A stretch of DNA of 64,000 bases, from the NCBI GenBank assembly GCA_020692325.1, contig JAIMKR010000001.1:214953-278952 (forward strand), read 5' to 3'. This DNA comes from Desulfocurvus sp. Lineage in GTDB: Bacteria > Desulfobacterota > Desulfovibrionia > Desulfovibrionales > Desulfovibrionaceae. Shown here one piece after another: positions 1-64,000 of this stretch (position 1 is the first letter of the stretch; each line of letters opens with the position of its first letter). The position numbers and the translations under genes are program-made. Below the pieces are notes generated by a model. That model was not told the DNA's origin and searched no databases. It saw only the letters and a list, made by a program, of their open reading frames with translations.

Positions 1-1241
1 TGAACGCGAGGCGGGCGTTCCGGCCGGGAAGGACGTTCCTCGGCGGACCGTTCGCCGCCCTGTTCCTTCTCCGCGTGGTCTGCCCTGGGCTGCCGTTCCG
101 AACGCGAAGGCCTTCCGGCGGACACGCGCGTTCTTCCCGGCCGGACCGGCGCGGTCTCACGCGGAGGCGGTGGAACGGCCTCGCCGGGCTCGCTGTTCAA
201 CATCTCTTTCCATTCCTCAAGGGTGAACTCGCGCTCGCCCTCGTCCTCGATCCACACCGAGATGGATTTCTTGAAGAAATTCGCACGGAGCACCTTCACA
301 TTGCCCAGCGGCGTCTGCACGCGCTTGCCGATCTTGGGGCACTGCTTGTGGAACTCCTCGTAGCCCTTCTGCTCATAGCTCAGACAGCACAAAAGCCGCC
401 CGCAGATGCCGGAGATCTTGGCCGGGTTGAGGAACAGATTCTGCTCCTTGGCCATTTTGATGGTGACCGGGGCGAACTTGCGCAAAAAGCGCCGGCAGCA
501 GCATACCTGTCCGCAATTGCCAATGGCTCCGATCATCTGCGTCTCATGACGCACGCCGATCTGCCTCAGCTCGATGCGCGTGTGGAATTCACGCACGAGG
601 CTCTTGATGAGCTCGCGGAAGTCGATGCGATTGGGCGCGGTGAAAAAGAAGATGAGCTTGCTGCGGTCGTGCAGCACCTCCACGTCCACGAGTTTCATGT
701 CCAGCTTCTGCTCGCCGATGCAGCCGCGGCAGTAGGAGAAGGCGCGGCTGGCAAGGCTGCGGTTCTCCTCATGGATGGAGAGGTCCTCATCCGTGGCCAG
801 GCGGTGGATGGGCGGCAGGCCGTCCAGGCTGTGCGGAACCGGCTGCGCGGCGGCCTGCTCGGACAGGAAGAGCGGAGCGTGCTGGGTCTCCGGCGCGGCG
901 GCGTTCTCCGCATCGGCCGGGCCGCTCTGCGAAAGGGACGCGGAGGCGTCGGCCGCTTCCGTGGGCTCCGACACGGCTGGAGTATCGCCGGCGCGCCACT
1001 CCACCACGCCGAGCGTCAACTCGAAGGGTGCGGGAGCGCCTTCGGCCGGGGCCTCGCACCCCGTCTCCTCAGACATCGTCCCGGGAAGATCGGGCGCGGA
1101 CACGGTGACCACCCGCCCCAGGGCCAAACCCTGGTCGGTCTCCACCAGCACACACTGGCCCACACGCAAAACATTCAGCCCGGAGGCGAAATAGCACACC
1201 GGGCCGTGATCGCTGAATTTCACGCCGAGAATTTGGCTCAT
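1..1241 (-). CDS. ricT: RicT/YaaT-like PSP1-domain protein (3' end beyond window)
   Basis: The frame starts at the ATG at 1241 and stays open to the window edge, so 413 codons are visible and the C-terminus is missing. A short N-terminal beta domain (MSQILGVKFSD) comes first, then an acidic Ala/Glu/Pro linker of about 100 residues. The conserved PSP1 domain follows, with the cysteine signatures GNCGQVCCCRRFL and ISGICGRLLCCLSYE and the motif IKMAKEQNLFLNP. The tail is rich in Arg, Pro and Glu. In Bacillus, RicT (YaaT) forms an iron-sulfur complex with RicA and RicF that affects RNA processing. In many bacteria the gene lies near holB and metG; those neighbours cannot be seen here. The family assignment is firm, but the role in this organism is inferred. 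The long linker is absent from the Bacillus protein. Confidence 0.9.
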   Translation of the reverse strand, partial: MSQILGVKFSDHGPVCYFASGLNVLRVGQCVLVETDQGLALGRVVTVSAPDLPGTMSEETGCEAPAEGAPAPFELTLGVVEWRAGDTPAVSEPTEAADASASLSQSGPADAENAAAPETQHAPLFLSEQAAAQPVPHSLDGLPPIHRLATDEDLSIHEENRSLASRAFSYCRGCIGEQKLDMKLVDVEVLHDRSKLIFFFTAPNRIDFRELIKSLVREFHTRIELRQIGVRHETQMIGAIGNCGQVCCCRRFLRKFAPVTIKMAKEQNLFLNPAKISGICGRLLCCLSYEQKGYEEFHKQCPKIGKRVQTPLGNVKVLRANFFKKSISVWIEDEGEREFTLEEWKEMLNSEPGEAVPPPPRETAPVRPGRTRVSAGRPSRSERQPRADHAEKEQGGERSAEERPSRPERPPRV

Positions 1242-1330
1242 GCTCCAACCTTGCCGGACGCCGGCGCGTCTGCCGACGCGGCCCGCCCCCAGCGGCTTAC
1301 ACGCGGGAGAATCCGCACGCCGCCGCGGCG

Positions 1331-1729
1331 TCAGTCCAAAAGCCCGTGGCCGCGAAGCTCGGCCATGAGCCGGGCCTCGTCGATGGGCTTCACCAGAAAG
1401 CAATCCGCACCGCCGAGAAAGAAAGCCTCGTTGGTCTCGCGGTTGTCATCGACCATGCTCACGACCAAAATGAAGCAACGGCCCGCGTTGCCCACGCCGG
1501 CCTCGTCCTCCAGGGCGCGCATCTCGCGCAAAGCCTGCTGGCCGTCCATCTCGGGCATGATGAGATCCATGCAGGCAAGATCGTATGGCCGGCCCTCTTT
1601 GAGAGCCCGCCTGAACGCCCCGACAGCTTCCTCGCCGTTGACGGCGATGTCGCATTCCGCCACCGGCCGGAGCATGTCGTGCAGCGTGACGCGGCTGTAG
1701 AAGTCATCGTCGACGATGAGCGCGCGCAT
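1331..1729 (-). CDS. Stand-alone response-regulator receiver protein
   Basis: This 132-residue protein is a single CheY-like receiver domain with no output domain. The acidic pocket is D7-D8-D9, the phospho-acceptor is D55 in MDLIMPEMDG, the Ser/Thr switch position is S91 in VVSMVDD, and the invariant lysine is K114 in LVKPID. All catalytic residues are present, so it should accept phosphate from a histidine kinase or HPt protein. No kinase lies next to it. It probably works as a phosphorelay shuttle or by binding a partner protein. It sits 89 bp upstream of the RicT-like gene on the same strand and could share a transcript with it. Its target cannot be read from the sequence. Confidence 0.88.
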   Translation of the reverse strand: MRALIVDDDFYSRVTLHDMLRPVAECDIAVNGEEAVGAFRRALKEGRPYDLACMDLIMPEMDGQQALREMRALEDEAGVGNAGRCFILVVSMVDDNRETNEAFFLGGADCFLVKPIDEARLMAELRGHGLLD

Positions 1730-1856
1730 TTCTCCTCCCTATTCGATAAACCTCCTGGCCATCCACCCGGGGGGGGCGGGCGCAACGCCGCCTCGCGCGG
1801 CTGGTGTTAGTTTTGCACGGATGGGGGGAGAAATCAAGTGTGCCCCGCCCGCCGGC

Positions 1857-2699
1857 CTAGCGGGGGAGCTCCGCCTCCCACGTCGGCGAAAGGGCCGCGC
1901 AATCCGGCGCGCCCGGGCCGGAGAGCGCCTCGCGGCAGCGCCCCACGAGCGCGTCCAGCGCCGCGTCGTCGCGATCCTGATTATGGTGGAACAGGCCGAG
2001 GGATCCCACGCCGGCGGCCAGCGCCAGCCGCGCAGCATCCGCGAAGTGCGAGTGCCCCCAGCCGCGATGCGTTCCATACTCCTCCGGCGCGTACTCGGCG
2101 TCATGGACGAGCAGGTCGACCCCGCGGCAGAAGTCGGCGTAGGCGTCGAAGGACAGGCCGCCCCGATGGCGCAGCGAAAGCTCGTTGTCCGTGAGGTACA
2201 CGAGGCTCGCCCCGCCCTCCTCCACGCGGAAGCCCGCGCCGCCGTTCGGATGTGAAAGGGGAATGCGCCGCACGGTCAGCCCGCCCACGCGCAGAACGTC
2301 GTTCTCGAATCCAACGAGGGAAAGACGCGCCGGGACCTTGGAGAGGGGCACCGGGAACAACGGTGGGCGGAAAACGTGCGCGAGCACGCCGGGCAGCTCG
2401 CGGCGCGCGCCGCGTCGTCCCCCCAGGCGCAGCCGCGTGTCCGCGGCGTACAACGGGGCGAAGAACGGCAGCCCCTGCAGATGGTCCCAGTGGTAGTGGC
2501 TGAACAGCAGGGTCATGACGGTCACCCCCTCTCGCGCCAGCACGGCGCCAAGGGGCCGGATGCCCGTGCCGGCGTCGAGGATGAGCACCGCGCCGTCGCT
2601 GGCGTGGATCTCCAGGCAGGCGGTGTCGCCGCCATAGCGCACGAATTGCGGTCCGGAAACGGGAACGGAACCGCGCGCGCCCCAGCAGCGCACCCTCAT
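1857..2699 (-). CDS. MBL-fold metallohydrolase (cyclic phosphodiesterase-like)
   Basis: This is a 280-residue metallo-beta-lactamase-fold protein. It begins MRVRCWGARGSVPV, the usual start of the PhnP / RNase Z-like phosphodiesterase subgroup. The metal motif HxHxDH is visible as SHYHWDHLQG. Further ligands are likely in PLSHPNGG, YLTDNE and VHDAEY, and a late His appears in LGLFHHNQD. A TTG start at 2783 would add 28 Arg/Lys-rich residues. The ATG at 2699 is preferred because homologues start here and a GAGG element lies upstream. It lies 121 bp downstream of the membrane-anchored receiver-like gene on the same strand. The substrate is unknown; a cyclic phosphodiester or a signalling nucleotide is possible. 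Confidence 0.82.
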   Translation of the reverse strand: MRVRCWGARGSVPVSGPQFVRYGGDTACLEIHASDGAVLILDAGTGIRPLGAVLAREGVTVMTLLFSHYHWDHLQGLPFFAPLYAADTRLRLGGRRGARRELPGVLAHVFRPPLFPVPLSKVPARLSLVGFENDVLRVGGLTVRRIPLSHPNGGAGFRVEEGGASLVYLTDNELSLRHRGGLSFDAYADFCRGVDLLVHDAEYAPEEYGTHRGWGHSHFADAARLALAAGVGSLGLFHHNQDRDDAALDALVGRCREALSGPGAPDCAALSPTWEAELPR

Positions 2700-2820
2700 G
2701 CCCGGCCTCGCGGCGCGGAAGTCGGTCGGTCGAACATCCAAAGAGCCATGCTTCTTTCTACCGTTGCCGGTGCGCCGAGGCAAGGTCCGGGGCCATCCGG
2801 AAGCGCGGACATTCTCCGAC

Positions 2821-3537
2821 TCAGATGTTCAACCGCCAATGCAACAACTTGTTGATGCCGAAGGTGAGCAATACGCTGAAGATGCTGACGCCGATGAAAC
2901 GCAGCATCGGCGCGGAGTTGTTCGGCGCGACAAGCAGCCCCAGACAAACGATGGAGGCGAAGATGGCGACAACGGCGATATTCAACGTGCGGGAAATCTG
3001 CCGCTGCATTTTCGTACTATGCTCGTGCGCGGTCACGATGCGCTTGATGCAGTCCTGCACATATTCGAAATATTCATTCTCGTCATGTTTCAGTATCCAG
3101 TGGGCCTCGAGCTTTTCGACATCCTCCAGGTTCTTCGAGGTCGCCAGGAAGTGCCCCCGTTTCGAGTACATGGCGACGGGCAGCTCGTTGGAATCGCTCC
3201 ACTTGCTCCGCAATTCGCGCAGGATGTCGAAACCGCGCGGGATCCAGGCCTCCTGGACGGCCTTTCTGGTCTTCTCCAGCTGGGCGGTCAGGTCGTGCAG
3301 GCTTTTCCTGGCCCGCTGCTCGCGCTGCTCCTGGTCGGGTGGGGTGTTGTTGGGCGGACACCAGATGTCCAGCAGCACGATATCCGGTTTGAACCCCTCG
3401 GCGTAGAGCTTCTCCAGTTCGGCGACGAGATTGTTCGAATTCTCGACCTCGCGGACGTCGTACATATCGGAGCAGCAAGTGAACTCCCTTCTGCATTCCG
3501 CCTCATCGTCGGCAATCACCAGCTTTATCTTTTCCAT
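2821..3537 (-). CDS. Receiver-like protein with insertion and two C-terminal membrane helices
   Basis: The protein has 238 residues. The N-terminal part follows a response-regulator receiver: VIADDEAE (D10-D11), IVLLDIWCPP (phospho-acceptor D57), AMYSKRG (switch S125) and HWILKHDEN (K150). Between P60/P61 and the expected glycine of helix 3 (RGFDILREL, about 102) there is a charged, probably coiled-coil insertion of about 40 residues. After a linker, two hydrophobic segments follow at about 185-203 and 213-231, so the C-terminus is membrane anchored. Receivers are normally soluble; this arrangement suggests a receiver tethered at the membrane. The GC content is somewhat lower than that of its neighbours. 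No cognate kinase is adjacent. The receiver assignment rests on key residues and their order only. Confidence 0.65.
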   Translation of the reverse strand: MEKIKLVIADDEAECRREFTCCSDMYDVREVENSNNLVAELEKLYAEGFKPDIVLLDIWCPPNNTPPDQEQREQRARKSLHDLTAQLEKTRKAVQEAWIPRGFDILRELRSKWSDSNELPVAMYSKRGHFLATSKNLEDVEKLEAHWILKHDENEYFEYVQDCIKRIVTAHEHSTKMQRQISRTLNIAVVAIFASIVCLGLLVAPNNSAPMLRFIGVSIFSVLLTFGINKLLHWRLNI

Positions 3538-3734
3538 GTCCTGGCCCGCTCCTCACAAACGACTTTCGCCGTGGACGCAAAGGACCAACGGCATGACCAC
3601 AATTCTTTGTAGCCCTCGCATTTCCCGAAGAAAAAGTAAATGCTCCTTCACTTTTGCATAAGAACCGCCCCCCGCCGGACGCGCGTTCCGACGAGGGGGG
3701 TGACAAGCGGCCGGATTCCGCTTATCTTTTTTAC

Positions 3735-4160
3735 ATGCGCAATACGCCTCGCAAAGTCCGATCGGCGCCGGGCCGGCTCGCCCCAAAACGCGGCGGGGGA
3801 TTCACGCTCATAGAGCTGGTTATCGTCGTCATCATCATCGGCATTCTGTCCGCCGTTCTCACCTTCTCCATGAAGAGCACGACGCTGAACAGTCCCGCCG
3901 GCGACATCGGCACTCTCAAAACCGCCCTGCGCGAATTGGCCCTGCGCGCCACCTCCGACCTGCCGGAGGAGACATGGACGCTCACCGCCACGTCGAGCGG
4001 CGCGGGGCTGTACCACAACGGCACGCTGGTGAAGAGCTACTCCCTCAGCGGCACCACGGGATCGTTCTCCGCCTCCTTCAACCAGATCGGCCAGTTGCAG
4101 AGCAACGGCAGCATTCCCAACGCCATCTACATCGATACGGAAACGGGGTACATTCCATGA
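3735..4160 (+). CDS. Prepilin-like protein with N-terminal methylation motif
   Basis: This 141-residue protein has a basic leader ending in GGG, followed by the type IV prepilin signature GFTLIELVIVVIIIGILS. Prepilin peptidase should cut after G22, leaving F23 as the methylated N-terminus and E27 as the Glu at +5. The rest is a small globular domain rich in Ser, Thr and Asn. A TTG at 3654 in the same frame would give an implausibly long leader, so the ATG at 3735 is used although no clear ribosome site precedes it. It is the first of four genes joined by 1-4 bp overlaps or gaps. It is probably a minor pseudopilin or pilin of a type II secretion- or type IV pilus-like system whose assembly genes are outside the window. 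Confidence 0.82.
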   Translation: MRNTPRKVRSAPGRLAPKRGGGFTLIELVIVVIIIGILSAVLTFSMKSTTLNSPAGDIGTLKTALRELALRATSDLPEETWTLTATSSGAGLYHNGTLVKSYSLSGTTGSFSASFNQIGQLQSNGSIPNAIYIDTETGYIP

Positions 4161-4552
4161 CGAGGCAGCGGCACGGCTTCACCCTGCTCGAAGTGATCCT
4201 GGCGCTCATCCTGGCCGGGCTGCTCGTCATGCTCATGAGCGCGTATCTGAGCCGCAGCGTCGTCTCGCCGGACGCGCCGCTGGTGCGTGTGCAGCGCACG
4301 GCGATCCTGGCCAACGCCATGGAGGCCGTGGCGCGCGACTACGGCCAGGGCGCCACGCACTCCGCCTCCGACCTCGCCGCCCTGGCGTCCAGGGTCGGCG
4401 CGTTCCAGACCAACTACAGCGCGTATTGCTCCTCCTGCACGGGCGCGACGTCCACCATCACCCTGGGGCCGTTGGACAACGCCCTGCTGGTGACCATAAC
4501 CGACGGCAACGGGCAGAGCCTCTCCCGCGTGTTCACGGTATTGGACTACTGA
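4157..4552 (+). CDS. Prepilin-like protein (GFTLLE leader)
   Basis: This 131-residue protein has a seven-residue leader (MTRQRHG) and the methylation motif GFTLLEVILALILAGLLV. Cleavage is expected after G7, and E12 is the +5 glutamate. The soluble part contains a Cys pair (YCSSCTG) that could form a disulfide and ends in short beta-rich segments. Its ATG overlaps the stop of the preceding gene (ATGA), which indicates translational coupling. It is likely a minor prepilin acting with the flanking genes. The precise counterpart (GspI/J-like or PilV/W-like) cannot be assigned from the sequence. Confidence 0.82.
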   Translation: MTRQRHGFTLLEVILALILAGLLVMLMSAYLSRSVVSPDAPLVRVQRTAILANAMEAVARDYGQGATHSASDLAALASRVGAFQTNYSAYCSSCTGATSTITLGPLDNALLVTITDGNGQSLSRVFTVLDY

Positions 4553-4553
4553 T

Positions 4554-4976
4554 ATGCGACGCGGCGACGGATTCACTCTCATCGAGGTCATCTGCACGCT
4601 GGTGCTGGTGGGAATTCTCGCCGCCGGCATCACCACCGGGTTCACCTATTTCCTGCACCATCAGCAAAGCGCCACGCAGGACTACCAGCAGGCGCAGAAG
4701 CTGCAACTCGCCATCACCCGCGTCACTTACGAGCTGAAAAACGGCACCGCCATCTCCGTCTCGGGCGGCGGCGTCTCCTACACCCTCGGCGACGCACGCT
4801 CCATCTACGCCAAGAACGGGCTGCTCATCCTTTATTCCGGCGGCGTGGAGCACATCCTCACGGACAACATCGCCTCCATGACGGCGAGCTACGCGGACAA
4901 CATGGTCAAAATCGCGGTCGTCACCAAGCTGGCCGACGGCGTGACCACGACGACCAACCTGGCGGTGTACAAATGA
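4554..4976 (+). CDS. Prepilin-like protein (GFTLIE leader)
   Basis: This 140-residue protein has a very short leader (MRRGDG) followed by GFTLIEVICTLVLVGILAAG. Cleavage is expected after G6, with E11 as the +5 glutamate. The helix continues into a Gln-rich stretch (HHQQSATQDYQQAQKLQ) and then a beta-rich domain, a pattern common in minor pseudopilins. It starts one base after the previous stop, and its own stop overlaps the start of the next gene by 4 bp. All four genes should therefore be made together. The function as a pilus or pseudopilus component is inferred from the signal and the neighbours. Confidence 0.82.
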   Translation: MRRGDGFTLIEVICTLVLVGILAAGITTGFTYFLHHQQSATQDYQQAQKLQLAITRVTYELKNGTAISVSGGGVSYTLGDARSIYAKNGLLILYSGGVEHILTDNIASMTASYADNMVKIAVVTKLADGVTTTTNLAVYK

Positions 4977-6379
4977 CGCCCAGCAATCACGGAACGCACC
5001 AGGCGTCCGGCTTCGCCATCGTGTACATCGCCGTGGCCATTGTCGTCATCGGCGTCATCGGCGCGGCCCTGGCGCGGATATCCATGTCCTCCGTGTCCTC
5101 CTCGGTGCAGCTCCAGCAGCTCAACATCGCGCGCTACCTCGCGGAATCCGGGCTCGAATACGCCCGGGGCGTCGCCGCCTACGAGAAAAGCCAGGGAAAA
5201 AGCATCGACCACACCATCAACACCCTCAACGCCAATTCCGGCAGAGTTTCCGTGGCCGATCTCGGCTCCTTCGCCCTGGCCGCGACGAAAAACGGATCCA
5301 ACATCCTCGTCGTCTCCAAGGGGTACGCCAAGTCCGGGCTGGCCAGCTACATCATCCCCGGCACGCTGAACATCACCTATGGTTCGAACGCCGCAAGCAA
5401 CGAGGCCCTCAAAGGCATCTACAGCGGCATCTCCGCAGGCATCTCCGGCAACTTCGTCGGCAACTTCGCCACATACTCGCCCATACTCAATGGCGGCGCC
5501 AACATTCAGGGATCCCTCATCTACCTCGAAAAAAGCGCCACCTGCCTGAACATCAACGGCAGCGTGCATGTGGGCACCGTCGGCGGCAGCGACTACGTCT
5601 GCTCCGACGCCTGCGTCGTGATCTCCGGCAACCCGGTTATCAACGGCAACATCTATTCCCAGGGCGACGTCACCGTCATATCGGGCACGGTCAACGGCGA
5701 CATCCACTCCGGTGGGAACGTGTCGCTGGACTGGGGCGCGCAGGTCAACGGCGATATTTACACCCACGGGACCTTCAGCCAGCCGCAATACTACACGGGC
5801 TTCACGAGGAGAGTCTTCTACAATCAGCCCATCCCCAACATGTGCACAAGCTACACGCTGCCAAATCACGAGAACGTGCCGTCGAGCAACGCCCTCAGGG
5901 TGGGCTGGAGTGGGCCGAACACCTCGACATACACCTTCTACGGAAGCACCAACATCGCCGACCATTCCAACGCCTTCTCATCAATCAATTCCGCAGGCGG
6001 AACAAAAATCTGTTTCGACCTTTCCGCGCCGAACACCTATCTCAACATTTTCGATTCCGGTGATATGAACATCAACGGCGATCTCTACGTCAGAACATCC
6101 ACATCGACGTCGTGTTTCGATTCCGTCAACCGCGTCTCCACCAACTTCGCCAACACGGCTGCGGCTAAGCGCGTCTATATGGACGTGCAGGGGACGGTGA
6201 CGTTCAACGGCGGCAGCAACTGGTTCGGGACGATTTACGCCAAAGGCAACATCAACACCGGCGGCGGCGGAACGTACATCGGCGCGTACTACACCAACCA
6301 GAGCTTCAACCCAAACAATTCCGGCGGCCTCAACACCATCTTCGTCGAATCATCCTACGTGGACAAATACTGGCCGTAG
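4973..6379 (+). CDS. PilX-like membrane protein with bactofilin-like beta-helix repeat
   Basis: This 468-residue protein has an N-terminal helix SGFAIVYIAVAIVVIGVIG, followed by YLAESGLEYARG, which matches the N-terminal region of PilX-type pilus assembly proteins. It lacks the +5 glutamate of true prepilins. The body contains NG-x-I turns at about residues 224 (NGNIYS), 241 (NGDIHS) and 259 (NGDIYTHG), spaced 17-18 residues apart, and a later related stretch near the C-terminus (WFGTIYAKGNI). This period fits a right-handed beta-helix of the bactofilin / polymer-forming kind. The gene overlaps the preceding prepilin gene by ATGA. It could form the tip or an adhesive part of the appendage built by the cluster. 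The combination is unusual and the role is inferred. Confidence 0.7.
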   Translation: MTPSNHGTHQASGFAIVYIAVAIVVIGVIGAALARISMSSVSSSVQLQQLNIARYLAESGLEYARGVAAYEKSQGKSIDHTINTLNANSGRVSVADLGSFALAATKNGSNILVVSKGYAKSGLASYIIPGTLNITYGSNAASNEALKGIYSGISAGISGNFVGNFATYSPILNGGANIQGSLIYLEKSATCLNINGSVHVGTVGGSDYVCSDACVVISGNPVINGNIYSQGDVTVISGTVNGDIHSGGNVSLDWGAQVNGDIYTHGTFSQPQYYTGFTRRVFYNQPIPNMCTSYTLPNHENVPSSNALRVGWSGPNTSTYTFYGSTNIADHSNAFSSINSAGGTKICFDLSAPNTYLNIFDSGDMNINGDLYVRTSTSTSCFDSVNRVSTNFANTAAAKRVYMDVQGTVTFNGGSNWFGTIYAKGNINTGGGGTYIGAYYTNQSFNPNNSGGLNTIFVESSYVDKYWP

Positions 6380-6507
6380 ACCATCCTACTTCCGAGGGTT
6401 CCACGGCCCGATCATACTTTTCCCGCCGACCGCCGCCCCGTCGCCCCCCCTTCCGCCCTTGCCGCGCCCCGCGCGTGGGCAGCTTTCCAGACCTGTGGAA
6501 AACTTCC

Positions 6508-6536
6508 TTGACACGGCGCAAACACTGACTAATTGT
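6508..6536 (+). promoter_or_regulatory. Candidate promoter of cbpA-cbpM-clpB
   Basis: A perfect -35 hexamer TTGACA lies at 6508-6513. The best -10 candidate at 17 bp spacing is AATTGT (6531-6536), which is a weak match. No CIRCE or HAIR operator and no clear sigma-32 -10 box were seen. The site lies about 50 bp upstream of the cbpA start codon. Confidence 0.35.
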
Positions 6537-6584
6537 CACAATGGAGCGAGAACGCGGCCACCGCCGCCAAGGAGTTGGACCACA

Positions 6585-7565
6585 ATGAGTGTGGAATACA
6601 AGGACTATTACAAGATCCTGGGGGTCGGCCGCGACGCCAGTCAGGACGACATATCCAAGGCCTTCAAAAAGCTGGCCCGCAAGTACCACCCGGACCTGCA
6701 TCCCGGCGACAAGACAGCCGAGGGAAAGTTCAAGGAGGCAGGTGAGGCCTACGAGGTCCTGAAGGACCCCGAGAAGCGCAAGCTCTACGACCAGCTGGGT
6801 CCCAACTGGCAGCAGGGGCAGAATTTTCAGCCGCCTCCGGGCTTCGAGAACATGCGCGACAACTTCTCCGGCCAGGACGGCCCCGGCGGCCAGGCCGGCG
6901 GATTCGGAGCCGGCGGATTCAGCGACTTCTTCGAGACCCTGTTCGGCGGCGGCGGCGGCGGATTCTCCGGCGCGCGGGGCGGGTTCGGAGGCTTCCAGCA
7001 GCGCCCGCGTCGCGGACAGAACGCGGAGGCCGGCTTCGAGATCGGCCTGGAGGACGCGTACAAGGGCGGCCCGCAGTCCGTGAATTTGCAGGAGCAGGTG
7101 GCGGGGCCGGGCGGTTTTCCGACGATGAGGACGCGCACCCTCAAGGTGAACATACCCGCCGGCGTGCGCGACGGGCAGAAGATCCGGCTGGCCGGCCAGG
7201 GCTCTCCAGGCGGTCCGGGCGCGGAGCCCGGCGACCTGTACCTGCGCATCAAGGTGCGCCCGCATCCACAGTTCAAGGTCAAGGACGACAACGTCGTCTT
7301 CGACCTGGCGCTGACCCCCTGGGAGGCCGCGCTGGGAACGACCGTGCGCGTGCCCACCCTCGACGGGGCGGTGGAGCTGCGCGTGCCGCCCGGAGTGGGC
7401 TCCGGGGCCAAGCTGCGCGTGCGCGGCAAGGGCCTGGGCACGGCGGGCAAGCGCGGCGACGAGCTGGTGCGCATCATGGTGCAGACGCCCAAGACGCTCA
7501 CCGACGACGAGCGCCGGCTGTTCGAGGAGCTGGCCAGGGTCTCGGCTTTCAATCCGCGCCCGTAA
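6585..7565 (+). CDS. cbpA: DnaJ-class co-chaperone CbpA
   Basis: This 326-residue J-protein stimulates the DnaK ATPase and delivers unfolded substrates. The J domain occupies about residues 1-70 with the HPD motif in KYHPDLHPGDK. A Gly/Phe-rich linker with long glycine runs follows to about residue 145, then the two C-terminal beta-sandwich substrate-binding domains. The CxxCxGxG zinc fingers of classical DnaJ are absent, which makes it CbpA-like. The ATG at 6585 is chosen because AAGGAG lies 10 bases upstream and the J domain begins at once (MSVEYKDYYKILGV). It leads the heat-shock operon with cbpM and clpB downstream, and its DnaK partner is encoded at 15.2 kb. Confidence 0.93.
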   Translation: MSVEYKDYYKILGVGRDASQDDISKAFKKLARKYHPDLHPGDKTAEGKFKEAGEAYEVLKDPEKRKLYDQLGPNWQQGQNFQPPPGFENMRDNFSGQDGPGGQAGGFGAGGFSDFFETLFGGGGGGFSGARGGFGGFQQRPRRGQNAEAGFEIGLEDAYKGGPQSVNLQEQVAGPGGFPTMRTRTLKVNIPAGVRDGQKIRLAGQGSPGGPGAEPGDLYLRIKVRPHPQFKVKDDNVVFDLALTPWEAALGTTVRVPTLDGAVELRVPPGVGSGAKLRVRGKGLGTAGKRGDELVRIMVQTPKTLTDDERRLFEELARVSAFNPRP

Positions 7566-7576
7566 AGTTCCGCGCC

Positions 7577-7605
7577 CCCGGTCCCCGCGAGGAGCGGGGA
7601 CCGGG
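7577..7605 (+). other. Strong hairpin between cbpA and cbpM
   Basis: A perfect 12-bp inverted repeat (CCCGGTCCCCGC / GCGGGGACCGGG) flanks a 5-base loop just after the cbpA stop. It lacks a T tract, so it is not a canonical terminator. It may stabilise or process the cbpA mRNA, or attenuate transcription into cbpM-clpB. Confidence 0.6.
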
Positions 7606-7680
7606 CGAAGCCGGTCAGGCACGACGAAAGCCGTCACGCGCGGCCAGACCGGCCATATGTTGAGGAGAAGGAGCAGCAAC

Positions 7681-7989
7681 ATGTCGCAGTCGAAGCATTG
7701 CGCGCCGGTCACCCTGCCCATCCGCTCAGACCTCATCGCCTGGGCGCAGCTGGTCGAGATGACCCGCGTGGAGCCCGCCACAGTGGCGGAACTCATGGAA
7801 ATGGGCTGGCTGGAGCCGGTGCGCGCCGGCGCGAAGGACTACCTCTTCCGCGAGCGCGACGTGTACCGCATCCAAAAACTTCAACGCCTGTGCCGCGATC
7901 TGGAGATCCCCCACGCGGCCGGCAGCATCATCGTGGACCTGCTGGAACGCGTGGAGCGTCTGCAACAGGAGATTTCCGAGCTGAAGTGA
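7681..7989 (+). CDS. cbpM: Chaperone modulator CbpM (MerR-like)
   Basis: This 102-residue protein has a MerR-like winged-helix fold. The N-terminal region leads into [13 protein letters not shown] and a wing-like [12 protein letters not shown] segment, and the C-terminus is a heptad-rich helix ([17 protein letters not shown]) suited to dimerisation. CbpM proteins bind the J domain of CbpA and restrain it, and related MerR-type proteins can act as heat-shock regulators. The ATG at 7681 is preceded by AGGAGAAGGAG. Its place between cbpA and clpB supports the CbpM call, although direct DNA binding cannot be excluded. Confidence 0.82.
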
Positions 7990-8038
7990 TTGTTGTAAAT
8001 CCGCGGCCAAGCGCCGCGACATCACGGGAGGACATCAT

Positions 8039-10726
8039 ATGGACCCGAACAAGCTGACCCAGAAGTCCCAGTCCGCCCTTTCCGAGGCGCAAAGCCTCGC
8101 CGTCTCGCGCGGGCACCAGCAGGTGGACACCCTGCACCTGCTCGCCGCGCTGGCAGCCCAGGAAGGCGGGCTGGTTCCCCAGATAATCAAAAAATGCGGT
8201 GTTGAGCCGTGCGCGTACGCCCAGGCCGTGGATGCCGAGCTTTCGCGCCTGCCCAGCGTCTCCGGCCCCGGCGCGCAGCCAGGGCAGATCTACGTGACCC
8301 AGGCGGTCTCGGCCGTGCTTGTGCGCGCCGAGGAGACCGCCAAGCGCATGCGGGACGAGTTCGTGAGCGTGGAGCATCTGTTCCTGGCCCTGCTCGACGA
8401 GCCGCCCTCCTTCGGCGCGGGCAAGGTGAACCGCCAGTTCGGCCTCACGCGCGACAAGGTGCTCTCCGCGCTCACCGAGGTGCGCGGCAACCAGCGCGTC
8501 ACCAGCGACAACCCCGAGACCACCTACGACGCCCTCAAGAAATACGGGCGCGACCTGGTGGACGAGGCGAGAAGCGGCAAGCTCGACCCGGTCATCGGCC
8601 GCGATCAGGAGATCCGCCGCGTCATCCGCATCCTCTCGCGCCGCACCAAGAACAACCCGGTGCTCATCGGCGAGGCCGGCGTGGGCAAAACCGCCATCGC
8701 CGAGGGGCTGGCCCAGCGCATCGTCAAGCAAGACGTGCCCGAGGGGCTGAAGGACAAGACCATCTTCGCCCTGGACATGGGCGCGCTCATCGCCGGGGCC
8801 AAGTACCGCGGCGAGTTCGAGGAGCGTCTCAAGGCCGTGCTCAAGGACGTGCAGAAGTCCGAGGGACGCATCCTCCTGTTCATCGACGAGCTGCACACCA
8901 TCGTCGGCGCGGGCAAGACCGAGGGCGCCATGGACGCCGGCAACCTGCTCAAGCCCATGCTCGCCCGCGGGGAGCTGCACTGCATCGGCGCCACCACCAC
9001 CGACGAGTACCGCAAGTACATCGAGAAGGACCCCGCGCTGGAGCGCCGCTTCCAGCCCGTCATGGTGGACGAGCCCAGCCTGGAGGACACCATCTCCATT
9101 CTGCGCGGACTCAAGGAGCGTTTCGAGGTGCACCACGGCGTGCGCATCAGCGACTCGGCCATCGTGGAGGCCGCCACGCTCTCCAGCCGGTACATCAGCG
9201 ACCGGCAGCTGCCTGACAAGGCCATCGACCTCATCGACGAGGCCGCGGCCATGATCCGCACGGACATCGACAGCCTGCCCACGGACCTGGACGAGATCAA
9301 CCGCCGCGTGCTCCAGCTGGAAATCGAACGCGAGGCGCTGCGGCGCGAAACCGACGCCGCCAGCCGCGACCGCCTGGAGAAGCTGGAGGAGGAGCTCGCC
9401 GAACTCAAGACCAAGCAGGCCGAAATGACCGCCCAGTGGGAGCGCGAGAAGAGCGCCATCGAGGTGGTGCGGCACATCAAGGCCGAAATCGAGCAGACCC
9501 GGCACGACATCGAGGAGGCCGAGCGCGCCCTGGACTACAACCGCGCGGCCGAGCTGCGCTACGGCAAGCTGAACGCCCTGGAGAAGCAGCTGGCCGACAG
9601 CGCTCCCAAGGAGGACGATGCCCCGCGCCTGCTCAGGGAGGAGGTCGGCCCGGACGACATCGCCCAGATCGTCTCCCGCTGGACGGGCATTCCCGTGGCG
9701 CGGCTGGTGGAGGGCGAACGCGAGAAGCTGCTGCGCCTGCCCGAGGTGCTGCACCAGCGCGTGGTGGGCCAGGAGGAGGCGGTACAGGCCGTGGCCGACG
9801 CCGTGCTGCGCGCCCGCGCCGGCCTGAAGGACCCGCGCCGGCCCATCGGCAGCTTCCTGTTCCTCGGCCCCACCGGCGTGGGCAAGACCGAGCTGTGCAA
9901 GACGCTCGCCGAGGCCCTGTTCGACACCGAGGACAACATGATCCGCCTGGACATGAGCGAATACATGGAGAAGCACTCCGTGGCGCGCCTCATCGGCTCG
10001 CCCCCGGGCTACGTGGGCTACGACGAGGGCGGCCAACTCACCGAGGCCGTGCGTCGCAAGCCCTTCAGCGTGGTGCTCTTCGACGAGGTGGAGAAGGCGC
10101 ACCCGGACGTGTTCAACACGCTGCTCCAGATTCTGGACGACGGCCGGCTGACCGACAGCCACGGCCGCACGGTGGACTTCAAGAACACCATTCTCATCAT
10201 GACGAGCAACATCGGCGCGCAGTACATGCTGCTGGGCATCAACGAGGACGGCACCTTCGCCCCGGGCGTGGAGGAGCAGGTCATGCAGGACCTGCGGGCG
10301 CATTTCCGGCCCGAGTTCCTGAACCGCGTGGACGAGACGGTGCTGTTCAAGCCGCTGCGGCAGGCCCAGCTCATGGCCATCATCGAGCTGTTGGCCGACG
10401 GGTTGCGCTCGCGCCTGGCCGACCGCAAGATGGGACTCGAAATCACCGACGCGGCCAAGTCCTTCATGGCGGCCGCCGCCTACGACCCCGTGTACGGCGC
10501 GCGCCCGCTGCGCCGCTACCTGCAGACGCACCTGGAAACGCGGCTGGCCCGGGAGATCATCGCCGGGAACATCGCGGACGGGGCGCAGATCGTGGTGGAC
10601 GAGCAGGACGGCCGCATCGTCTTCGGCATGAGGGACGAGGACGGCGGCGTGGTCTTCGACGCCGAGACCGGGCCCGCCGGCCCGGCGGATTCCGCTTCCG
10701 GCGAGCCGCCGCGCAGCATCCAGTGA
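8039..10726 (+). CDS. clpB: ATP-dependent disaggregase ClpB
   Basis: This 895-residue Hsp100 protein works with DnaK, CbpA and GrpE to dissolve protein aggregates. An N-terminal Clp repeat domain spans about residues 1-145. The first AAA+ module has Walker A GEAGVGKT at 211-218. A long coiled-coil middle domain (about 400-520, [14 protein letters not shown]) identifies ClpB rather than ClpA or ClpC. The second AAA+ module has GPTGVGKT at 610-617. After the small D2 domain an acidic tail follows ([10 protein letters not shown], then DEDGG) that is longer than in most ClpB proteins. A second, broken copy of this tail lies at 12.14 kb. The ATG at 8039 is preceded by GGGAGG. A strong terminator follows. 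Confidence 0.97.
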
Positions 10727-10742
10727 TATCGGCCATACACAG

Positions 10743-10768
10743 GGGAGCCCTCCGGGGCTCCCTTTTTT
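10743..10768 (+). terminator. Rho-independent terminator of the clpB operon
   Basis: An 8-bp GC stem (GGGAGCCC / GGGCTCCC) with a TCCG loop is followed directly by six T residues, 16 bp after the clpB stop. Confidence 0.92.
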
Positions 10769-11061
10769 GGGGCGCAACGCCCCCTGTCGGCACGCATGGC
10801 GCGAACGCGCATCCACCGTGCCCCACCAATTGCGTCCCGCCCACGTCGTGGGGGCGGCGCCCTTCGCGCCTCCGCTTCACCGACGGTGGGAGGGCCGCGC
10901 GCCTTCCCCTCATTTCAACCATTTTGCCCTGGCGTAATCCGGGCGGACGCGGTACATGGCAGGAAAGCGACGCAGCCGTATGAAACGTGCCCCCGGACAC
11001 GGCCGACCCCGCTCAGCCCTGCGTTCCTTCACACATGAGCAATGTCATCGAGGGAACTTCC
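10769..11061. other. Intergenic region between clpB and the GGDEF gene
   Basis: The region starts with a second small hairpin (GGGGCG / CGCCCC, 10769-10783). No gene or convincing promoter was recognised in the rest. Confidence 0.5.
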
Positions 11062-12081
11062 ATGCGCCCGGAATGCGAAAAACTCATCCGCGCCCTCTTC
11101 GACCGCTACATCGAAATGTACGCGGACCGCGACGACGCGCTGACCAGGCACTTCAGCGAGGATTTCAGCGGGTTCGCCGGCGGCGGCGATGTCCTGGTCA
11201 AAAGCCGGCGCGAATGGATCGATGTCACACGCCACGACTTCTCGCAGGTGCCCGGCCGCATCCGCATCGACATGGTCGATCTCGCGCTCCAGGACATCAG
11301 CGAAGACGTGGTCATCACCACGGCCTTCTTCCACATCCACCTGCCATTCGACGAGGCTATTTTGTCGCGGGAAACCGCGCGCCTCGTGCTGGTGTTCCGC
11401 CGCGAGGGGGAGGACTGGAAGATCGTCAGCAGCACCATTTCCATTCCATATCGTCTGGTTCAGGACGGCGAGGTGTACCCGCTGCGCAGCCTGTACGCGC
11501 GCAACCTCGAGCTGGAGAAGCTGGTGGAGGAGCGCACCCGGGCGCTGGCGGAGAGCAACGCGAGACTGGAGGCGATGAGCAACACCGATTCGCTGACGAA
11601 CATCGCCAACCGCCGCAACTTCGACAGCACCCTGGCGCAGGAGTGGAACCGCGCCCTGCGCGCCGGCCGTCCGCTCGCGCTCATCATCCTCGATGTGGAC
11701 CACTTCAAGCACTACAACGACCACTACGGGCATGTGGCGGGCGATGACTGCCTCAAGGCCCTGGCCCAAACGCTAGTCAAGGCCGAACGACGCGCCGGAA
11801 GGCTGGTGGCGCGCTATGGCGGCGAGGAATTCGTGGCGCTCATGCCGGAAACCACGCAGGACGAGGTTCTGGCGGCCGCCCGGCATATCCAGGCAAAGAT
11901 ATGGGAGCTCGCCCTGCCCCACGCGGAAACGGAACCCGGCATCGTCACCGTCAGCCTGGGGGCCATCAGCGTGGTGCCCACAATGGAGCACACGCCGGAT
12001 TTCCTGCTGCGGCAGGCCGACGCGGCGCTGTACCGGGCCAAGTCCCAGGGCCGCAACCAAGTGCGTGGGCCGGCGGACTGA
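11062..12081 (+). CDS. GGDEF diguanylate cyclase with NTF2/SnoaL-like sensor domain
   Basis: This 339-residue soluble protein has an N-terminal domain of about 130 residues that resembles the SnoaL/NTF2-like fold (HFSEDFSGFAGGGD, then LVFRREGEDWKIVSSTIS). A short coiled coil (LEKLVEERTRALAESNARLE) and a GGDEF domain follow. The active-site motif is GGEEF at 253-257, a catalytically competent variant. The usual inhibitory RxxD site five residues upstream is replaced by RLVA, so product feedback by c-di-GMP is probably lost. The ATG at 11062 follows GAGGGA; an ATG at 11035 is possible but lacks a ribosome site. It should make c-di-GMP in response to a small ligand bound by the N-terminal pocket, which is inference. 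Confidence 0.83.
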   Translation: MRPECEKLIRALFDRYIEMYADRDDALTRHFSEDFSGFAGGGDVLVKSRREWIDVTRHDFSQVPGRIRIDMVDLALQDISEDVVITTAFFHIHLPFDEAILSRETARLVLVFRREGEDWKIVSSTISIPYRLVQDGEVYPLRSLYARNLELEKLVEERTRALAESNARLEAMSNTDSLTNIANRRNFDSTLAQEWNRALRAGRPLALIILDVDHFKHYNDHYGHVAGDDCLKALAQTLVKAERRAGRLVARYGGEEFVALMPETTQDEVLAAARHIQAKIWELALPHAETEPGIVTVSLGAISVVPTMEHTPDFLLRQADAALYRAKSQGRNQVRGPAD

Positions 12082-12138
12082 ACCGGGCAGTGTGGACGCG
12101 GAGCGGCGCACGGAAAATTATATAGGAATGCCTGCACA

Positions 12139-12372
12139 TTGAAAATCCTCTCCGACTACATCAAGAACAACGTGCGGATCATGGTAGACGAGCAGGACGG
12201 CCGCATCGTCTTCGGTGTGAAGGACGAGGACGGCACCCCCGTGTTCGACGCGCAGACGAGCGACATAGCGAAGATGGATGCGGGCAGTAAGGTGCAGAAA
12301 ATGATCCAACCAGGACGTGAACAACAGCAATGGTATTGCTGTTGTTCACGTCCAAGCCCCGGCAATGCCTAG
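12139..12372 (+). pseudogene. Fragment of a clpB 3' end
   Basis: A short open frame beginning with TTG encodes about 40 residues that match the ClpB C-terminal tail, including [11 protein letters not shown] and DEDG, then runs into unrelated sequence and stops. At DNA level 29 consecutive bases (12187-12215) are identical to clpB 10598-10626, and a further GGACGAGGACGGC block is shared. The flanking codons are diverged, so this is the end of a related but non-identical clpB, not a recent exact duplication. No upstream ClpB domains are present. It may be the remnant of a lost second clpB or a fragment carried in by an insertion. Translation is possible but there is no sign of function. Confidence 0.75.
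12313..12353. repeat. Perfect 19-bp inverted repeat with 3-base loop
   Basis: The left arm GGACGTGAACAACAGCAAT (12313-12331) and the right arm (12335-12353) are exact reverse complements around the loop GGT. There is no T tract, so it is a poor terminator. It sits between the clpB fragment and the AT-rich gene, at the border where base composition changes. It could mark an insertion end or fold in the 5' leader of the AT-rich gene. Confidence 0.9.
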
Positions 12373-12382
12373 GACAATACCT

Positions 12383-13069
12383 ATGACGAGAGAACAAACA
12401 GATATTTCAAAATCTATTATCGAGTTTATGCAAAGTCTAATCTGGTACCTTGAGTCTAGAAACTGGGGCTTCACAAAAATCATCACATGTCCGCATGGCA
12501 GCCACCCAACAGACATAAGGATTCACCACCACCTATATTTTACAAGCCTAATTTCAGCCATAGAGTATACTTCTGCATATGTCGGAAACATAAACAAAAA
12601 CGAAATGGTATACACAAAACCAGAATGTTACTTTGACAACTCGGATGACTATAATTACGCAAAAGAATTAAGAAATGCAATTGTTCACCGAGGATTCGAC
12701 CCAAACACAGCCGGAAGATCAGTTAGCGGAATTTTGCTAATAAAATGCCCGGGCAGTGTACACAACAAAAACTGCACCAAAACTTATTCAGTAAATTTTG
12801 CATATACATCTGATTTAGTTTCACATCTCAACCACACAACAAATCAAACATTACTCTCAGCGTTAACTTCAATTGGCATTTTTGAACATATAGATTTTCG
12901 AATTTACCCAGAGGAACTGATGGAAGACATACAATACTCTGACATAATCCCTGAATGGGCCAAAGCTATGGCTGCTCAAACGATAGGCACTCTCAATTTC
13001 GACGAAATAGCTTCGGATATAGTTCGCTCGCTTCAAGCTAAGTTAAGAGAACTGCTAAGCGTATCCTGA
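12383..13069 (+). CDS. AT-rich orphan protein with HEPN-like R-x4-H motif
   Basis: This 228-residue protein is not assigned to a known named gene. The coding sequence is clearly AT-rich with many AAA, ATA and AGA codons, unlike the GC-rich surroundings, which points to recent transfer. The mostly helical N-terminal half carries ELRNAIVHRGFDP, where R97 and H102 form the R-x4-H spacing of HEPN nuclease domains (often RNxxxH). Pro/His- and Cys-containing stretches (CPHGSHP; CPGSVHNKNC) surround it. The ATG at 12383 follows AGGA; in-frame ATGs at 12317 and 12365 would add residues encoded by the hairpin region. No nucleotidyltransferase antitoxin or other partner is adjacent. A role as a lone anti-phage or toxin protein is plausible but unproven; the HEPN call rests on the motif alone. 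Confidence 0.5.
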   Translation: MTREQTDISKSIIEFMQSLIWYLESRNWGFTKIITCPHGSHPTDIRIHHHLYFTSLISAIEYTSAYVGNINKNEMVYTKPECYFDNSDDYNYAKELRNAIVHRGFDPNTAGRSVSGILLIKCPGSVHNKNCTKTYSVNFAYTSDLVSHLNHTTNQTLLSALTSIGIFEHIDFRIYPEELMEDIQYSDIIPEWAKAMAAQTIGTLNFDEIASDIVRSLQAKLRELLSVS

Positions 13070-13114
13070 TCTGTTCTAAACGATGCATTTGCTATCTACT
13101 TATATCGTATAGTC

Positions 13115-13120
13115 TATAAT
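13115..13120 (+). promoter_or_regulatory. Candidate -10 box upstream of the M29 aminopeptidase gene
   Basis: A perfect TATAAT lies 36 bp before the start codon in an AT-rich stretch. No good -35 is present at the usual spacing; TTGCTA lies 20 bp upstream of it. This is weak evidence for a promoter left at the edge of the AT-rich island. Confidence 0.3.
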
Positions 13121-13156
13121 CGTTCACTTCTTGTCACTGTATGCTCTGGAAATAAA

Positions 13157-14362
13157 ATGCCCCACCTCTCCCCCGACCAACTCGCCGCCTACGCCGAAGT
13201 CCTGCTGTGGGCCATGCGCAGCAGCCGCGCGGTGCCGTTCAAGCACGGCGATCTGGTGCTGGTGCGCTACGACGCGGCGGCGCTGCCGCTGGCCGAGGCG
13301 GTCTACGCCGCCCTCATTGAGGCGCACCTGCACCCCGTGGCCTCGGCCATGCCCACCAGCGCCATGCAGGCCCAGCACTACGGCAACTCCAGCTTCGGCC
13401 AGCTCACGTTCATTCCCCCCGGCCTGGACGAGCTGTTCCGCGCCACGGCCGGCTGCATCACCATCCTCGCGCCGGACAGCCTCACCGCCCTGTCCGACAT
13501 CGACCCGCGCAGCATCGCCCAGGGCGAACTGGCCGAGGCCCGCACCCAGCAGGTTCTGGCCCACCGCCGACGCCTGGGGCTGCTCGGCGCCACGGTGTGC
13601 CTCTACCCCACGGAGGCGCTCGCCCAGGCCAGCGGCATGGCGCTCGATGAATACGCCGAGCGCCTCGCCCGCGCGTGCCTGCTGCTCATGCCCGAGCCCG
13701 TGGCCCAGTGGCGGCGCGTGCAGAAGGAGCTGGGCGACATCGCCGCCTGGCTGAACGGCCTCAACATCCAACGCCTGCACGTGCAGAGCGAGCACATGGA
13801 CCTGACGCTCGCCCCGGGCGAAAGCCGCCGCTTCGTCGGTGTCACCGGCAGCAACGTGCCGGGCTTCGAGCTCTACCTCGCACCGGACTGGCGCACGGTT
13901 TCCGGCGTGTACTACGCGGACCAGCCGAGCATCCGCTGGGGGCGGCTCGTCTCCCGCGCGCGGTTGGAATTCCACGACGGCGTGGCCGTGGAGGCCACGG
14001 CCGACGCCGGCGGCACGTTCCTCACCGGCCGCATGACGGCCGACCCCGGCGCGCGCCGCGTGGGCGAATTCTCGCTGACGGACAAGCGCGTGTCCAAGGT
14101 GGAGCGCTTCATGGCCCACACGCTGCTGGACGAGAACCACGGTGGAACCACGGGCAATTGCCACATAGCCCTTGGCGGGGCCAGCGCCGCCAGCTTCGCC
14201 GGTCCAGCGGACGAGCTGACGCCCGAACGCGAGGACAGCCTCGGCTTCAACAGCTCCACCCTGCACTGGGATCTGGTGAACATCGAGGAGAAGCGCGTGA
14301 CTGCATGGCTTGCCGGCGGTGGCAGGCGCACGATCTACGAGAACGGCCAGTTCCTCGTCTGA
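13157..14362 (+). CDS. M29-family metal-dependent aminopeptidase
   Basis: This 401-residue protein resembles thermophilic-type M29 aminopeptidases (AmpS/PepS/aminopeptidase T), which release N-terminal residues using a two-metal centre. Visible signatures are the DWRTVSG segment in the middle, ERFMAHTLLDENHGG followed by GNCHIALGGA, and HWDLV near the C-terminus, which carry the conserved Glu, His and Asp ligands. Length fits the family at about 400 residues. The protein looks cytosolic, with no signal peptide. The gene starts immediately after the AT-rich island and returns to host-like GC content. A stretch of about 220 bp separates it from grpE. Its physiological substrates are unknown. 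Confidence 0.85.
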   Translation: MPHLSPDQLAAYAEVLLWAMRSSRAVPFKHGDLVLVRYDAAALPLAEAVYAALIEAHLHPVASAMPTSAMQAQHYGNSSFGQLTFIPPGLDELFRATAGCITILAPDSLTALSDIDPRSIAQGELAEARTQQVLAHRRRLGLLGATVCLYPTEALAQASGMALDEYAERLARACLLLMPEPVAQWRRVQKELGDIAAWLNGLNIQRLHVQSEHMDLTLAPGESRRFVGVTGSNVPGFELYLAPDWRTVSGVYYADQPSIRWGRLVSRARLEFHDGVAVEATADAGGTFLTGRMTADPGARRVGEFSLTDKRVSKVERFMAHTLLDENHGGTTGNCHIALGGASAASFAGPADELTPEREDSLGFNSSTLHWDLVNIEEKRVTAWLAGGGRRTIYENGQFLV

Positions 14363-14446
14363 CGCGGCGCGGCGATTCTCCGCTCCGCCCCGTCACGCGC
14401 CGTGACTTTTTTGACGTTTCGCCGCGCAAACACGCGCCGACGCGTG

Positions 14447-14474
14447 TTGACATGCACTTATCCATGCTTACAAA
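14447..14474 (+). promoter_or_regulatory. Candidate promoter of grpE-dnaK
   Basis: A -35 TTGACA (14447-14452) is followed after 16 bp by TACAAA (14469-14474), a 4/6 match to the -10 consensus. It lies about 115 bp before grpE and leaves a leader containing a strong hairpin. Confidence 0.5.
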
Positions 14475-14487
14475 TGAGGCTGACTCA

Positions 14488-14524
14488 GACGCCGGGCGAA
14501 GCTGTTGGAGAGCCGCCCGGCGTC
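14488..14524 (+). other. Leader hairpin upstream of grpE
   Basis: A perfect 11-bp inverted repeat (GACGCCGGGCG / CGCCCGGCGTC) with a 15-base loop lies in the presumed 5' untranslated region of grpE-dnaK. It has no T tract. It may be an mRNA structure affecting stability or translation, or the end of the preceding transcript. Confidence 0.5.
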
Positions 14525-14587
14525 GGTTTGTGACGGAACCAGACGCCCGGGGGCACTTCCGGGAATCACATAAGGATGGAGACGGAC

Positions 14588-15139
14588 ATGCCGGACAACG
14601 AAAAGAGCAACACCTCCGAGGCCGCCGAGGCCGAAAAGACCGAGGTGAACCTGAGCGAGGAGGAGCTGGCCGCGCTGTGCAAGGCCCATGTGTGCGCCAA
14701 ATGCGCCGTCATGGCCGAGGCCGAGGACATCAAGCTGCGCGCGCTGGCCGACAGCGAGAATTTCAAACGCCGCATCCAGCGCGAGACCGACGATGTGCGC
14801 AAGTTCGCCACGGAGTCCGTGCTGGGCGACCTGCTGCCCGTGCTGGACAACCTGGCCCTGGCCATGGAGCACGCGGGCAATGACGACGCCTGCAAGAACA
14901 TCGTGATGGGCGTGGACATGACGCGCAAGATGTTCCTGGACATTTTGAAGAAGCACGGCCTGGAGTGCGTGGGGGCCTGCGGCGAGGCCTTCGACCCCAA
15001 CGTGCATGAGGCCATCGGCACCGTGTGCGAGGAAGGCCGCGACGAAGGCTGCGTGGCCAAGGTGGCCCAGTCGGGTTACGTGCTCAAGGGACGCGTCATC
15101 CGCCCGGCCAAGGTTCTGGTGAACAAGAAGGAAGCCTAG
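14588..15139 (+). CDS. grpE: Nucleotide exchange factor GrpE
   Basis: This 183-residue protein releases ADP from DnaK. The pattern is typical of GrpE: an acidic N-terminus, a long dimerising helix with [17 protein letters not shown], and a C-terminal beta domain with [12 protein letters not shown] and [16 protein letters not shown]. An uncommon cysteine cluster, C31, C36 and C39 ([10 protein letters not shown]), precedes the long helix, and more cysteines occur in the beta domain ([10 protein letters not shown]). Similar clusters are, to memory, found in Desulfovibrio GrpE proteins. The ATG at 14588 is chosen over 14576 because GGAG lies 6 bases upstream. dnaK follows 85 bp downstream. Confidence 0.95.
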
Positions 15140-15223
15140 CGTCCCGGCCTTTACACCGGCGAAAGCGGACTTACTTACAGTCAATCAATTTCTAAAAACT
15201 ATTCCTCACTTGGAGGTTCATAT

Positions 15224-17156
<1,933 letters not shown>

Positions 17157-17204
17157 CGCCCGGATGCGCGCGGCTTGCCTTGCAAGCCGAGACGGCTTAC
17201 CCTG

Positions 17205-17242
17205 TCCCGGCCCGCGGTCCTCGCGGGTCGGGATTTCTTTTT
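17205..17242 (+). terminator. Rho-independent terminator after dnaK
   Basis: A 12-bp stem (TCCCGGCCCGCG / CGCGGGTCGGGA, one wobble pair) with a 5-base loop is followed by TTTCTTTTT. It separates the chaperone operon from the lipoprotein gene that starts 25 bp later. Confidence 0.88.
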
Positions 17243-17267
17243 CGCACACGGCAGCGGAGGCAAGGAA

Positions 17268-19325
17268 ATGAAACCGAGCATGATTAACATGCGCCGCGCA
17301 TGGAACGGCCCCGCCCGGACGCGACTGAAGGCCTGCGCCTTCCTTCTGGCGGCGGCGTTGTTCCTTGTGGGCTGTACTGAAATGAGCGTTCCCAAGGCCA
17401 CCCCACAGCCGGTCCCGACGCCATCACCCATGAGGCAGAACGCCCCCGACCTCGCCGGTCAAGCCGCGAAATATTGGGACGACGCCGACTGGCCGCGAGC
17501 GGAACTGCTCTACTCGCGCCTCGCCGAGCGTGGCGACATTCCCCCGCTGGAACGCCTGCGCGCCCTGGAGCGCCTGGCGCAAAGCGCATACAACGCCAAA
17601 CACTACCACGAGGCCCGTCACGCGCTGGACCTGTGCGCCGCCCAGGACAAGGGCGTCCTGACCACGTGGCCCTGGCACGAGCAATACATCAAGACCCTCG
17701 TCGCCCTCGGCCGCTCCGATCTGCTCGCAACGCACCAGGCCTGGATCATGGACCACAAGGAACTGCCCTTCGAGGTGCGCGCCAGGGCCATCATCGCCTT
17801 CGCCGACCACTCGGCAAAGACCGACGATCCCGTCCGGGCCGTGTCGCTGCTGGCCGCCCTTTACGCCCAGGCCCCGGACGACGCCTCGCGCCTGCGCATG
17901 GAGCGGCTCTACGCGACCGACCTGCGCGATCTGCCCGAGGAACCTTTCCGGGCCCTGCTGCGGCAAACGGGAACGCGGCCGCAAAACGTCTTCCCCCACG
18001 CCCTCATCCAGGGCGAGGGAGCACGCCGTGGCGCTCGCGCCAGCCTCGCGCCCTCCACCACCAGCCACGCCGCGCCCGGCGCGCCGCTGCTGGCGCAAAA
18101 CGCCACACGCACCCAGGGGGTGGGCACGGACCAGCCCGCCGCTCTGCTCCCTCGCCGGGGCGCGCTGCGCGTGGCCCTGGTGTTGCCGCTCACCGGACGC
18201 TTCGGCTCCACCGGTCAGAAGGTGCTGCGCGGAGCCAACGCCGCGCGCCACGCCCTCGCCGCCAAGGGGCGCAACGTGGAACTGCACGTCATCAACACCG
18301 AGGCGGCCGATTGGCGCGCGCAACTCGCGGCCCTGCCGCAGAACGTGGCCGTGGTGGGCGGGCCGCTGCTCAACACCGCCGCCCTGAACGACATGCAGGC
18401 CGACGGCGCGTTGCAACGGCACGTGGTCTTCTCCTTCCAGCCCGACCTTGGCCCCATAGGCGAGGGCCGGCAGGCTTGGCGCTTCTACCCCAGCCTCACC
18501 GACCAGGCGCGGGCGCTGCTCACCCTCACGGCCGGCAAGCTGGGCATCCGCTCCGTGGCGGTGCTTGCGCCGCAGACGCACTACGGCCAACGCATGGCCG
18601 AGGTCTTCGAGGCCGAGGCCAAGGCGCGCGGTCTGCGCGTGGCGGCCACCGGCACCTACCCGCCGGACGAGCATACGAAATGGCTGGCCAGCGTGAGCCG
18701 CCTGCTCAAGGTGCCAGCCCGTTTCCACCACAACAAGAACATGGTCCTGCCCATGCCGGACTTCGGCGCGGTGTTTCTCCCCGAGGACTGGGATCAGGCC
18801 GAAATGCTGACCTCGGACTTCTATTACCTCGAGAGCGAGCACCTGGTCTTCCTGGGCACGGACCTTTGGAGCGTGGGACTGGACAACGCCAAGGAGATCG
18901 ACGACACCTACTTCCAGCACGCGGTCTGCCCCGGCGCGTGGTGGCCGGAAACCGAAGGCGCGCGCGCCTTGCAGACCGTGCTCGACGCCCAGGGCCAGGG
19001 ACCGCAGGCGGACTTCTGGGTGGCGCTGGGCTACGACTTCGTGCGCATGGCCGACCGGCTCGGCATCGAACCCGGCTGGACCCCGGCCGTTGTGAACGCG
19101 CGGCTTGCGGGCCTTTCCGGCATGGACTACAGCATGGCCCCGGTGAGCTGGAGCGCCAAGGGCGTGGAGCGGCAGGACCTGTACGTCTTCACCCCGCGCG
19201 CCCAGGGCAAGACCCTGGTGGACGCAGCCGCCATGCGCGACAGCGTGGACAAGGCACGCGCCCTGCGCCAGCGTAAGCTCGGCGCGCACAAGGCCCACCG
19301 CGCGGTGCAATCCGACAAACAATAG
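17268..19325 (+). CDS. LpoA-like periplasmic-binding lipoprotein
   Basis: This 685-residue protein has a lipoprotein signal peptide: a basic N-terminus, a hydrophobic core and the lipobox FLVGC with the lipidated cysteine at 36. The N-terminal third is helical and TPR-like (DDADWPRAELLYSRLAE). A Ser/Ala/Pro-rich linker leads to a type 1 periplasmic-binding fold starting at RVALVLPLTGRFGSTGQKVL, with VAVLAPQTHYGQRMA and FGAVFLPEDW further on. This layout matches LpoA / penicillin-binding-protein activators, which link the outer membrane to peptidoglycan synthases, but an amino-acid-binding sensor is also possible. The ATG at 17268 follows GGAGG. It lies 21 bp upstream of gatC and may be co-transcribed with gatCA. 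Confidence 0.75.
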   Translation: MKPSMINMRRAWNGPARTRLKACAFLLAAALFLVGCTEMSVPKATPQPVPTPSPMRQNAPDLAGQAAKYWDDADWPRAELLYSRLAERGDIPPLERLRALERLAQSAYNAKHYHEARHALDLCAAQDKGVLTTWPWHEQYIKTLVALGRSDLLATHQAWIMDHKELPFEVRARAIIAFADHSAKTDDPVRAVSLLAALYAQAPDDASRLRMERLYATDLRDLPEEPFRALLRQTGTRPQNVFPHALIQGEGARRGARASLAPSTTSHAAPGAPLLAQNATRTQGVGTDQPAALLPRRGALRVALVLPLTGRFGSTGQKVLRGANAARHALAAKGRNVELHVINTEAADWRAQLAALPQNVAVVGGPLLNTAALNDMQADGALQRHVVFSFQPDLGPIGEGRQAWRFYPSLTDQARALLTLTAGKLGIRSVAVLAPQTHYGQRMAEVFEAEAKARGLRVAATGTYPPDEHTKWLASVSRLLKVPARFHHNKNMVLPMPDFGAVFLPEDWDQAEMLTSDFYYLESEHLVFLGTDLWSVGLDNAKEIDDTYFQHAVCPGAWWPETEGARALQTVLDAQGQGPQADFWVALGYDFVRMADRLGIEPGWTPAVVNARLAGLSGMDYSMAPVSWSAKGVERQDLYVFTPRAQGKTLVDAAAMRDSVDKARALRQRKLGAHKAHRAVQSDKQ

Positions 19326-19346
19326 GCAACCACGAGAGGAGCACGC

Positions 19347-19631
19347 ATGAAGATCAGTTCCGAGGAAGTGGCCAAGGTGGCCGGACTGGCCCGGCTCGCG
19401 CTCACGCCCGAGAAGACGGCGCGATACGCCGCGCAGCTGGGCGACATCCTGGGCTACATGGACAAGCTCGCCGAGCTGGACACCACGGGAGTGGAGCCGC
19501 TCTACACCCCCGTGGACCAGGTGAGCGTCATGCGCGACGACGTGGTCGAAAAGGACTACGCCCGCGAGGACATCCTGAAAAACGCACCTGAGACCGACGG
19601 CGCCTTCTTCATCGTGCCGCGCATCGTCTAA
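19347..19631 (+). CDS. gatC: Asp/Glu-tRNA amidotransferase subunit C
   Basis: This 94-residue GatC wraps around GatA and stabilises the GatCAB complex that converts misacylated Glu-tRNA(Gln) or Asp-tRNA(Asn) to the correct amide. It shows the family pattern from [19 protein letters not shown] through [12 protein letters not shown] to MRDDVV and a final FFIVPRIV. Length is typical. The ATG follows GAGAGGAG. gatA starts 20 bp downstream; gatB is not in this window. Confidence 0.95.
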
Positions 19632-19651
19632 CCCCCCGCACGGAAACGCAC

Positions 19652-21115
19652 ATGTCAGAACTTTCCGCACTCTCCCTGTCCGAGCTTCGCGCCAAGCTCG
19701 CGGACAAGTCCGTCGGCGCGGTCGAGGCCGTCGAAGCCGCCCTTGCGCGCATCGAGACCACCGAGCCGAAAATCAAGGCGCTCATCAGCGTCCAGGCCGA
19801 GGAAGCCCGCGCCCGCGCCAGGGAACTCGACGCCACGGGCCCCGACGCGGCCCTGCCGCTGTGGGGCGTGCCGTTGGTGGTGAAGGATGTGCTGGCCACC
19901 AAGGACGTGCCCACCACCTGCGCCTCGAAGATGCTGGAAAATTTCCGCCCCGTGTATGACGCCACGGCCGTCGCCAAGCTCAAGGCCGCCGGAGCGGTGC
20001 TGGTGGGCAAGGCCAACATGGACGAGTTCGCCATGGGCTCCACCACGGAGAACAGCGCCTTTTTCGCCACCAGGAACCCCTGGGACCTCTCGCGCGTGCC
20101 GGGCGGCTCCAGCGGCGGTTCCGGCGCGTCCGTGGCCGCCTGCCAGGCCTTCGGGGCGCTGGGCACGGACACCGGCGGCTCCATCCGCCTGCCGGCCAGC
20201 TTCTGCGGCATCGTGGGGCTCAAGCCCACCTACGGCCGCGTGTCGCGCTTCGGAATGGTGGCCTTCGCCTCCTCGCTCGACCAGATCGGCCCCATGACGC
20301 GCACGGTGGAGGACGCCGCGCGCTTGTTGCAGGTCATCGCCGGGCACGACGACCGCGATTCCACCTCCGTGGACGCGCCCGTGCCCGACTACGTGGCCGC
20401 GATGCGCGAGCGCCGCGATCTCTCCGGTCTCACCCTGGGCCTGCCCGCCGAGTACTGGGACGAGGGGTTGGCCCCCGAGGTCGCCGAGGCCTGCGCCGCC
20501 GCTGTCAAAAAGGCCGAGGAGCTGGGCGCCAAGACCAAGCGCGTGAATTTGAAGCTCTCGCAGTACGCCATCGCCACCTACTACATCATCGCCACGGCCG
20601 AGGCGAGCTCCAACCTAGCCCGCTTCGACGGTGTGCGCTACGGCTACCGCGCCAAGGACGTGGACGACCTCATGGACCTCTACGTGCGCAGCCGCAGCGA
20701 GGGCTTCGGCGACGAGGTGCAGCGGCGAATCATCCTGGGCGCGTACGTGCTCTCCTCCGGCTACTACGACGCTTACTACCGCAAGGCCGCGCAGGTGCGC
20801 CAACTGCTGCGCCGGGACTTCCAGGTCGCGCTTTCCGAGTGTGACGCGCTGCTCGGCCCCGTGTGCCCCACCACGGCCTTCAAGGTGGGCGAGATGACCA
20901 GCGACCCACTGCAAATGTACCTCATGGACATCTTCACCATCAGCACCAACCTGGCCGGCCTGCCCGGCATGAGCCTACCCGTGGGCCTGGGACGCGAGAC
21001 CGGCATGCCCGTGGGGCTGCAGATCACCGCGCGTCCCTTCGACGAGGCGACCATGCTCCAGTTGGCGGGCGTGCTGGAGGCGAACCTGCCCGGCATCGGC
21101 CATCCCGCCCTGTAA
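19652..21115 (+). CDS. gatA: Asp/Glu-tRNA amidotransferase subunit A
   Basis: This 487-residue amidase-signature enzyme supplies ammonia from glutamine for transamidation of Glu-tRNA(Gln) or Asp-tRNA(Asn). The Ser-cisSer-Lys triad is visible as the Lys in [12 protein letters not shown], the cis-Ser in the [12 protein letters not shown] loop, and the nucleophile in [14 protein letters not shown]. Length and domain order match GatA throughout. It follows gatC closely and is closed by a strong terminator. GatB, which holds the kinase function and binds tRNA, must be encoded elsewhere. Confidence 0.97.
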
Positions 21116-21136
21116 GCGCCGCCGCATGACCCAAAA

Positions 21137-21179
21137 AAGGCCCGGCCCGGAGCGTATCCGGACCGGGCCTTGTTTTTTT
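21137..21179. terminator. Bidirectional terminator between gatA and zur
   Basis: A 15-bp stem with one mismatch (AAGGCCCGGCCCGGA / TCCGGACCGGGCCTT) and a 5-base loop has a seven-T tract on the plus side and A residues on the other, so it can end both gatA and the convergent zur transcript. Confidence 0.92.
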
Positions 21180-21194
21180 GCCCATCGGGGGAAA

Positions 21195-21614
21195 TCAGTG
21201 CTTCAGGCACTCCTCGCACACGCCGTCGAAGCGGATCTCGGCGGAGTCCACGCGCATGGGCAGCCGGGCCAGCAGCTTGGCCAGTCCCTCGTCCAACACG
21301 CGCGAGTCCAGACATTCCGTGTGGCCGCAGCGCGAGCAGGTGAAGTGCGCATGCCCGGCCGGCCCGCCGTGCAGGCAGTAGCGGAAGGCCCGCTCGCCTG
21401 CGTTGTGGCGGATGGCCAAGTGCCGTTCCACAAGCAGATCGAGGATGCGGTACAGGGTCACACGGTTCATACGCTCGCCCAGCGGCGTCAGCAGCTCCTG
21501 CGGAGTGACGGGCCGGCCGGCCTCGGCCAGGGCCTGCACCACCAGCAGCCGTTTGGCCGTGGCGGCGAGGCCCGCGTTTGAGAGCAGCTCCCTCGGGTTG
21601 ATTTCCCTGTGCAT
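21195..21614 (-). CDS. zur: Fur-family metal regulator, probably Zur
   Basis: This 139-residue protein has the Fur fold: a winged helix (TPLGERMNRVTLYRILDLL) and a dimerisation domain with the His-rich HAHFTCSRCGHTECLD. The structural zinc site is the pair CSRC (C93/C96) and CEEC (C133/C136). It lies 7 bp downstream of znuA on the same strand and should be in the znuA operon. Two palindromes lie between znuA and the divergent permease gene. That context favours a zinc sensor over an iron or peroxide sensor. An in-frame start at 21656 would overlap znuA and is rejected in favour of the ATG at 21614. Confidence 0.85.
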   Translation of the reverse strand: MHREINPRELLSNAGLAATAKRLLVVQALAEAGRPVTPQELLTPLGERMNRVTLYRILDLLVERHLAIRHNAGERAFRYCLHGGPAGHAHFTCSRCGHTECLDSRVLDEGLAKLLARLPMRVDSAEIRFDGVCEECLKH

Positions 21615-21621
21615 GATGGCG

Positions 21622-22512
21622 CTACTGTAACGCCTGCCGGAAGCTCTTTGCAACATTGAGCAGGTTGGTCTCCCAATCCGAAGCGAGCGGGTCGGCCATG
21701 ACGAGACGACCGCCGATGGACTTGGCGATGGTGGCGGCGGAGCGCTGGCTCATTTCCGGCTGGGCGAACACCACCTTGATGCCCTTGGTCTTGGCGTCGC
21801 CGATGATGGCGGCGAGCCGCTTGGGCGAAGGTTCCTTGCCTTCATATTGAATGGCGATCTGGGTCAGGCCGTAGTCGCGCGCGAAGTAGCCCCAGGCCGG
21901 GTGGAACACCAGGAAATTGCGGCGATTGGCCGGCACATTCGCGAACAGCATCCTGATCTGGGCGTCCACGGCGTCGACGCGCTTGAGATAGGCGCGCAGG
22001 TTGGCTGCGTAGGTCTTGGCGTGGGCGGGATCGGCTTTGGAGAAGGCGTCGGCGATGCCGGCGCACATCCGCCGCACCTGCGAGGGCGCGACCCAGATGT
22101 GCGGATCGAGCTCCGGGGCCTCGTGGCCGCCAGCGACGTGATGCTCCTCATGCTCCTCGTGATGTTCGGGCATCACCATTTTTTTCATCCCGGCGTCGAG
22201 AGCGACGAAGGTCATGCGCGGGTTCGCGCCGCGCAGCCGCGCCTGCCAGGCCTGCTCGAACTCCAAACCGGTGAAGAGGTACACGGAGGCGGCCGCGATG
22301 GCGCGCATCTGCGAGGGTTTGGGTTCGTAGGAGTGGGCGTCCGAGCCCGCAGGCACCAGCACGGTGGTCCGCACCAGGTCGCCGCCAATCATGCGGGCGA
22401 AATGCTCCACGGGTGCCACCCCCACGGCGACCTGCATGGGCTTGGCGAGAGCCAGACCTGGAAGAAGGCATGTCATCAGCATCACACACAAAAATCCAAT
22501 AAATTTTCTCAT
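21622..22512 (-). CDS. znuA: Zinc-binding periplasmic protein ZnuA
   Basis: This 296-residue cluster A-I substrate-binding protein captures periplasmic Zn(II). A signal peptide of about 23 residues (ending LLPGLALA) precedes the mature start KPMQVAVGVAPVEHF. Metal-ligand regions are APVEHFARMIGG, DPHIWVAP and VFHPAWGYFA. A mobile His/Glu-rich loop (PEHHEEHEEHHVAGGHE), typical of zinc rather than manganese transporters, lies between them. The ATG at 22512 has GGAG 8 bases upstream; a GTG at 22521 is less likely. The ABC components znuB and znuC are not adjacent, which is unusual. Expression is probably repressed by Zur through the palindromes at 22.55 kb. Confidence 0.92.
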   Translation of the reverse strand: MRKFIGFLCVMLMTCLLPGLALAKPMQVAVGVAPVEHFARMIGGDLVRTTVLVPAGSDAHSYEPKPSQMRAIAAASVYLFTGLEFEQAWQARLRGANPRMTFVALDAGMKKMVMPEHHEEHEEHHVAGGHEAPELDPHIWVAPSQVRRMCAGIADAFSKADPAHAKTYAANLRAYLKRVDAVDAQIRMLFANVPANRRNFLVFHPAWGYFARDYGLTQIAIQYEGKEPSPKRLAAIIGDAKTKGIKVVFAQPEMSQRSAATIAKSIGGRLVMADPLASDWETNLLNVAKSFRQALQ

Positions 22513-22547
22513 TGCGCACACTCCGGGTTTCAGCTACACACGCTGCG

Positions 22548-22564
22548 GTGCAACTTTGTTGCAC
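22548..22564. promoter_or_regulatory. Candidate Zur operator 1
   Basis: A perfect palindrome, GTGCAAC-TTT-GTTGCAC, lies in the divergent region between znuA and the permease gene. The core TGCAAC-N3-GTTGCA is repeated 23 bp downstream (centre to centre), about two helical turns. Binding by the adjacent Fur-family protein is inferred. Confidence 0.75.
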
Positions 22565-22571
22565 GGAGCTT

Positions 22572-22586
22572 TGCAACAAAGTTGCA
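22572..22586. promoter_or_regulatory. Candidate Zur operator 2
   Basis: A second perfect palindrome, TGCAAC-AAA-GTTGCA, shares both half-sites with operator 1. It sits 28 bp before the permease start codon, well placed to block that promoter. Confidence 0.75.
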
Positions 22587-22613
22587 CAATCTGTCAACCC
22601 CCCAGGCCCGCAT

Positions 22614-23555
22614 ATGGAGCAAAGTCTTTTTTCAATCTTCGCGTCCATCGTCACCTCCATCGTACTGGAGGCCGCGCCGTTTCTGCTGCTGGGCTCACTG
22701 CTCTCGGCCATTCTCGCCGTGTACGTGGGCGATGGAGCGCTCGCCGGTCTGTCGCGACGATCGCTGTCGGCGCAGATCGCGGCCGGACTTTTCGCCGGCC
22801 TGCTGCTGCCCACCTGCGACTGCGGCGTGGTGCCGGTGACGCGCCGGCTGCTCAAAAAAGGGGTGCCGCCGGGCGCGGCCATCGCCTTCATGCTGGCCGC
22901 CCCTGTGGTGAACCCAGTATGTCTGGTTGCGACCTGGGTCGCCTTTCAAGGCGACTGGCGCATGGCGGTGTGGCGCGCGGGGCTCGTCATGGTTCCGGCG
23001 GCGCTCACGGCCTGGGTGCTGGCGGGAACGAAACGCGTGGAGCTGCTGCGCCAGGACGCGCACGCCGATGCCGGCGGCTGCGCCTGTTGCTGCGGGCACG
23101 AGCACGGGCATGACCACGAACACGGGCACAAGCGCCCTCCGCTCCGGCGGGGCCTGCCGGAGGTGCTGCGGCTGACGGGCCGCGAATTTCTGGAGATGGC
23201 GCTGTTCCTCATCGCCGGAGCGTTGGCGGCCGCCGCCTTCAAAACCTTCCTGCCGCAAAGCTGGCTCGGCCTGGTGACGGGCTCGCTGTGGGCGGCCGTG
23301 CCGGCGCTGATGCTGCTGGCCGTGCTCATCAGCATCTGCTCCGAGGCCGACGCCTTCGTGGCCGCCAGTCTGGCCATGTTTCCGCGCCCGGCGCTGCTGG
23401 CTTTTCTGGCGCTCGGCCCCATGCTGGACCTCAAACTGCTGCCAACCTTCCTCTCGGTGTTCAAACGCAGGCCGGCGCTGGTCGTCATCATCCTGCCCGC
23501 CTGCGCTGTGTTCGCGCTGTGCATGAGCCTGGGGCTCACCGGAGTGCTCCAATGA
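22614..23555 (+). CDS. DUF318/ArsP-type permease with His-rich loop
   Basis: This 313-residue integral membrane protein has about eight hydrophobic segments. Family marks of the YraQ/ArsP permeases (PF03773) are LLPTCDCGVVPVTRRLLKKG in the first half and ICSEADAFVAAS in the second. A cytoplasmic-type loop in the middle carries GGCACCCGHEHGHDHEHGHK, a likely metal-binding sequence. The ATG at 22614 follows two Zur-like palindromes. The stop overlaps the TIGR03943 gene by ATGA. Permease plus TIGR03943 pairs are known to be linked to metal regulation; a role in zinc or metal-chelate movement is inferred, and the transport direction is unknown. Confidence 0.83.
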   Translation: MEQSLFSIFASIVTSIVLEAAPFLLLGSLLSAILAVYVGDGALAGLSRRSLSAQIAAGLFAGLLLPTCDCGVVPVTRRLLKKGVPPGAAIAFMLAAPVVNPVCLVATWVAFQGDWRMAVWRAGLVMVPAALTAWVLAGTKRVELLRQDAHADAGGCACCCGHEHGHDHEHGHKRPPLRRGLPEVLRLTGREFLEMALFLIAGALAAAAFKTFLPQSWLGLVTGSLWAAVPALMLLAVLISICSEADAFVAASLAMFPRPALLAFLALGPMLDLKLLPTFLSVFKRRPALVVIILPACAVFALCMSLGLTGVLQ

Positions 23556-24655
23556 GCGAAACACGAGACTCCTTCGCCACCATGCCCGACCGCGTGGACG
23601 GGCTGTGCCTGCTCTGCCTGGGCGCGTTCATGGCCGGGCTGGCCAGCTCCAACCTCTATTGGTACTTCCTGAACCCCAAGTTCCGGCATCTCACCCTCGC
23701 AGCTGGCGCGGTGCTCTGTCTGGCCGCCCTGCCCCAGCTGCTGTCGCCCCGGGCGGGACGCTGGAGCCCGGCCAAGCTGGCCCGGCAAACGGCGCTGGCT
23801 GTTTTTCTTTGTCTGGCCATGACCGCCCAGAACGACGCCGACCGCGCCGCCGTGCAATTCGTCCAGCTCAAGGCCACGACATCATCAAGCGCCACCAATT
23901 CCGGTTCTTCCGACATCATGACCGGTGACGCGGATTCGACGGCCTCGCCCTCCCCGTCCGCCGCCGAGGACACGACGCCCGGCGCGGACGAGACGCGGCC
24001 GAACGCGCCGACCGTCGAGGCTCCGGCGACAGGGCCGATCTCCGCCCGGCAAGCCACCAAGGTCCCGTCCAGAGCGACGACGGCCGCAACGCCCAACGGG
24101 CCCACCGGAGCGTCCAACGAGCCCCTGCCCGGTGCTGACGAAACGCCGCCGAGCGGTCTTACCCGCCTGGGCCCGCAGTCGTCCGACGCCACACGCGTGA
24201 ACCTGCGCCCGGTCGTCGGCGGCGTGCCCTACGTGCGTCTGAACCTCGCCGAGCTGTACATCATGCTGGACAAGGGCCGAAAGGACTATCCGCCGCACTT
24301 CGCTCTGCGGGCGCAGGTGCTGCGCTCGCCCAAGCTCGACGCGCGCGGCAGCGTGCTGCTGCACCGCATCGCCGTGGTCTGCTGTCTGGCGGACAGCCTG
24401 GACCTACGCTTCGTGACGGCCGGACCGGGCGTGGACGGCCTGCGCGACGGCGATTGGGTGGAGGTGTATGGCCGGCTGGAGCCGCTCACGGCTGCGAACG
24501 TGGGTCTGCCGAAACTCGCCCCGCGCGGTGAGGGGCCGGGGCTGGGCCTGGTCAACCCAAAGTTCCGCATCACAGTCGAGCGCATCGACCGTTTACGCGG
24601 CATCGACTTCCCCTACGTGTTCGAGTTCCGCGAGAAGGAGCCCTTCGCCTGGTAG
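23552..24655 (+). CDS. TIGR03943-family membrane protein (permease partner)
   Basis: This 367-residue protein has an N-terminal pair of membrane helices (YWYFLNPKFRHLTLAAGAVL, then a segment ending in FLCLAMTAQ). A low-complexity Ser/Thr/Pro/Ala linker spans roughly residues 105-215. The C-terminal domain contains RVNLRPV, YPPHFALRAQVLR, VVCCLADSLDLRF, WVEVYGRLE and PYVFEF, the conserved block of the YcgQ/TIGR03943 family. It is translationally coupled to the DUF318 permease and presumably forms a complex with it. The long linker is more extended than in Bacillus YcgQ as remembered. The molecular function is not established. Confidence 0.75.
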   Translation: MSETRDSFATMPDRVDGLCLLCLGAFMAGLASSNLYWYFLNPKFRHLTLAAGAVLCLAALPQLLSPRAGRWSPAKLARQTALAVFLCLAMTAQNDADRAAVQFVQLKATTSSSATNSGSSDIMTGDADSTASPSPSAAEDTTPGADETRPNAPTVEAPATGPISARQATKVPSRATTAATPNGPTGASNEPLPGADETPPSGLTRLGPQSSDATRVNLRPVVGGVPYVRLNLAELYIMLDKGRKDYPPHFALRAQVLRSPKLDARGSVLLHRIAVVCCLADSLDLRFVTAGPGVDGLRDGDWVEVYGRLEPLTAANVGLPKLAPRGEGPGLGLVNPKFRITVERIDRLRGIDFPYVFEFREKEPFAW

Positions 24656-24712
24656 GCCCCTTCGGGGCGTTCAAGGGGGAAGCAGCCGACACATGCGTCG
24701 GCATATGACGCG

Positions 24713-24735
24713 AAAAAGGGGGCCGCGAGGCCCCC
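24713..24735 (-). terminator. Rho-independent terminator of the leu operon
   Basis: Read on the minus strand, a 7-bp GC stem (GGGGGCC / GGCCCCC) with a 4-base loop is followed by five T residues. It lies 45 bp past the leuB stop. Confidence 0.8.
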
Positions 24736-24780
24736 TTCGTGTCATCGTATCGACGGCTCCGTGTCGCGGAGCGGGTAAAA

Positions 24781-25851
24781 CTACAGGTTCGCCAGCACGG
24801 CGTCGCCCATGCCAGTGCAGCCCACCAGCTTGCAGCCTTCCTCGCGGATGTCGCCCGTGCGGTAGCCCTGGGACAGGGTCTTCTGCACCGCCGCCTCAAT
24901 GGCGTCGGCCGGGGCGGCCATGTCATTGCTGCTGTAGCGCAGCAGCATGGCCACGGAGAGGATGGTGGCCAGCGGATTGGCCTTGTCCTGGCCGGCGATG
25001 TCCGGGGCCGAGCCGTGGATGGGCTCGAACAGACCGGGATTGCCTTCGCCCAAGCTGGCCGAGGGCAGCATGCCGATGGATCCGGTGATGACGCTCGCCT
25101 CGTCGGAGAGGATGTCGCCGAAAAGGTTCTCGGTGACGATGACGTCGAACTGCGAGGGATCGCGCACCAGCTGCATGGCCGCATTGTCCACGTACAGGTG
25201 GGACAATTCCACCTCGGGATAGTCGCGCGCGACCTCGAGCACGATCTCCCGCCACAGGCGCGAAACGTCGAGCACGTTGGCCTTGTCCACGCTGCACAGC
25301 TTCCGGCGGCGCTTCAGAGCCGCCTCGAAGCCGACCTTGGCGATGCGCCTGATCTCGTGTTCCGAGTAGATCATGTTGTTGAAACCGACCTTCTCGCCGT
25401 CACGCTTCTCGATGCCCTTTGGCTCGCCGAAGTACGCGCCGCCGGTCAGCTCGCGCACCACCAGCAGGTCGATGCCGCGGGCCACGATGTCCGGCCGGAG
25501 ATAGCAGGCGTGCTTGAGTTCGTCGAACAGACAGGCCGGGCGCAGATTGGCGAAAAGCCCCAGCGCCTTGCGAATGCCGAGCAGACCGCGCTCCGGACGA
25601 ATGGACGGGTCGAGCGTGTCCCACTTGGGGCCGCCCACCGCGCCCAGCAGCACGGCGTCGGCCGCCTTGCACATCGAAACCGTGGCCTCCGGCAGGGGGG
25701 AGCCCGTGGCGTCGATGGCCGCACCGCCGAGGAGCGCCTCCTCGGTCTCGAAACCGATGCCGAATTTCTCGCCCACGCGCATCAGCACGCGGACGGCCTG
25801 GCCGACGATCTCCTTGCCGATGCCGTCGCCGGGCATCACACAGATTTTCAT
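24781..25851 (-). CDS. leuB: 3-isopropylmalate dehydrogenase
   Basis: This 356-residue enzyme oxidises and decarboxylates 3-isopropylmalate to 2-oxoisocaproate with NAD+, the third step of leucine synthesis. It starts [18 protein letters not shown], the conserved beta-decarboxylating dehydrogenase N-terminus. Other signatures are [30 protein letters not shown] and the block [19 protein letters not shown] before the nucleotide-binding segment [14 protein letters not shown]. It is the last gene of leuACDB, 10 bp after leuD, and a terminator follows. Confidence 0.97.
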
Positions 25852-25861
25852 GACGATCTCC

Positions 25862-26365
25862 TTACTTTTTCCTGGCGGCGAGCCGCTTCTTGACGTACGG
25901 GACGAGCCCGCCGGCCTCCAGCAGCTCCTGCATGAACGGGGGCACCTTGGCGCAGGTCACGGCCTCGCCGGTGGTGAGGTTCTTAATGTGGCCGGCGTGA
26001 GTGTCCACCTCGAAGCTGTCGCCGTCGCGCAGCTTGTCGATGTCGTCGCCCACCTCCAGCAGCACCAGCCCCATGTTGAAGCCGTTGCGATAGAAGATGC
26101 GGGCGAAGCTCTTGGCCACCACGACCGGAATGCCCGCGCCGAGGATGGCTATGGGCGCGTGCTCGCGGCTGGAGCCGCAACCGAAATTCTCGTCCGCGAC
26201 AATAATGTCGTTCTTGTGCACACGCTTGACCCAGCCGGGCTCCAGGCCCTCCATGCAGTTCTCGCCGAGAATCTTGGCGTCGGTGGTCACCAGGAACCTG
26301 GCGGGGATGATGGCGTCGGTGTCGATGTGCGCGCCGACCTTGTGCGCTTTGCCGTTGACCAGCAT
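25862..26365 (-). CDS. leuD: 3-isopropylmalate dehydratase small subunit
   Basis: This 167-residue small subunit pairs with LeuC to isomerise 2- to 3-isopropylmalate. Conserved stretches are [29 protein letters not shown] and [11 protein letters not shown]. The length and the absence of an N-terminal extension match the short archaeal/deltaproteobacterial-type LeuD rather than the roughly 200-residue enterobacterial form. It lies 27 bp after leuC. Confidence 0.96.
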
Positions 26366-26392
26366 GTTTCGCTCCTTTTCGTCGCGCCGCGC

Positions 26393-27652
26393 TTAGAGCT
26401 TCGCGGGGTTCGTGATGACGCCGGCGACCGCGCTGGCGGCGGCCACGGCCGGGTTGGACAGGTAGACCTCGCTGTCCAGGCTGCCCATGCGGCCGCGGAA
26501 GTTGCGATTGGTGGTGGAGATGCAGCGCTCCCCGCCGGCCAGAATGCCCATGTGTCCGCCCAGGCACGGACCGCAGGTGGGGGGACCAACCACCGCTCCG
26601 GCGTCGAGGAAGATCTCGAAGAGCCCCTCTTCCATGGCCTGCCGCCAGATTTTCGGCGTGGCGGGCAAAATGATGAGCCGCACACCGGGGGCGGCCTTGC
26701 GGCCCTTGAGCACGGCGGCCGCCGCGCGCATGTCCTCGATGCGGCCATTGGTGCATGAGCCGATGACAGCCTGATCGATGCGGATGTCGCCCAGCTCGTC
26801 CACGGGGCGCACATTCTCCGGCAGGTGCGGGCAGGCGACCTGCGGGGCCATGCCGGTCACGTCGATGGTCACGTGACGCTCATAGGTCGCGCCGGAGTCG
26901 GCGGCGATCTTCTTGTCGCCCCGGCGGCCGGCGGCCTTGCAGTAGGCCAGCGTCTTGTCGTCCACGGGGAAGAGCCCGGCCTTGCCGCCGGCCTCGATGG
27001 CCATGTTGGCCATGGTCATGCGCCCCTCCATGGACAGGGCGTCGATGACGGGACCGTCGAACTCCAGCGCCCGGTACAACGCGCCGGAGACGCCGATCTT
27101 GCCGATGAGCGCCAGGATCAGGTCCTTGCCGCCGATGTACTCGGGCAGCTGGCCGGTGATGGTGACGCGGATGGTGGGCGGAACCTTGAACCAGTTCTCG
27201 CCGAGCGCCATGCCGGCGGCGATGTCGGTGGAGCCCATGCCGGTGGCGAAGGCCCCCAGGCCGCCGTAGGTGCAGGTGTGGCTGTCCGCGCCGATGATCA
27301 CGTCGCCGGGGCCGATGAGCCCGAGTTCAGGGAGCAACGCGTGCTCGACGCCCACATTGCCGCCCTCGTAGTAGTGCGTCACGCCCATCTCGCGGGCGAA
27401 CTCGCGCACGACCTTCACCTGCTCGGCCGAGGCGATGTCCTTGTTCGGGGTGAAGTGGTCGCACACCAGCGCCACTTTGTCGCGGTCGAACACGCCCTTG
27501 GCGCCCATGGCTTTGAAGCTTTTGACGGCCAGCGGCGCGGTGATGTCGTTGGCGAGCACCAGCGACAGCCGGCAGTTGACGATCTGCCCGGCGCCGATGA
27601 TTTGCTCGTCTGTGTGCGCCTGCAGAATTTTTTCGGCTAAAGTGTGGGACAT
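26393..27652 (-). CDS. leuC: 3-isopropylmalate dehydratase large subunit
   Basis: This 419-residue aconitase-family protein holds the 4Fe-4S cluster that isomerises isopropylmalate with LeuD. Cluster cysteines are visible in IGSCTNGRIEDM and PTCGPCLGGHMG, and the substrate region includes IGADSHTCTYGGLG. Length fits the short HacA/LeuC type that pairs with a short LeuD. The ATG at 27652 (MSHTLAEKIL) overlaps the end of leuA by 16 bp, so the two are probably translationally coupled. The frame is open further upstream, but that part is a shadow of leuA. Confidence 0.96.
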   Translation of the reverse strand: MSHTLAEKILQAHTDEQIIGAGQIVNCRLSLVLANDITAPLAVKSFKAMGAKGVFDRDKVALVCDHFTPNKDIASAEQVKVVREFAREMGVTHYYEGGNVGVEHALLPELGLIGPGDVIIGADSHTCTYGGLGAFATGMGSTDIAAGMALGENWFKVPPTIRVTITGQLPEYIGGKDLILALIGKIGVSGALYRALEFDGPVIDALSMEGRMTMANMAIEAGGKAGLFPVDDKTLAYCKAAGRRGDKKIAADSGATYERHVTIDVTGMAPQVACPHLPENVRPVDELGDIRIDQAVIGSCTNGRIEDMRAAAAVLKGRKAAPGVRLIILPATPKIWRQAMEEGLFEIFLDAGAVVGPPTCGPCLGGHMGILAGGERCISTTNRNFRGRMGSLDSEVYLSNPAVAAASAVAGVITNPAKL

Positions 27653-29190
27653 TCCTCTTTCTCCTCCCTCATTTTCTCCAAGCGATTGAGCGCGTTGATG
27701 AAGGCCATGGCGCTGGCGACGAGGATGTCCTCGTTGGTGCCCCGGCCCACGGCGGCCTTGGGGCCGTGCATGATGCGCACGGTCACGGTGGCCTGGGCGT
27801 CGGTGCCGCCGGTCACGGCGTTGATCTGGAAGCGGTCGAGGGTCGGGGCGAAGCCCACCATCTCGCCGATGCACTTGAACAGCGCGTCCACGGGGCCCTC
27901 GCCGAAGGCCGAGTTGCGCCGCACCTCCACCACGTCCTCGCCGTCGAGAATCTCCAGCACCATGGCGGCGTGGGGCGGCACCCCGTGCGTGCCCGAGAAC
28001 ACGGTCATATCCTTCATGTGGTACTTGTCGCGACGGCGGTAGACCTTTTCGAGCACGAGCGCCTCGACGTCCTCGTCGAACACGCGCTCCTTCTTGTCGG
28101 CCAGGTCCTTCACGGCGGAGAAAACCACGCCCAGCTGCCGCTCATCGAGTTCGTAACCCAGCTCCACGAGCTTGGCCTTGATGGCGTGGCTGCCGGAGTG
28201 CTTGCCGATGACCATGTCCGTGCCCTTGCGGCCCACGGACTCGGGCGTCATTATCTCGTAGGTGAGCGGATTCTTGAGCACGCCGTCCTGATGGATGCCG
28301 GACTCGTGCGCGAAGGCGTTGGTGCCCACAATGGCCTTGTATGGCGGAATGGGCTGGCCGATGATCTGCGACAGGCGGCGGCAGCTGGGGTAGAGCTGGC
28401 GGGTGTTGATGCCGCAGTCCACCTTGTACAGCTCATGCCGGGTGGCCAGCGCCATGACCAATTCCTCGAGGGAGGCGTTGCCCGCGCGCTCGCCGATGCC
28501 GGAGAGCGTCACCTCCGCCTGCCGGGCTCCGGCGCGGATGGCCGAGAGGCTGTTGGCCACGGCGAGGCCCAAATCGTTGTGGCAATGCACGCTGAACACG
28601 GCCCTGTTACTGTTGGGCACATTTTTGAGCAGGTAGGCGATGAGCTCGCCGAACTCGAAGGGCTGGGCGTAGCCCACGGTGTCGGGAATGTTCACCGTGG
28701 TCGCGCCGGCGTTTATGACGATTTCGCAAACCTTGGCCAGGAACTCCCAGTCGGAGCGGGAGGCGTCCTCGGCGCTGAACTCCACGTTGTCGGTGTAGGC
28801 CGCGGCGTGTTTCACGGCCGCCTCGGCCATGGCCAGCACCTGCTCGCGCGTTTTGCGCAATTTGTGCGCCATGTGGATTTCGCTGGTGGCGAGGAAGGTG
28901 TGGATGCGCGGATGCGCGGCGTCCTTGATGGCCTCCCAGCCACGGTCGATGTCCTTCTCCAGCGCGCGGCACAGGGCGGCCACCTGGATATCTTTGACCT
29001 CGCCGGCTATGGCGCGCACAGCCTCGAAGTCGCCCTGACTGGCGGCGGGGAAGCCGGCCTCGATGATGTCCACGCCGAGGGCCTCCAGCTGGCGGGCCAG
29101 CCCGAGCTTCTCCTCCAGGTTCATGGTGGCGCCGGGGGACTGCTCACCGTCGCGGAGCGTGGTGTCGAAAATATACACATGGTTGGACAT
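27637..29190 (-). CDS. leuA: 2-isopropylmalate synthase
   Basis: This 517-residue enzyme condenses acetyl-CoA and 2-oxoisovalerate, the committed step of leucine synthesis. It starts MSNHVYIFDTTLRDGEQSPG. Catalytic-barrel marks are VHCHNDLGLAVANS, GIGERAGNASLEE and NAFAHESGIHQDG. The C-terminal regulatory domain (about 390-510), which mediates leucine feedback inhibition, is present with TDAQATVTV. It is first of leuACDB. About 170 bp separate it from pssA upstream on the same strand; no clear promoter or leader peptide was resolved there. Confidence 0.97.
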   Translation of the reverse strand: MSNHVYIFDTTLRDGEQSPGATMNLEEKLGLARQLEALGVDIIEAGFPAASQGDFEAVRAIAGEVKDIQVAALCRALEKDIDRGWEAIKDAAHPRIHTFLATSEIHMAHKLRKTREQVLAMAEAAVKHAAAYTDNVEFSAEDASRSDWEFLAKVCEIVINAGATTVNIPDTVGYAQPFEFGELIAYLLKNVPNSNRAVFSVHCHNDLGLAVANSLSAIRAGARQAEVTLSGIGERAGNASLEELVMALATRHELYKVDCGINTRQLYPSCRRLSQIIGQPIPPYKAIVGTNAFAHESGIHQDGVLKNPLTYEIMTPESVGRKGTDMVIGKHSGSHAIKAKLVELGYELDERQLGVVFSAVKDLADKKERVFDEDVEALVLEKVYRRRDKYHMKDMTVFSGTHGVPPHAAMVLEILDGEDVVEVRRNSAFGEGPVDALFKCIGEMVGFAPTLDRFQINAVTGGTDAQATVTVRIMHGPKAAVGRGTNEDILVASAMAFINALNRLEKMREEKEECPTL

Positions 29191-29358
29191 GATGCCTCCT
29201 CAAAGGAAGTTGTCGAGCCTAACCGGTTCGGTTCTCGTTTGCAAGAATGTCAAAACGCGTTGAATACGCAAGGATGCGGGCGAATGCCCGCGCGGGCACG
29301 TCCCAAAAGGAAACGACGAACTCAAGCCGAAGTGAAACGGGAAAGGGAGCGCTCCGGC

Positions 29359-30129
29359 CTACGAGATCTGTTCCTTTCGGGACTCTCGTAGCAGCTTGGA
29401 GCCGCGGGGGAATAGGATGAACAGGGTGTAGATGGGGCCGCTGATAATGTAGCCCAGGAAGAAGAGGAATCCAAGCATCTTGGGACGCGAGGCCACCATG
29501 ACGAACAGCAGGATGGCCGTGACCATGGAGCTGAAGGGATGCGCCTTGATGAAGCCGTATTCCTTGAACGAGGCGTAGCGCATGGTGCTCACCATCAGGA
29601 AGGAGAGCGCATACACGAGCACGAGGCAGACCACGGGCAGAGCGTCCGTGATCCAGGCCTCGGGGAGGTACGGGGTGAAGAGCACCAGCGTGGCCAGGGT
29701 GCTGGCCTGCGCGGGAATGGGCAGGCCGATGAAGAACTTCTTGCTGGTGACGGCCGCCTGCACATTGAAGCGCGCCAAACGGAGCGCGCCGCAGGCCACG
29801 AGGAAGAACGCGGCCATAAGGCCCAGCGTGCCGAACTCGGAGAGCTGCCACTGGTACATCATCAGCCCCGGCGCGGCGCCGAAGGCGACCAAGTCGGCCA
29901 GGGAATCGTACTGGACGCCGAATTCGCTGGTGGAGTTGGTGAGCCGCGCCACCTTGCCGTCCAGACCGTCGAACAGGCAGGACCCCAGAATGCACAGCGC
30001 CGCGGTCTCGAAGTTGCCCTCGATGGACCAGACCATTCCCAGGAAGCCCAGGAACAGGCTCGCCGTGGTGAAAAGATTCGGCAGAATGTACACGCCCTTG
30101 TGACGGGGCAGGGTTCTTTCCTTGGACAT
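29359..30129 (-). CDS. pssA: CDP-diacylglycerol-serine O-phosphatidyltransferase
   Basis: This 256-residue membrane enzyme makes phosphatidylserine from CDP-diacylglycerol and serine. The CDP-alcohol phosphotransferase signature is complete: FDGLDGKVARLTNS then EFGVQYDSLADLVAFG (D-x2-D-G-x2-A-R-x8-G-x3-D-x3-D). About seven to eight hydrophobic helices follow the pattern of Bacillus-type PssA. It sits 27 bp downstream of psd on the same strand, so both steps of phosphatidylethanolamine synthesis are co-transcribed. Confidence 0.95.
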   Translation of the reverse strand: MSKERTLPRHKGVYILPNLFTTASLFLGFLGMVWSIEGNFETAALCILGSCLFDGLDGKVARLTNSTSEFGVQYDSLADLVAFGAAPGLMMYQWQLSEFGTLGLMAAFFLVACGALRLARFNVQAAVTSKKFFIGLPIPAQASTLATLVLFTPYLPEAWITDALPVVCLVLVYALSFLMVSTMRYASFKEYGFIKAHPFSSMVTAILLFVMVASRPKMLGFLFFLGYIISGPIYTLFILFPRGSKLLRESRKEQIS

Positions 30130-30156
30130 CGACTCTCCCGGATGATCCGGTTCTTC

Positions 30157-30795
30157 TTACTTGCGCACGGCCAATGCCGTCTCGCCCGCGCGGACGGTCT
30201 CGCCCACATAGACTTTGGCAACATAGCTATCGGGAAGGTAAAGGTCAACTCTGGACCCGAACTTGATGAGCCCGAAGCGCTCACCCCGGCGCAGGATGTC
30301 CCCGGCCTCGGCCCAGCAGACGATGCGCCGGGCGATGAGTCCGGCGATCTGCACCACGGTGAAGCGATCCGCCCCGCGGCCCATGACCAGGATGTTGCGC
30401 TCGTTGTCGGTGCTGGCCTTGTCCAGGCTGGCGTTGAAGAACTTGCCGGGAATGTAGCGGATGAGTTCGACGCTGCCCTCCACCGGCGCGCGGTTCACAT
30501 GCACGTCGGCGAGGTTCATGAACACGCACACCACCTGCCGCATCTGCCCGGAGATGGGATCGGGCGCGAAGTCCACCTTGACCACGCGACCGTCCGCCGG
30601 GGAGACCACGGCGTCCTGATCCTCCGGCGCCACGCGCTCGGGATCGCGAAAGAAATGCACCACCAGACAGGTGACGATGAAAAGGACAAGGGCGAGAAGC
30701 CACCACCCCATCGCCGCGAAGGCGATGGTGGCGAAGGCGAAGAGGCCGATGGACGGCAGGCCCTCAAGGCTGAGTCCAATGGTCGGTTTGCGCAT
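30157..30795 (-). CDS. psd: Phosphatidylserine decarboxylase
   Basis: This 212-residue proenzyme of the short Psd type cleaves itself to form a pyruvoyl group and converts phosphatidylserine to phosphatidylethanolamine. Two N-terminal hydrophobic helices (about 15-50) anchor it. VVSPADGRVV and the C-terminal RFGLIKFGSRVDLYLP contain the conserved residues; self-cleavage is expected at the Gly-Ser bond of KFGSR. Its partner PssA is encoded just downstream. No promoter was identified with confidence in the 170-bp divergent region shared with the nitroreductase gene. Confidence 0.95.
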   Translation of the reverse strand: MRKPTIGLSLEGLPSIGLFAFATIAFAAMGWWLLALVLFIVTCLVVHFFRDPERVAPEDQDAVVSPADGRVVKVDFAPDPISGQMRQVVCVFMNLADVHVNRAPVEGSVELIRYIPGKFFNASLDKASTDNERNILVMGRGADRFTVVQIAGLIARRIVCWAEAGDILRRGERFGLIKFGSRVDLYLPDSYVAKVYVGETVRAGETALAVRK

Positions 30796-30965
30796 GGTCG
30801 CGTGCTCCTGAAAGGTTGGAATCCGGTCTCGCCGGACTTCATGCCACTACCCGCCATCGGCCGGCAGGTCAACCGCCGCATGTCTTGCATTCCGACCCGG
30901 CGGGAGTATTTCAAGAAAAGAAGCGGGGAGGGATCCCGCACGAAAAGCACATTGAGGGAGGCCGC

Positions 30966-31475
30966 ATGGACGTTTTCGAAGCCATTCACACCCGCCGCAG
31001 CATCCGCAAGTTCACGGACAGGCCAGTGGACGAGGAAACACTGCGCAAACTTCTCGCCGCGGCCATGGCCGCCCCCAGCGCCGGCAACCAGCAGCCCTGG
31101 CGCTTCGTCGTCGTGCGCGACAAAAAACAGCTGGAGGGCGTGGCCAGGGTGAACCAATACGCGGCCATGGCTCCGAAGGCCCCCCTCGGCATTCTCGTCT
31201 GCGGCGACACACGGGCCGAGAAATACCCCGGCTACTGGGTCATCGACTGCGCCGCCGCCGTGCAGAATCTGCTGCTGGCCGCCCACGGCCTGGGCCTGGG
31301 CGCGGTGTGGACCGGCGTGCATCCCAATCAGGACCGCGTGACGGGCATGACGAAACTCTTCGGCGTGCCGGCGGGCGTCATCCCGCACTCGTTCATTCCC
31401 GTGGGCTGGCCGGCGGAACAGAAAAAGCCCGAGGACCGCTTCCGCCAGGACTTCGTCCACGAGGATCGCTTCTAG
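30966..31475 (+). CDS. Nitroreductase-family flavoprotein
   Basis: This 169-residue FMN-dependent oxidoreductase starts MDVFEAIHTRRSIRKFTDRP, the typical FMN-binding N-terminus with the Arg-Arg-Ser pair. PSAGNQQPWRFVVV and AAAVQNLLLAAHGLGLGAVW complete the family pattern, and IPVGWPAEQK lies at the C-terminus. It uses NAD(P)H to reduce nitro compounds, quinones or similar acceptors; the natural substrate is unknown. The ATG at 30966 follows GAGGGAGG. The gene is monocistronic, closed by a terminator shared with the convergent ugd. Confidence 0.9.
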   Translation: MDVFEAIHTRRSIRKFTDRPVDEETLRKLLAAAMAAPSAGNQQPWRFVVVRDKKQLEGVARVNQYAAMAPKAPLGILVCGDTRAEKYPGYWVIDCAAAVQNLLLAAHGLGLGAVWTGVHPNQDRVTGMTKLFGVPAGVIPHSFIPVGWPAEQKKPEDRFRQDFVHEDRF

Positions 31476-31481
31476 ACGGAC

Positions 31482-31516
31482 AAAAAAAGAGGGGGACGGT
31501 CGCCGCCCCCCTCTTC
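31482..31516. terminator. Bidirectional terminator between nitroreductase gene and ugd
   Basis: A GC-rich stem (AGAGGGGG / CCCCCTCT plus an inner CGG / CCG) is flanked by seven A residues on one side and T/C-rich sequence on the other. It serves the minus-strand ugd transcript best and the plus strand more weakly. Confidence 0.75.
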
Positions 31517-31538
31517 TCATCGCCGCATGCGCCGCACC

Positions 31539-32876
31539 CTAGCGGCCGATGCCGTAGTAGCTCAGGCCGAAGCCGGCGAGCAGCCCGGCGTCGTACAGAT
31601 TACGGCCGTCGAACACCGCCTTGGCCGAAAGCTTGCGCGCCATGCTCGTGAAGTCCGGGTTGCGGAACTGATTCCAGTCCGTCACCACGGCCAGGGCATC
31701 GGCCCCATCCAGCGCCTCGTACTGCCCGGACGCGAGTTCGAAGAGCGGGACGTCGGCCAGCTGCGCGGCCGCGCGGGTCGCCGCGGCGGGATCGAAGGCG
31801 CGCACGCGCATCCCCCGGGAGGCGAGGTCGCGCGCCAGCGCCAGGGCCGGGGCCTCGCGCACGTCGTCGGTGTTGGCCTTGAAGGCCAAACCCCACATGG
31901 CCAGCGTCTTGCCTGCCACGCCGCCAAGCTTCTCGAAATGCCTCACGATCTTCTCGGCGAGCACGAGCTTCTGGTGGTCGTTCACGCTGTCCACGGACTC
32001 GATGAGACCGGCCCGGTATCCGGCCTCTCGCGCGGTGGCGATGAGCGCCTTGACGTCCTTGGGGAAGCACGAGCCGCCGTAACCCACGCCGGGGTAGATG
32101 AACTCGTAGCCGATGCGCCGGTCGCTGCCGATGCCCAGGCGCACCTCGGCGACGTCCGCCCCCACGCGCTCGCAAATGTTGGCCACCTCGTTGATGAAGC
32201 TGATTTTGGTGGCGAGCATGCAGTTGGCGGCGTATTTGCTCATTTCCGCGCTCTTGGTGCGCATGACGATGAGCTTCTCGCGGCTGCGGGCGAAGGGGGA
32301 GTACAGAGCCTTGAGCAGCTCGGCGCTGCGTGGATTCTCCGTGCCCACGATGACGCGGTCGGGCTTCATGAAGTCCTTCACCGCGTCGCCCTCCTTCAGA
32401 AATTCGGGGTTGCTCACCACGTCGATGTCCACCTGGACGCCGCGCCGCGCCAGCTCGGCCTCGATGATGCCGCGCACGCGGTCGGCCGTGCCCACGGGCA
32501 CGGTGGACTTGTCCACCACGATGAGCGGTTTCTCCACCAGTTCGCCGATTTCCCGCGCCACGGCCTCCACGTAGGAGAGGTCGCACACGCCGTCCTCGCC
32601 AGAGGGAGTGCCCACGCAGATGAAGGCGAGACACGCGCCGTCGCCGCCGAAGGAAAGGCCCTCGGCCAGGCTGTTGGTGAAGGTGAGCCGGCCCTCGGCC
32701 GTGTTGCGCCGCACCAGATCCTCCAGCCCGGGTTCGAAAATGTGGATGCGCCCGGCGCGCAGGGTCTCCACGACCTTCATATTGGTATCCACGCAGCGCA
32801 CGTGGTTGCCCATTTCCGAAAGGCAGGCGGCGGTGACCAGGCCGACGTATCCGGTGCCGATGATACAGACGTTCAT
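31539..32876 (-). CDS. ugd: UDP-glucose 6-dehydrogenase
   Basis: This 445-residue enzyme oxidises UDP-glucose twice to UDP-glucuronate, a precursor for polysaccharides and lipid A sugars. The NAD+-binding motif is IIGTGYVG at the N-terminus. The catalytic cysteine is C270 in GYGGSCFPKD. Other marks are FICVGTPSGEDG, DKSTVPVGTA and NPEFLKEGDA. The ATG at 32876 follows GGAG; an earlier in-frame start would add 21 non-homologous residues. It stands alone, with no capsule or LPS genes nearby. Confidence 0.95.
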   Translation of the reverse strand: MNVCIIGTGYVGLVTAACLSEMGNHVRCVDTNMKVVETLRAGRIHIFEPGLEDLVRRNTAEGRLTFTNSLAEGLSFGGDGACLAFICVGTPSGEDGVCDLSYVEAVAREIGELVEKPLIVVDKSTVPVGTADRVRGIIEAELARRGVQVDIDVVSNPEFLKEGDAVKDFMKPDRVIVGTENPRSAELLKALYSPFARSREKLIVMRTKSAEMSKYAANCMLATKISFINEVANICERVGADVAEVRLGIGSDRRIGYEFIYPGVGYGGSCFPKDVKALIATAREAGYRAGLIESVDSVNDHQKLVLAEKIVRHFEKLGGVAGKTLAMWGLAFKANTDDVREAPALALARDLASRGMRVRAFDPAAATRAAAQLADVPLFELASGQYEALDGADALAVVTDWNQFRNPDFTSMARKLSAKAVFDGRNLYDAGLLAGFGLSYYGIGR

Positions 32877-32991
32877 GCGGGGGACTCCTGTTACGATAGA
32901 AATGCGCGAAGTGACGACGGACTGGGGGTACATTCCCAATGGTTCGATGTCAACGCGCCGAGCCCGGACGAGGGCGGGGAAGGCGGCGCTG

Positions 32992-33020
32992 TTGCCATTG
33001 CGCGGGGGAAGCGCTACAGA
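32992..33020 (+). promoter_or_regulatory. Candidate promoter of the pdxJ operon
   Basis: TTGCCA (32992-32997, 5/6 match to -35) and TACAGA (33015-33020, weak -10) are separated by 17 bp and lie 30 bp before pdxJ. Confidence 0.3.
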
Positions 33021-33049
33021 AACGAAGTCGATAACCTTCGGAGGTATCC

Positions 33050-33775
33050 ATGCCCCTTCTCTGCGTCAACGTGGACCACGTGGCCACCCTGCGGCAGGCC
33101 CGGCTGGGCCAGGAGCCCGATCCCGTTCTCGGCGCGCACGAAGCCGAGCTCGGCGGCGCGGCGGGCATCATCGTGCACCTGCGCGAGGACCGCCGTCACA
33201 TTCAGGACCGCGACGTGGAGATCCTGCGCCGCACGGTGAACACCCGTCTGCATCTGGAAATGGCCGCCACGCCGGAAATGCAGGAAATCGCGCTGACCAT
33301 CGGACCGGACATGGTCTGCCTGGTGCCCGAGAAACGCCGGGAGCTCACCACCGAGGGCGGGCTCAACTGCATCGGCCGTGAGGGCGAGCTCCAGGTCTTC
33401 CTGGCCCCCCTGCTGGAGCGCGACATCGCCGCCAGTCTGTTCATCGATCCCGACCCGGCGCAGATTCTCGCCGCCAGCCAGACCGGCGCGCAGTTCATCG
33501 AGATCCACACCGGCCACTACGCCAACGCCAAGACCCCGGCGGCCCTCAAGGCCGAGCTGGACAAGATCCTCGCCGGCATCGCCTACGCCCGCGAGCTGGG
33601 CCTCAAGGTCAACCTGGGGCACGGTCTGGGCTACGTCAACGTGCTGCCCTTCGCCAAGGTTCCGGGCGTGACCGAATACTCCATCGGCCACAGCATCATG
33701 TCGCGGGCCATTTACGTGGGCCTGCGCCAGGCAACCCGGGAAATGGGCGACATCGTGCGCGGCTTCGTCGATTAG
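33050..33775 (+). CDS. pdxJ: Pyridoxine 5'-phosphate synthase
   Basis: This 241-residue enzyme closes the pyridoxine ring from 1-deoxyxylulose 5-phosphate and 3-amino-2-oxopropyl phosphate. It begins [57 protein letters not shown] and [12 protein letters not shown] are conserved PdxJ blocks with the phosphate-binding and catalytic residues. GGAGG precedes the ATG. It is the first gene of a compact run of eight; acpS follows after 9 bp, an arrangement common in proteobacteria. Confidence 0.97.
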
Positions 33776-33784
33776 GGGCCGGGC

Positions 33785-34180
33785 GTGATCCTCGGCCTGG
33801 GGCTGGACGTGGCGGAGCTGGACCGCATTCGCACGGGGCTGATCCGTTTCGGCACGCGCTTCACCGACCGCGTGCTCACCCCGGCCGAGGCTGCGGGCAT
33901 TCCTCCCGCCGCGCCCGAGGCATATGTGGCCGCGCGCTTCGCCGCCAAGGAGGCCTGCGCCAAGGCTTTGGGCACCGGCTTCGCCGCTGGCGTCACCTTT
34001 CGGTCCATCGAGGTGCGCACCCTGCCGGGCGGCGCGCCCAGTCTTGTTCTGCACGGCCACGCCCGCGAACGGGCCGAAGGGCTCGGCGTGCGCCGGGCGC
34101 ATGTTTCGCTCACCCACGGGCGCGACGTGGCCGCGGCCGTCGTCGTGCTGGAGGGGGACGTTCCCCCGTCCGGCAGCTAG
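33785..34180 (+). CDS. acpS: Holo-[acyl-carrier-protein] synthase
   Basis: This 131-residue enzyme transfers phosphopantetheine from CoA to the serine of acyl carrier protein. The Mg-binding motif is [12 protein letters not shown] at the N-terminus, and the second signature is [30 protein letters not shown] near the C-terminus completes the fold. It starts with GTG 9 bp after pdxJ. Confidence 0.95.
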
Positions 34181-34220
34181 CCGGTCGCCAACTGTCCAGT
34201 CAGTCAGAAGGTATGCCAGC

Positions 34221-35807
34221 ATGAACGAACCCCTGCCCACCCCCGAGGAGATGGCCGCCTGGGACAAGGCCGCCATCGAGGAATTCGGCCTCAAGCCCGA
34301 GCTGCTCATGGAAAACACCGGGGCCGAGGCGTTGCGAGTTTTGCGCGAGATTTCCGGCGATCTCTGCGGCGCCCGCATTCTGCTGGTGGCCGGCGGCGGC
34401 AACAACGGGGGTGACGCCTTCGCGCTGGCGCGGCGTCTGCTGGACGAGGGCGCGACGCCGCTGGTGCTGCACACGAAGCCCCGCGCCGGCTACAGCCGCG
34501 AGGCCCGCTACCACATGGACCTGGCCCGCCGCGCTGGGGTCGCTATGCGGCGGACGCCCCTCGACCGCGCGCCCAAAATCCTCGCCGAAATCGACCAGCC
34601 GGACATTCTCGTGGACGGCCTGCTCGGCACCGGATTCAAGGGGCAGCTCTCGGCCGAGGCGCTGGCCTGCGTGACGGCCATGAACGAACTGGGGGCGAAC
34701 GCCCTGGTGCTCGCGCTGGACATTCCCTCCGGTCTAAACGGCGCAACCGGCCTGCCGCACCCCGCGGCCGTGCGCGCGGACGCGACCGTGGCCCTGCACG
34801 CGGCCAAACTGGGTTGCGCCCTGCTGCACGCCGCGCCCTTCGTGGGCCGGCTGGAGGTGGGCGGCATAGGCATTCCGCGAGCGGCGATGGAGGCGGCCCC
34901 GGCGCACCAGTGGCGCCTGGCCGACGACCTCTATGACCTTCTGCGCGCCCCGGCGGCGGACTTGCACAAGGGCAAGGCCGGGCACGTGCTCGTCATCGGC
35001 GGCAGCGAGGGACTCACCGGCGCGGCGCAAATGTGCGGACTCGGCGCGCTGCGGGCTGGGGCCGGGCTTGTCACCGTGGCCTGCCCGCGCGGCACGCTGA
35101 CCGAGATCAAGGCCGGACTGCCCGACCTCATGGCCCTGCCCCTGGGCGACGCAGCCCACTGGACGCCGGGTTGTCTGGAGCAGTTGCTGCCGCATCTGAG
35201 CCGCTTCGACGCCGTGGTCATCGGCCCCGGGCTGGGACGCGACGTCGGCGCGGCGGAATTTCTGGCGGCCTTCGCCCACGCCTTCACCAACTTCTTCAGC
35301 GTGGAGATGGGCCGCGCCTGGGCCCCGCCCTGCGTGGTGGACGCCGACGCCCTCTACCACTTGGCGCAGACGCCCGGCCTCATGGCCGAGTTGCCGAAAA
35401 ACACCGTGCTCACGCCGCACCCCGGCGAGATGGCGCGCATCCTCGGCATCGGCATGGGCGAATTGCAGGCCGACAGGCCGGCCGCAGCGCGGCGTTTCTC
35501 GCAAACGCACCCGCAGGTGCTCGCGCTCAAGGGCGCGGGAACGCTCGTCGGGCAAAACGGCGAGCTGTACCTCTGCCCCATCTCCGCGCCCAATCTGGCC
35601 GTGGGCGGCAGCGGCGACGTGCTCGCCGGCGTCATGGCAGCCTGCCTCGCCCGGGGCGTCGCCCCCTTGCAGGCCGCCTGTCTCGCGGTTTACTGGCACG
35701 CGCAGTGCGGCGAACTGCTCGCGCGCGAATTTCCCGGCCGGGGCAATCTCCCAACCGAGATCGCCCACACACTCCCACTCGTCCTCAAGGAGCGAACCCA
35801 ATGTTGA
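34221..35807 (+). CDS. nnr: Bifunctional NAD(P)H-hydrate epimerase / ADP-dependent dehydratase
   Basis: This 528-residue fusion repairs hydrated NAD(P)H. The N-terminal YjeF domain (about 1-215) is the epimerase, with LLVAGGGNNGGDAFALAR and LVDGLLGTGFKG. The C-terminal domain (about 225-520) is the ADP-dependent dehydratase, with GHVLVIGGSEGLTGA, LTPHPGEMARI and the ribokinase-like AVGGSGDVLAGVMA. The ATG at 34221 follows AGAAGG. Its stop overlaps the CBS-domain gene by 7 bp. Confidence 0.95.
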   Translation: MNEPLPTPEEMAAWDKAAIEEFGLKPELLMENTGAEALRVLREISGDLCGARILLVAGGGNNGGDAFALARRLLDEGATPLVLHTKPRAGYSREARYHMDLARRAGVAMRRTPLDRAPKILAEIDQPDILVDGLLGTGFKGQLSAEALACVTAMNELGANALVLALDIPSGLNGATGLPHPAAVRADATVALHAAKLGCALLHAAPFVGRLEVGGIGIPRAAMEAAPAHQWRLADDLYDLLRAPAADLHKGKAGHVLVIGGSEGLTGAAQMCGLGALRAGAGLVTVACPRGTLTEIKAGLPDLMALPLGDAAHWTPGCLEQLLPHLSRFDAVVIGPGLGRDVGAAEFLAAFAHAFTNFFSVEMGRAWAPPCVVDADALYHLAQTPGLMAELPKNTVLTPHPGEMARILGIGMGELQADRPAAARRFSQTHPQVLALKGAGTLVGQNGELYLCPISAPNLAVGGSGDVLAGVMAACLARGVAPLQAACLAVYWHAQCGELLAREFPGRGNLPTEIAHTLPLVLKERTQC

Positions 35808-36268
35808 AGGCCATAGACATCATGACCCCGGAACCCGTGACCCTCTCGCCCGACAGCGACATCCGCACGGCGGCGCTGCTCCTGCTCGACCGCAAGATCA
35901 ACGGCGCGCCCGTGGTCGATAAGAACGGCAGGCTCGTGGGCGTGCTGACGCAGAGCGACCTTGTCGCCCAGCAGAAGCAAGTGACCATGCCCTCCATCTT
36001 CGCCATGTTCGACGGCTTCATCGCCCTGTCCAGCCGCGAGGACTTCGAACGCGAAATCAAGAAAATCGCCGCCACCAAGGTGTCCGAGGCCATGACCCAG
36101 CACCCCAGGTCCGTATCGCCACAGACCCCCATCGAGGAAATCGCCACGGTCATGGTCAACGAGAAGCTGTACACCCTGCCCGTGGTGGATTCCGGCAGGC
36201 TCGTGGGCGTGGTGGGCAAGGAGGACATTCTGCGCACCCTGCTGGAGCACAAGCATCACGAGGATTAG
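35801..36268 (+). CDS. Two-CBS-domain protein
   Basis: This 155-residue protein consists of a tandem pair of CBS domains and nothing else. The first begins DIMTPEPVTLSPDSDIRTA and ends GRLVGVLTQSDL; the second begins SEAMTQHPRSVSPQTPIEE and ends GRLVGVVGKEDI. Such Bateman modules bind adenosine nucleotides and regulate partner enzymes or transporters. It lies between the NAD(P)H repair gene and tsaE. A link to nucleotide or energy sensing is plausible but the target is unknown. AAGGAG precedes the ATG. Confidence 0.9.
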   Translation: MLKAIDIMTPEPVTLSPDSDIRTAALLLLDRKINGAPVVDKNGRLVGVLTQSDLVAQQKQVTMPSIFAMFDGFIALSSREDFEREIKKIAATKVSEAMTQHPRSVSPQTPIEEIATVMVNEKLYTLPVVDSGRLVGVVGKEDILRTLLEHKHHED

Positions 36269-36271
36269 TCC

Positions 36272-36769
36272 TTGCTGCTCCATCTGCCCGACGACGCCGC
36301 AACCCTCACCCTGGGTGGCGCGCTTGGTCGCGCCCTGGCGCAAGTGAGCGGCCGGCCCGCGCCGCTGCTGCTTTCCGGCCCCCTGGGCTCCGGCAAGACC
36401 ACCCTCGTGCGCGGGCTGGTGGCAGCCCTGCCCGGGGCCGACGCGGCCGAGGTCTCCAGCCCCAGCTTCAATCTGGTGAACATCTACCCCACCACGCCGC
36501 GCGTGGCCCACTTCGACCTGTACCGCACGGCGGGAACCCCGCCGGAGGAATTCGACGACGCCCTGGACGCGCCGGACACGCTGGTCGTGGCCGAGTGGAT
36601 CGAGAACCTTCCACGCGCGCTGTGGCCGGCCGAGGCCCTGGTCCTCGTCTGGACCCCTGTTCCCTCTGGACGGACGCTCGAAATCAGGGCATGGGGAAAA
36701 GCGGCCGGCGGCCTGCTTGAAGCGGCGGCCCCGCGCCTCAATACTTGGGAAAAGGTACCCTCGCGATGA
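36272..36769 (+). CDS. tsaE: tRNA threonylcarbamoyladenosine biosynthesis ATPase TsaE
   Basis: This 165-residue P-loop ATPase is needed with TsaB, TsaC and TsaD to make t6A37 in ANN-decoding tRNAs. The Walker A motif is LSGPLGSGKTTLVRG; SSPSFNLVNIY and HFDLYR are the other TsaE signatures, followed by VAEWIENLP. The best start is TTG at 36272, three bases after the CBS gene, with GAGG just upstream. Its stop overlaps lysC by ATGA. Confidence 0.93.
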   Translation: MLLHLPDDAATLTLGGALGRALAQVSGRPAPLLLSGPLGSGKTTLVRGLVAALPGADAAEVSSPSFNLVNIYPTTPRVAHFDLYRTAGTPPEEFDDALDAPDTLVVAEWIENLPRALWPAEALVLVWTPVPSGRTLEIRAWGKAAGGLLEAAAPRLNTWEKVPSR

Positions 36770-37977
36770 ACAACATTGTGGTGCAGAAATTCGGCGGCAC
36801 CTCCGTGCGCAATCTGGAGTGCATGCGGCAGGTGCTGAACAACGTCCGCCGCCCGCTGGCCAACGGCGACAAGGTCATCGTGGTGCTCTCCGCCATGGCC
36901 GGCGAGACCAACCGCCTCATCGCCCTTTCACGGCAGTGGTCGCAGACGCCCGACCTGGCCGAAATGGACAGCCTCGTCTCCACCGGCGAACAGATCTCCG
37001 TGGCGCTGTTCGCCATGATGGCCAAGGACGAGGGCGTCAAATGCCGCTCGGTCCTCGGCTTCCAGATCCCCATCGAGACCGACGCCTCTCACGGCAAGGC
37101 CAGAATCGAGAGCATCGACGACGAGAAACTGCGCAAGATGCTCGAAACCTACGACGTGCTCGTGGTGGCTGGCTTTCAGGGCGTGGACGCCGGCGGCCGC
37201 ATCTCCACGCTGGGCCGCGGCGGGTCCGACACCTCGGCCGTGGCCGTGGCCGCCGCCCTGCACGCCGAGATGTGCGAAATCTACACCGACGTGCCCGGCG
37301 TGTTCACCACCGACCCCAACATCTGCGCCGAGGCCAGGAAGCTCGACCGCATCGCCTACGACGAGATGCTGGAGATGGCCAGCATGGGCGCGAAGGTGCT
37401 GCAGATCCGTTCCGTCGAATTCGCCAAGAAGTACAATGTCAAGGTGCACGTTCGCTCGACCTTCAGCGACGAGCCCGGCACCATCGTCACCCAGGAGGAT
37501 GAAATCATGGAAGCTGTCCAGGTCTCCGGCGTCGCCTACGACAAGGACCAGGCGCAAGTCACGCTGGTGGGCGTCATCGACGAGCCCGGCGTCTGCGCCT
37601 CGATCTTCGTCCCCATCGCGGACAAGCAGATTCTCGTGGACATGATCGTGCAGAACCCCAGCCGCGAGGGCCGCACGGACATCACCTTCACCGTCACCCG
37701 CGCCGATCTGGACGCCACCCTCAAACTGATGGAGGGGCTGAAGAACGAGATCGGCTACAAGGCCCTGCTCTCCGACAAGAGCGTGGCCAAGGTCTCGGTC
37801 ATCGGCGTGGGCATGCGCAACCACTCCGGCGTGGCCTCCAAGGCCTTCCGCGCCATGCACGACGAAAACATCAACATTCTCATGATCAGCACCTCAGAGA
37901 TCAAGCTTTCCTGCCTCATCGAGGACAAATACACGGAGCTCGCGGTGCGCACGCTGCACCAAGCCTTCATCGGCTAA
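36766..37977 (+). CDS. lysC: Aspartate kinase
   Basis: This 403-residue monofunctional aspartokinase phosphorylates aspartate for lysine, threonine and methionine synthesis. It begins MNNIVVQKFGGTSVRN, the nucleotide-binding KFGGTSV motif. FQGVDAGGRISTLGRGGSDTSA carries the catalytic core, and two C-terminal ACT domains follow (from about 265), where lysine and threonine feedback usually acts. Start and tsaE stop overlap by 4 bp. cimA follows after 24 bp, linking aspartate-family and isoleucine supply. Confidence 0.96.
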   Translation: MNNIVVQKFGGTSVRNLECMRQVLNNVRRPLANGDKVIVVLSAMAGETNRLIALSRQWSQTPDLAEMDSLVSTGEQISVALFAMMAKDEGVKCRSVLGFQIPIETDASHGKARIESIDDEKLRKMLETYDVLVVAGFQGVDAGGRISTLGRGGSDTSAVAVAAALHAEMCEIYTDVPGVFTTDPNICAEARKLDRIAYDEMLEMASMGAKVLQIRSVEFAKKYNVKVHVRSTFSDEPGTIVTQEDEIMEAVQVSGVAYDKDQAQVTLVGVIDEPGVCASIFVPIADKQILVDMIVQNPSREGRTDITFTVTRADLDATLKLMEGLKNEIGYKALLSDKSVAKVSVIGVGMRNHSGVASKAFRAMHDENINILMISTSEIKLSCLIEDKYTELAVRTLHQAFIG

Positions 37978-38001
37978 CCTCAAACAAACAGAAGGAAGAA
38001 C

Positions 38002-39638
<1,637 letters not shown>

Positions 39639-39639
<1 letters not shown>

Positions 39640-40490
39640 TGGAGGACGCAGCTGGGACGACGTGGCCCGAACGCCGCGTCACCGTGCTGTGCGACAACAC
39701 CGCCGGCCGGTCGGACCTCGGGGCCGAATGGGGGCTCTCGCTGGCCCTCGATCTCGGTCCCGGGGACGACGGCGGCCTGTGGCTATGGGACACCGGCCAA
39801 AGCGGCCTGTTCCTGAAAAACGCCACGCGGCTCGGCATCGACGTGACCCGGGCGCGCGGGCTGGCGCTGAGCCACGGCCACTACGACCACACCGGCGGCG
39901 TTGACGCGCTGTTCGCCGCGGGTTTCGCCGGGCGCGTTCACGCCCACCCTGCCTGCGCGTGGGATCGTTACGCCGAGGAGCCGGACGGACGCCCCCGACG
40001 GCCCATCGGTCCGCCGCACCCACTGCCCGGCATCCTGGCCGTGGAAAAGACCGCGCGCCTCGCACCAGGGCTGACCATGCTGGCGGACATTCCCCGCCTG
40101 CCCGGTCGCTTCCAGGCCGTGGACCAATTCTCCCTCGACCCAGCGGGAACGACGCCGGATCCCACGCCCGACGACGCCTTCCTCGTGCTGGAAACGTCCA
40201 GCGGCCCTGTGGCCGTGCTGGGCTGCTGCCACAGCGGGCTGTCCAACTCGCTCGCCTGCGCGCGCCAGCGGCTGGGGGTCGAATCCTTCCACGCCGTGCT
40301 GGGCGGCCTGCACCTCTTCACCGCCGGCGAGACGGCCGTGCGCGAGACGGCCGAGGCGCTGCGGAAATTCCGCGTGGAGCGGCTCGTGGCCGGCCATTGC
40401 AGCGGTCGGGACCGCGTCGCGGCCCTGCGCGGCCTCGTTCCCGATTGCGAGGTGCGCGACCTCTCCGCCGGTCAAACATGGATATATTGA
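39639..40490 (+). CDS. MBL-fold metallohydrolase
   Basis: This 283-residue metallo-beta-lactamase-fold protein carries the metal motif HGHYDHTGG, preceded by WDTGQSGLF and an N-terminal TVLCDNTA strand. The other ligands are likely in VLGCCHSGL and LVAGHCSG. This pattern resembles the dihydropteroate/methanopterin-type (RFA-P-related) MBL subgroup. It is the last gene of the pdxJ run, overlapping the cimA stop by one base. The substrate is unknown. Confidence 0.83.
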
Positions 40491-40602
40491 GCCAATAACG
40501 CATCACTTCCGTCTCCCGGCCTTCCCTTCTTCATATCTTTCAGCTATATCCCAATTATCCTGTTGCCGATTGACGTTGGACAATGCATAGTTGGGATCAA
40601 GT

Positions 40603-41772
40603 ATGAACGTACCGTCCTTGCTCGACCTGCGCAAATTCCTCGCCCCCGAGACCGTGTTCGGCGCGGCGGCCGCCACACTGGCCGGCCGCCACGCGCTCAA
40701 CCTGGGCGCGAGCCGCGTGCTGCTCGTCACCGATCCAGGAGTGCGCTCCCAGCCCTGGTTCGAGGATATCGCCCACGGCCTGGGCGAGGCCGGTCTGGTG
40801 GTGGAGCTGTTCGACGCCGTGCAGGAGAACCCGCGCGACGACGAGGTGATGCGCGGCGCCGAGGCCTACCGGGCCGCCGGCTGCGACGCCATCGTGGCCG
40901 TGGGCGGCGGCAGTCCCATGGACTGCGCCAAGGGCATCGGCATCGTTTGCAGCAACGACCGGAACGTCCTCGAATTCGAGGGCGTGGACAACGTGGACAA
41001 GCCGGGTCCGCCGCTCATCTGCGTGCCCACCACGGCGGGCAGCTCGGCCGACGTGAGCCAGTTCGCCATCATCAACGACACCACGCGCAAGGTCAAAATA
41101 GCCATCGTCAGCAAGGCCATGGTGCCGGACGTGGCGCTCATCGACCCCCTGCTCACCCTGACCATGCCGCCCCGGCTCACGGCCAACACCGGGCTGGACG
41201 CCCTGACTCACGCCATCGAGGCCTACGTCTCCAACGCCCATGGTCCCATCACGGACCTCTTCGCCCTGGAGGCGACACGGCTCGTGGCCATACACTTGCC
41301 GCGCGTCATGGAGGCCCCTCGCGACGCCGAGGCCCGCGCCGGCATGATGCTCGCCAGCCTCGACGCCGGGCTGGCCTTCTCCAACGCCATTCTCGGCGCT
41401 GTGCACGCCATGGCCCACAGCCTGGGCGGACTGCTGGACCTGCCCCACGGCCTTTGCAACGCCCTGCTGCTGGACCACGTCATCGACTACAATTTCGACG
41501 CCGCACCGGATCGCTACGCGGACATCGCCGTGGCCCTGGATGCGAAACTGCCCCCGGACGCGGACGACGCGACCCGCCGCGAGGCAGTGCTCTCGGCCGT
41601 GCGCCGCCTCAAGGCCACCGCCGGCGTCACCGGCGGCCTGGGCGCCCTGGGCGTGCGGCCGGAGCATCTGGACGGGTTGGTGGAGTTCGCCCTGCACGAC
41701 CCCTGCATGCTCACCAACCCCAAGCTTCCAACGGCGGAAGAGCTGCGCGCCGTGTTCCTCCATGCCCTCTGA
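40603..41772 (+). CDS. Iron-containing alcohol dehydrogenase
   Basis: This 389-residue type III alcohol dehydrogenase has the NAD-binding segment VAVGGGSPMDCAKG and PTTAGSSADVS. Iron ligands fall in NTGLDALTHAIEAY, GAVHAMAHSLGG and PHG. Members reduce aldehydes or oxidise alcohols, including ethanol and lactaldehyde; sulfate reducers use them in alcohol metabolism. The ATG at 40603 is 112 bp after the MBL gene. The downstream GGDEF-EAL gene overlaps its end by 11 bp. Confidence 0.9.
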   Translation: MNVPSLLDLRKFLAPETVFGAAAATLAGRHALNLGASRVLLVTDPGVRSQPWFEDIAHGLGEAGLVVELFDAVQENPRDDEVMRGAEAYRAAGCDAIVAVGGGSPMDCAKGIGIVCSNDRNVLEFEGVDNVDKPGPPLICVPTTAGSSADVSQFAIINDTTRKVKIAIVSKAMVPDVALIDPLLTLTMPPRLTANTGLDALTHAIEAYVSNAHGPITDLFALEATRLVAIHLPRVMEAPRDAEARAGMMLASLDAGLAFSNAILGAVHAMAHSLGGLLDLPHGLCNALLLDHVIDYNFDAAPDRYADIAVALDAKLPPDADDATRREAVLSAVRRLKATAGVTGGLGALGVRPEHLDGLVEFALHDPCMLTNPKLPTAEELRAVFLHAL

Positions 41773-44347
41773 CGACCGCCGCCCGGGCGACCTGCGCGAC
41801 CGGCTCATCGGTCTGGGCGAACGCTCCATGGCCAAGAGCTACTACCCGGAACTGCGCCGCAAACTGGAGGAGCTGGAACGTTTCCGCGCCGTGGTGGACC
41901 ACGCCAACGACGCCATTTTCGTCTTCCGCACCGAGGACTGGAACGTGGTCGATGTCAACGAGACGGCCCTCGTCATGCTCTCCATGGAGCGGGAGGAGGT
42001 GCTGGGCCGCCCCATCACCTCGCTGTTCCCACAGGAGATCGCCGCGCGCTACGCCGGAGCCCTGGAGGACGCGCGCACCCCAACAGGTGAACTCCAGTTC
42101 CGCAACGGCCACATCGTCACCATCCTCTCCGGCGCGCGGGGCCGCAGCGTGCCCACGGAGATCACGGTGACGCTGCATTCCTTCGCCGGTAGGGGATACG
42201 CCGTGGTCATCGCCCGCGACGTCACCGTGCGCATGGCCATCGAGGCCGAGCTGGACAAAAGCCGGCAGCTGTTCGCCTCGTTCATGGAGAATACACCGGC
42301 CTCGGCCACCATCAAGGGGCCGGACGGACGCTACGTATTCAGCAACCCGGCCTTCAGCGCCTATGTGGGCCTTTCCCCGCAGCAGGTGGTGGGAAAGTCG
42401 GACGACGAACTGTGGCCAGCTGACGTGGTGGCCATGATGCGCGAGAGCGATCTGTTCGTCCAACGCGAGGGACGCCCCATCACCGCGCAGCAACGCGTCC
42501 GCCCCATCGCCGGCGGGCCAACGCGCGTTCTGCAGGTGACCAAGTTTCCGATCACCCGGCGGGGAGAAATCACGGGCGTCGCGGTCATCGGTCTGGACAT
42601 CTCCCGGCAGGTGCGCACGGAACAGGCCCTCAAGGACAGCGAGGACCGCCACCGCATCGTGGCCGAGTACACCCACGGCATGGAATGCTGGGTGGGACCG
42701 GACGGGGGGATGCTCTACGCCAGCCCCTCGTGCGAACGCATCACCGGCTACCCGCGCGACCATTTTCTGGAAAACGCCAACGGACTGGAGAACATCGTCC
42801 TCGAGGAAGACCGCGAGGACTGGCTGCGCTTCCACGCCCGGCCCCACGACGAATCCCTGGACTACCGCATCCGCACGCGCGACGGCCGGGTGCGCTGGGT
42901 CAACGAGGTCAAACGCGAGGTGACCGCCTCCGACGGCGAATCCATGGGCAGCCGCCTGTCCCTGCGCGACATCACCGAGCGCAAGCACATGGAGTTGCAG
43001 CTGCGGCACCTGGCCCTGCACGACCCGCTCACCGGTCTGGCCAACCGCTCCCTATGCCTGGACCGCATCCAGCAGGCCATGGAGCGTTCTCGCCGGGTCA
43101 AGCGCAGCTTCTTCTCGGTCATTTTTCTGGATCTGGACCGCTTCAAGGTGCTCAACGACAGCCTTGGCCACGTTTTCGGCGACAAGGTGCTGCTGCTGAC
43201 GGCCGAGGTGCTGCGCGCCAGCGTGCGCGCCTTCGACACCGTCGCACGCTTTGGCGGCGACGAATTCGTGCTGCTGCTGGAGGAACTCTCCTCCCCGCGC
43301 GAGGCCATCCAGGCCGTGCAGCGCCTGCGCAAGGCCATCAGCCGGCCGCTGGTGGTCGATGGCCACGAGATCCAGCTCACGGCCAGCCTCGGCCTCACGC
43401 TGGGCACGCAGAACTCCGCCACGCCAGACGACCTGCTGCGCAATGCCAATGTGGCCATGCACCAGGCCAAGAAGGCCGGCCGCAACCGCTTCAAGACCTT
43501 CACCCGCGCCATGCTCGACCGCGCCAGCACCCTGCTGGCCATGGAGACGGACCTGCGCCGGGCCGTGGGGCGCGGCGAATTCTTCCTGGAATACCAGCCG
43601 ATCGTGCGCATGGACGGCGCGCCGACGCTGCACGGATTCGAGGCGCTGGTGCGCTGGAATCATCCGCACAAGGGTGTGGTGCCCCCCTCGCTGTTCATCC
43701 CCGTGGCCGAGGAGTCCGGGCTCATTGTGGAACTGGGGCTCATCGTCCTGCGCGAGGCCTGCCGCACCCTTAGCCGCTGGCGCGAACAGATTCCCGCCGC
43801 GGCGAACCTCGTCATGAGCGTGAACCTCTCGCCCCGGCAGTTTTCGGAGTCCAACCTTGTGGAGGACGTGAAGGCCGTGTTGCAGGAAACAGGCCTGCCC
43901 CCCAGCGCCCTCAAGCTGGAAATCACCGAATCGGCCATCATGGACAACGCGGCCAGCGCCGTGGACAAGCTGCGCCGGCTCAAGGCCCTGGGCATGGCCC
44001 TGTCCATCGACGATTTCGGCACCGGCTACTCGTCCATGAGCAGCCTGCAGCAGTTCCCCCTGGACACGCTCAAAATCGACCTGTCCTTCGTCCGCCGCAT
44101 CGAACAGGGGCCGGAAGGGCAGGAGATAGTCAAGGCCATCATCAGCCTCGCCCACTCCCTGCAATTACAGGTCATCGCCGAGGGCGTGGAGCGCACCTCC
44201 CAGCGTGACATCCTGCGCGGGCTCAACTGCGAATTCGCCCAGGGCTACCTCTACTCCAAGCCCATCGGCGAGGCCGCCGCCCGCGAGTATCTCGCCTCCT
44301 GCGCCGCCGCCGACGGCTGTCTCAAGGCCGCGCCGACCGCAAGCTGA
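41762..44347 (+). CDS. PAS-GGDEF-EAL c-di-GMP enzyme
   Basis: This 861-residue soluble protein contains three PAS-type sensor domains (about 30-150, 155-285, 290-420; for example VDHANDAIFVF, YVFSNPAFSAYVGLS and YTHGMECWVG). A GGDEF domain follows with an intact GGDEF at 498-502 and an inhibitory RAFD site at 489-492. An EAL domain comes next, with EAL at 627-629, VNLSPRQF, EITESAIMD and DDFGTGYSS. Both catalytic motifs look intact, so it could make and degrade c-di-GMP, with one activity probably dominant. It overlaps the alcohol dehydrogenase gene by 11 bp; an ATG at 41828 is an alternative start. Confidence 0.92.
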   Translation: MPSDDRRPGDLRDRLIGLGERSMAKSYYPELRRKLEELERFRAVVDHANDAIFVFRTEDWNVVDVNETALVMLSMEREEVLGRPITSLFPQEIAARYAGALEDARTPTGELQFRNGHIVTILSGARGRSVPTEITVTLHSFAGRGYAVVIARDVTVRMAIEAELDKSRQLFASFMENTPASATIKGPDGRYVFSNPAFSAYVGLSPQQVVGKSDDELWPADVVAMMRESDLFVQREGRPITAQQRVRPIAGGPTRVLQVTKFPITRRGEITGVAVIGLDISRQVRTEQALKDSEDRHRIVAEYTHGMECWVGPDGGMLYASPSCERITGYPRDHFLENANGLENIVLEEDREDWLRFHARPHDESLDYRIRTRDGRVRWVNEVKREVTASDGESMGSRLSLRDITERKHMELQLRHLALHDPLTGLANRSLCLDRIQQAMERSRRVKRSFFSVIFLDLDRFKVLNDSLGHVFGDKVLLLTAEVLRASVRAFDTVARFGGDEFVLLLEELSSPREAIQAVQRLRKAISRPLVVDGHEIQLTASLGLTLGTQNSATPDDLLRNANVAMHQAKKAGRNRFKTFTRAMLDRASTLLAMETDLRRAVGRGEFFLEYQPIVRMDGAPTLHGFEALVRWNHPHKGVVPPSLFIPVAEESGLIVELGLIVLREACRTLSRWREQIPAAANLVMSVNLSPRQFSESNLVEDVKAVLQETGLPPSALKLEITESAIMDNAASAVDKLRRLKALGMALSIDDFGTGYSSMSSLQQFPLDTLKIDLSFVRRIEQGPEGQEIVKAIISLAHSLQLQVIAEGVERTSQRDILRGLNCEFAQGYLYSKPIGEAAAREYLASCAAADGCLKAAPTAS

Positions 44348-47168
44348 AACCGGCGTCCGGCGCGGTCCACACGAATTCGATCATTCCGCGCTCCGGCGTG
44401 TCCACGAGCGGAATCCCCCGCGAGGCGAGTTCCGCGGCCACGTCCTTGTTCGGGAAATGATACATATTCTGAAAGCCGCAGCTGGCCACGGCCAGTCGAG
44501 GAGCCACGGCCTCGTAGAGCATCCCCGAGAGAGCGGACTTCGAGCCGTGGTGTGGCAGCACGAGCACCTGCGCCCGCAACTCGCGTCCGTGGTCGATCAT
44601 GTCCTCAATGCCATCGCGGTCCACGTCGCCCGGCAGAACCGCCAGCCCCCGGCCGCGCCACGTGAGCCGCAGGACCAGCGAGTTTCCGTTGGTTCCCCGC
44701 CCCTCGTACCCCGCAGCGGGGTGCTCCACGCTGAGTTCCACGCCAGAACCGAGATCGATGCGCCGGCCGGCCGCCAGCGGCTCGGGCCGGAGACGCCCGC
44801 CGTTGACGCCATCGCGCAGCGACGCGGACATTTCCCCATCGAGCCGGCCCTCGGGCCAGCGTCCGTTGGTGAAAAAGCGCCCCACGCGGAACTCGCGCAG
44901 AATCCAGGTCAGACCCTGGGCGTGGTCGATATCCGGGTGACTGAAGCAGGCCGCGTCGAGCCGAGGCGGACGGTTCCAGGTCAACGCCGGGCCGACCACT
45001 GAGCGTCCGATGTCGAAGGTGCGGCTGAAGGCGCCGCCGGCGTCGATGAGCGCGCGCCGGCCGCCCGGGGCTGTGACGAGCAGCGCCTGGGCCTGTCCCA
45101 CGTCGATGACCGACAGGCGCACCTCATCGCGCGATTCGTCGGCCAGCAGCCGGGCCTGCGGCCAGGCCATGAGCAAAAGCCCGCCGATGAGCAGCGTCAG
45201 CGCCCGCGCGCGTGGCCGGGGCCAGCAGAAGGGGGCCGCCGCCAGCACCGCGCCCGCGCCGAGCAGCTCCGGCCACAACGGTCGCAGCAACGCCCAGGTG
45301 GGGAACCAGCCGTCGGCCGCCAGTCGATGCAGGGCCACGAGCATCCAGTCCTGCGCATGGGTGGCGGCGGCGAGCAGCGCCCCGGCGATGGCGGAAAGGT
45401 GCGGCAGCGGGGCCAGCGCCATGCCGATCATGCCCAGCACCTGCACCACCAGTCCCTGCAAGGGCAGCCAGGGCAGATTGAGCAGAAAATTTGGCGGATA
45501 CGTGCCAAAGTACCACACGGTGATGGGCAGCAGCGCCAGGTTGGCGCACAGGGTCAGGACGAAGGCGTCCCAGCCCCAATGCAGCGCGCGGCCGAAAAAT
45601 CCGGCGGGACGCGGGACCAGTGCCGAGACCCAGGCATAGGGCAGCGCCATGCCGGCCACGGCCACGGCGGACATTTGCAGGCTCACGTCGTAGACACTCA
45701 GCGGATCCAGCGCGCAGATGAGCACGAGCGCCAGGAACAGACCGTCGATGAGGGCACGGCCGCGATCCAGCAACAACAGCAGCCCCCAAAAGCCGAACAT
45801 CCAGGCCGAGCGCACCAGCGAGGGGCTCGCCTGCCCCACCCACACGTAGGCGGCCACCAGCGGAAAGGAGAACAGCACCGCGAGTTTCGGCCGGGGCGCA
45901 CGCAGATACACGCCGGGCCAAAGCAACCCGACAAGCCAGGCCAACGCCAGTCCCAGCACGGCCACGTAGACCACATTCAGACCGGAGAGCGCCAGCGTAT
46001 GCGAGAGCCCGGCCATGCGCAGCTCGTCGGTTGTGGGCAGATCGATGAGCGAGCGGTCGCCGATGAGCAGACCGAGCACGATGGCACCACCCTGGGTGCG
46101 CGGCAGAAGATCGATGAGCCGATCGCGCAGGTGCTCGCGCAGATCCCAGAAAAAGACATGCGGCCGGGGGCCGAAGGAGGCGCGCACGCCATCCTCGCCA
46201 ATCGGTCCACGCGCGTAGGTGCGCACGAAGACGCCGCGCAGGCGCTCGCGCCACTCGAAGTCCGAGCCGCCGAAGTTGGCGAAGCCGTGCACAGGCCGCA
46301 GGCGCAGCTCCACCGTCACCGTCTGCCCCGGCGCGGGCCGATAGTCCGGCTCGTCCCAGTCCCAGGACACGAGACCGGGCACGGCCACGGTTCGTGACGG
46401 CGCGGGGGGGGCGACGGACTCATCGTCGCCTCTGGGCGGCTTGGGGGTGAAGGTGGCGGTGGCGTCCTCAAGAAGGATTTCCATCCGGCCAAAGGGCTTG
46501 TCCGTCACCTCGGCCACGCGGGCGCGCACCAGGGCGCGCGAGGGGCTTTGGGCCACGAGGTCGGGCAGTCGCGGAACCGGCAGCAGCATGGCCGAGGCGT
46601 GCCAGCGCCCTCCGGCGAAGCACAGGGCGCAAAGGCACACGGCGGCGCACGCCCGCGTCAGTCCGACCCGCCAAAAGCCCCCGTGGCCGTGAAGCACGGA
46701 GGCATCGGGCCAGCGGAACACAGCCAGGCCGCAGCCGAACAGCGCGGCGGTCCACATGGCCGGCTCGAAGTGGCGCAGGCTCCACACGCCGGCCACGTAG
46801 GTCAGGAAGTAAACCTCCCAGGCCAGCAGCCCCGGCGGGGAGACGCGGCGGGACGGACGGGCGGGGCGGGAAGGCGCGCAACCGGCCGCTCCAGCGGCCC
46901 CATCCGCCGCACCAACCGAATCCACCGCGTTCGAGGGAGAGACTCCATCGGATGGACTGGACAGGGCAGCCGACCCGATCACACCGGGCAGGCCGGGCGG
47001 GTTGGCCGGGCCGGCGAAAGCGCCAGCACTGGCCGGTTTGGTCGGGTCTGACGAATCAGCGTTCAGGGCTTCCCCCTGGGTGGAATCCGCCCCGCCGGAA
47101 TCAGTTTCCTCACCGGACGGCCCGCCCGGCACGGCAATCGGCGCGCTGCTCGACGCGGTGGTGCGCAT
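44322..47168 (-). CDS. comEC: ComEC/Rec2 DNA-uptake channel
   Basis: This 948-residue membrane protein forms the inner-membrane channel that takes in single-stranded DNA during transformation. An Ala/Ser/Pro/Gly-rich leader of about 110 residues is followed by membrane helices and a DUF4131-type soluble domain. The competence core has GLLIGDRSLI and AGLSHTLALSGLNVVYVAVL. A C-terminal MBL domain has SHPDIDHAQG (about 743) and VLPHHGSKSALS (about 872). Length is at the upper end because of the low-complexity leader; the real start may lie further downstream. It follows murA by 21 bp. Confidence 0.92.
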   Translation of the reverse strand: MRTTASSSAPIAVPGGPSGEETDSGGADSTQGEALNADSSDPTKPASAGAFAGPANPPGLPGVIGSAALSSPSDGVSPSNAVDSVGAADGAAGAAGCAPSRPARPSRRVSPPGLLAWEVYFLTYVAGVWSLRHFEPAMWTAALFGCGLAVFRWPDASVLHGHGGFWRVGLTRACAAVCLCALCFAGGRWHASAMLLPVPRLPDLVAQSPSRALVRARVAEVTDKPFGRMEILLEDATATFTPKPPRGDDESVAPPAPSRTVAVPGLVSWDWDEPDYRPAPGQTVTVELRLRPVHGFANFGGSDFEWRERLRGVFVRTYARGPIGEDGVRASFGPRPHVFFWDLREHLRDRLIDLLPRTQGGAIVLGLLIGDRSLIDLPTTDELRMAGLSHTLALSGLNVVYVAVLGLALAWLVGLLWPGVYLRAPRPKLAVLFSFPLVAAYVWVGQASPSLVRSAWMFGFWGLLLLLDRGRALIDGLFLALVLICALDPLSVYDVSLQMSAVAVAGMALPYAWVSALVPRPAGFFGRALHWGWDAFVLTLCANLALLPITVWYFGTYPPNFLLNLPWLPLQGLVVQVLGMIGMALAPLPHLSAIAGALLAAATHAQDWMLVALHRLAADGWFPTWALLRPLWPELLGAGAVLAAAPFCWPRPRARALTLLIGGLLLMAWPQARLLADESRDEVRLSVIDVGQAQALLVTAPGGRRALIDAGGAFSRTFDIGRSVVGPALTWNRPPRLDAACFSHPDIDHAQGLTWILREFRVGRFFTNGRWPEGRLDGEMSASLRDGVNGGRLRPEPLAAGRRIDLGSGVELSVEHPAAGYEGRGTNGNSLVLRLTWRGRGLAVLPGDVDRDGIEDMIDHGRELRAQVLVLPHHGSKSALSGMLYEAVAPRLAVASCGFQNMYHFPNKDVAAELASRGIPLVDTPERGMIEFVWTAPDAGFSLRSARP

Positions 47169-47189
47169 GACGCCCCCCGACGTTTGCGC

Positions 47190-48449
47190 CTAGCCCTGCT
47201 CGTGCTCCCGGCGGATGTGCGCGCCCACGGCGGAGAGCTTTTCCTCCATGCGTTCGTAACCGCGGTCCAGATGGTAGATGCGCTGGATCTCCGTGGTGCC
47301 CTGGGCCACCAGTCCAGCCAGCACCAGCGAGGCGCTGGCGCGCAGGTCGCTGGCCATGACGGGCGCGCCCACCAGATGATCCACGCCGCGCACCATGGCC
47401 GTGCGGTCCTTGAGGCTGATACGCGCGCCCATGCGGCACAGCTCCGGCACGTGCATGAAGCGGTTCTCGAAAATCTTCTCCTGAATGGTGCCGGATCCGT
47501 GGGCCACGCACATGAGGGCCATGATCTGCGCCTGCATGTCCGTGGGGAAGCCGGGGTGCGGCTGGGTGGTCACATCCACGCCGGTAAGGGGGCCGTCGCG
47601 GCGCACCAGCACGCCGCCGTCGGGAAGGGACTCCACGAGCACGCCCATCTCGCGCAATTTGGTGATGAGGGCGTCCAGATCCACCGTGGGGCAGCCGCGC
47701 AGGATCAGCTCGCCGTCGGTGATGGCTCCGGCCACGAGGTAGGTTCCGGCCTCGATGCGGTCGGGCATGACGGAATATTCACAACCGGAAAGCGAACGCA
47801 CGCCTTCCACCTCGATGACGCTGGTGCCCGCGCCCCGAATGCGCGCGCCCATGGCGTTGAGGAAGTTGGCCAGATCGACGACTTCTGGTTCGCGGGCGCA
47901 GTTCTCCAGAATGGTGCAGCCCTTGGCCACGCTGGCGGCCATGAGCAGGTTCTCCGTGCCGCCCACGGTGGGGAAGTCGAACATGATGCGCGCGCCGATG
48001 AGCCCGCCGCAGATTCCGTGGATATAGCCGGAGTCGAGGATGAACCGCGCGCCCATGCGCTCCAGTGCGCGCAGGTGCATGTCCACGGGCCGCGCTCCGA
48101 TGGCGCAACCGCCGGGCAGGGCCACCTTGGCCTCGCCCAGCAGACCCAGTAGCGGCCCCAGGCACAACACCGAGGCGCGCATGGTCTTGACCAGGTCGTA
48201 GGGGGCCTCGTGCTTCAGCGCGCGCACATGGGCGTTGACCACGCCATTCTCGAAAGCGGTCTCGCATCCGAGGATGTTCAACAATTTAAGCGTTGTGTTG
48301 ATGTCGCGCAGGCGGGGCACGTTGGTCAGCCGCACCGGCCCGGTGGCGAGCAGGCAGGCGGTGAGGATGGGCAGGGCCGCGTTTTTGGAGCCGCTGATCG
48401 TGATTTCACCCTTGAGCGGCTCGCCGCCCTCGATGATGAGCTTGTCCAT
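47190..48449 (-). CDS. murA: UDP-N-acetylglucosamine 1-carboxyvinyltransferase
   Basis: This 419-residue enzyme adds enolpyruvate to UDP-GlcNAc, the first committed step of peptidoglycan synthesis. It begins [20 protein letters not shown] with the SGSKNAALP loop. The catalytic, fosfomycin-sensitive cysteine is C115 in [22 protein letters not shown] and [12 protein letters not shown] are conserved. The ATG at 48449 follows AGGA; upstream in-frame codons run into the tRNA-His promoter region and are excluded. Transcribed away from tRNA-His. Confidence 0.97.
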
Positions 48450-48514
48450 GATCCGTCCTTGCTGTTGACCCGCCGGGAATTTCCGCGCGGGTGGAATTTT
48501 AGTGGATTTTATCC

Positions 48515-48543
48515 TTGACCGACCCGAATGCTTCGGATAAAGG
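48515..48543 (+). promoter_or_regulatory. Candidate tRNA-His promoter
   Basis: TTGACC (48515-48520) and TAAAGG (48538-48543) are separated by 17 bp and lie just upstream of the tRNA. The same -35 sequence precedes tRNA-Arg. Confidence 0.5.
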
Positions 48544-48557
48544 ATCACTTCTCTTGC

Positions 48558-48634
48558 GGTGAATGTAGCTCAGTTGGCAGAGTACCAGGTTGTGGCCCTG
48601 GGGGCCAAGGGTTCAAGTCCCTTCATTCACCCCA
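48558..48634 (+). tRNA. tRNA-His (GTG)
   Basis: A full cloverleaf can be drawn. Acceptor stem GTGAATG / CATTCAC, with the extra G-1 at 48558 opposite the discriminator C. D-arm GCTCAGTTGGCAGAGT. Anticodon stem CCAGG / CCTGG with anticodon GTG at 48592-48594. T-arm AAGGG-TTCAAGT-CCCTT. CCA is encoded (48632-48634). The G-1 base is the hallmark of tRNA-His. Confidence 0.98.
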
Positions 48635-48645
48635 CCCGAGAGTCC

Positions 48646-48677
48646 GAGGCCCCGCCCAGCGCGGGGCCTCTTTTTTT
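48646..48677 (+). terminator. Rho-independent terminator after tRNA-His
   Basis: A perfect 10-bp stem (GAGGCCCCGC / GCGGGGCCTC) with a 5-base loop is followed by seven T residues, 11 bp after the tRNA. Confidence 0.95.
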
Positions 48678-48848
48678 GCCCAGCCGCCGCCCGGGCCGGG
48701 CGCAAATCCGTACGCGTCTCGCCTTCGGTGGCGATTATCGCGCGCGTCATCCCCGCGCGGCCGGGCGCAGCCACAGCCGTCAGGCTCCGGTCCGCCGCGT
48801 GCGCCGGAACATGCGCGAGACGCGCCGCGATTGCAACGGAAAAACGCA

Positions 48849-50771
48849 TCAGCGCTTGCGCAAACGCCGGTTGTCGCCCATGCGCACGGTGATCCGCTCC
48901 TTGTCGAAATACTCCAGAAGCGGAATGGCGTACTTGCGCGAAAGCCGCGAGACCTCGCGGAAGTCCTGCGGGGTCATCTCCTCATGGTCGGCGAAGAACG
49001 CCCGCGTGCGGTCGATGACGGCGCAAAGCGGCGCCCGCGCGAAGTACATCTCCTCCTTCACCTTGACCAGCCGCCCCTCGTCGAGCAGCACCGCGAACAC
49101 CGGCGCGGCCTCCTTGAAGGCGACGCCGAGTGGGGCAAGCACGTCCTTGAGGTTGGGCGGCGTCTCCCCGCCAGCCTCATAGGCGGCCAGAATTTTCTCA
49201 CGCAGGCCCGCCGCGTCGGACGCGAGCGAAACCCTGTGCCCCGGCAGGCGCAGCGCCTCGGCCTCGGCCTCGATGTCGCCACGGCGCAGCAGCCCCTCCA
49301 CGACAAGATGAAACAGCTTGGGCGCGAGCCCGCGCCCCCAGCCAGAGGCCAGCGCCCCGCGCGTCACGCCGGCCTTCATGGGCTCGCGGGTGTGGAATTC
49401 GGCCAGATGCGTCAGCAGCCCATCGGAGAGTTCGCGCACCACCTGACCGGAGACATAGAGACGCTCCTCGCGGTCCACGAGAAAGGCCTCCTGCCGGCCG
49501 CCCATGACCTGCAAGGCCTTTTCCAGCGCTTTGGATTCCAGGCTGGTGGCCACGCACAGCTGCGCGAACCCGAGCCCGGCCGGTCCGGCCAGGGAAAGCT
49601 GCGCGAGGACCACAGTCTCCGGCTCCGCCGCCCCGAGGGAGTGCAGCAGCCCAACCGCGTCGCTGAAGCGCTTCACCCTGTGCGGCAACGGATTCAGAAT
49701 GCGCCCACCGGCGATGGTGCGCAGCGGCGAGAACGAGCGCGCCACCACGCGGTCGCCGTAGACCCCGGCCATGGGCTCGGTGAAACGCACGCGGCACACG
49801 GCCGTTTGTCCCGGCTCCAACGTCTCGCCCTCCAGCAGATACACACGGGCCATGACCTCACGCGCGCCATGGTGGAAGTGCACCTCCTTGCGGTGCTTGA
49901 TGGACCGGGGCGAGCTGGCGAGGCAGGTCAGCTCCACGTCCCAGGAAAGGCTGGGGAACAGCGTTCCCGGCCGGGCCAGTACGTCCCCGCGCTCCACCTG
50001 CTCCACCTCCAGCCCGGCGAGATTCACCGCCGTGCGCGTGCCGGCGTCCGCCTCATCCTCCTGCGCGCCGTGGTTCTGCAGGCTGCGCACCTTGCTAGCC
50101 AGCCCGGAGGGATACACGGTCACGTCCTCGCCCACGCGGATTTTGCCGGAGACGAGCGTCCCCGTGACCACGGTGCCGTGGCCCTTCATGGTGAACACGC
50201 GGTCGATGGGCAGGCGGAACAGATCGCCACGCCGGTGCGGGGCGAAGCCGGCGGCGAGACGCGCCAGCTCGCTTTTGAGCTCGTCGAGCCCCCGGCCCGT
50301 GTGCGCGGAGACCGGAATGATCGGCGCGCCCTCCAGGAAGCCGCCCTGCAAGTACTCGGCGACCTCCTCGCGCACCATGTCCAGCCAGTCCGGCTCCACC
50401 ATGTCGGCCTTGGTGAGGGCGACGAGCCCCGTCTTGATGCCGAGCAGGGAACAGATTTCCAGATGCTCCCTCGTCTGGGGCATCACGCCCTCGTCGGCGG
50501 CGATGACGAGCAGGACGAAGTCGATGCCGGCCGCGCCGGCCACCATGTTCTTGATGAAGCGCTCGTGCCCCGGCACGTCCACGATGCCGAGCCGGGCCGG
50601 GGCCTTGCCGCCGGGGGCCGGCGGCAGGTCCATGAAGGCGAAGCCCAGCTCGATGGTGATGCCGCGCTTCTTCTCCTCGGCCAGACGGTCGCAGTCGATG
50701 CCGGTAAGCGCCTTCACCAGCGTGGTCTTGCCGTGGTCGATGTGCCCGGCTGTGCCCATGATGACCGGCAT
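48849..50771 (-). CDS. selB: Selenocysteine-specific elongation factor SelB
   Basis: This 640-residue GTPase brings Sec-tRNA to UGA codons that carry a SECIS element. The G domain starts [20 protein letters not shown], with [12 protein letters not shown] (switch I), [12 protein letters not shown] and [12 protein letters not shown]-Tu-like domains 2 and 3 follow, then a C-terminal half of winged-helix repeats (about 370-640) that read the SECIS hairpin. It is downstream of the M18 aminopeptidase gene by 12 bp and of selA, all on the minus strand. No selenoprotein gene with an in-frame UGA was recognised in the window. Confidence 0.96.
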
Positions 50772-50783
50772 GGCGGTTGTCTC

Positions 50784-52166
50784 CTAGCTTTTGAGGAAGG
50801 CGCGCAACGCCTCGACCGTGGCGTGGATGTCCACCTTGGAGAGCACCTCGAAGGGGCTGTGCATGGAGAGCACGGCCGGTCCCATGTCGATGATGTCCAT
50901 GCCGTACACGGCCAGGAACTTGGCCACGGTGCCGCCACCGCCGATGTCCACCTTGCCCAGCTCGGCCATGTGCCAGGGCACGCCGGCCTCGTCCAGAATG
51001 CGCCGCAGGAAAGCCACGTATTCGGGATGCGCGTCGTTGGCGCCCGACTTGCCGCGATGTCCGGTGAACTTGTTGAAGCAGGCTCCCTGGCCCATGTAGG
51101 CCGCGTTGAGCTTCTCGTAGACATCGGCGTAGTCCGGGTCCATGGCCGCGTTCACGTCCGCGCTGATGGCCATGCCGCGCGCGAACACATGGGAGAGCTT
51201 CGTCTTGGGCTCCCAGGCGTCCAGAATGTCCTGCAGGGCGTATTCGAAGAACAGCGACTGCGCGCCCGTCGCGCCCTCGGAGCCGATCTCCTCCTTGTCC
51301 CAGAAGAGCACCAGCTGCGTGTGCTCGGGCTGCTCCGTGGTCAGCAGCGCCTCCAGCGCGCTGAACACGCAGGAGCGGTCGTCGTGGCCGTAGGCGCCGA
51401 TCATGCTCCCGTCCAGCCCAAGGCTGCGCGCCGGGCCGGCGGGCACCAACTGGAGTTCGGCGCTGAACAGGTCGGCCTCGGTGACGCCGTAGCGCGCGCT
51501 CAGCAGCTCCAGCACATGGCGCTTCACGCGGTCCTTGTCATCGGTCTTCCCGACGGGCTCGTGCCCGGCCAGCGCGTTCAGCTTCTCGGCCTCGAAGGCG
51601 TCGGCGAGCTTCTGCTCCGCCTGCTTGTAGGCCAGATGCGGCAACAGGTCGGTGATGGTCAGCACGGGATCGGACACGTCCTCGCCCACGCGCACGGGCA
51701 CCACGCGCCCGTCCTTTTTGACCACCACGCCGTGCAGGGCCAGCGGCCGCGCCATCCACTGGTGTTTGCGGATGCCGCCGTAGTAGTGCGTCTTGAACAG
51801 GGCCATGTCCGTGTCCTCGTACAGCGGGTGCTGCTTGAGGTCGATGCGCGGGGAGTCGCAGTGCGCGCCAACGAGGCGGAACCCCTCGGCCAGGGGCTTT
51901 TTGCCGCGCCGGGCCAGCAGCACAGTCTTGCCGCGCTGGGCATGGACGTAGGCGGTGGTCTTATCCGTCAGCTTCGTCTCGAAGCCGGCCTTCGCTGCGG
52001 CGGCCAGCACGTAGTCCACGGTCTCCCGCTCGGTCTTGCAGCGGGTGAGGAAATCCATGTACTTGTCGGCGCGGTCGGACACGGCCTTGCGGTCGGCCGC
52101 GGAGGAATACACGTCCCAGCAGTTGCGGGACGAATGCTCAAGCGGTTCCTCGATCTTCTTGCTCAC
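50784..52166 (-). CDS. M18-family aminopeptidase
   Basis: This 460-residue zinc aminopeptidase resembles the PepC/aspartyl aminopeptidase family, which forms large cytosolic complexes and removes N-terminal residues. Metal and catalytic regions are [48 protein letters not shown] and a late His in [10 protein letters not shown]. The start is the GTG at 52166 ([10 protein letters not shown]), with GGAG 8 bases upstream; the longer open frame runs into selA in another frame. It lies between selA and selB, an unexpected place for a peptidase. Confidence 0.9.
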
Positions 52167-52239
52167 GATGTCGCTCCAGTCTGTATGGGACGGTAGCGTC
52201 CCGGTTGATCGTCCGCCGCGCCGCAGCCGGGCACGACTG

Positions 52240-53670
52240 TCACTCGACGCCAAGGGCCCGCCGCAGGGCGGCCAGCACGAGGGGGTGCTCGTCGGCGGCC
52301 AGCGTGCGCGGGTCCAGGCGCAGTTCGTCATCCTCAACGCGGCCCACCAGCGGCGGGTCGGTGTCGAGCAGCGCGGCGCGCAGCCCGTCCACGGAAATTT
52401 CCAGAGGCTTGAGGCACACCAACGCCGTGGGCAGATCGGACTCGGGGAACGCCCCGCCCCCCACGCGCGACGCCCCCGGCCGCACGGCCACCTCCACGTG
52501 GCCGGAAAGATTCTTGCGCAGCAGCCCGGCCAGCCGCGCGGCCTGCGCCCGCAGGGAAACAAGGGGCCGGGTCAGCATGGCCAGGGTGGGCACGCGGCGA
52601 CGCGCCAGCTCCGGGTCCTGGTACAGCCGCAGGGTGGCCTCCAACGCGGCGAGGGTCATCTTGTCGATGCGCAGGGCGCGGTTGAGCTGGTTTTTTTTGA
52701 TGCGCTCGACGATCTCGCGCCGGCCCACGATGATTCCCGCCTGCGGTCCACCAAGGACCTTGTCGCCGGAGAAGCAGACCACGTCCGCGCCCTGCTCCAC
52801 CACCTCGCGCACGGTGGGCTCGCCGGGCAGGCCGTCGCCGTCCAGACGCAGCAGGCTGCCGCTGCCCAGATCCTCGATGAGCGGCAGGCCGTTCTCCTCG
52901 GCCAGGCTTTTGAGCTCCGGCAGGGGCACCTGCTTCACGAATCCGACCATGCGATAGTTGCTCGTGTGCACCTTCATGATGGCGGCGGTCTCCGGTCCGA
53001 TGGCATCGGCGTAGTCGCGCAGGTGCGTGCGGTTGGTGGCGCCCACCTCGCGCAGTACGGCCCCACTCTTGGCCATGACCTCGGGGATGCGGAAGCTGCC
53101 GCCGATCTCCACCAGCTGCCCGCGCGAGACCACTACCTCGCGTCCCTTGCACAGGGTGTCCAGAATGATGAGCACGGCCGCGGCGTTGTTGTTCACCACA
53201 AGGGCCGCCTCCGCGCCGGTGAGCCGGCACAACGGCTCCTCCACGTGGGCGTACCGGCTGCCGCGCGCGCCGGTGGTCAGGTCGAACTCCAGATTGGAGT
53301 AACGCGCAGCCGCGCCAGCCACGGCGGCCACAGCCTCCGGCGCGAGGAGCGAGCGCCCCATGTTCGTATGCACCACCACGCCCGTGGCGTTGAGCACCCG
53401 GCGGAAACGCGGGCGCAGGCCCCGGCGCGCGTAGGCGACCAGCCGGGGCGTGAGCGCGGAAAGTTCGAGCTGGGCGGGATCGGTCACGGCGCCGGTGCGG
53501 ATCTCCTCGCGCAGAAGATCCAGGAATTCGTCCGCAAGATCCTTCAGCAGCGGCCGTGGCGCGTCGCGCAGATCCGCCCCGTCGCGCCCGGCGGCGACGG
53601 CGTCCAACGCGGCCAGCACATGATCCATGGCCGGAATGCGCCGGAACAGCGCGCCCGCGTCGCTCGTCAT
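52240..53670 (-). CDS. selA: L-seryl-tRNA(Sec) selenium transferase
   Basis: This 476-residue PLP enzyme converts Ser-tRNA(Sec) to Sec-tRNA(Sec) using selenophosphate. LFRRIPAMDHVL at the N-terminus, GVVVHTNMGRSLL, VVNNNAAAVLIIL and SFRIPEVM are SelA blocks. The PLP lysine is in CFSGDKVLGGPQAG. The ATG at 53670 is chosen because homologues start about here and a GGGGGG element lies upstream. A GTG at 53712 with GGGAGG is a strong alternative and would add 14 residues. selB follows after the M18 gene. selD and tRNA-Sec are not in the window. Confidence 0.95.
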   Translation of the reverse strand: MTSDAGALFRRIPAMDHVLAALDAVAAGRDGADLRDAPRPLLKDLADEFLDLLREEIRTGAVTDPAQLELSALTPRLVAYARRGLRPRFRRVLNATGVVVHTNMGRSLLAPEAVAAVAGAAARYSNLEFDLTTGARGSRYAHVEEPLCRLTGAEAALVVNNNAAAVLIILDTLCKGREVVVSRGQLVEIGGSFRIPEVMAKSGAVLREVGATNRTHLRDYADAIGPETAAIMKVHTSNYRMVGFVKQVPLPELKSLAEENGLPLIEDLGSGSLLRLDGDGLPGEPTVREVVEQGADVVCFSGDKVLGGPQAGIIVGRREIVERIKKNQLNRALRIDKMTLAALEATLRLYQDPELARRRVPTLAMLTRPLVSLRAQAARLAGLLRKNLSGHVEVAVRPGASRVGGGAFPESDLPTALVCLKPLEISVDGLRAALLDTDPPLVGRVEDDELRLDPRTLAADEHPLVLAALRRALGVE

Positions 53671-53715
53671 GCCGTTTCCCCCCTCGGTTCGGCCGCTTCC
53701 GTCGTCCGTCACGAA

Positions 53716-55050
53716 TCAGTCCTCCCGGCCGCCGGGAGTCTCGCCCCGCTGAAGCAGCCAAGGATGTTTAGTATAAAACTCGCCGAGCAAATACAAGGAA
53801 CCGCAGACCAGCACCGGGCCGCCGGCGTCGCGCAGGTCGTTCAGGGCCGTGACGACGTCCGGCGCGGCGGCCGTGCCCGGTCCGAGCATCGCCGCCAGCT
53901 CCTCCGCGCCGAGGGCGCGCTCGCACCCGGGGATGCCCACGGCGGTGATGCGCGCGTCGCCGGCCATGGACCGCACCAACGGCAGCATCTCGGCAACGGG
54001 CTTGTCGCGCAGGCAGCCGAAGACCACGGCGCGGGGGCGGACATTCTCCGCGACCAGCGCGTCGCTCAAGGCCTTGAGCCCGTGGGCGTTGTGCCCGCCG
54101 TCGAGCACCATGCGGCGCGGCAGGCCGGGGGCCTCGGCCACGAACTGCATCCGACCGGGAATGAACACCCGGGCGAAGGCCTCGTGGCAGGCGTCCTCGA
54201 ACATGGGCAGGCCGTGACGCGCGGCGAACAGATGAAAGGCGGCGAGGGCCGTTTCGGCGTTGCGCCCCTGATGCGGTCCGTGGAGGGCCAGACGCAGGCC
54301 GGTCATGGGCCGCACGGACAGGCCATGCAAATCGTCCGACCCGGCGAGCCGTCCCGGCGTCACCGTGCCGGCGACGCGGTCGTAGACGAGCACGTCGGAC
54401 GCCTCGACAAGCCGCGCCCCGACCTTGGCGGCCTCGGCCTCCAGCACGGCCCGCGCGCGCGGGTCCTGGGCGGCGCTCACGGCCAGTCCGCCGGGATGCA
54501 TGGCCCCGGCCTTGTCCTGGGCGATCTTCTCCAGCGTGTCGCCCAGAATCTTCATGTGATCCATGCCTATGGGCGTGAACACCGTGAGATCGGTCTCCAA
54601 AACGCTGGTGGCGTCGTACCTTCCGCCCAGCCCCGCCTCCATCACCGCCGCGTCCACGCCCGCATCCTCGAAGGCCAGCAGGGCGAAGGCGGTGAGAACC
54701 TCGAAATAAGTCAGTCCCAGGCCCTCGGCCTCGGCCAGAACGCACGCGCCCAGCCGGGCCCAGGCCCCCTCCGGCAGCATGGCCCCGTCCACCAGGATGC
54801 GCTCACGCGGGGTGATGAAGTGCGGACTCACGGAAAGCCCGGCGCACAGGCCATGGGTGCGCATCAGCTCGTGAAGGATGGTGGCCGTGGACCCCTTGCC
54901 ATTAGTGCCCACCACATGCACGATGGGGAAGTGCGGCGCGCCGTGCCGGGCGACGAAGGCCTCCACGCGGGCCAAGGTCAGATCCATGTGGAACAGGCCG
55001 AGCGAGTCCAGCCGGGCCAGGAAATCCGCGTACGAGGGGAATTGCGGCAT
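53716..55050 (-). CDS. folC: Dihydrofolate synthase / folylpolyglutamate synthase
   Basis: This 444-residue Mur-ligase-fold enzyme adds glutamate to dihydropteroate and folates. The P-loop is HVVGTNGKGSTATIL. SPHFITPRERILVDG, EAGLGGRYDATSVL, GMDHMKILGDTLEKIAQDKAG and VLDGGHNAHGLKAL are conserved. It lies 45 bp upstream of selA on the same strand. The accD gene often found beside folC is absent. Confidence 0.94.
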   Translation of the reverse strand: MPQFPSYADFLARLDSLGLFHMDLTLARVEAFVARHGAPHFPIVHVVGTNGKGSTATILHELMRTHGLCAGLSVSPHFITPRERILVDGAMLPEGAWARLGACVLAEAEGLGLTYFEVLTAFALLAFEDAGVDAAVMEAGLGGRYDATSVLETDLTVFTPIGMDHMKILGDTLEKIAQDKAGAMHPGGLAVSAAQDPRARAVLEAEAAKVGARLVEASDVLVYDRVAGTVTPGRLAGSDDLHGLSVRPMTGLRLALHGPHQGRNAETALAAFHLFAARHGLPMFEDACHEAFARVFIPGRMQFVAEAPGLPRRMVLDGGHNAHGLKALSDALVAENVRPRAVVFGCLRDKPVAEMLPLVRSMAGDARITAVGIPGCERALGAEELAAMLGPGTAAAPDVVTALNDLRDAGGPVLVCGSLYLLGEFYTKHPWLLQRGETPGGRED

Positions 55051-55072
55051 AGTGCCTCTCCGTGCGCGGCAC

Positions 55073-55099
55073 TTGACCGCGCCCGTCTGCTTGTTTAGT
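55073..55099 (+). promoter_or_regulatory. Candidate tRNA-Arg promoter
   Basis: TTGACC (55073-55078) precedes TTTAGT (55094-55099) with 15 bp spacing. The -35 matches that of tRNA-His; the -10 is weak. Confidence 0.35.
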
Positions 55100-55114
55100 G
55101 AAGATATCCCACGC

Positions 55115-55191
55115 GCGCCAGTAGCTCAGGCGGATAGAGCAACGGCCTTCTAAGCCGTTTGTCGAAGGTTCGAGTCCTTCCTGGCGCACCA
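55115..55191 (+). tRNA. tRNA-Arg (TCT)
   Basis: A full cloverleaf can be drawn. Acceptor GCGCCAG / CTGGCGC, D-arm GCTCAGGCGGATAGAGC, anticodon stem ACGGC / GCCGT with anticodon TCT at 55149-55151, and T-arm GAAGG-TTCGAGT-CCTTC. Discriminator A and an encoded CCA end the gene. It reads AGA and AGG, codons used in the AT-rich gene at 12.4 kb. Confidence 0.98.
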
Positions 55192-55750
55192 ATTTTCCCG
55201 GGCGGTTACGTTCCTCTCACCGTTTCGTGCGATTCGATTGTGCACGGCTTCGTGCGCCATTCGCCCAGGAAAGCCCAACGAATCTCCACGGGGACAAACT
55301 TCCTTCTGGAGCGCCTGCCTTTCCCGCTCGTTTCGCCATAAACTTTTCCTTAATGAATCGCGTCCGTGCCTCACCCACCCCGAAACGACGGCGAGGGGGG
55401 GGACGAGCTCAAGCGCGCGCCGATTGTCGGCGAACGGTTCACGAGTCGTCCCCGTGGGATTCCGCCGCTCAAGCGCCCCAGCGAAGCAAACGGCCCGCGC
55501 GCAAGCACGGGGAGCGCACAGCCGGAACCGATGCAATCCGGTCGGCGGATCCGCCCGGCCCGTCCGATCTGATCGGCATGGGTGCCATGCGGGTTCCACT
55601 AATGGGCCCGCCTAGCCACACGGGCCATTGTCATAATGCCAAAGGGCCTAGCCGTCCATGCCCCGGCTCCGGCTCCATCCGGAGTTTCGCCGCGCCGGCT
55701 TCATTTTCGCCGCGCTTGACACCGCCCCCCCGTGGGCTATGGAAAATACG
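55192..55750. other. Long intergenic region after tRNA-Arg
   Basis: About 470-560 bp without a convincing gene, depending on the start of the cyclase. Composition is mixed, with a short AT-rich patch near 55340. A TTGACA at 55716-55721 may be a -35 for the cyclase gene. No known RNA family (RNase P RNA, SRP RNA, tmRNA) was recognised. Confidence 0.5.
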
Positions 55751-58003
55751 ATGAAAGAAATGCGAGAGATCGAAGAGCCATCGCCCACGCCCCTCGGGGA
55801 GCCCCGGCAGGCTGCGTTCGAGGGGAGGGATGCGACCTCCGCGACGCCGCGGCGCCGGCACGGCGTGGTGCGGCTGCGCACGGCCATCATTCTCTTCTTC
55901 TCCTGTATTTTGCTCCTCACCGAGGCCGCAACCTGGCTCTACTACCGACAAAGCATCGACGCCGCCCGCCGCGAGGCCGGACGGCACATCCTGGCCGCGG
56001 GCGACCGCGTGGAGCTCTCCGCAAAGCTCCTGACCAAGCCGCTGTCCACGCTCTGCCAGTCCGTTCCAACCCTGCCCTTCGCCGGAGTGGAGACGCACGG
56101 CTTCGGGTATCCCCTGCGGAACTATCTGCTGAGCTTTCTGGATAGCCATCCCGAAACGTACTCCCTCTATTTCGGCTATGCCGACGGCGACTACCTTCAG
56201 GCCGTGCTGCTGGCGGGCCGGCCCGGCGCGGCCACCGCCGTGGGGGCTCCGGCCAGCGCCCGTTACGCCTTGCGCCGCATCGAAACCGAAGCAGGACGGC
56301 GCATGGAACGCTGGCGATTCCTCGACCGCGAGCGGAAAATCATCGTCGAGACAGCGCCCCGCCCCGCCGCCTACGACCCGCGCCAACGCCCCTGGTTCAC
56401 GGCGGCCAGGGCCTCCGCCGCCGTGATCAAGACGGACCTCTACCTCTTCAGCAGCACGGGCAAGCTGGGACTGACCATGGCCCGCCGGGTGCCCGGACCG
56501 GCGGGAGCAGTCTTCGGCCTGGACATGACGCTGGACAATCTTTCGGGATTCCTCCGCGCGGCGCGCATCGGCGCCTCCGGCTCCATCTTCCTCTTCGGGG
56601 CCGACGGCCAGCTCATCGCCTGGCCGGACGCGGAAAAGCTGACCCGCGTGGCCCGCACGCGCGGTGGCGGCCGGGAGGTCATCCGCACCAACGTGGACGA
56701 CATGAACGACCCGGCTGCGACGACGGTCTACAAGATGTTCCACGCGCGAGACATGCCCCCGGCCGGCACACGGCGGATACTTGTGAACGGCACGGCCTAT
56801 CTCGCCGGCGTACGGCCCTTCGACGAGTTGAGCGGAGGGGGGGCCTACCTCGCCATCATCGCCAGCGAGAAGGACTTCATGGACACGGCCCGGCGCATAC
56901 GCCTGCAGGGTTTGCTGTTCGCCGCCGGGCTGCTGCTGCTTGGGGTGCCGCTGCTGCTTTTGGTCTCGGCCAACATCGCGCGCACGCTGGGCCGCCTCAC
57001 CGAGGAGGCCGAGCGCATCAGCCGGCTGGAGATGGACTCCACGCAGACCATCTTCTCGCGCATCGACGAGATGGACCGGCTGAGCGACGCGGTCTCGCAC
57101 ATGCGCTCGGCGCTGGTTTCGGCCTGCCGCTACCTGCCAAGCTCGCTGGTGCGGCAGTTCGTGTGCAGCGGCATAGTTCCCCGCCTCGGCGGGGAGCGGC
57201 GCGACATCACCCTGCTGTTCACCGACGTGCAGAACTTCACCACCCTTTCCGACGACATGCCGCCAGAGGACCTCATGGCCGCCATGACCGAATATTTCGA
57301 GATCGTGGGACAGGCCATCCTCAAAAGCGACGGCACCATCGACAAGTTCATCGGCGACTCGGTGATGGCCTTTTGGAACGCGCCGCTGGCCACGGACAAC
57401 CATGTGGAAAACGCCTGCCTCGCGGCGCTCCGGCTCTCCCAGTCCTCGCGGGAGCTCAACGAACGGCGCGAGGCCTCGGGCGGTCCGGTCATGCGCACGC
57501 GCGTGGGCATCCACACGGGCACGGCCATCGTGGGCAACGTGGGCGCGAGCGACCGCATGAACTACACGGCCCTCGGCCCGGTGGTGAACCTGGCCAGCCG
57601 CCTGGAAGGCCTGAACAAATACTACGCCACGAGCATTCTGGTGAGCCGCGACGTGCGCGACAAGGCCCGCCGGAACTTCCTGTTCCGCTCAGTGGACGTG
57701 GTGGTGCCCAAGGGCGTGCGCACGCCCCTGCCGATTTTCGAACTGCTGGGGGCCATGCCGCACGGCCCCTACCCGGACGTGGCCGCCCCGCGCGACAGGC
57801 TGGGCTACTGTTCCCATTGGGAACGCGCCATGGCCCTGTACCGCACCGTGCGCTGGGACGAGGCGTTGGCCGAATTCACCGCCCTGCGTGAAGCCTGCCC
57901 CGACGACTTCGTCGCGGCCATGTACCAACAGCGCGTGCGCCGCCTGCTGGTCAACAAGCCCGGCAAGGACTGGAAGGCCGTGCAGAAGTTCATGCACAAA
58001 TAG
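55751..58003 (+). CDS. Membrane-bound sensory adenylate cyclase (class III)
   Basis: This 750-residue protein has an N-terminal membrane helix (LRTAIILFFSCILLL), a Cache-like periplasmic sensor region of about 350 residues, a second membrane helix (LLFAAGLLLLGVPLLLLVSA), a HAMP linker and a class III cyclase domain. Metal aspartates are D492 (LLFTDVQNF) and D536 (FIGDSVMAFW). K532 and T606 (NYTALGPVVNLASRLE) occupy adenine-selecting positions, so cAMP is the likely product. The C-terminal tail resembles a TPR-like helix pair. Starts at 55658, 55739 and 55751 are possible; 55751 is chosen because a purine-rich GGAAAA precedes it. Hemerythrin follows after 8 bp. Confidence 0.85.
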   Translation: MKEMREIEEPSPTPLGEPRQAAFEGRDATSATPRRRHGVVRLRTAIILFFSCILLLTEAATWLYYRQSIDAARREAGRHILAAGDRVELSAKLLTKPLSTLCQSVPTLPFAGVETHGFGYPLRNYLLSFLDSHPETYSLYFGYADGDYLQAVLLAGRPGAATAVGAPASARYALRRIETEAGRRMERWRFLDRERKIIVETAPRPAAYDPRQRPWFTAARASAAVIKTDLYLFSSTGKLGLTMARRVPGPAGAVFGLDMTLDNLSGFLRAARIGASGSIFLFGADGQLIAWPDAEKLTRVARTRGGGREVIRTNVDDMNDPAATTVYKMFHARDMPPAGTRRILVNGTAYLAGVRPFDELSGGGAYLAIIASEKDFMDTARRIRLQGLLFAAGLLLLGVPLLLLVSANIARTLGRLTEEAERISRLEMDSTQTIFSRIDEMDRLSDAVSHMRSALVSACRYLPSSLVRQFVCSGIVPRLGGERRDITLLFTDVQNFTTLSDDMPPEDLMAAMTEYFEIVGQAILKSDGTIDKFIGDSVMAFWNAPLATDNHVENACLAALRLSQSSRELNERREASGGPVMRTRVGIHTGTAIVGNVGASDRMNYTALGPVVNLASRLEGLNKYYATSILVSRDVRDKARRNFLFRSVDVVVPKGVRTPLPIFELLGAMPHGPYPDVAAPRDRLGYCSHWERAMALYRTVRWDEALAEFTALREACPDDFVAAMYQQRVRRLLVNKPGKDWKAVQKFMHK

Positions 58004-58011
58004 GAGAGGTC

Positions 58012-58431
58012 ATGAAGTTGGAACACCTGTGCTGGACGGAGGACCTGTCCATCGGCGATGCGGAGATAGACCGGCAGCACAAGGAGCTGTTCGCCCTGCT
58101 CGAAAAAACCTCCGAGACGGCCGGAGGAGCCGGCGCGGACGGGCATATCGACGACGCCCTGCGCGCCTTGTGCGACTACGTGGTGAAGCACTTCGCCTCG
58201 GAGGAGGCGTTGATGGACCCGGCGGTCTATCCGGAGTATGATCGCCACGTGCAGGAGCACATCGAGGGCTCCATGCGCGCGCTGGATTTCCTTGACGCCT
58301 CCAACGAGGGCCGCAACGTGCGCGCCGAGGAGTTCCTGGAATTCCTCGTGGAGTGGGTGCGCCACCACATCCGGGAAACCGACCAGACCCTCGGCCGGTA
58401 TCTGGCCCGCAAGCGCGCCGCCGGCGCGTGA
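58012..58431 (+). CDS. Bacteriohemerythrin
   Basis: This 139-residue four-helix protein binds O2 at a non-heme di-iron site. All seven ligands can be placed: H23 (DRQHKELF), H60 and E64 (KHFASEE), H79 and H83 (RHVQEH), H119 and D124 (HHIRETD). Size and motif order match single-domain bacteriohemerythrins, which in anaerobes store, scavenge or sense oxygen. AGGAG precedes the ATG. It sits between a sensory cyclase and cheV, so a sensing role is likely. Confidence 0.95.
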   Translation: MKLEHLCWTEDLSIGDAEIDRQHKELFALLEKTSETAGGAGADGHIDDALRALCDYVVKHFASEEALMDPAVYPEYDRHVQEHIEGSMRALDFLDASNEGRNVRAEEFLEFLVEWVRHHIRETDQTLGRYLARKRAAGA

Positions 58432-58515
58432 ACCCCGCCTCACTTTACACGCCAACGCTCGAACGGTATGCATACGAATATTGCGTCCATCCCCCCAGCA
58501 ACCAAGGGAGCCCGT

Positions 58516-59463
58516 ATGAACGACACCGGCATTCTGCTGGAAACAGGCACCAACGAGCTGGAGATACTCGAATTCTTCATCGACAGCCAAGGCGAGGGCG
58601 AAAAACCGCCCGAGCGCCATTTCTTCGGCGTCAACGTGGCCAAGGTCATGGAGGTCATCGAAAGCCCGGAACTCGAACCCCAGCCCGGCGCGGCTCATCC
58701 CAGCTTTCGGGGGCTCATCCCTCTTCGGCGCCACATCCTGCCGGTCATCGACTTGGCCGTGTGGCTGAACATCGACAAGGCAGCATCCCCCTGCGAGAAC
58801 GTCATCATCACCGAATTCAGCAAAACCGTCACGGGCTTCGTCGTCTCCGGCGTCACGGGCATCCACCGCGTGGGCTGGCCCGAGGTCATCCCGCCCGACG
58901 GCTACATGCCCAAGACCGGAGTCCAGGCCATCATCGGACTGGTTGAACGCGAGGGCCACTTCATCCAGCTCCTGGACCTGGAGACCATCATCGCCGACCT
59001 CTCGCCGGCCGAGATCGACTTCGACGCCCCACCAAGCACCGTGGCCCCGAACGAAATCAAGGCGCTGGTGGCCGACGACTCCGCCACCATCCGGCTGATG
59101 CTTCAAAAAACGCTGGAGCGCTCGGGCATCACGCCGACCATCACCAGCAACGGGCAGGAGGCCCTGGATTCGCTGCGCGCCATGGCAGACCGCGCGAAGG
59201 CGGAAGACCGGCCGCTCTCCGACTTCGTGGATATTCTCATCTCGGACATCGAAATGCCGCTCATGGACGGCTTCACACTGACCAAATTCGTCAAAACGCA
59301 CCCGATCCTGCGCACACTGCCCGTGGTGCTCTACTCGTCCATCATCACCGACGAGCTGCGGCACAAGGGCGAAAGCGTGGGCGCGGATCTGCAAATAGCC
59401 AAACCCGACCTGGAACGCCTGCCCGAGGTGGCCGTGCGTCTGGTCTCCGAAACAACCGTTTGA
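58516..59463 (+). CDS. cheV: Chemotaxis coupling protein CheV
   Basis: This 315-residue protein joins a CheW-like domain (about 10-170; GLIPLRRHILPVIDLAVWLN and GYMPKTGVQAIIGLVEREGH) to a receiver domain (about 182-312). The receiver has D187-D188, phospho-acceptor D244 (ISDIEMPLMDG) and K296 (QIAKPDL), all intact. CheV couples chemoreceptors to CheA and acts in adaptation or as a phosphate sink. The ATG at 58516 follows AAGGGAG. A lone HPt gene follows after 12 bp; no other che genes are nearby. Confidence 0.93.
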   Translation: MNDTGILLETGTNELEILEFFIDSQGEGEKPPERHFFGVNVAKVMEVIESPELEPQPGAAHPSFRGLIPLRRHILPVIDLAVWLNIDKAASPCENVIITEFSKTVTGFVVSGVTGIHRVGWPEVIPPDGYMPKTGVQAIIGLVEREGHFIQLLDLETIIADLSPAEIDFDAPPSTVAPNEIKALVADDSATIRLMLQKTLERSGITPTITSNGQEALDSLRAMADRAKAEDRPLSDFVDILISDIEMPLMDGFTLTKFVKTHPILRTLPVVLYSSIITDELRHKGESVGADLQIAKPDLERLPEVAVRLVSETTV

Positions 59464-59475
59464 TGGAGCCCCCTG

Positions 59476-59859
59476 ATGTTTGAAAACGATCCCGAGGTGT
59501 TGCAGTCATTTGCCGAGGAAAGCTCACAGCGACTTCTCGACCTGGAGCGCGGCGTGCTGAGCATCGAGCGTGAAGCAGCCGATCCGCAGCCCGACCTGCT
59601 CAACGCCGTATTCCGCGACGCCCATTCCATGAAAGCCGGGGCCAATCTGCTGGGGCTTAAACAAGTCGAACGCGCCGCCCACGCGCTGGAAAACGTGCTC
59701 GACCAACTGCGTTCCGGCCGGCTGGCCGCCACCTCCACCGTGTGTCAGGCGCTGCTCGACGGCGTGGACCTGCTGCGCGAGATCCTCACCGCGCCCGCCG
59801 GGGAATTCCGGCTGGAATCCGACACAAGACTAACCGCGCTGCTCGGCCTGACTGCGTAA
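59476..59859 (+). CDS. Stand-alone HPt phosphotransfer protein
   Basis: This 127-residue helical protein resembles the P1 domain of CheA without the rest of the kinase. The phosphorylatable histidine is H50 in VFRDAHSMKAGANLLGL. The following helix (ERAAHALENVLDQLRSG) matches HPt four-helix bundles. It could accept phosphate from a kinase and pass it to CheV or to lone receivers such as the one at 1.3 kb; that pairing is speculation. It lies between cheV and a SYLF lipoprotein gene with short spacings. Confidence 0.88.
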   Translation: MFENDPEVLQSFAEESSQRLLDLERGVLSIEREAADPQPDLLNAVFRDAHSMKAGANLLGLKQVERAAHALENVLDQLRSGRLAATSTVCQALLDGVDLLREILTAPAGEFRLESDTRLTALLGLTA

Positions 59860-59873
59860 TGGAGATGATGGAC

Positions 59874-60644
59874 ATGGGCCGTTTCATCCTGCCTGCCGCA
59901 GTGGCGGGCGCGCTCATGGCCCTTTGCGGCTGCGCCGCCGTCCAGACGAACGGCGACCACGCGGCGGCCTCGTCCGCAACGCCCGCCGCGCGGACGCAGC
60001 CAAACGCCGAGCAGGCGGCGCGGTTGCTCGGCGACTCGGCCCGCACCCTGCGTGAGCTGCGCAAAGCCACGCCCAATCACATCCTCGACGCGGCCATCGC
60101 CGAATCGCGCGCCGTGATCGTATTCCCGGGAGTGTATCGGGCCGGCTTTCTGTACTCCGTGCGCGGCGGCGTTGGCACGCTGGTGGCCCGGCGGCCCGAC
60201 GGAGGCTGGGGCGCGCCCGTGTTCGTCACCATGGCCGGCGCTGGCTACGGTTTGCAGGCCGGATTGGAGAAATCACGTTTGGTGCTGACCATCACCGAGG
60301 AGGATCTGGTGAAGCGTCTGCTCGCCGGCAGCCTCGATCTGGACACGACGGCGGCGTATGACATCCTCGGCGTGCGCGAGCAGACCGGACCAAGCACGCT
60401 CACCGCGCACGAGCCGGTCATGGCCTTCGCCGACGGCGTGGGGTTGATGGCCGGCGCGGCCCTGCACGGCGGCGGGTTGTTCCTCAACCGGGGCATGACG
60501 CGGAGCTATTATGGTCCGGGGTCGGGCCGGGCCGAGGACGTGCTGCGAGGGGCGGATGCGCCCGGGCTGGAAGTCTTCGAGCTGTGGGGGGCCCTTGGCG
60601 TCGCACCGGCCGGGCCGGTCCTCCAAATGGTGAACCGTCCGTAG
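59874..60644 (+). CDS. SYLF-domain lipoprotein
   Basis: This 256-residue protein has a lipoprotein signal peptide with the lipobox ALCGC (Cys20 lipidated). The Ysc84/SYLF domain fills the rest: RAVIVFPGVYRAGFLYSVRGG, WGAPVFVTMAGAGYGLQAG and DGVGLMAGAAL are its typical glycine-rich blocks. SYLF proteins bind lipids; bacterial members are secreted or envelope-attached, with poorly defined roles. The ATG at 59874 has GGAG 9 bases upstream; an ATG at 59859 overlapping the hpt stop is possible. It may be part of the cyclase-to-hpt transcript. Confidence 0.85.
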   Translation: MGRFILPAAVAGALMALCGCAAVQTNGDHAAASSATPAARTQPNAEQAARLLGDSARTLRELRKATPNHILDAAIAESRAVIVFPGVYRAGFLYSVRGGVGTLVARRPDGGWGAPVFVTMAGAGYGLQAGLEKSRLVLTITEEDLVKRLLAGSLDLDTTAAYDILGVREQTGPSTLTAHEPVMAFADGVGLMAGAALHGGGLFLNRGMTRSYYGPGSGRAEDVLRGADAPGLEVFELWGALGVAPAGPVLQMVNRP

Positions 60645-60654
60645 CGCGGCGGGG

Positions 60655-61215
60655 TCAGCAGGACGATCTGCGCAGGCGGGAGCGGATGGTCTTGAACAGC
60701 CACACGGCCAGAATGAGCCCGAAGAGCCCGCCGGCCACCCACCACTTGGTCTCCTGCAAAAAGCGCTCGAGAACATCCCCAAGATAATAGCCACCCACAC
60801 CGAAGATGCTGGCCCACAGGCCGGCGCCGATGGCGTTGAGGCAGAAGAAACGCAGGGGAGTCACATTCGTGGTGCCCACGGCGAAAGGCGTGATGTTGCG
60901 GAAGCCGTAGAAGAAGCGAAAGGAGATCAGCACCAGCACCTGGTGCTTTTCCAGCAGGTGACGCACCTTTTCGATGCGGCACTCCCACTTTTTGAGGCGC
61001 GTCTCAAGAAAACGCTTGTTGTAGCGTCCCACATAGAAAGCGGTCTGGTCGCCGGCGAAGCTGCCGGCGAAGGCGGCGAGAATGGCCAACGGAAGGGAGA
61101 GGTGGCCGTTATAGGCGGCGAACCCGGCGAGGATGAGTATGGTCTCGCCTTCCAGGAACGTTCCGATGAACAGGGCCAAATAGCCGTAAGTGGAAAGCAG
61201 ATGCGTTAGATCCAC
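60655..61215 (-). CDS. DedA-family membrane protein
   Basis: This 186-residue integral membrane protein belongs to the DedA (VTT/SNARE-associated) family. FLEGETILILAGFAA and GSFAGDQTAFYVGRYN hold the conserved acidic residues, and ISFRFFYGFRNITPFAVGTTNV is the characteristic arginine-containing motif. Members act in membrane homeostasis, including undecaprenyl-phosphate or phosphatidylethanolamine flipping in some cases. It converges on the SYLF gene with only 10 bp between stops. Confidence 0.9.
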   Translation of the reverse strand: MDLTHLLSTYGYLALFIGTFLEGETILILAGFAAYNGHLSLPLAILAAFAGSFAGDQTAFYVGRYNKRFLETRLKKWECRIEKVRHLLEKHQVLVLISFRFFYGFRNITPFAVGTTNVTPLRFFCLNAIGAGLWASIFGVGGYYLGDVLERFLQETKWWVAGGLFGLILAVWLFKTIRSRLRRSSC

Positions 61216-61260
61216 GCCTCGGCCCCTGGAAGCGGCGGTTCATCGCCGGAAACGTCCATC

Positions 61261-61298
61261 CCGTGCCGGTCCGCCTTGCGGCTCGCGGACCGGCACGG
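61261..61298. repeat. Perfect 14-bp inverted repeat between tatA and dedA
   Basis: CCGTGCCGGTCCGC and its exact reverse complement flank a 10-base loop. No T tract follows on either strand. It may protect or end the tatA transcript by a T-independent route. Confidence 0.7.
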
Positions 61299-61342
61299 TA
61301 CACTACACGGTTCAGGTGTGCTCAGCAAAAGCGAAGAGGTCA

Positions 61343-61597
61343 CTATGCGCTCTTCTGCTCCTGCTTGGGCGTCTCCGCCGCCTTGGCCGCCGCGGGCTGG
61401 GCGGGCTGCGCCTCGGCCTGCTGCTGCGGCGGAGCGGAGACCTTGACTTCCTCCGGCGCGGAAAGCGCGGACTTGAATTCGCGGATGCTCTTGCCCATGT
61501 TGGCGGCAATCTGCGGCAGCTTGCCGGGGCCGAACAGCAACAGGGCGATGACGAGGATCAAAAGAAGATGCATGGGCTGCAACAGTTCGCCAAACAT
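61343..61597 (-). CDS. tatA: Twin-arginine translocase subunit TatA
   Basis: This 84-residue protein has one N-terminal membrane helix (MHLLLILVIALLLFGPGKLP) with the conserved FGPGKLP hinge, an amphipathic helix (AANMGKSIREFKSAL) and a charged Gln/Ala/Pro-rich tail. It forms the pore of the Tat pathway for folded proteins, such as hydrogenases and formate dehydrogenases. The ATG at 61597 follows GGAGGT. tatB and tatC are not adjacent. Confidence 0.93.
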   Translation of the reverse strand: MFGELLQPMHLLLILVIALLLFGPGKLPQIAANMGKSIREFKSALSAPEEVKVSAPPQQQAEAQPAQPAAAKAAETPKQEQKSA

Positions 61598-62139
61598 GGT
61601 GACCTCCACTAGGTTGGTGGCTGAAAGGAGATGTACCCTACCCTTGGGGCTTTGTAAAACTCCAAGTGCGCTTGCGTTTAAAAACGCTTTTCCTCGTTTC
61701 GGACGGAGGGAAGGCGGAAGGCCCTCCTGGACGGCGGTGACGGGCTCTCGTCGGGAGGCATTCCGAATTCCCCCGGCTTGTGAGCGGCTCACATATTATC
61801 ATTGTGGTGTTCCGGGGGACAAAGTCAAGCCCAACCCAATGCCGGCGCGGAATTTTCCCGACCGAGCGTGATGCCGGACGTTCGCCGAAAGCAAACTGCC
61901 ACCATTTTACATTTTCGTTACAACTGGCGATCCTTTGGAATTATTACCCAAAATTCGGCAAAATGTGGTGTCCCCTTTTCAAGCATGACCTGCGCCGAAT
62001 GGTGTACTTTAGCGAGCAAGACAGCCCATACCATTCCCGCCGGTTCAAGGATAAAGCCAAGTTCAACAAATACGTTATCAACTCTTCAAGAACAATAGCC
62101 TCTTCACGGCGACCGAAAGCAAACGATCCAACGATTATT

Positions 62140-62155
62140 CCATTATTCATAATGG
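62140..62155. promoter_or_regulatory. Palindrome upstream of amt (possible activator site)
   Basis: CCATTAT-TC-ATAATGG is a perfect 7-2-7 palindrome 165 bp upstream of the -24/-12 promoter. Sigma-54 promoters need an upstream activator site at about this distance. The sequence does not match the enteric NtrC consensus, so the binding protein is unknown. Confidence 0.4.
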
Positions 62156-62220
62156 TTATTGCAGAATTATTGTTCTGAAGGGGATTGATCGTCTCGATCT
62201 TCAAATCCAGTGAGTAAACG

Positions 62221-62246
62221 AAATTATTGCATAATTGTAATAATTT
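62221..62246. promoter_or_regulatory. AT-rich inverted repeat upstream of amt
   Basis: AAATTATT and AATAATTT are exact inverted copies separated by 10 bases, about 60 bp upstream of the -24 element. It could bind an activator or a bending protein. Confidence 0.3.
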
Positions 62247-62303
62247 TCACGGCTAGAAATGCCTTTAAAATGCTAACATACTGTATAAATTTATTTTTTA
62301 TAA

Positions 62304-62320
62304 TTGGCCCGGTTCTTGCC
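62304..62320 (+). promoter_or_regulatory. Sigma-54 (-24/-12) promoter of amt
   Basis: TTGGCCCGGTTCTTGCC has GG at 62306-62307 and GC at 62318-62319 with the required 10-base spacing. It lies about 55 bp before the amt start, so transcription should begin near 62331. This fits nitrogen-regulated amt-glnK expression. Confidence 0.82.
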
Positions 62321-62372
62321 TCTGTGCGATCACTGGTTCGTTTCAATTCATCAATTTTTTTTGGAGGGCAGC

Positions 62373-63947
62373 ATGCTCAAGAACATCGTCATGGCACTCA
62401 CCCTTGCCACCGTCATACTGGTCGGCGCGGCCTCGGGATTCGCGGCGGACGCGCCCAAGCCCGATCCGACCGGAGCCACGGTCGGCACAGCCACGGATGT
62501 GGTCAACGCCACAAGCGGCGCGCCCACCGAAGTGGACATGGCCAAGTACAAGGACTCCGAACCCCTGGCCAGCAAGCTCGCCGATGTCGTCGGGCACAAC
62601 CGCATCTCCATCAACTTCGTGTGGACGCTGATGTGCGGCTTTCTCGTCATGTTCATGCAGCTGGGCTTCGCCCTGGCAGAGACGGGCTTCACCCGCGCCA
62701 AGAACGCCGGCCATACCATGGGCATGAACATGATGGTCTACGGCATCGGCATGTTGGGGTTCTGGATCTGCGGCTTCGCCTTCCAGATGGGCGGCAGCGG
62801 CGGCGCGGCGGCCCTCGGTGGCGGCGCGTTCCTGAATCAGGAAGTCACCCTCAACCTGTTCGGGAAGGACTTCGGCCTGTTCGGCACCAAGGGGTTCTTC
62901 CTCGGCGACGACGTATATGATGTCACCGCCATCACCATGTTCCTTTTTCAGATGGTGTTCATGGACACCACGGCGACCATCCCCACGGGGGCCATGGCCG
63001 AGCGCTGGACCTTCAAGAATTTCGTGCTGTACGGTTTCTTCATCTCCATGTTCGTCTACCCCTTCTACGCCAACTGGGTGTGGGGCGGCGGCTGGCTGGC
63101 CAACCTGGGCGCCAACTTCGGCCTGGGCCACGGCACCCTTGACTTCGCCGGTTCCTCCGTCGTGCACATGACCGGCGGCGTGGCCGCGCTGGCCGGCGCC
63201 ATCTGCATCGGACCTCGCCTGGGCAAGTTCCGCGCCGACGGCACCCCCAACGCCATTCCCGGCCACCACATCCCCATGGCCCTGGCCGGCTGTCTGGTGC
63301 TGGCCTTCGGCTGGTTCGGCTTCAACGCCGGCTCCACCCTGGCCGGCGGCGACCTGCGCATCAGCATCGTGGCAACCAACACCATGCTCGCCTCGGCCGG
63401 CGGCTGCATGTCCGCCATGTTCTACATGTGGATCCGCTACGGCAAGCCGGATATCTCCATGGCCGGCAACGGCCTGCTCGCCGGCATGGTGGCCATCACC
63501 GCCCCGTGCGGCTTCGTCACCCCGATAAGCTCGGTCATCATCGGCCTCATCTCCGGCGTGCTGCTGTGCGTCAGCGTGCTCTTCGTGGAAAACAAGCTGA
63601 AGATCGACGATCCCGTGGGCGCCATCTCGGTCCACGGCGTGAACGGCGCCTGGGGCGTGCTGTCCCTGGGGCTGTTCGCCGACGGCTCATACGGCGACAA
63701 GCTCAACGGCGTCAGCGGCACGGTGAAGGGCCTGTTCTACGGCGACGGAGGCCAGTTCGTGGCGCAGCTCATCGCCGTGTGCACGAACTTCATCTTCGTG
63801 TTCGTGGTCATGTTCCTGTTCTTCAAGATCTCCAACAAGTTCCTCAAGATGCGCGTTCCCGCCGAGGTTGAGCAGGAAGGCCTCGACATGGCTGAAGTCG
63901 CCGTCATCGGCTACCCCGAATTCTCCATCAACAAGACCCATCGCTAA
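62373..63947 (+). CDS. amt: Ammonium transporter Amt
   Basis: This 524-residue Amt/MEP/Rh protein has a signal peptide (ending GAASGFAA) and a polar extension of about 50 residues before the first of eleven membrane helices. The two pore histidines are H265 (SVVHMTGG) and H421 (SVHGVNGAWG). GFALAETGF, MDTTATIPTGAMAERW and FGWFGFNAGSTL are conserved. The C-terminal tail that contacts PII proteins is present. The extension makes it longer than E. coli AmtB. GGAGGG precedes the ATG, and a PII gene begins 20 bp downstream. Confidence 0.97.
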   Translation: MLKNIVMALTLATVILVGAASGFAADAPKPDPTGATVGTATDVVNATSGAPTEVDMAKYKDSEPLASKLADVVGHNRISINFVWTLMCGFLVMFMQLGFALAETGFTRAKNAGHTMGMNMMVYGIGMLGFWICGFAFQMGGSGGAAALGGGAFLNQEVTLNLFGKDFGLFGTKGFFLGDDVYDVTAITMFLFQMVFMDTTATIPTGAMAERWTFKNFVLYGFFISMFVYPFYANWVWGGGWLANLGANFGLGHGTLDFAGSSVVHMTGGVAALAGAICIGPRLGKFRADGTPNAIPGHHIPMALAGCLVLAFGWFGFNAGSTLAGGDLRISIVATNTMLASAGGCMSAMFYMWIRYGKPDISMAGNGLLAGMVAITAPCGFVTPISSVIIGLISGVLLCVSVLFVENKLKIDDPVGAISVHGVNGAWGVLSLGLFADGSYGDKLNGVSGTVKGLFYGDGGQFVAQLIAVCTNFIFVFVVMFLFFKISNKFLKMRVPAEVEQEGLDMAEVAVIGYPEFSINKTHR

Positions 63948-63967
63948 CGGGAACGGAGAAGCAAGCC

Positions 63968-64000
63968 ATGAAGAAGATTGAAGCCATCATCAAGCCGCAC
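63968..64000 (+). CDS. glnK: PII nitrogen regulator (5' end only)
   Basis: Only the first 11 codons are in the window: MKKIEAIIKPH, the conserved start of GlnB/GlnK proteins. The position directly after amt indicates GlnK, which blocks Amt when nitrogen is plentiful. The rest lies beyond the window. Confidence 0.85.
   Translation, partial: MKKIEAIIKPH

Follow-up and report, generated by a model that had tools for sequence, protein, structure and literature searches.

The window, that is, the whole stretch of 64,000 nucleotides of Desulfocurvus sp. DNA that was analysed, contains an AT-rich gene on the + strand, hereafter the lone gene (its product being the lone protein), which has on one side a GGDEF-type gene, preceded by clpB, and on the other an aminopeptidase-like gene, with grpE and dnaK beyond it (all neighbour names were read from sequences). 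An earlier note, made from the letters alone, had drawn attention to an intact, strikingly AT-rich gene in a GC-rich chromosome, and this description stands: the GC content of the gene is 38.4% (GC3 36.4%) vs 66.1% for the window, and the open reading frame is complete, with 228 codons, an ATG start and an AGGA eight bases 5' of it. An alternative in-frame GTG at 12317 would give a product of 250 aa, but the alignment of the homologues described below starts at the ATG. The positions of the gene, of its main parts and of two elements found on its 5' side are given in Table 1. A second AT-rich stretch (61880-62370, GC about 0.47-0.49 in 700-base windows) is apparently intergenic and precedes an ammonium-transporter-like gene.

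Table 1. The lone gene, its predicted functional parts and the neighbouring 5' elements (window coordinates).
Feature	Position	Strand	Basis
Lone gene, unnamed HEPN-like family, 228 aa	12383..13069	+	open reading frame; 15 homologue loci
Codons R97 to H102 (RNAIVH), predicted RNase motif, end of helix 3	12671..12688	+	conserved in alignment; model helix 88-102
Codon E61, acidic residue in helix 2	12563..12565	+	alignment; model helix 42-73
Residues 105-228 (C-terminal): beta-hairpin region, then four helices, putatively sensing or regulating	12695..13066	+	secondary structure of the model; function putative
Perfect 19-bp inverted repeat with 3-nt loop, 5' of the lone gene, possible RNA element	12313..12353	.	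z -6.66; single exact copy in the genome
Fragment resembling the ClpB C-terminus (51% to the ClpB end), possible insertion scar	12142..12288	+	sequence comparison

The note had also read R97 and H102 as a pair in the R-x4-H spacing of HEPN nucleases. The pair is present, and R97-N-A-I-V-H102 is the sole RX4H and the sole RX4-6H pair of the lone protein. Taken by itself, such a motif is no evidence, as it is frequent in shuffled copies: among 5000 residue shuffles of the lone protein, RX4H occurs in 33%, RX4-6H in 70% and R[NDH]X3H in 5.8%. Conservation of the motif across a family, unlike the motif alone, is evidence.

Single-sequence searches with the lone protein found no credible relative in 59 related genomes (its own included), in 395 genomes of the phylum, or in genome contigs, viral contigs, plasmids and phages. 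Weak rows, apart from four (in G008, G003, G002 and G043), were read and rejected: L002, L003, L005 and L008 all give the same unrelated protein, L006 and L007 give a second such protein with matches outside the motif, L004 is a frame interrupted by a stop, L009 lies inside an unrelated long ORF, and L010 is a stop-containing frame opposite a bL9-like gene (name read from sequence). Searches with degenerate DNA patterns built on the motif region hit first one and then three viral contigs, whose proteins align with the lone protein at pairwise E values of 8e-22, 1e-19 and 3e-12. The resulting four-sequence alignment was used to scan genome contigs, where 12 of 532 pattern matches were confirmed (Paraburkholderia, Caballeronia, two in Paludibacterium, Azotobacter, Pseudacidovorax, Martelella, Acinetobacter, Azoarcus, a Sulfuricella MAG, a Proteobacteria MAG and Paenibacillus), and viral contigs, where it yielded four loci. 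Searches of phages and plasmids with the proteins of L049 and L050 gave no matches. The family alignment comprises the lone protein and 15 homologues, to each of which it is 23-28% identical; L064 and L067 are without the N-terminal part, L066, one of the four viral loci, was left out as the same protein as that of the Acinetobacter locus, and L078, found later, stands outside the alignment. The family was found in the genome of the window only among the 395 genomes of the phylum scan, in the centre genome only among 398 of the phylum around Azotobacter, and in 3 of 299 genomes of the taxonomic family around that of Paraburkholderia, two of the three being already known. It is thus a rare family with a patchy distribution.

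Twelve columns of the 16-row alignment are invariant, including the start Met, Y92, E95, L96, R97, N98, H102 and R103. According to PMC3710099, the HEPN motif closes helix 3, its arginine is followed by a polar residue (N, D or H), and many families carry an acidic residue in helix 2. The family agrees with this description on each point: the Rx4-6H pair (R97 and H102) and the polar residue directly after R (N98) are identical in 16/16 rows, as is R103, and residue 61, placed in helix 2 by the model, is acidic in all 15 rows covering it (E in 13, D in 2), with the acidic motif not seen there in its Ex3[KR] form. A first AlphaFold model, based on the single sequence, had a pLDDT of 30.7 and was discarded, while the model from 16 sequences (pLDDT 82, pTM 0.77) is mainly a helical bundle, with helices at residues 3-34, 42-73 and 88-102, a beta-hairpin region at 111-136 and further helices from 142, and R97-H102 falls at the end of helix 88-102, as in the published HEPN position. 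The earlier note would have been refuted by a predicted structure lacking a HEPN four-helix bundle; this outcome was not obtained, the model being a helical bundle whose fold match is compatible with HEPN only. Foldseek with the model returned nothing at E <= 0.001 in the PDB or among viral models. VIA-align lists 50 rows, seven of them HEPN toxin chains (Z 6.1-7.4), and other HEPN chains may match beyond this list. The seven include 7ae6 (Z 7.4), 6m6w (Z 7.1, rmsd 3.2, 107 aligned) and 5yep (Z 6.7, rmsd 3.2, 106 aligned), together with 7ae9 and 6m6u, these five spanning Z 6.7-7.4; 7bxo and 5yep are counted here as HEPN chains, as background or following PMC11087260. The top row is LGN/Inscuteable (Z 8.8), and at Z about 7 several receptor-BRIL and designed bundles score as high as the HEPN chains. 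The fold search is compatible with HEPN, and not decisive.

To which HEPN family might the protein belong? The profile search that had been proposed matched it to no named family where tested (Pfam, PADLOC, NCBIfam, PHROGs and hhalign). The lone protein has no match at E <= 10 in Pfam, PADLOC or NCBIfam, one in PHROGs (E 0.31) and, among PDB sequences, a best E of 0.58 to 40S ribosomal protein S17. The best values for the 16 family members, each in one member, are E 0.053 in Pfam, 0.015 in NCBIfam and 0.08 in PHROGs, with nothing at E <= 1 in PADLOC, and PDB searches with the family profile and with the L063 protein gave no credible match. Comparison of the family by hhalign with alignments of three HEPN-type families, HepT, DUF4145 and RiboL-PSP HEPN (built from 20, 12 and 5 sequences), gave probabilities of 1.1, 2.7 and 0.6%, vs 22.8, 0.55 and 0.29% for a reversed decoy, and the stretches aligned with HepT and DUF4145 include the motif. 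The lone protein is HEPN-like and probably HEPN, with no match to any named HEPN family tested. One candidate identity is Bxe_C0808, presumably a Burkholderia-type locus tag. PMC3710099, which used HHpred at 75-98%, lists it among HEPN families without Pfam entries, and the present family may already be known there; no description of the family was found among the papers searched.

Several characterized systems offer points of comparison. The lone protein resembles the HEPN toxin of the MNT/HEPN (HepT-MntA) system in its RN-x3-H motif and in the alignment of HEPN toxin chains to its model, and differs from it in its beta-hairpin region and extra C-terminal helices, in the low hhalign probability, and in having neither an MNT nor another partner shared among the loci; HepT (PF01934) of Pfam is not matched. 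It shares with the DUF4145 protein PD-T7-4, treated in PMC9519451 as an anti-phage system, the character of a small single protein, and a PD-T7-4 homologue comes next after the family gene of L063; DUF4145 itself is matched at E 0.074 by 1 of 16 members, and neither this nor the hhalign value is a significant match. PDB 3jrt is a lone HEPN protein, carried by an integron cassette according to PMC3710099, and is absent from the PDB sequence matches of the family profile up to E 10. The nearest functional parallel, by analogy, would be Tha. As reported in PMC11087260, Tha-1 and Tha-2 of Staphylococcus prophages are single HEPN proteins with the motif RNSIMH that give phage defence; phage tail proteins act as the trigger, and H270A abolishes the activity. 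Tha-1 (301 aa) has its HEPN domain at the C-terminus, and an overlapping antisense gene, ith, encodes the product that restrains it. The lone protein has RNAIVH, some homologues have RNSIVH, and some are found on viral contigs; unlike Tha as published, it has 228 aa, its motif lies at 97-102 and no partner is seen.

Within the genus, no credible match to the lone protein was found in 14 other genomes. The insertion site, located by orthologues of the downstream gene, was compared in 10 of these 14 (the comparison omits G001 and G006, with partial orthologue matches, G010, with a 45% paralogue only, and G005, with no match), and the lone gene is absent in 10/10, so that presence in all relatives, the outcome which the earlier note had set against itself, was not obtained. 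What lies there is variable. In G007, the closest genome by flanking genes, the site is occupied by an AT-rich gene pair forming a CBASS (L039:1705-3144), with matches to CD-NTase (7.2e-96), the 2TM effector (2.2e-35) and Cap15 (5.8e-21). An HNH protein is found in G012 and G003 (L042:1765-2427 and L043:2778-3440), an AT-rich 132-aa orphan with no Pfam match in G004 (L045:1750-2148), GC-rich ORFs in G011 and G013, and gaps of 4-112 bases in G002, G008, G009 and G014, the last of which has an AT-rich DUF5677 gene nearer clpB (L041:4755-5507). The L042 copy of the HNH protein carries homing-endonuclease-associated repeats. Next to the accessory gene in the window, and likewise in G003 (L043:2560-2679), is a fragment resembling the ClpB C-terminus, and such fragments are possibly scars of insertion at the clpB 3' end. 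The composition of the lone gene, its absence from the compared genus genomes and its patchy, distant homologues support the foreign origin, by horizontal acquisition, proposed at the outset.

The family itself appears to move horizontally. BLAST among nine homologue loci confines similar DNA to the gene and its flanks, at most from -120 to +851 relative to the start, with two short chance-like matches as the sole exceptions and unrelated surroundings, and one Paludibacterium genome holds two 98% identical copies (-120 to +838). At L053, L054, L056, L057 and L058, which are unrelated places on chromosomes, the gene by itself makes up a discrete unit of about 0.9 kb whose 3' flank contains an imperfect palindrome and lacks a canonical attC core. 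The possibility that the 3' flank is a genome-wide repeat was rejected, as it was found in 4 of 7 genomes, each time at the gene, plus one 22-base match elsewhere. At L063, an attC-like site (7934-7997) ends three bases 5' of the start codon and a second attC-like palindrome lies 3' of the gene; both stretches fold with low z scores (-6.05 and -6.62), and a strict attC finder accepts only the first. Isolated sites were also reported by this finder at L061, at L064 and at another place in L063, and 30 shuffled loci yielded 3; single calls away from a gene mean little, as they are also found in shuffled loci. It gave no attC in 10701-14500 of the window, and the idea that the lone gene is a present-day integron cassette was rejected, with no attC beside it.

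Neighbouring ORFs of at least 60 aa were compared across the 15 homologue loci and the window, over up to 5-6 kb per side and less in short loci, and none is similar in more than two loci; similar ORFs link only four pairs of loci, in one case through a frame that overlaps the family gene, and none is a candidate partner. The absence of a partner gene, noted originally for the one locus, thus extends across all 15 homologue loci as far as compared, and a toxin-antitoxin pair with a protein partner was rejected on this basis. Neighbours picked by eye at 4 of the 15 loci, a choice that carries no statistical weight, were scanned for defence families. At L063 (the Sulfuricella MAG) the homologue is preceded by a HigB/HTH pair and directly followed by a PD-T7-4 protein (5.5e-85), with BrnT/CopG farther along; two genes away from the homologue of L062 stands an FRG protein that matches PDC-S15 (1e-66); a caspase-like protein is found at L060; and at L068 two neighbouring genes are without a Pfam match. 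The stretch L063:7313-10841, from HigB/HTH through the family gene and PD-T7-4 to BrnT/CopG, is a probable cassette array. On the viral contig of L068, a second lone ORF with an LRNKMIH motif (10224-10808) lies near the homologue, with no Pfam or PADLOC match. The earlier view of the lone gene as a defence gene or toxin has thereby gained a defence-like setting at some loci (CBASS, PD-T7-4, PDC-S15), and the RNase or defence role itself stays predicted.

The reading that we favour, somewhat above an even chance, is that the lone gene encodes a solitary HEPN-like ribonuclease, most likely a one-gene abortive-infection effector, from a rare, unnamed, horizontally moving family. What has been computed is the gene with its foreign composition, its family and that family's invariant motif, the bundle predicted for the protein, the variable site and the lack of a common partner. 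From these we infer catalysis, dimerisation, a phage trigger and an outcome for the cell: the predicted RNase would stay quiet in healthy cells, and a phage cue would lead to its dimerisation or to a change of shape, after which the activated protein would cut RNA, helped by E61, via R97, N98 and H102 where helix 3 ends, and the part after residue 105 may sense or regulate. As a HEPN enzyme it would be expected to work independently of metal, and its cuts to leave a 2',3'-cyclic phosphate (PMC3710099). A broader version, rather less probable and put forward tentatively, is that the family as a whole is an undescribed, self-contained HEPN defence system of about 230 aa, combining sensor and RNase with no need of an antitoxin, and spreading as a bare one-gene unit across phyla into hot spots of accessory genes; its vehicle could be an integron cassette, viral cargo or the unclassified unit of about 0.9 kb.

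Phage defence need not be the selected role. A HEPN-like RNase carried as integron or viral cargo might instead slow growth or induce dormancy under stress, as PMC3710099 proposes for HEPN proteins of integron cassettes, and the L063 homologue does stand directly after an attC-like site, among toxin-antitoxin genes. Phage defence is the role better suggested by the PD-T7-4, PDC-S15 and CBASS genes that lie at these loci or close by, and we consider the dormancy role unlikely, although the two roles are not exclusive. The lone protein could also be a toxin held by an RNA antitoxin, as AbiF is with RCd22, in which case the 41-nt upstream hairpin would be that RNA or part of it. This hairpin is perfect and lies 30-70 bases 5' of the ATG, and AbiF of C. 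difficile likewise combines an RNQCAH motif with a stable RNA hairpin upstream (PMC12373285). Membership of AbiF/AbiD finds no support in Abi_2 of Pfam or in the abiF RNA of Rfam, neither of which is matched, and Rfam gives no match at E <= 1 over 12000-13300. The inverted repeat has no T run, no promoter-like or terminator-like site was found on the + strand from 12080 to the ATG, and the hairpin comes after the ClpB-like fragment and may be an old scar. In the consensus fold of five 3' flanks, 5 of 26 pairs show compensatory changes; however, when five flanks from three homologue loci were compared with shuffles, their folding was no better (z -0.39 to +1.27), and with z near 0 and a weak consensus fold (-14.4 kcal/mol) a conserved structured RNA in the family flanks was rejected. 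An RNA antitoxin is about as improbable as the dormancy role. Least probable of all is that a HEPN-like fold serves for binding only, or that the protein is a non-HEPN helical one with the motif kept for structure: the failed hhalign comparison, the undecided fold search and the chance frequency of the motif in one sequence fit such a view, but R, N and H are invariant at 23-28% identity, at the expected place and with an acidic residue in helix 2.

The family, unnamed in Pfam, NCBIfam, PHROGs and PADLOC, would be missed by defence scans built on them. The stretch from clpB (or the GGDEF gene) to the aminopeptidase-like gene is a variable site, and as such a place to seek more accessory genes in the genus. 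The family would also offer a small, apparently partner-free case in which to ask how a lone HEPN-type RNase is silenced, and then switched on.
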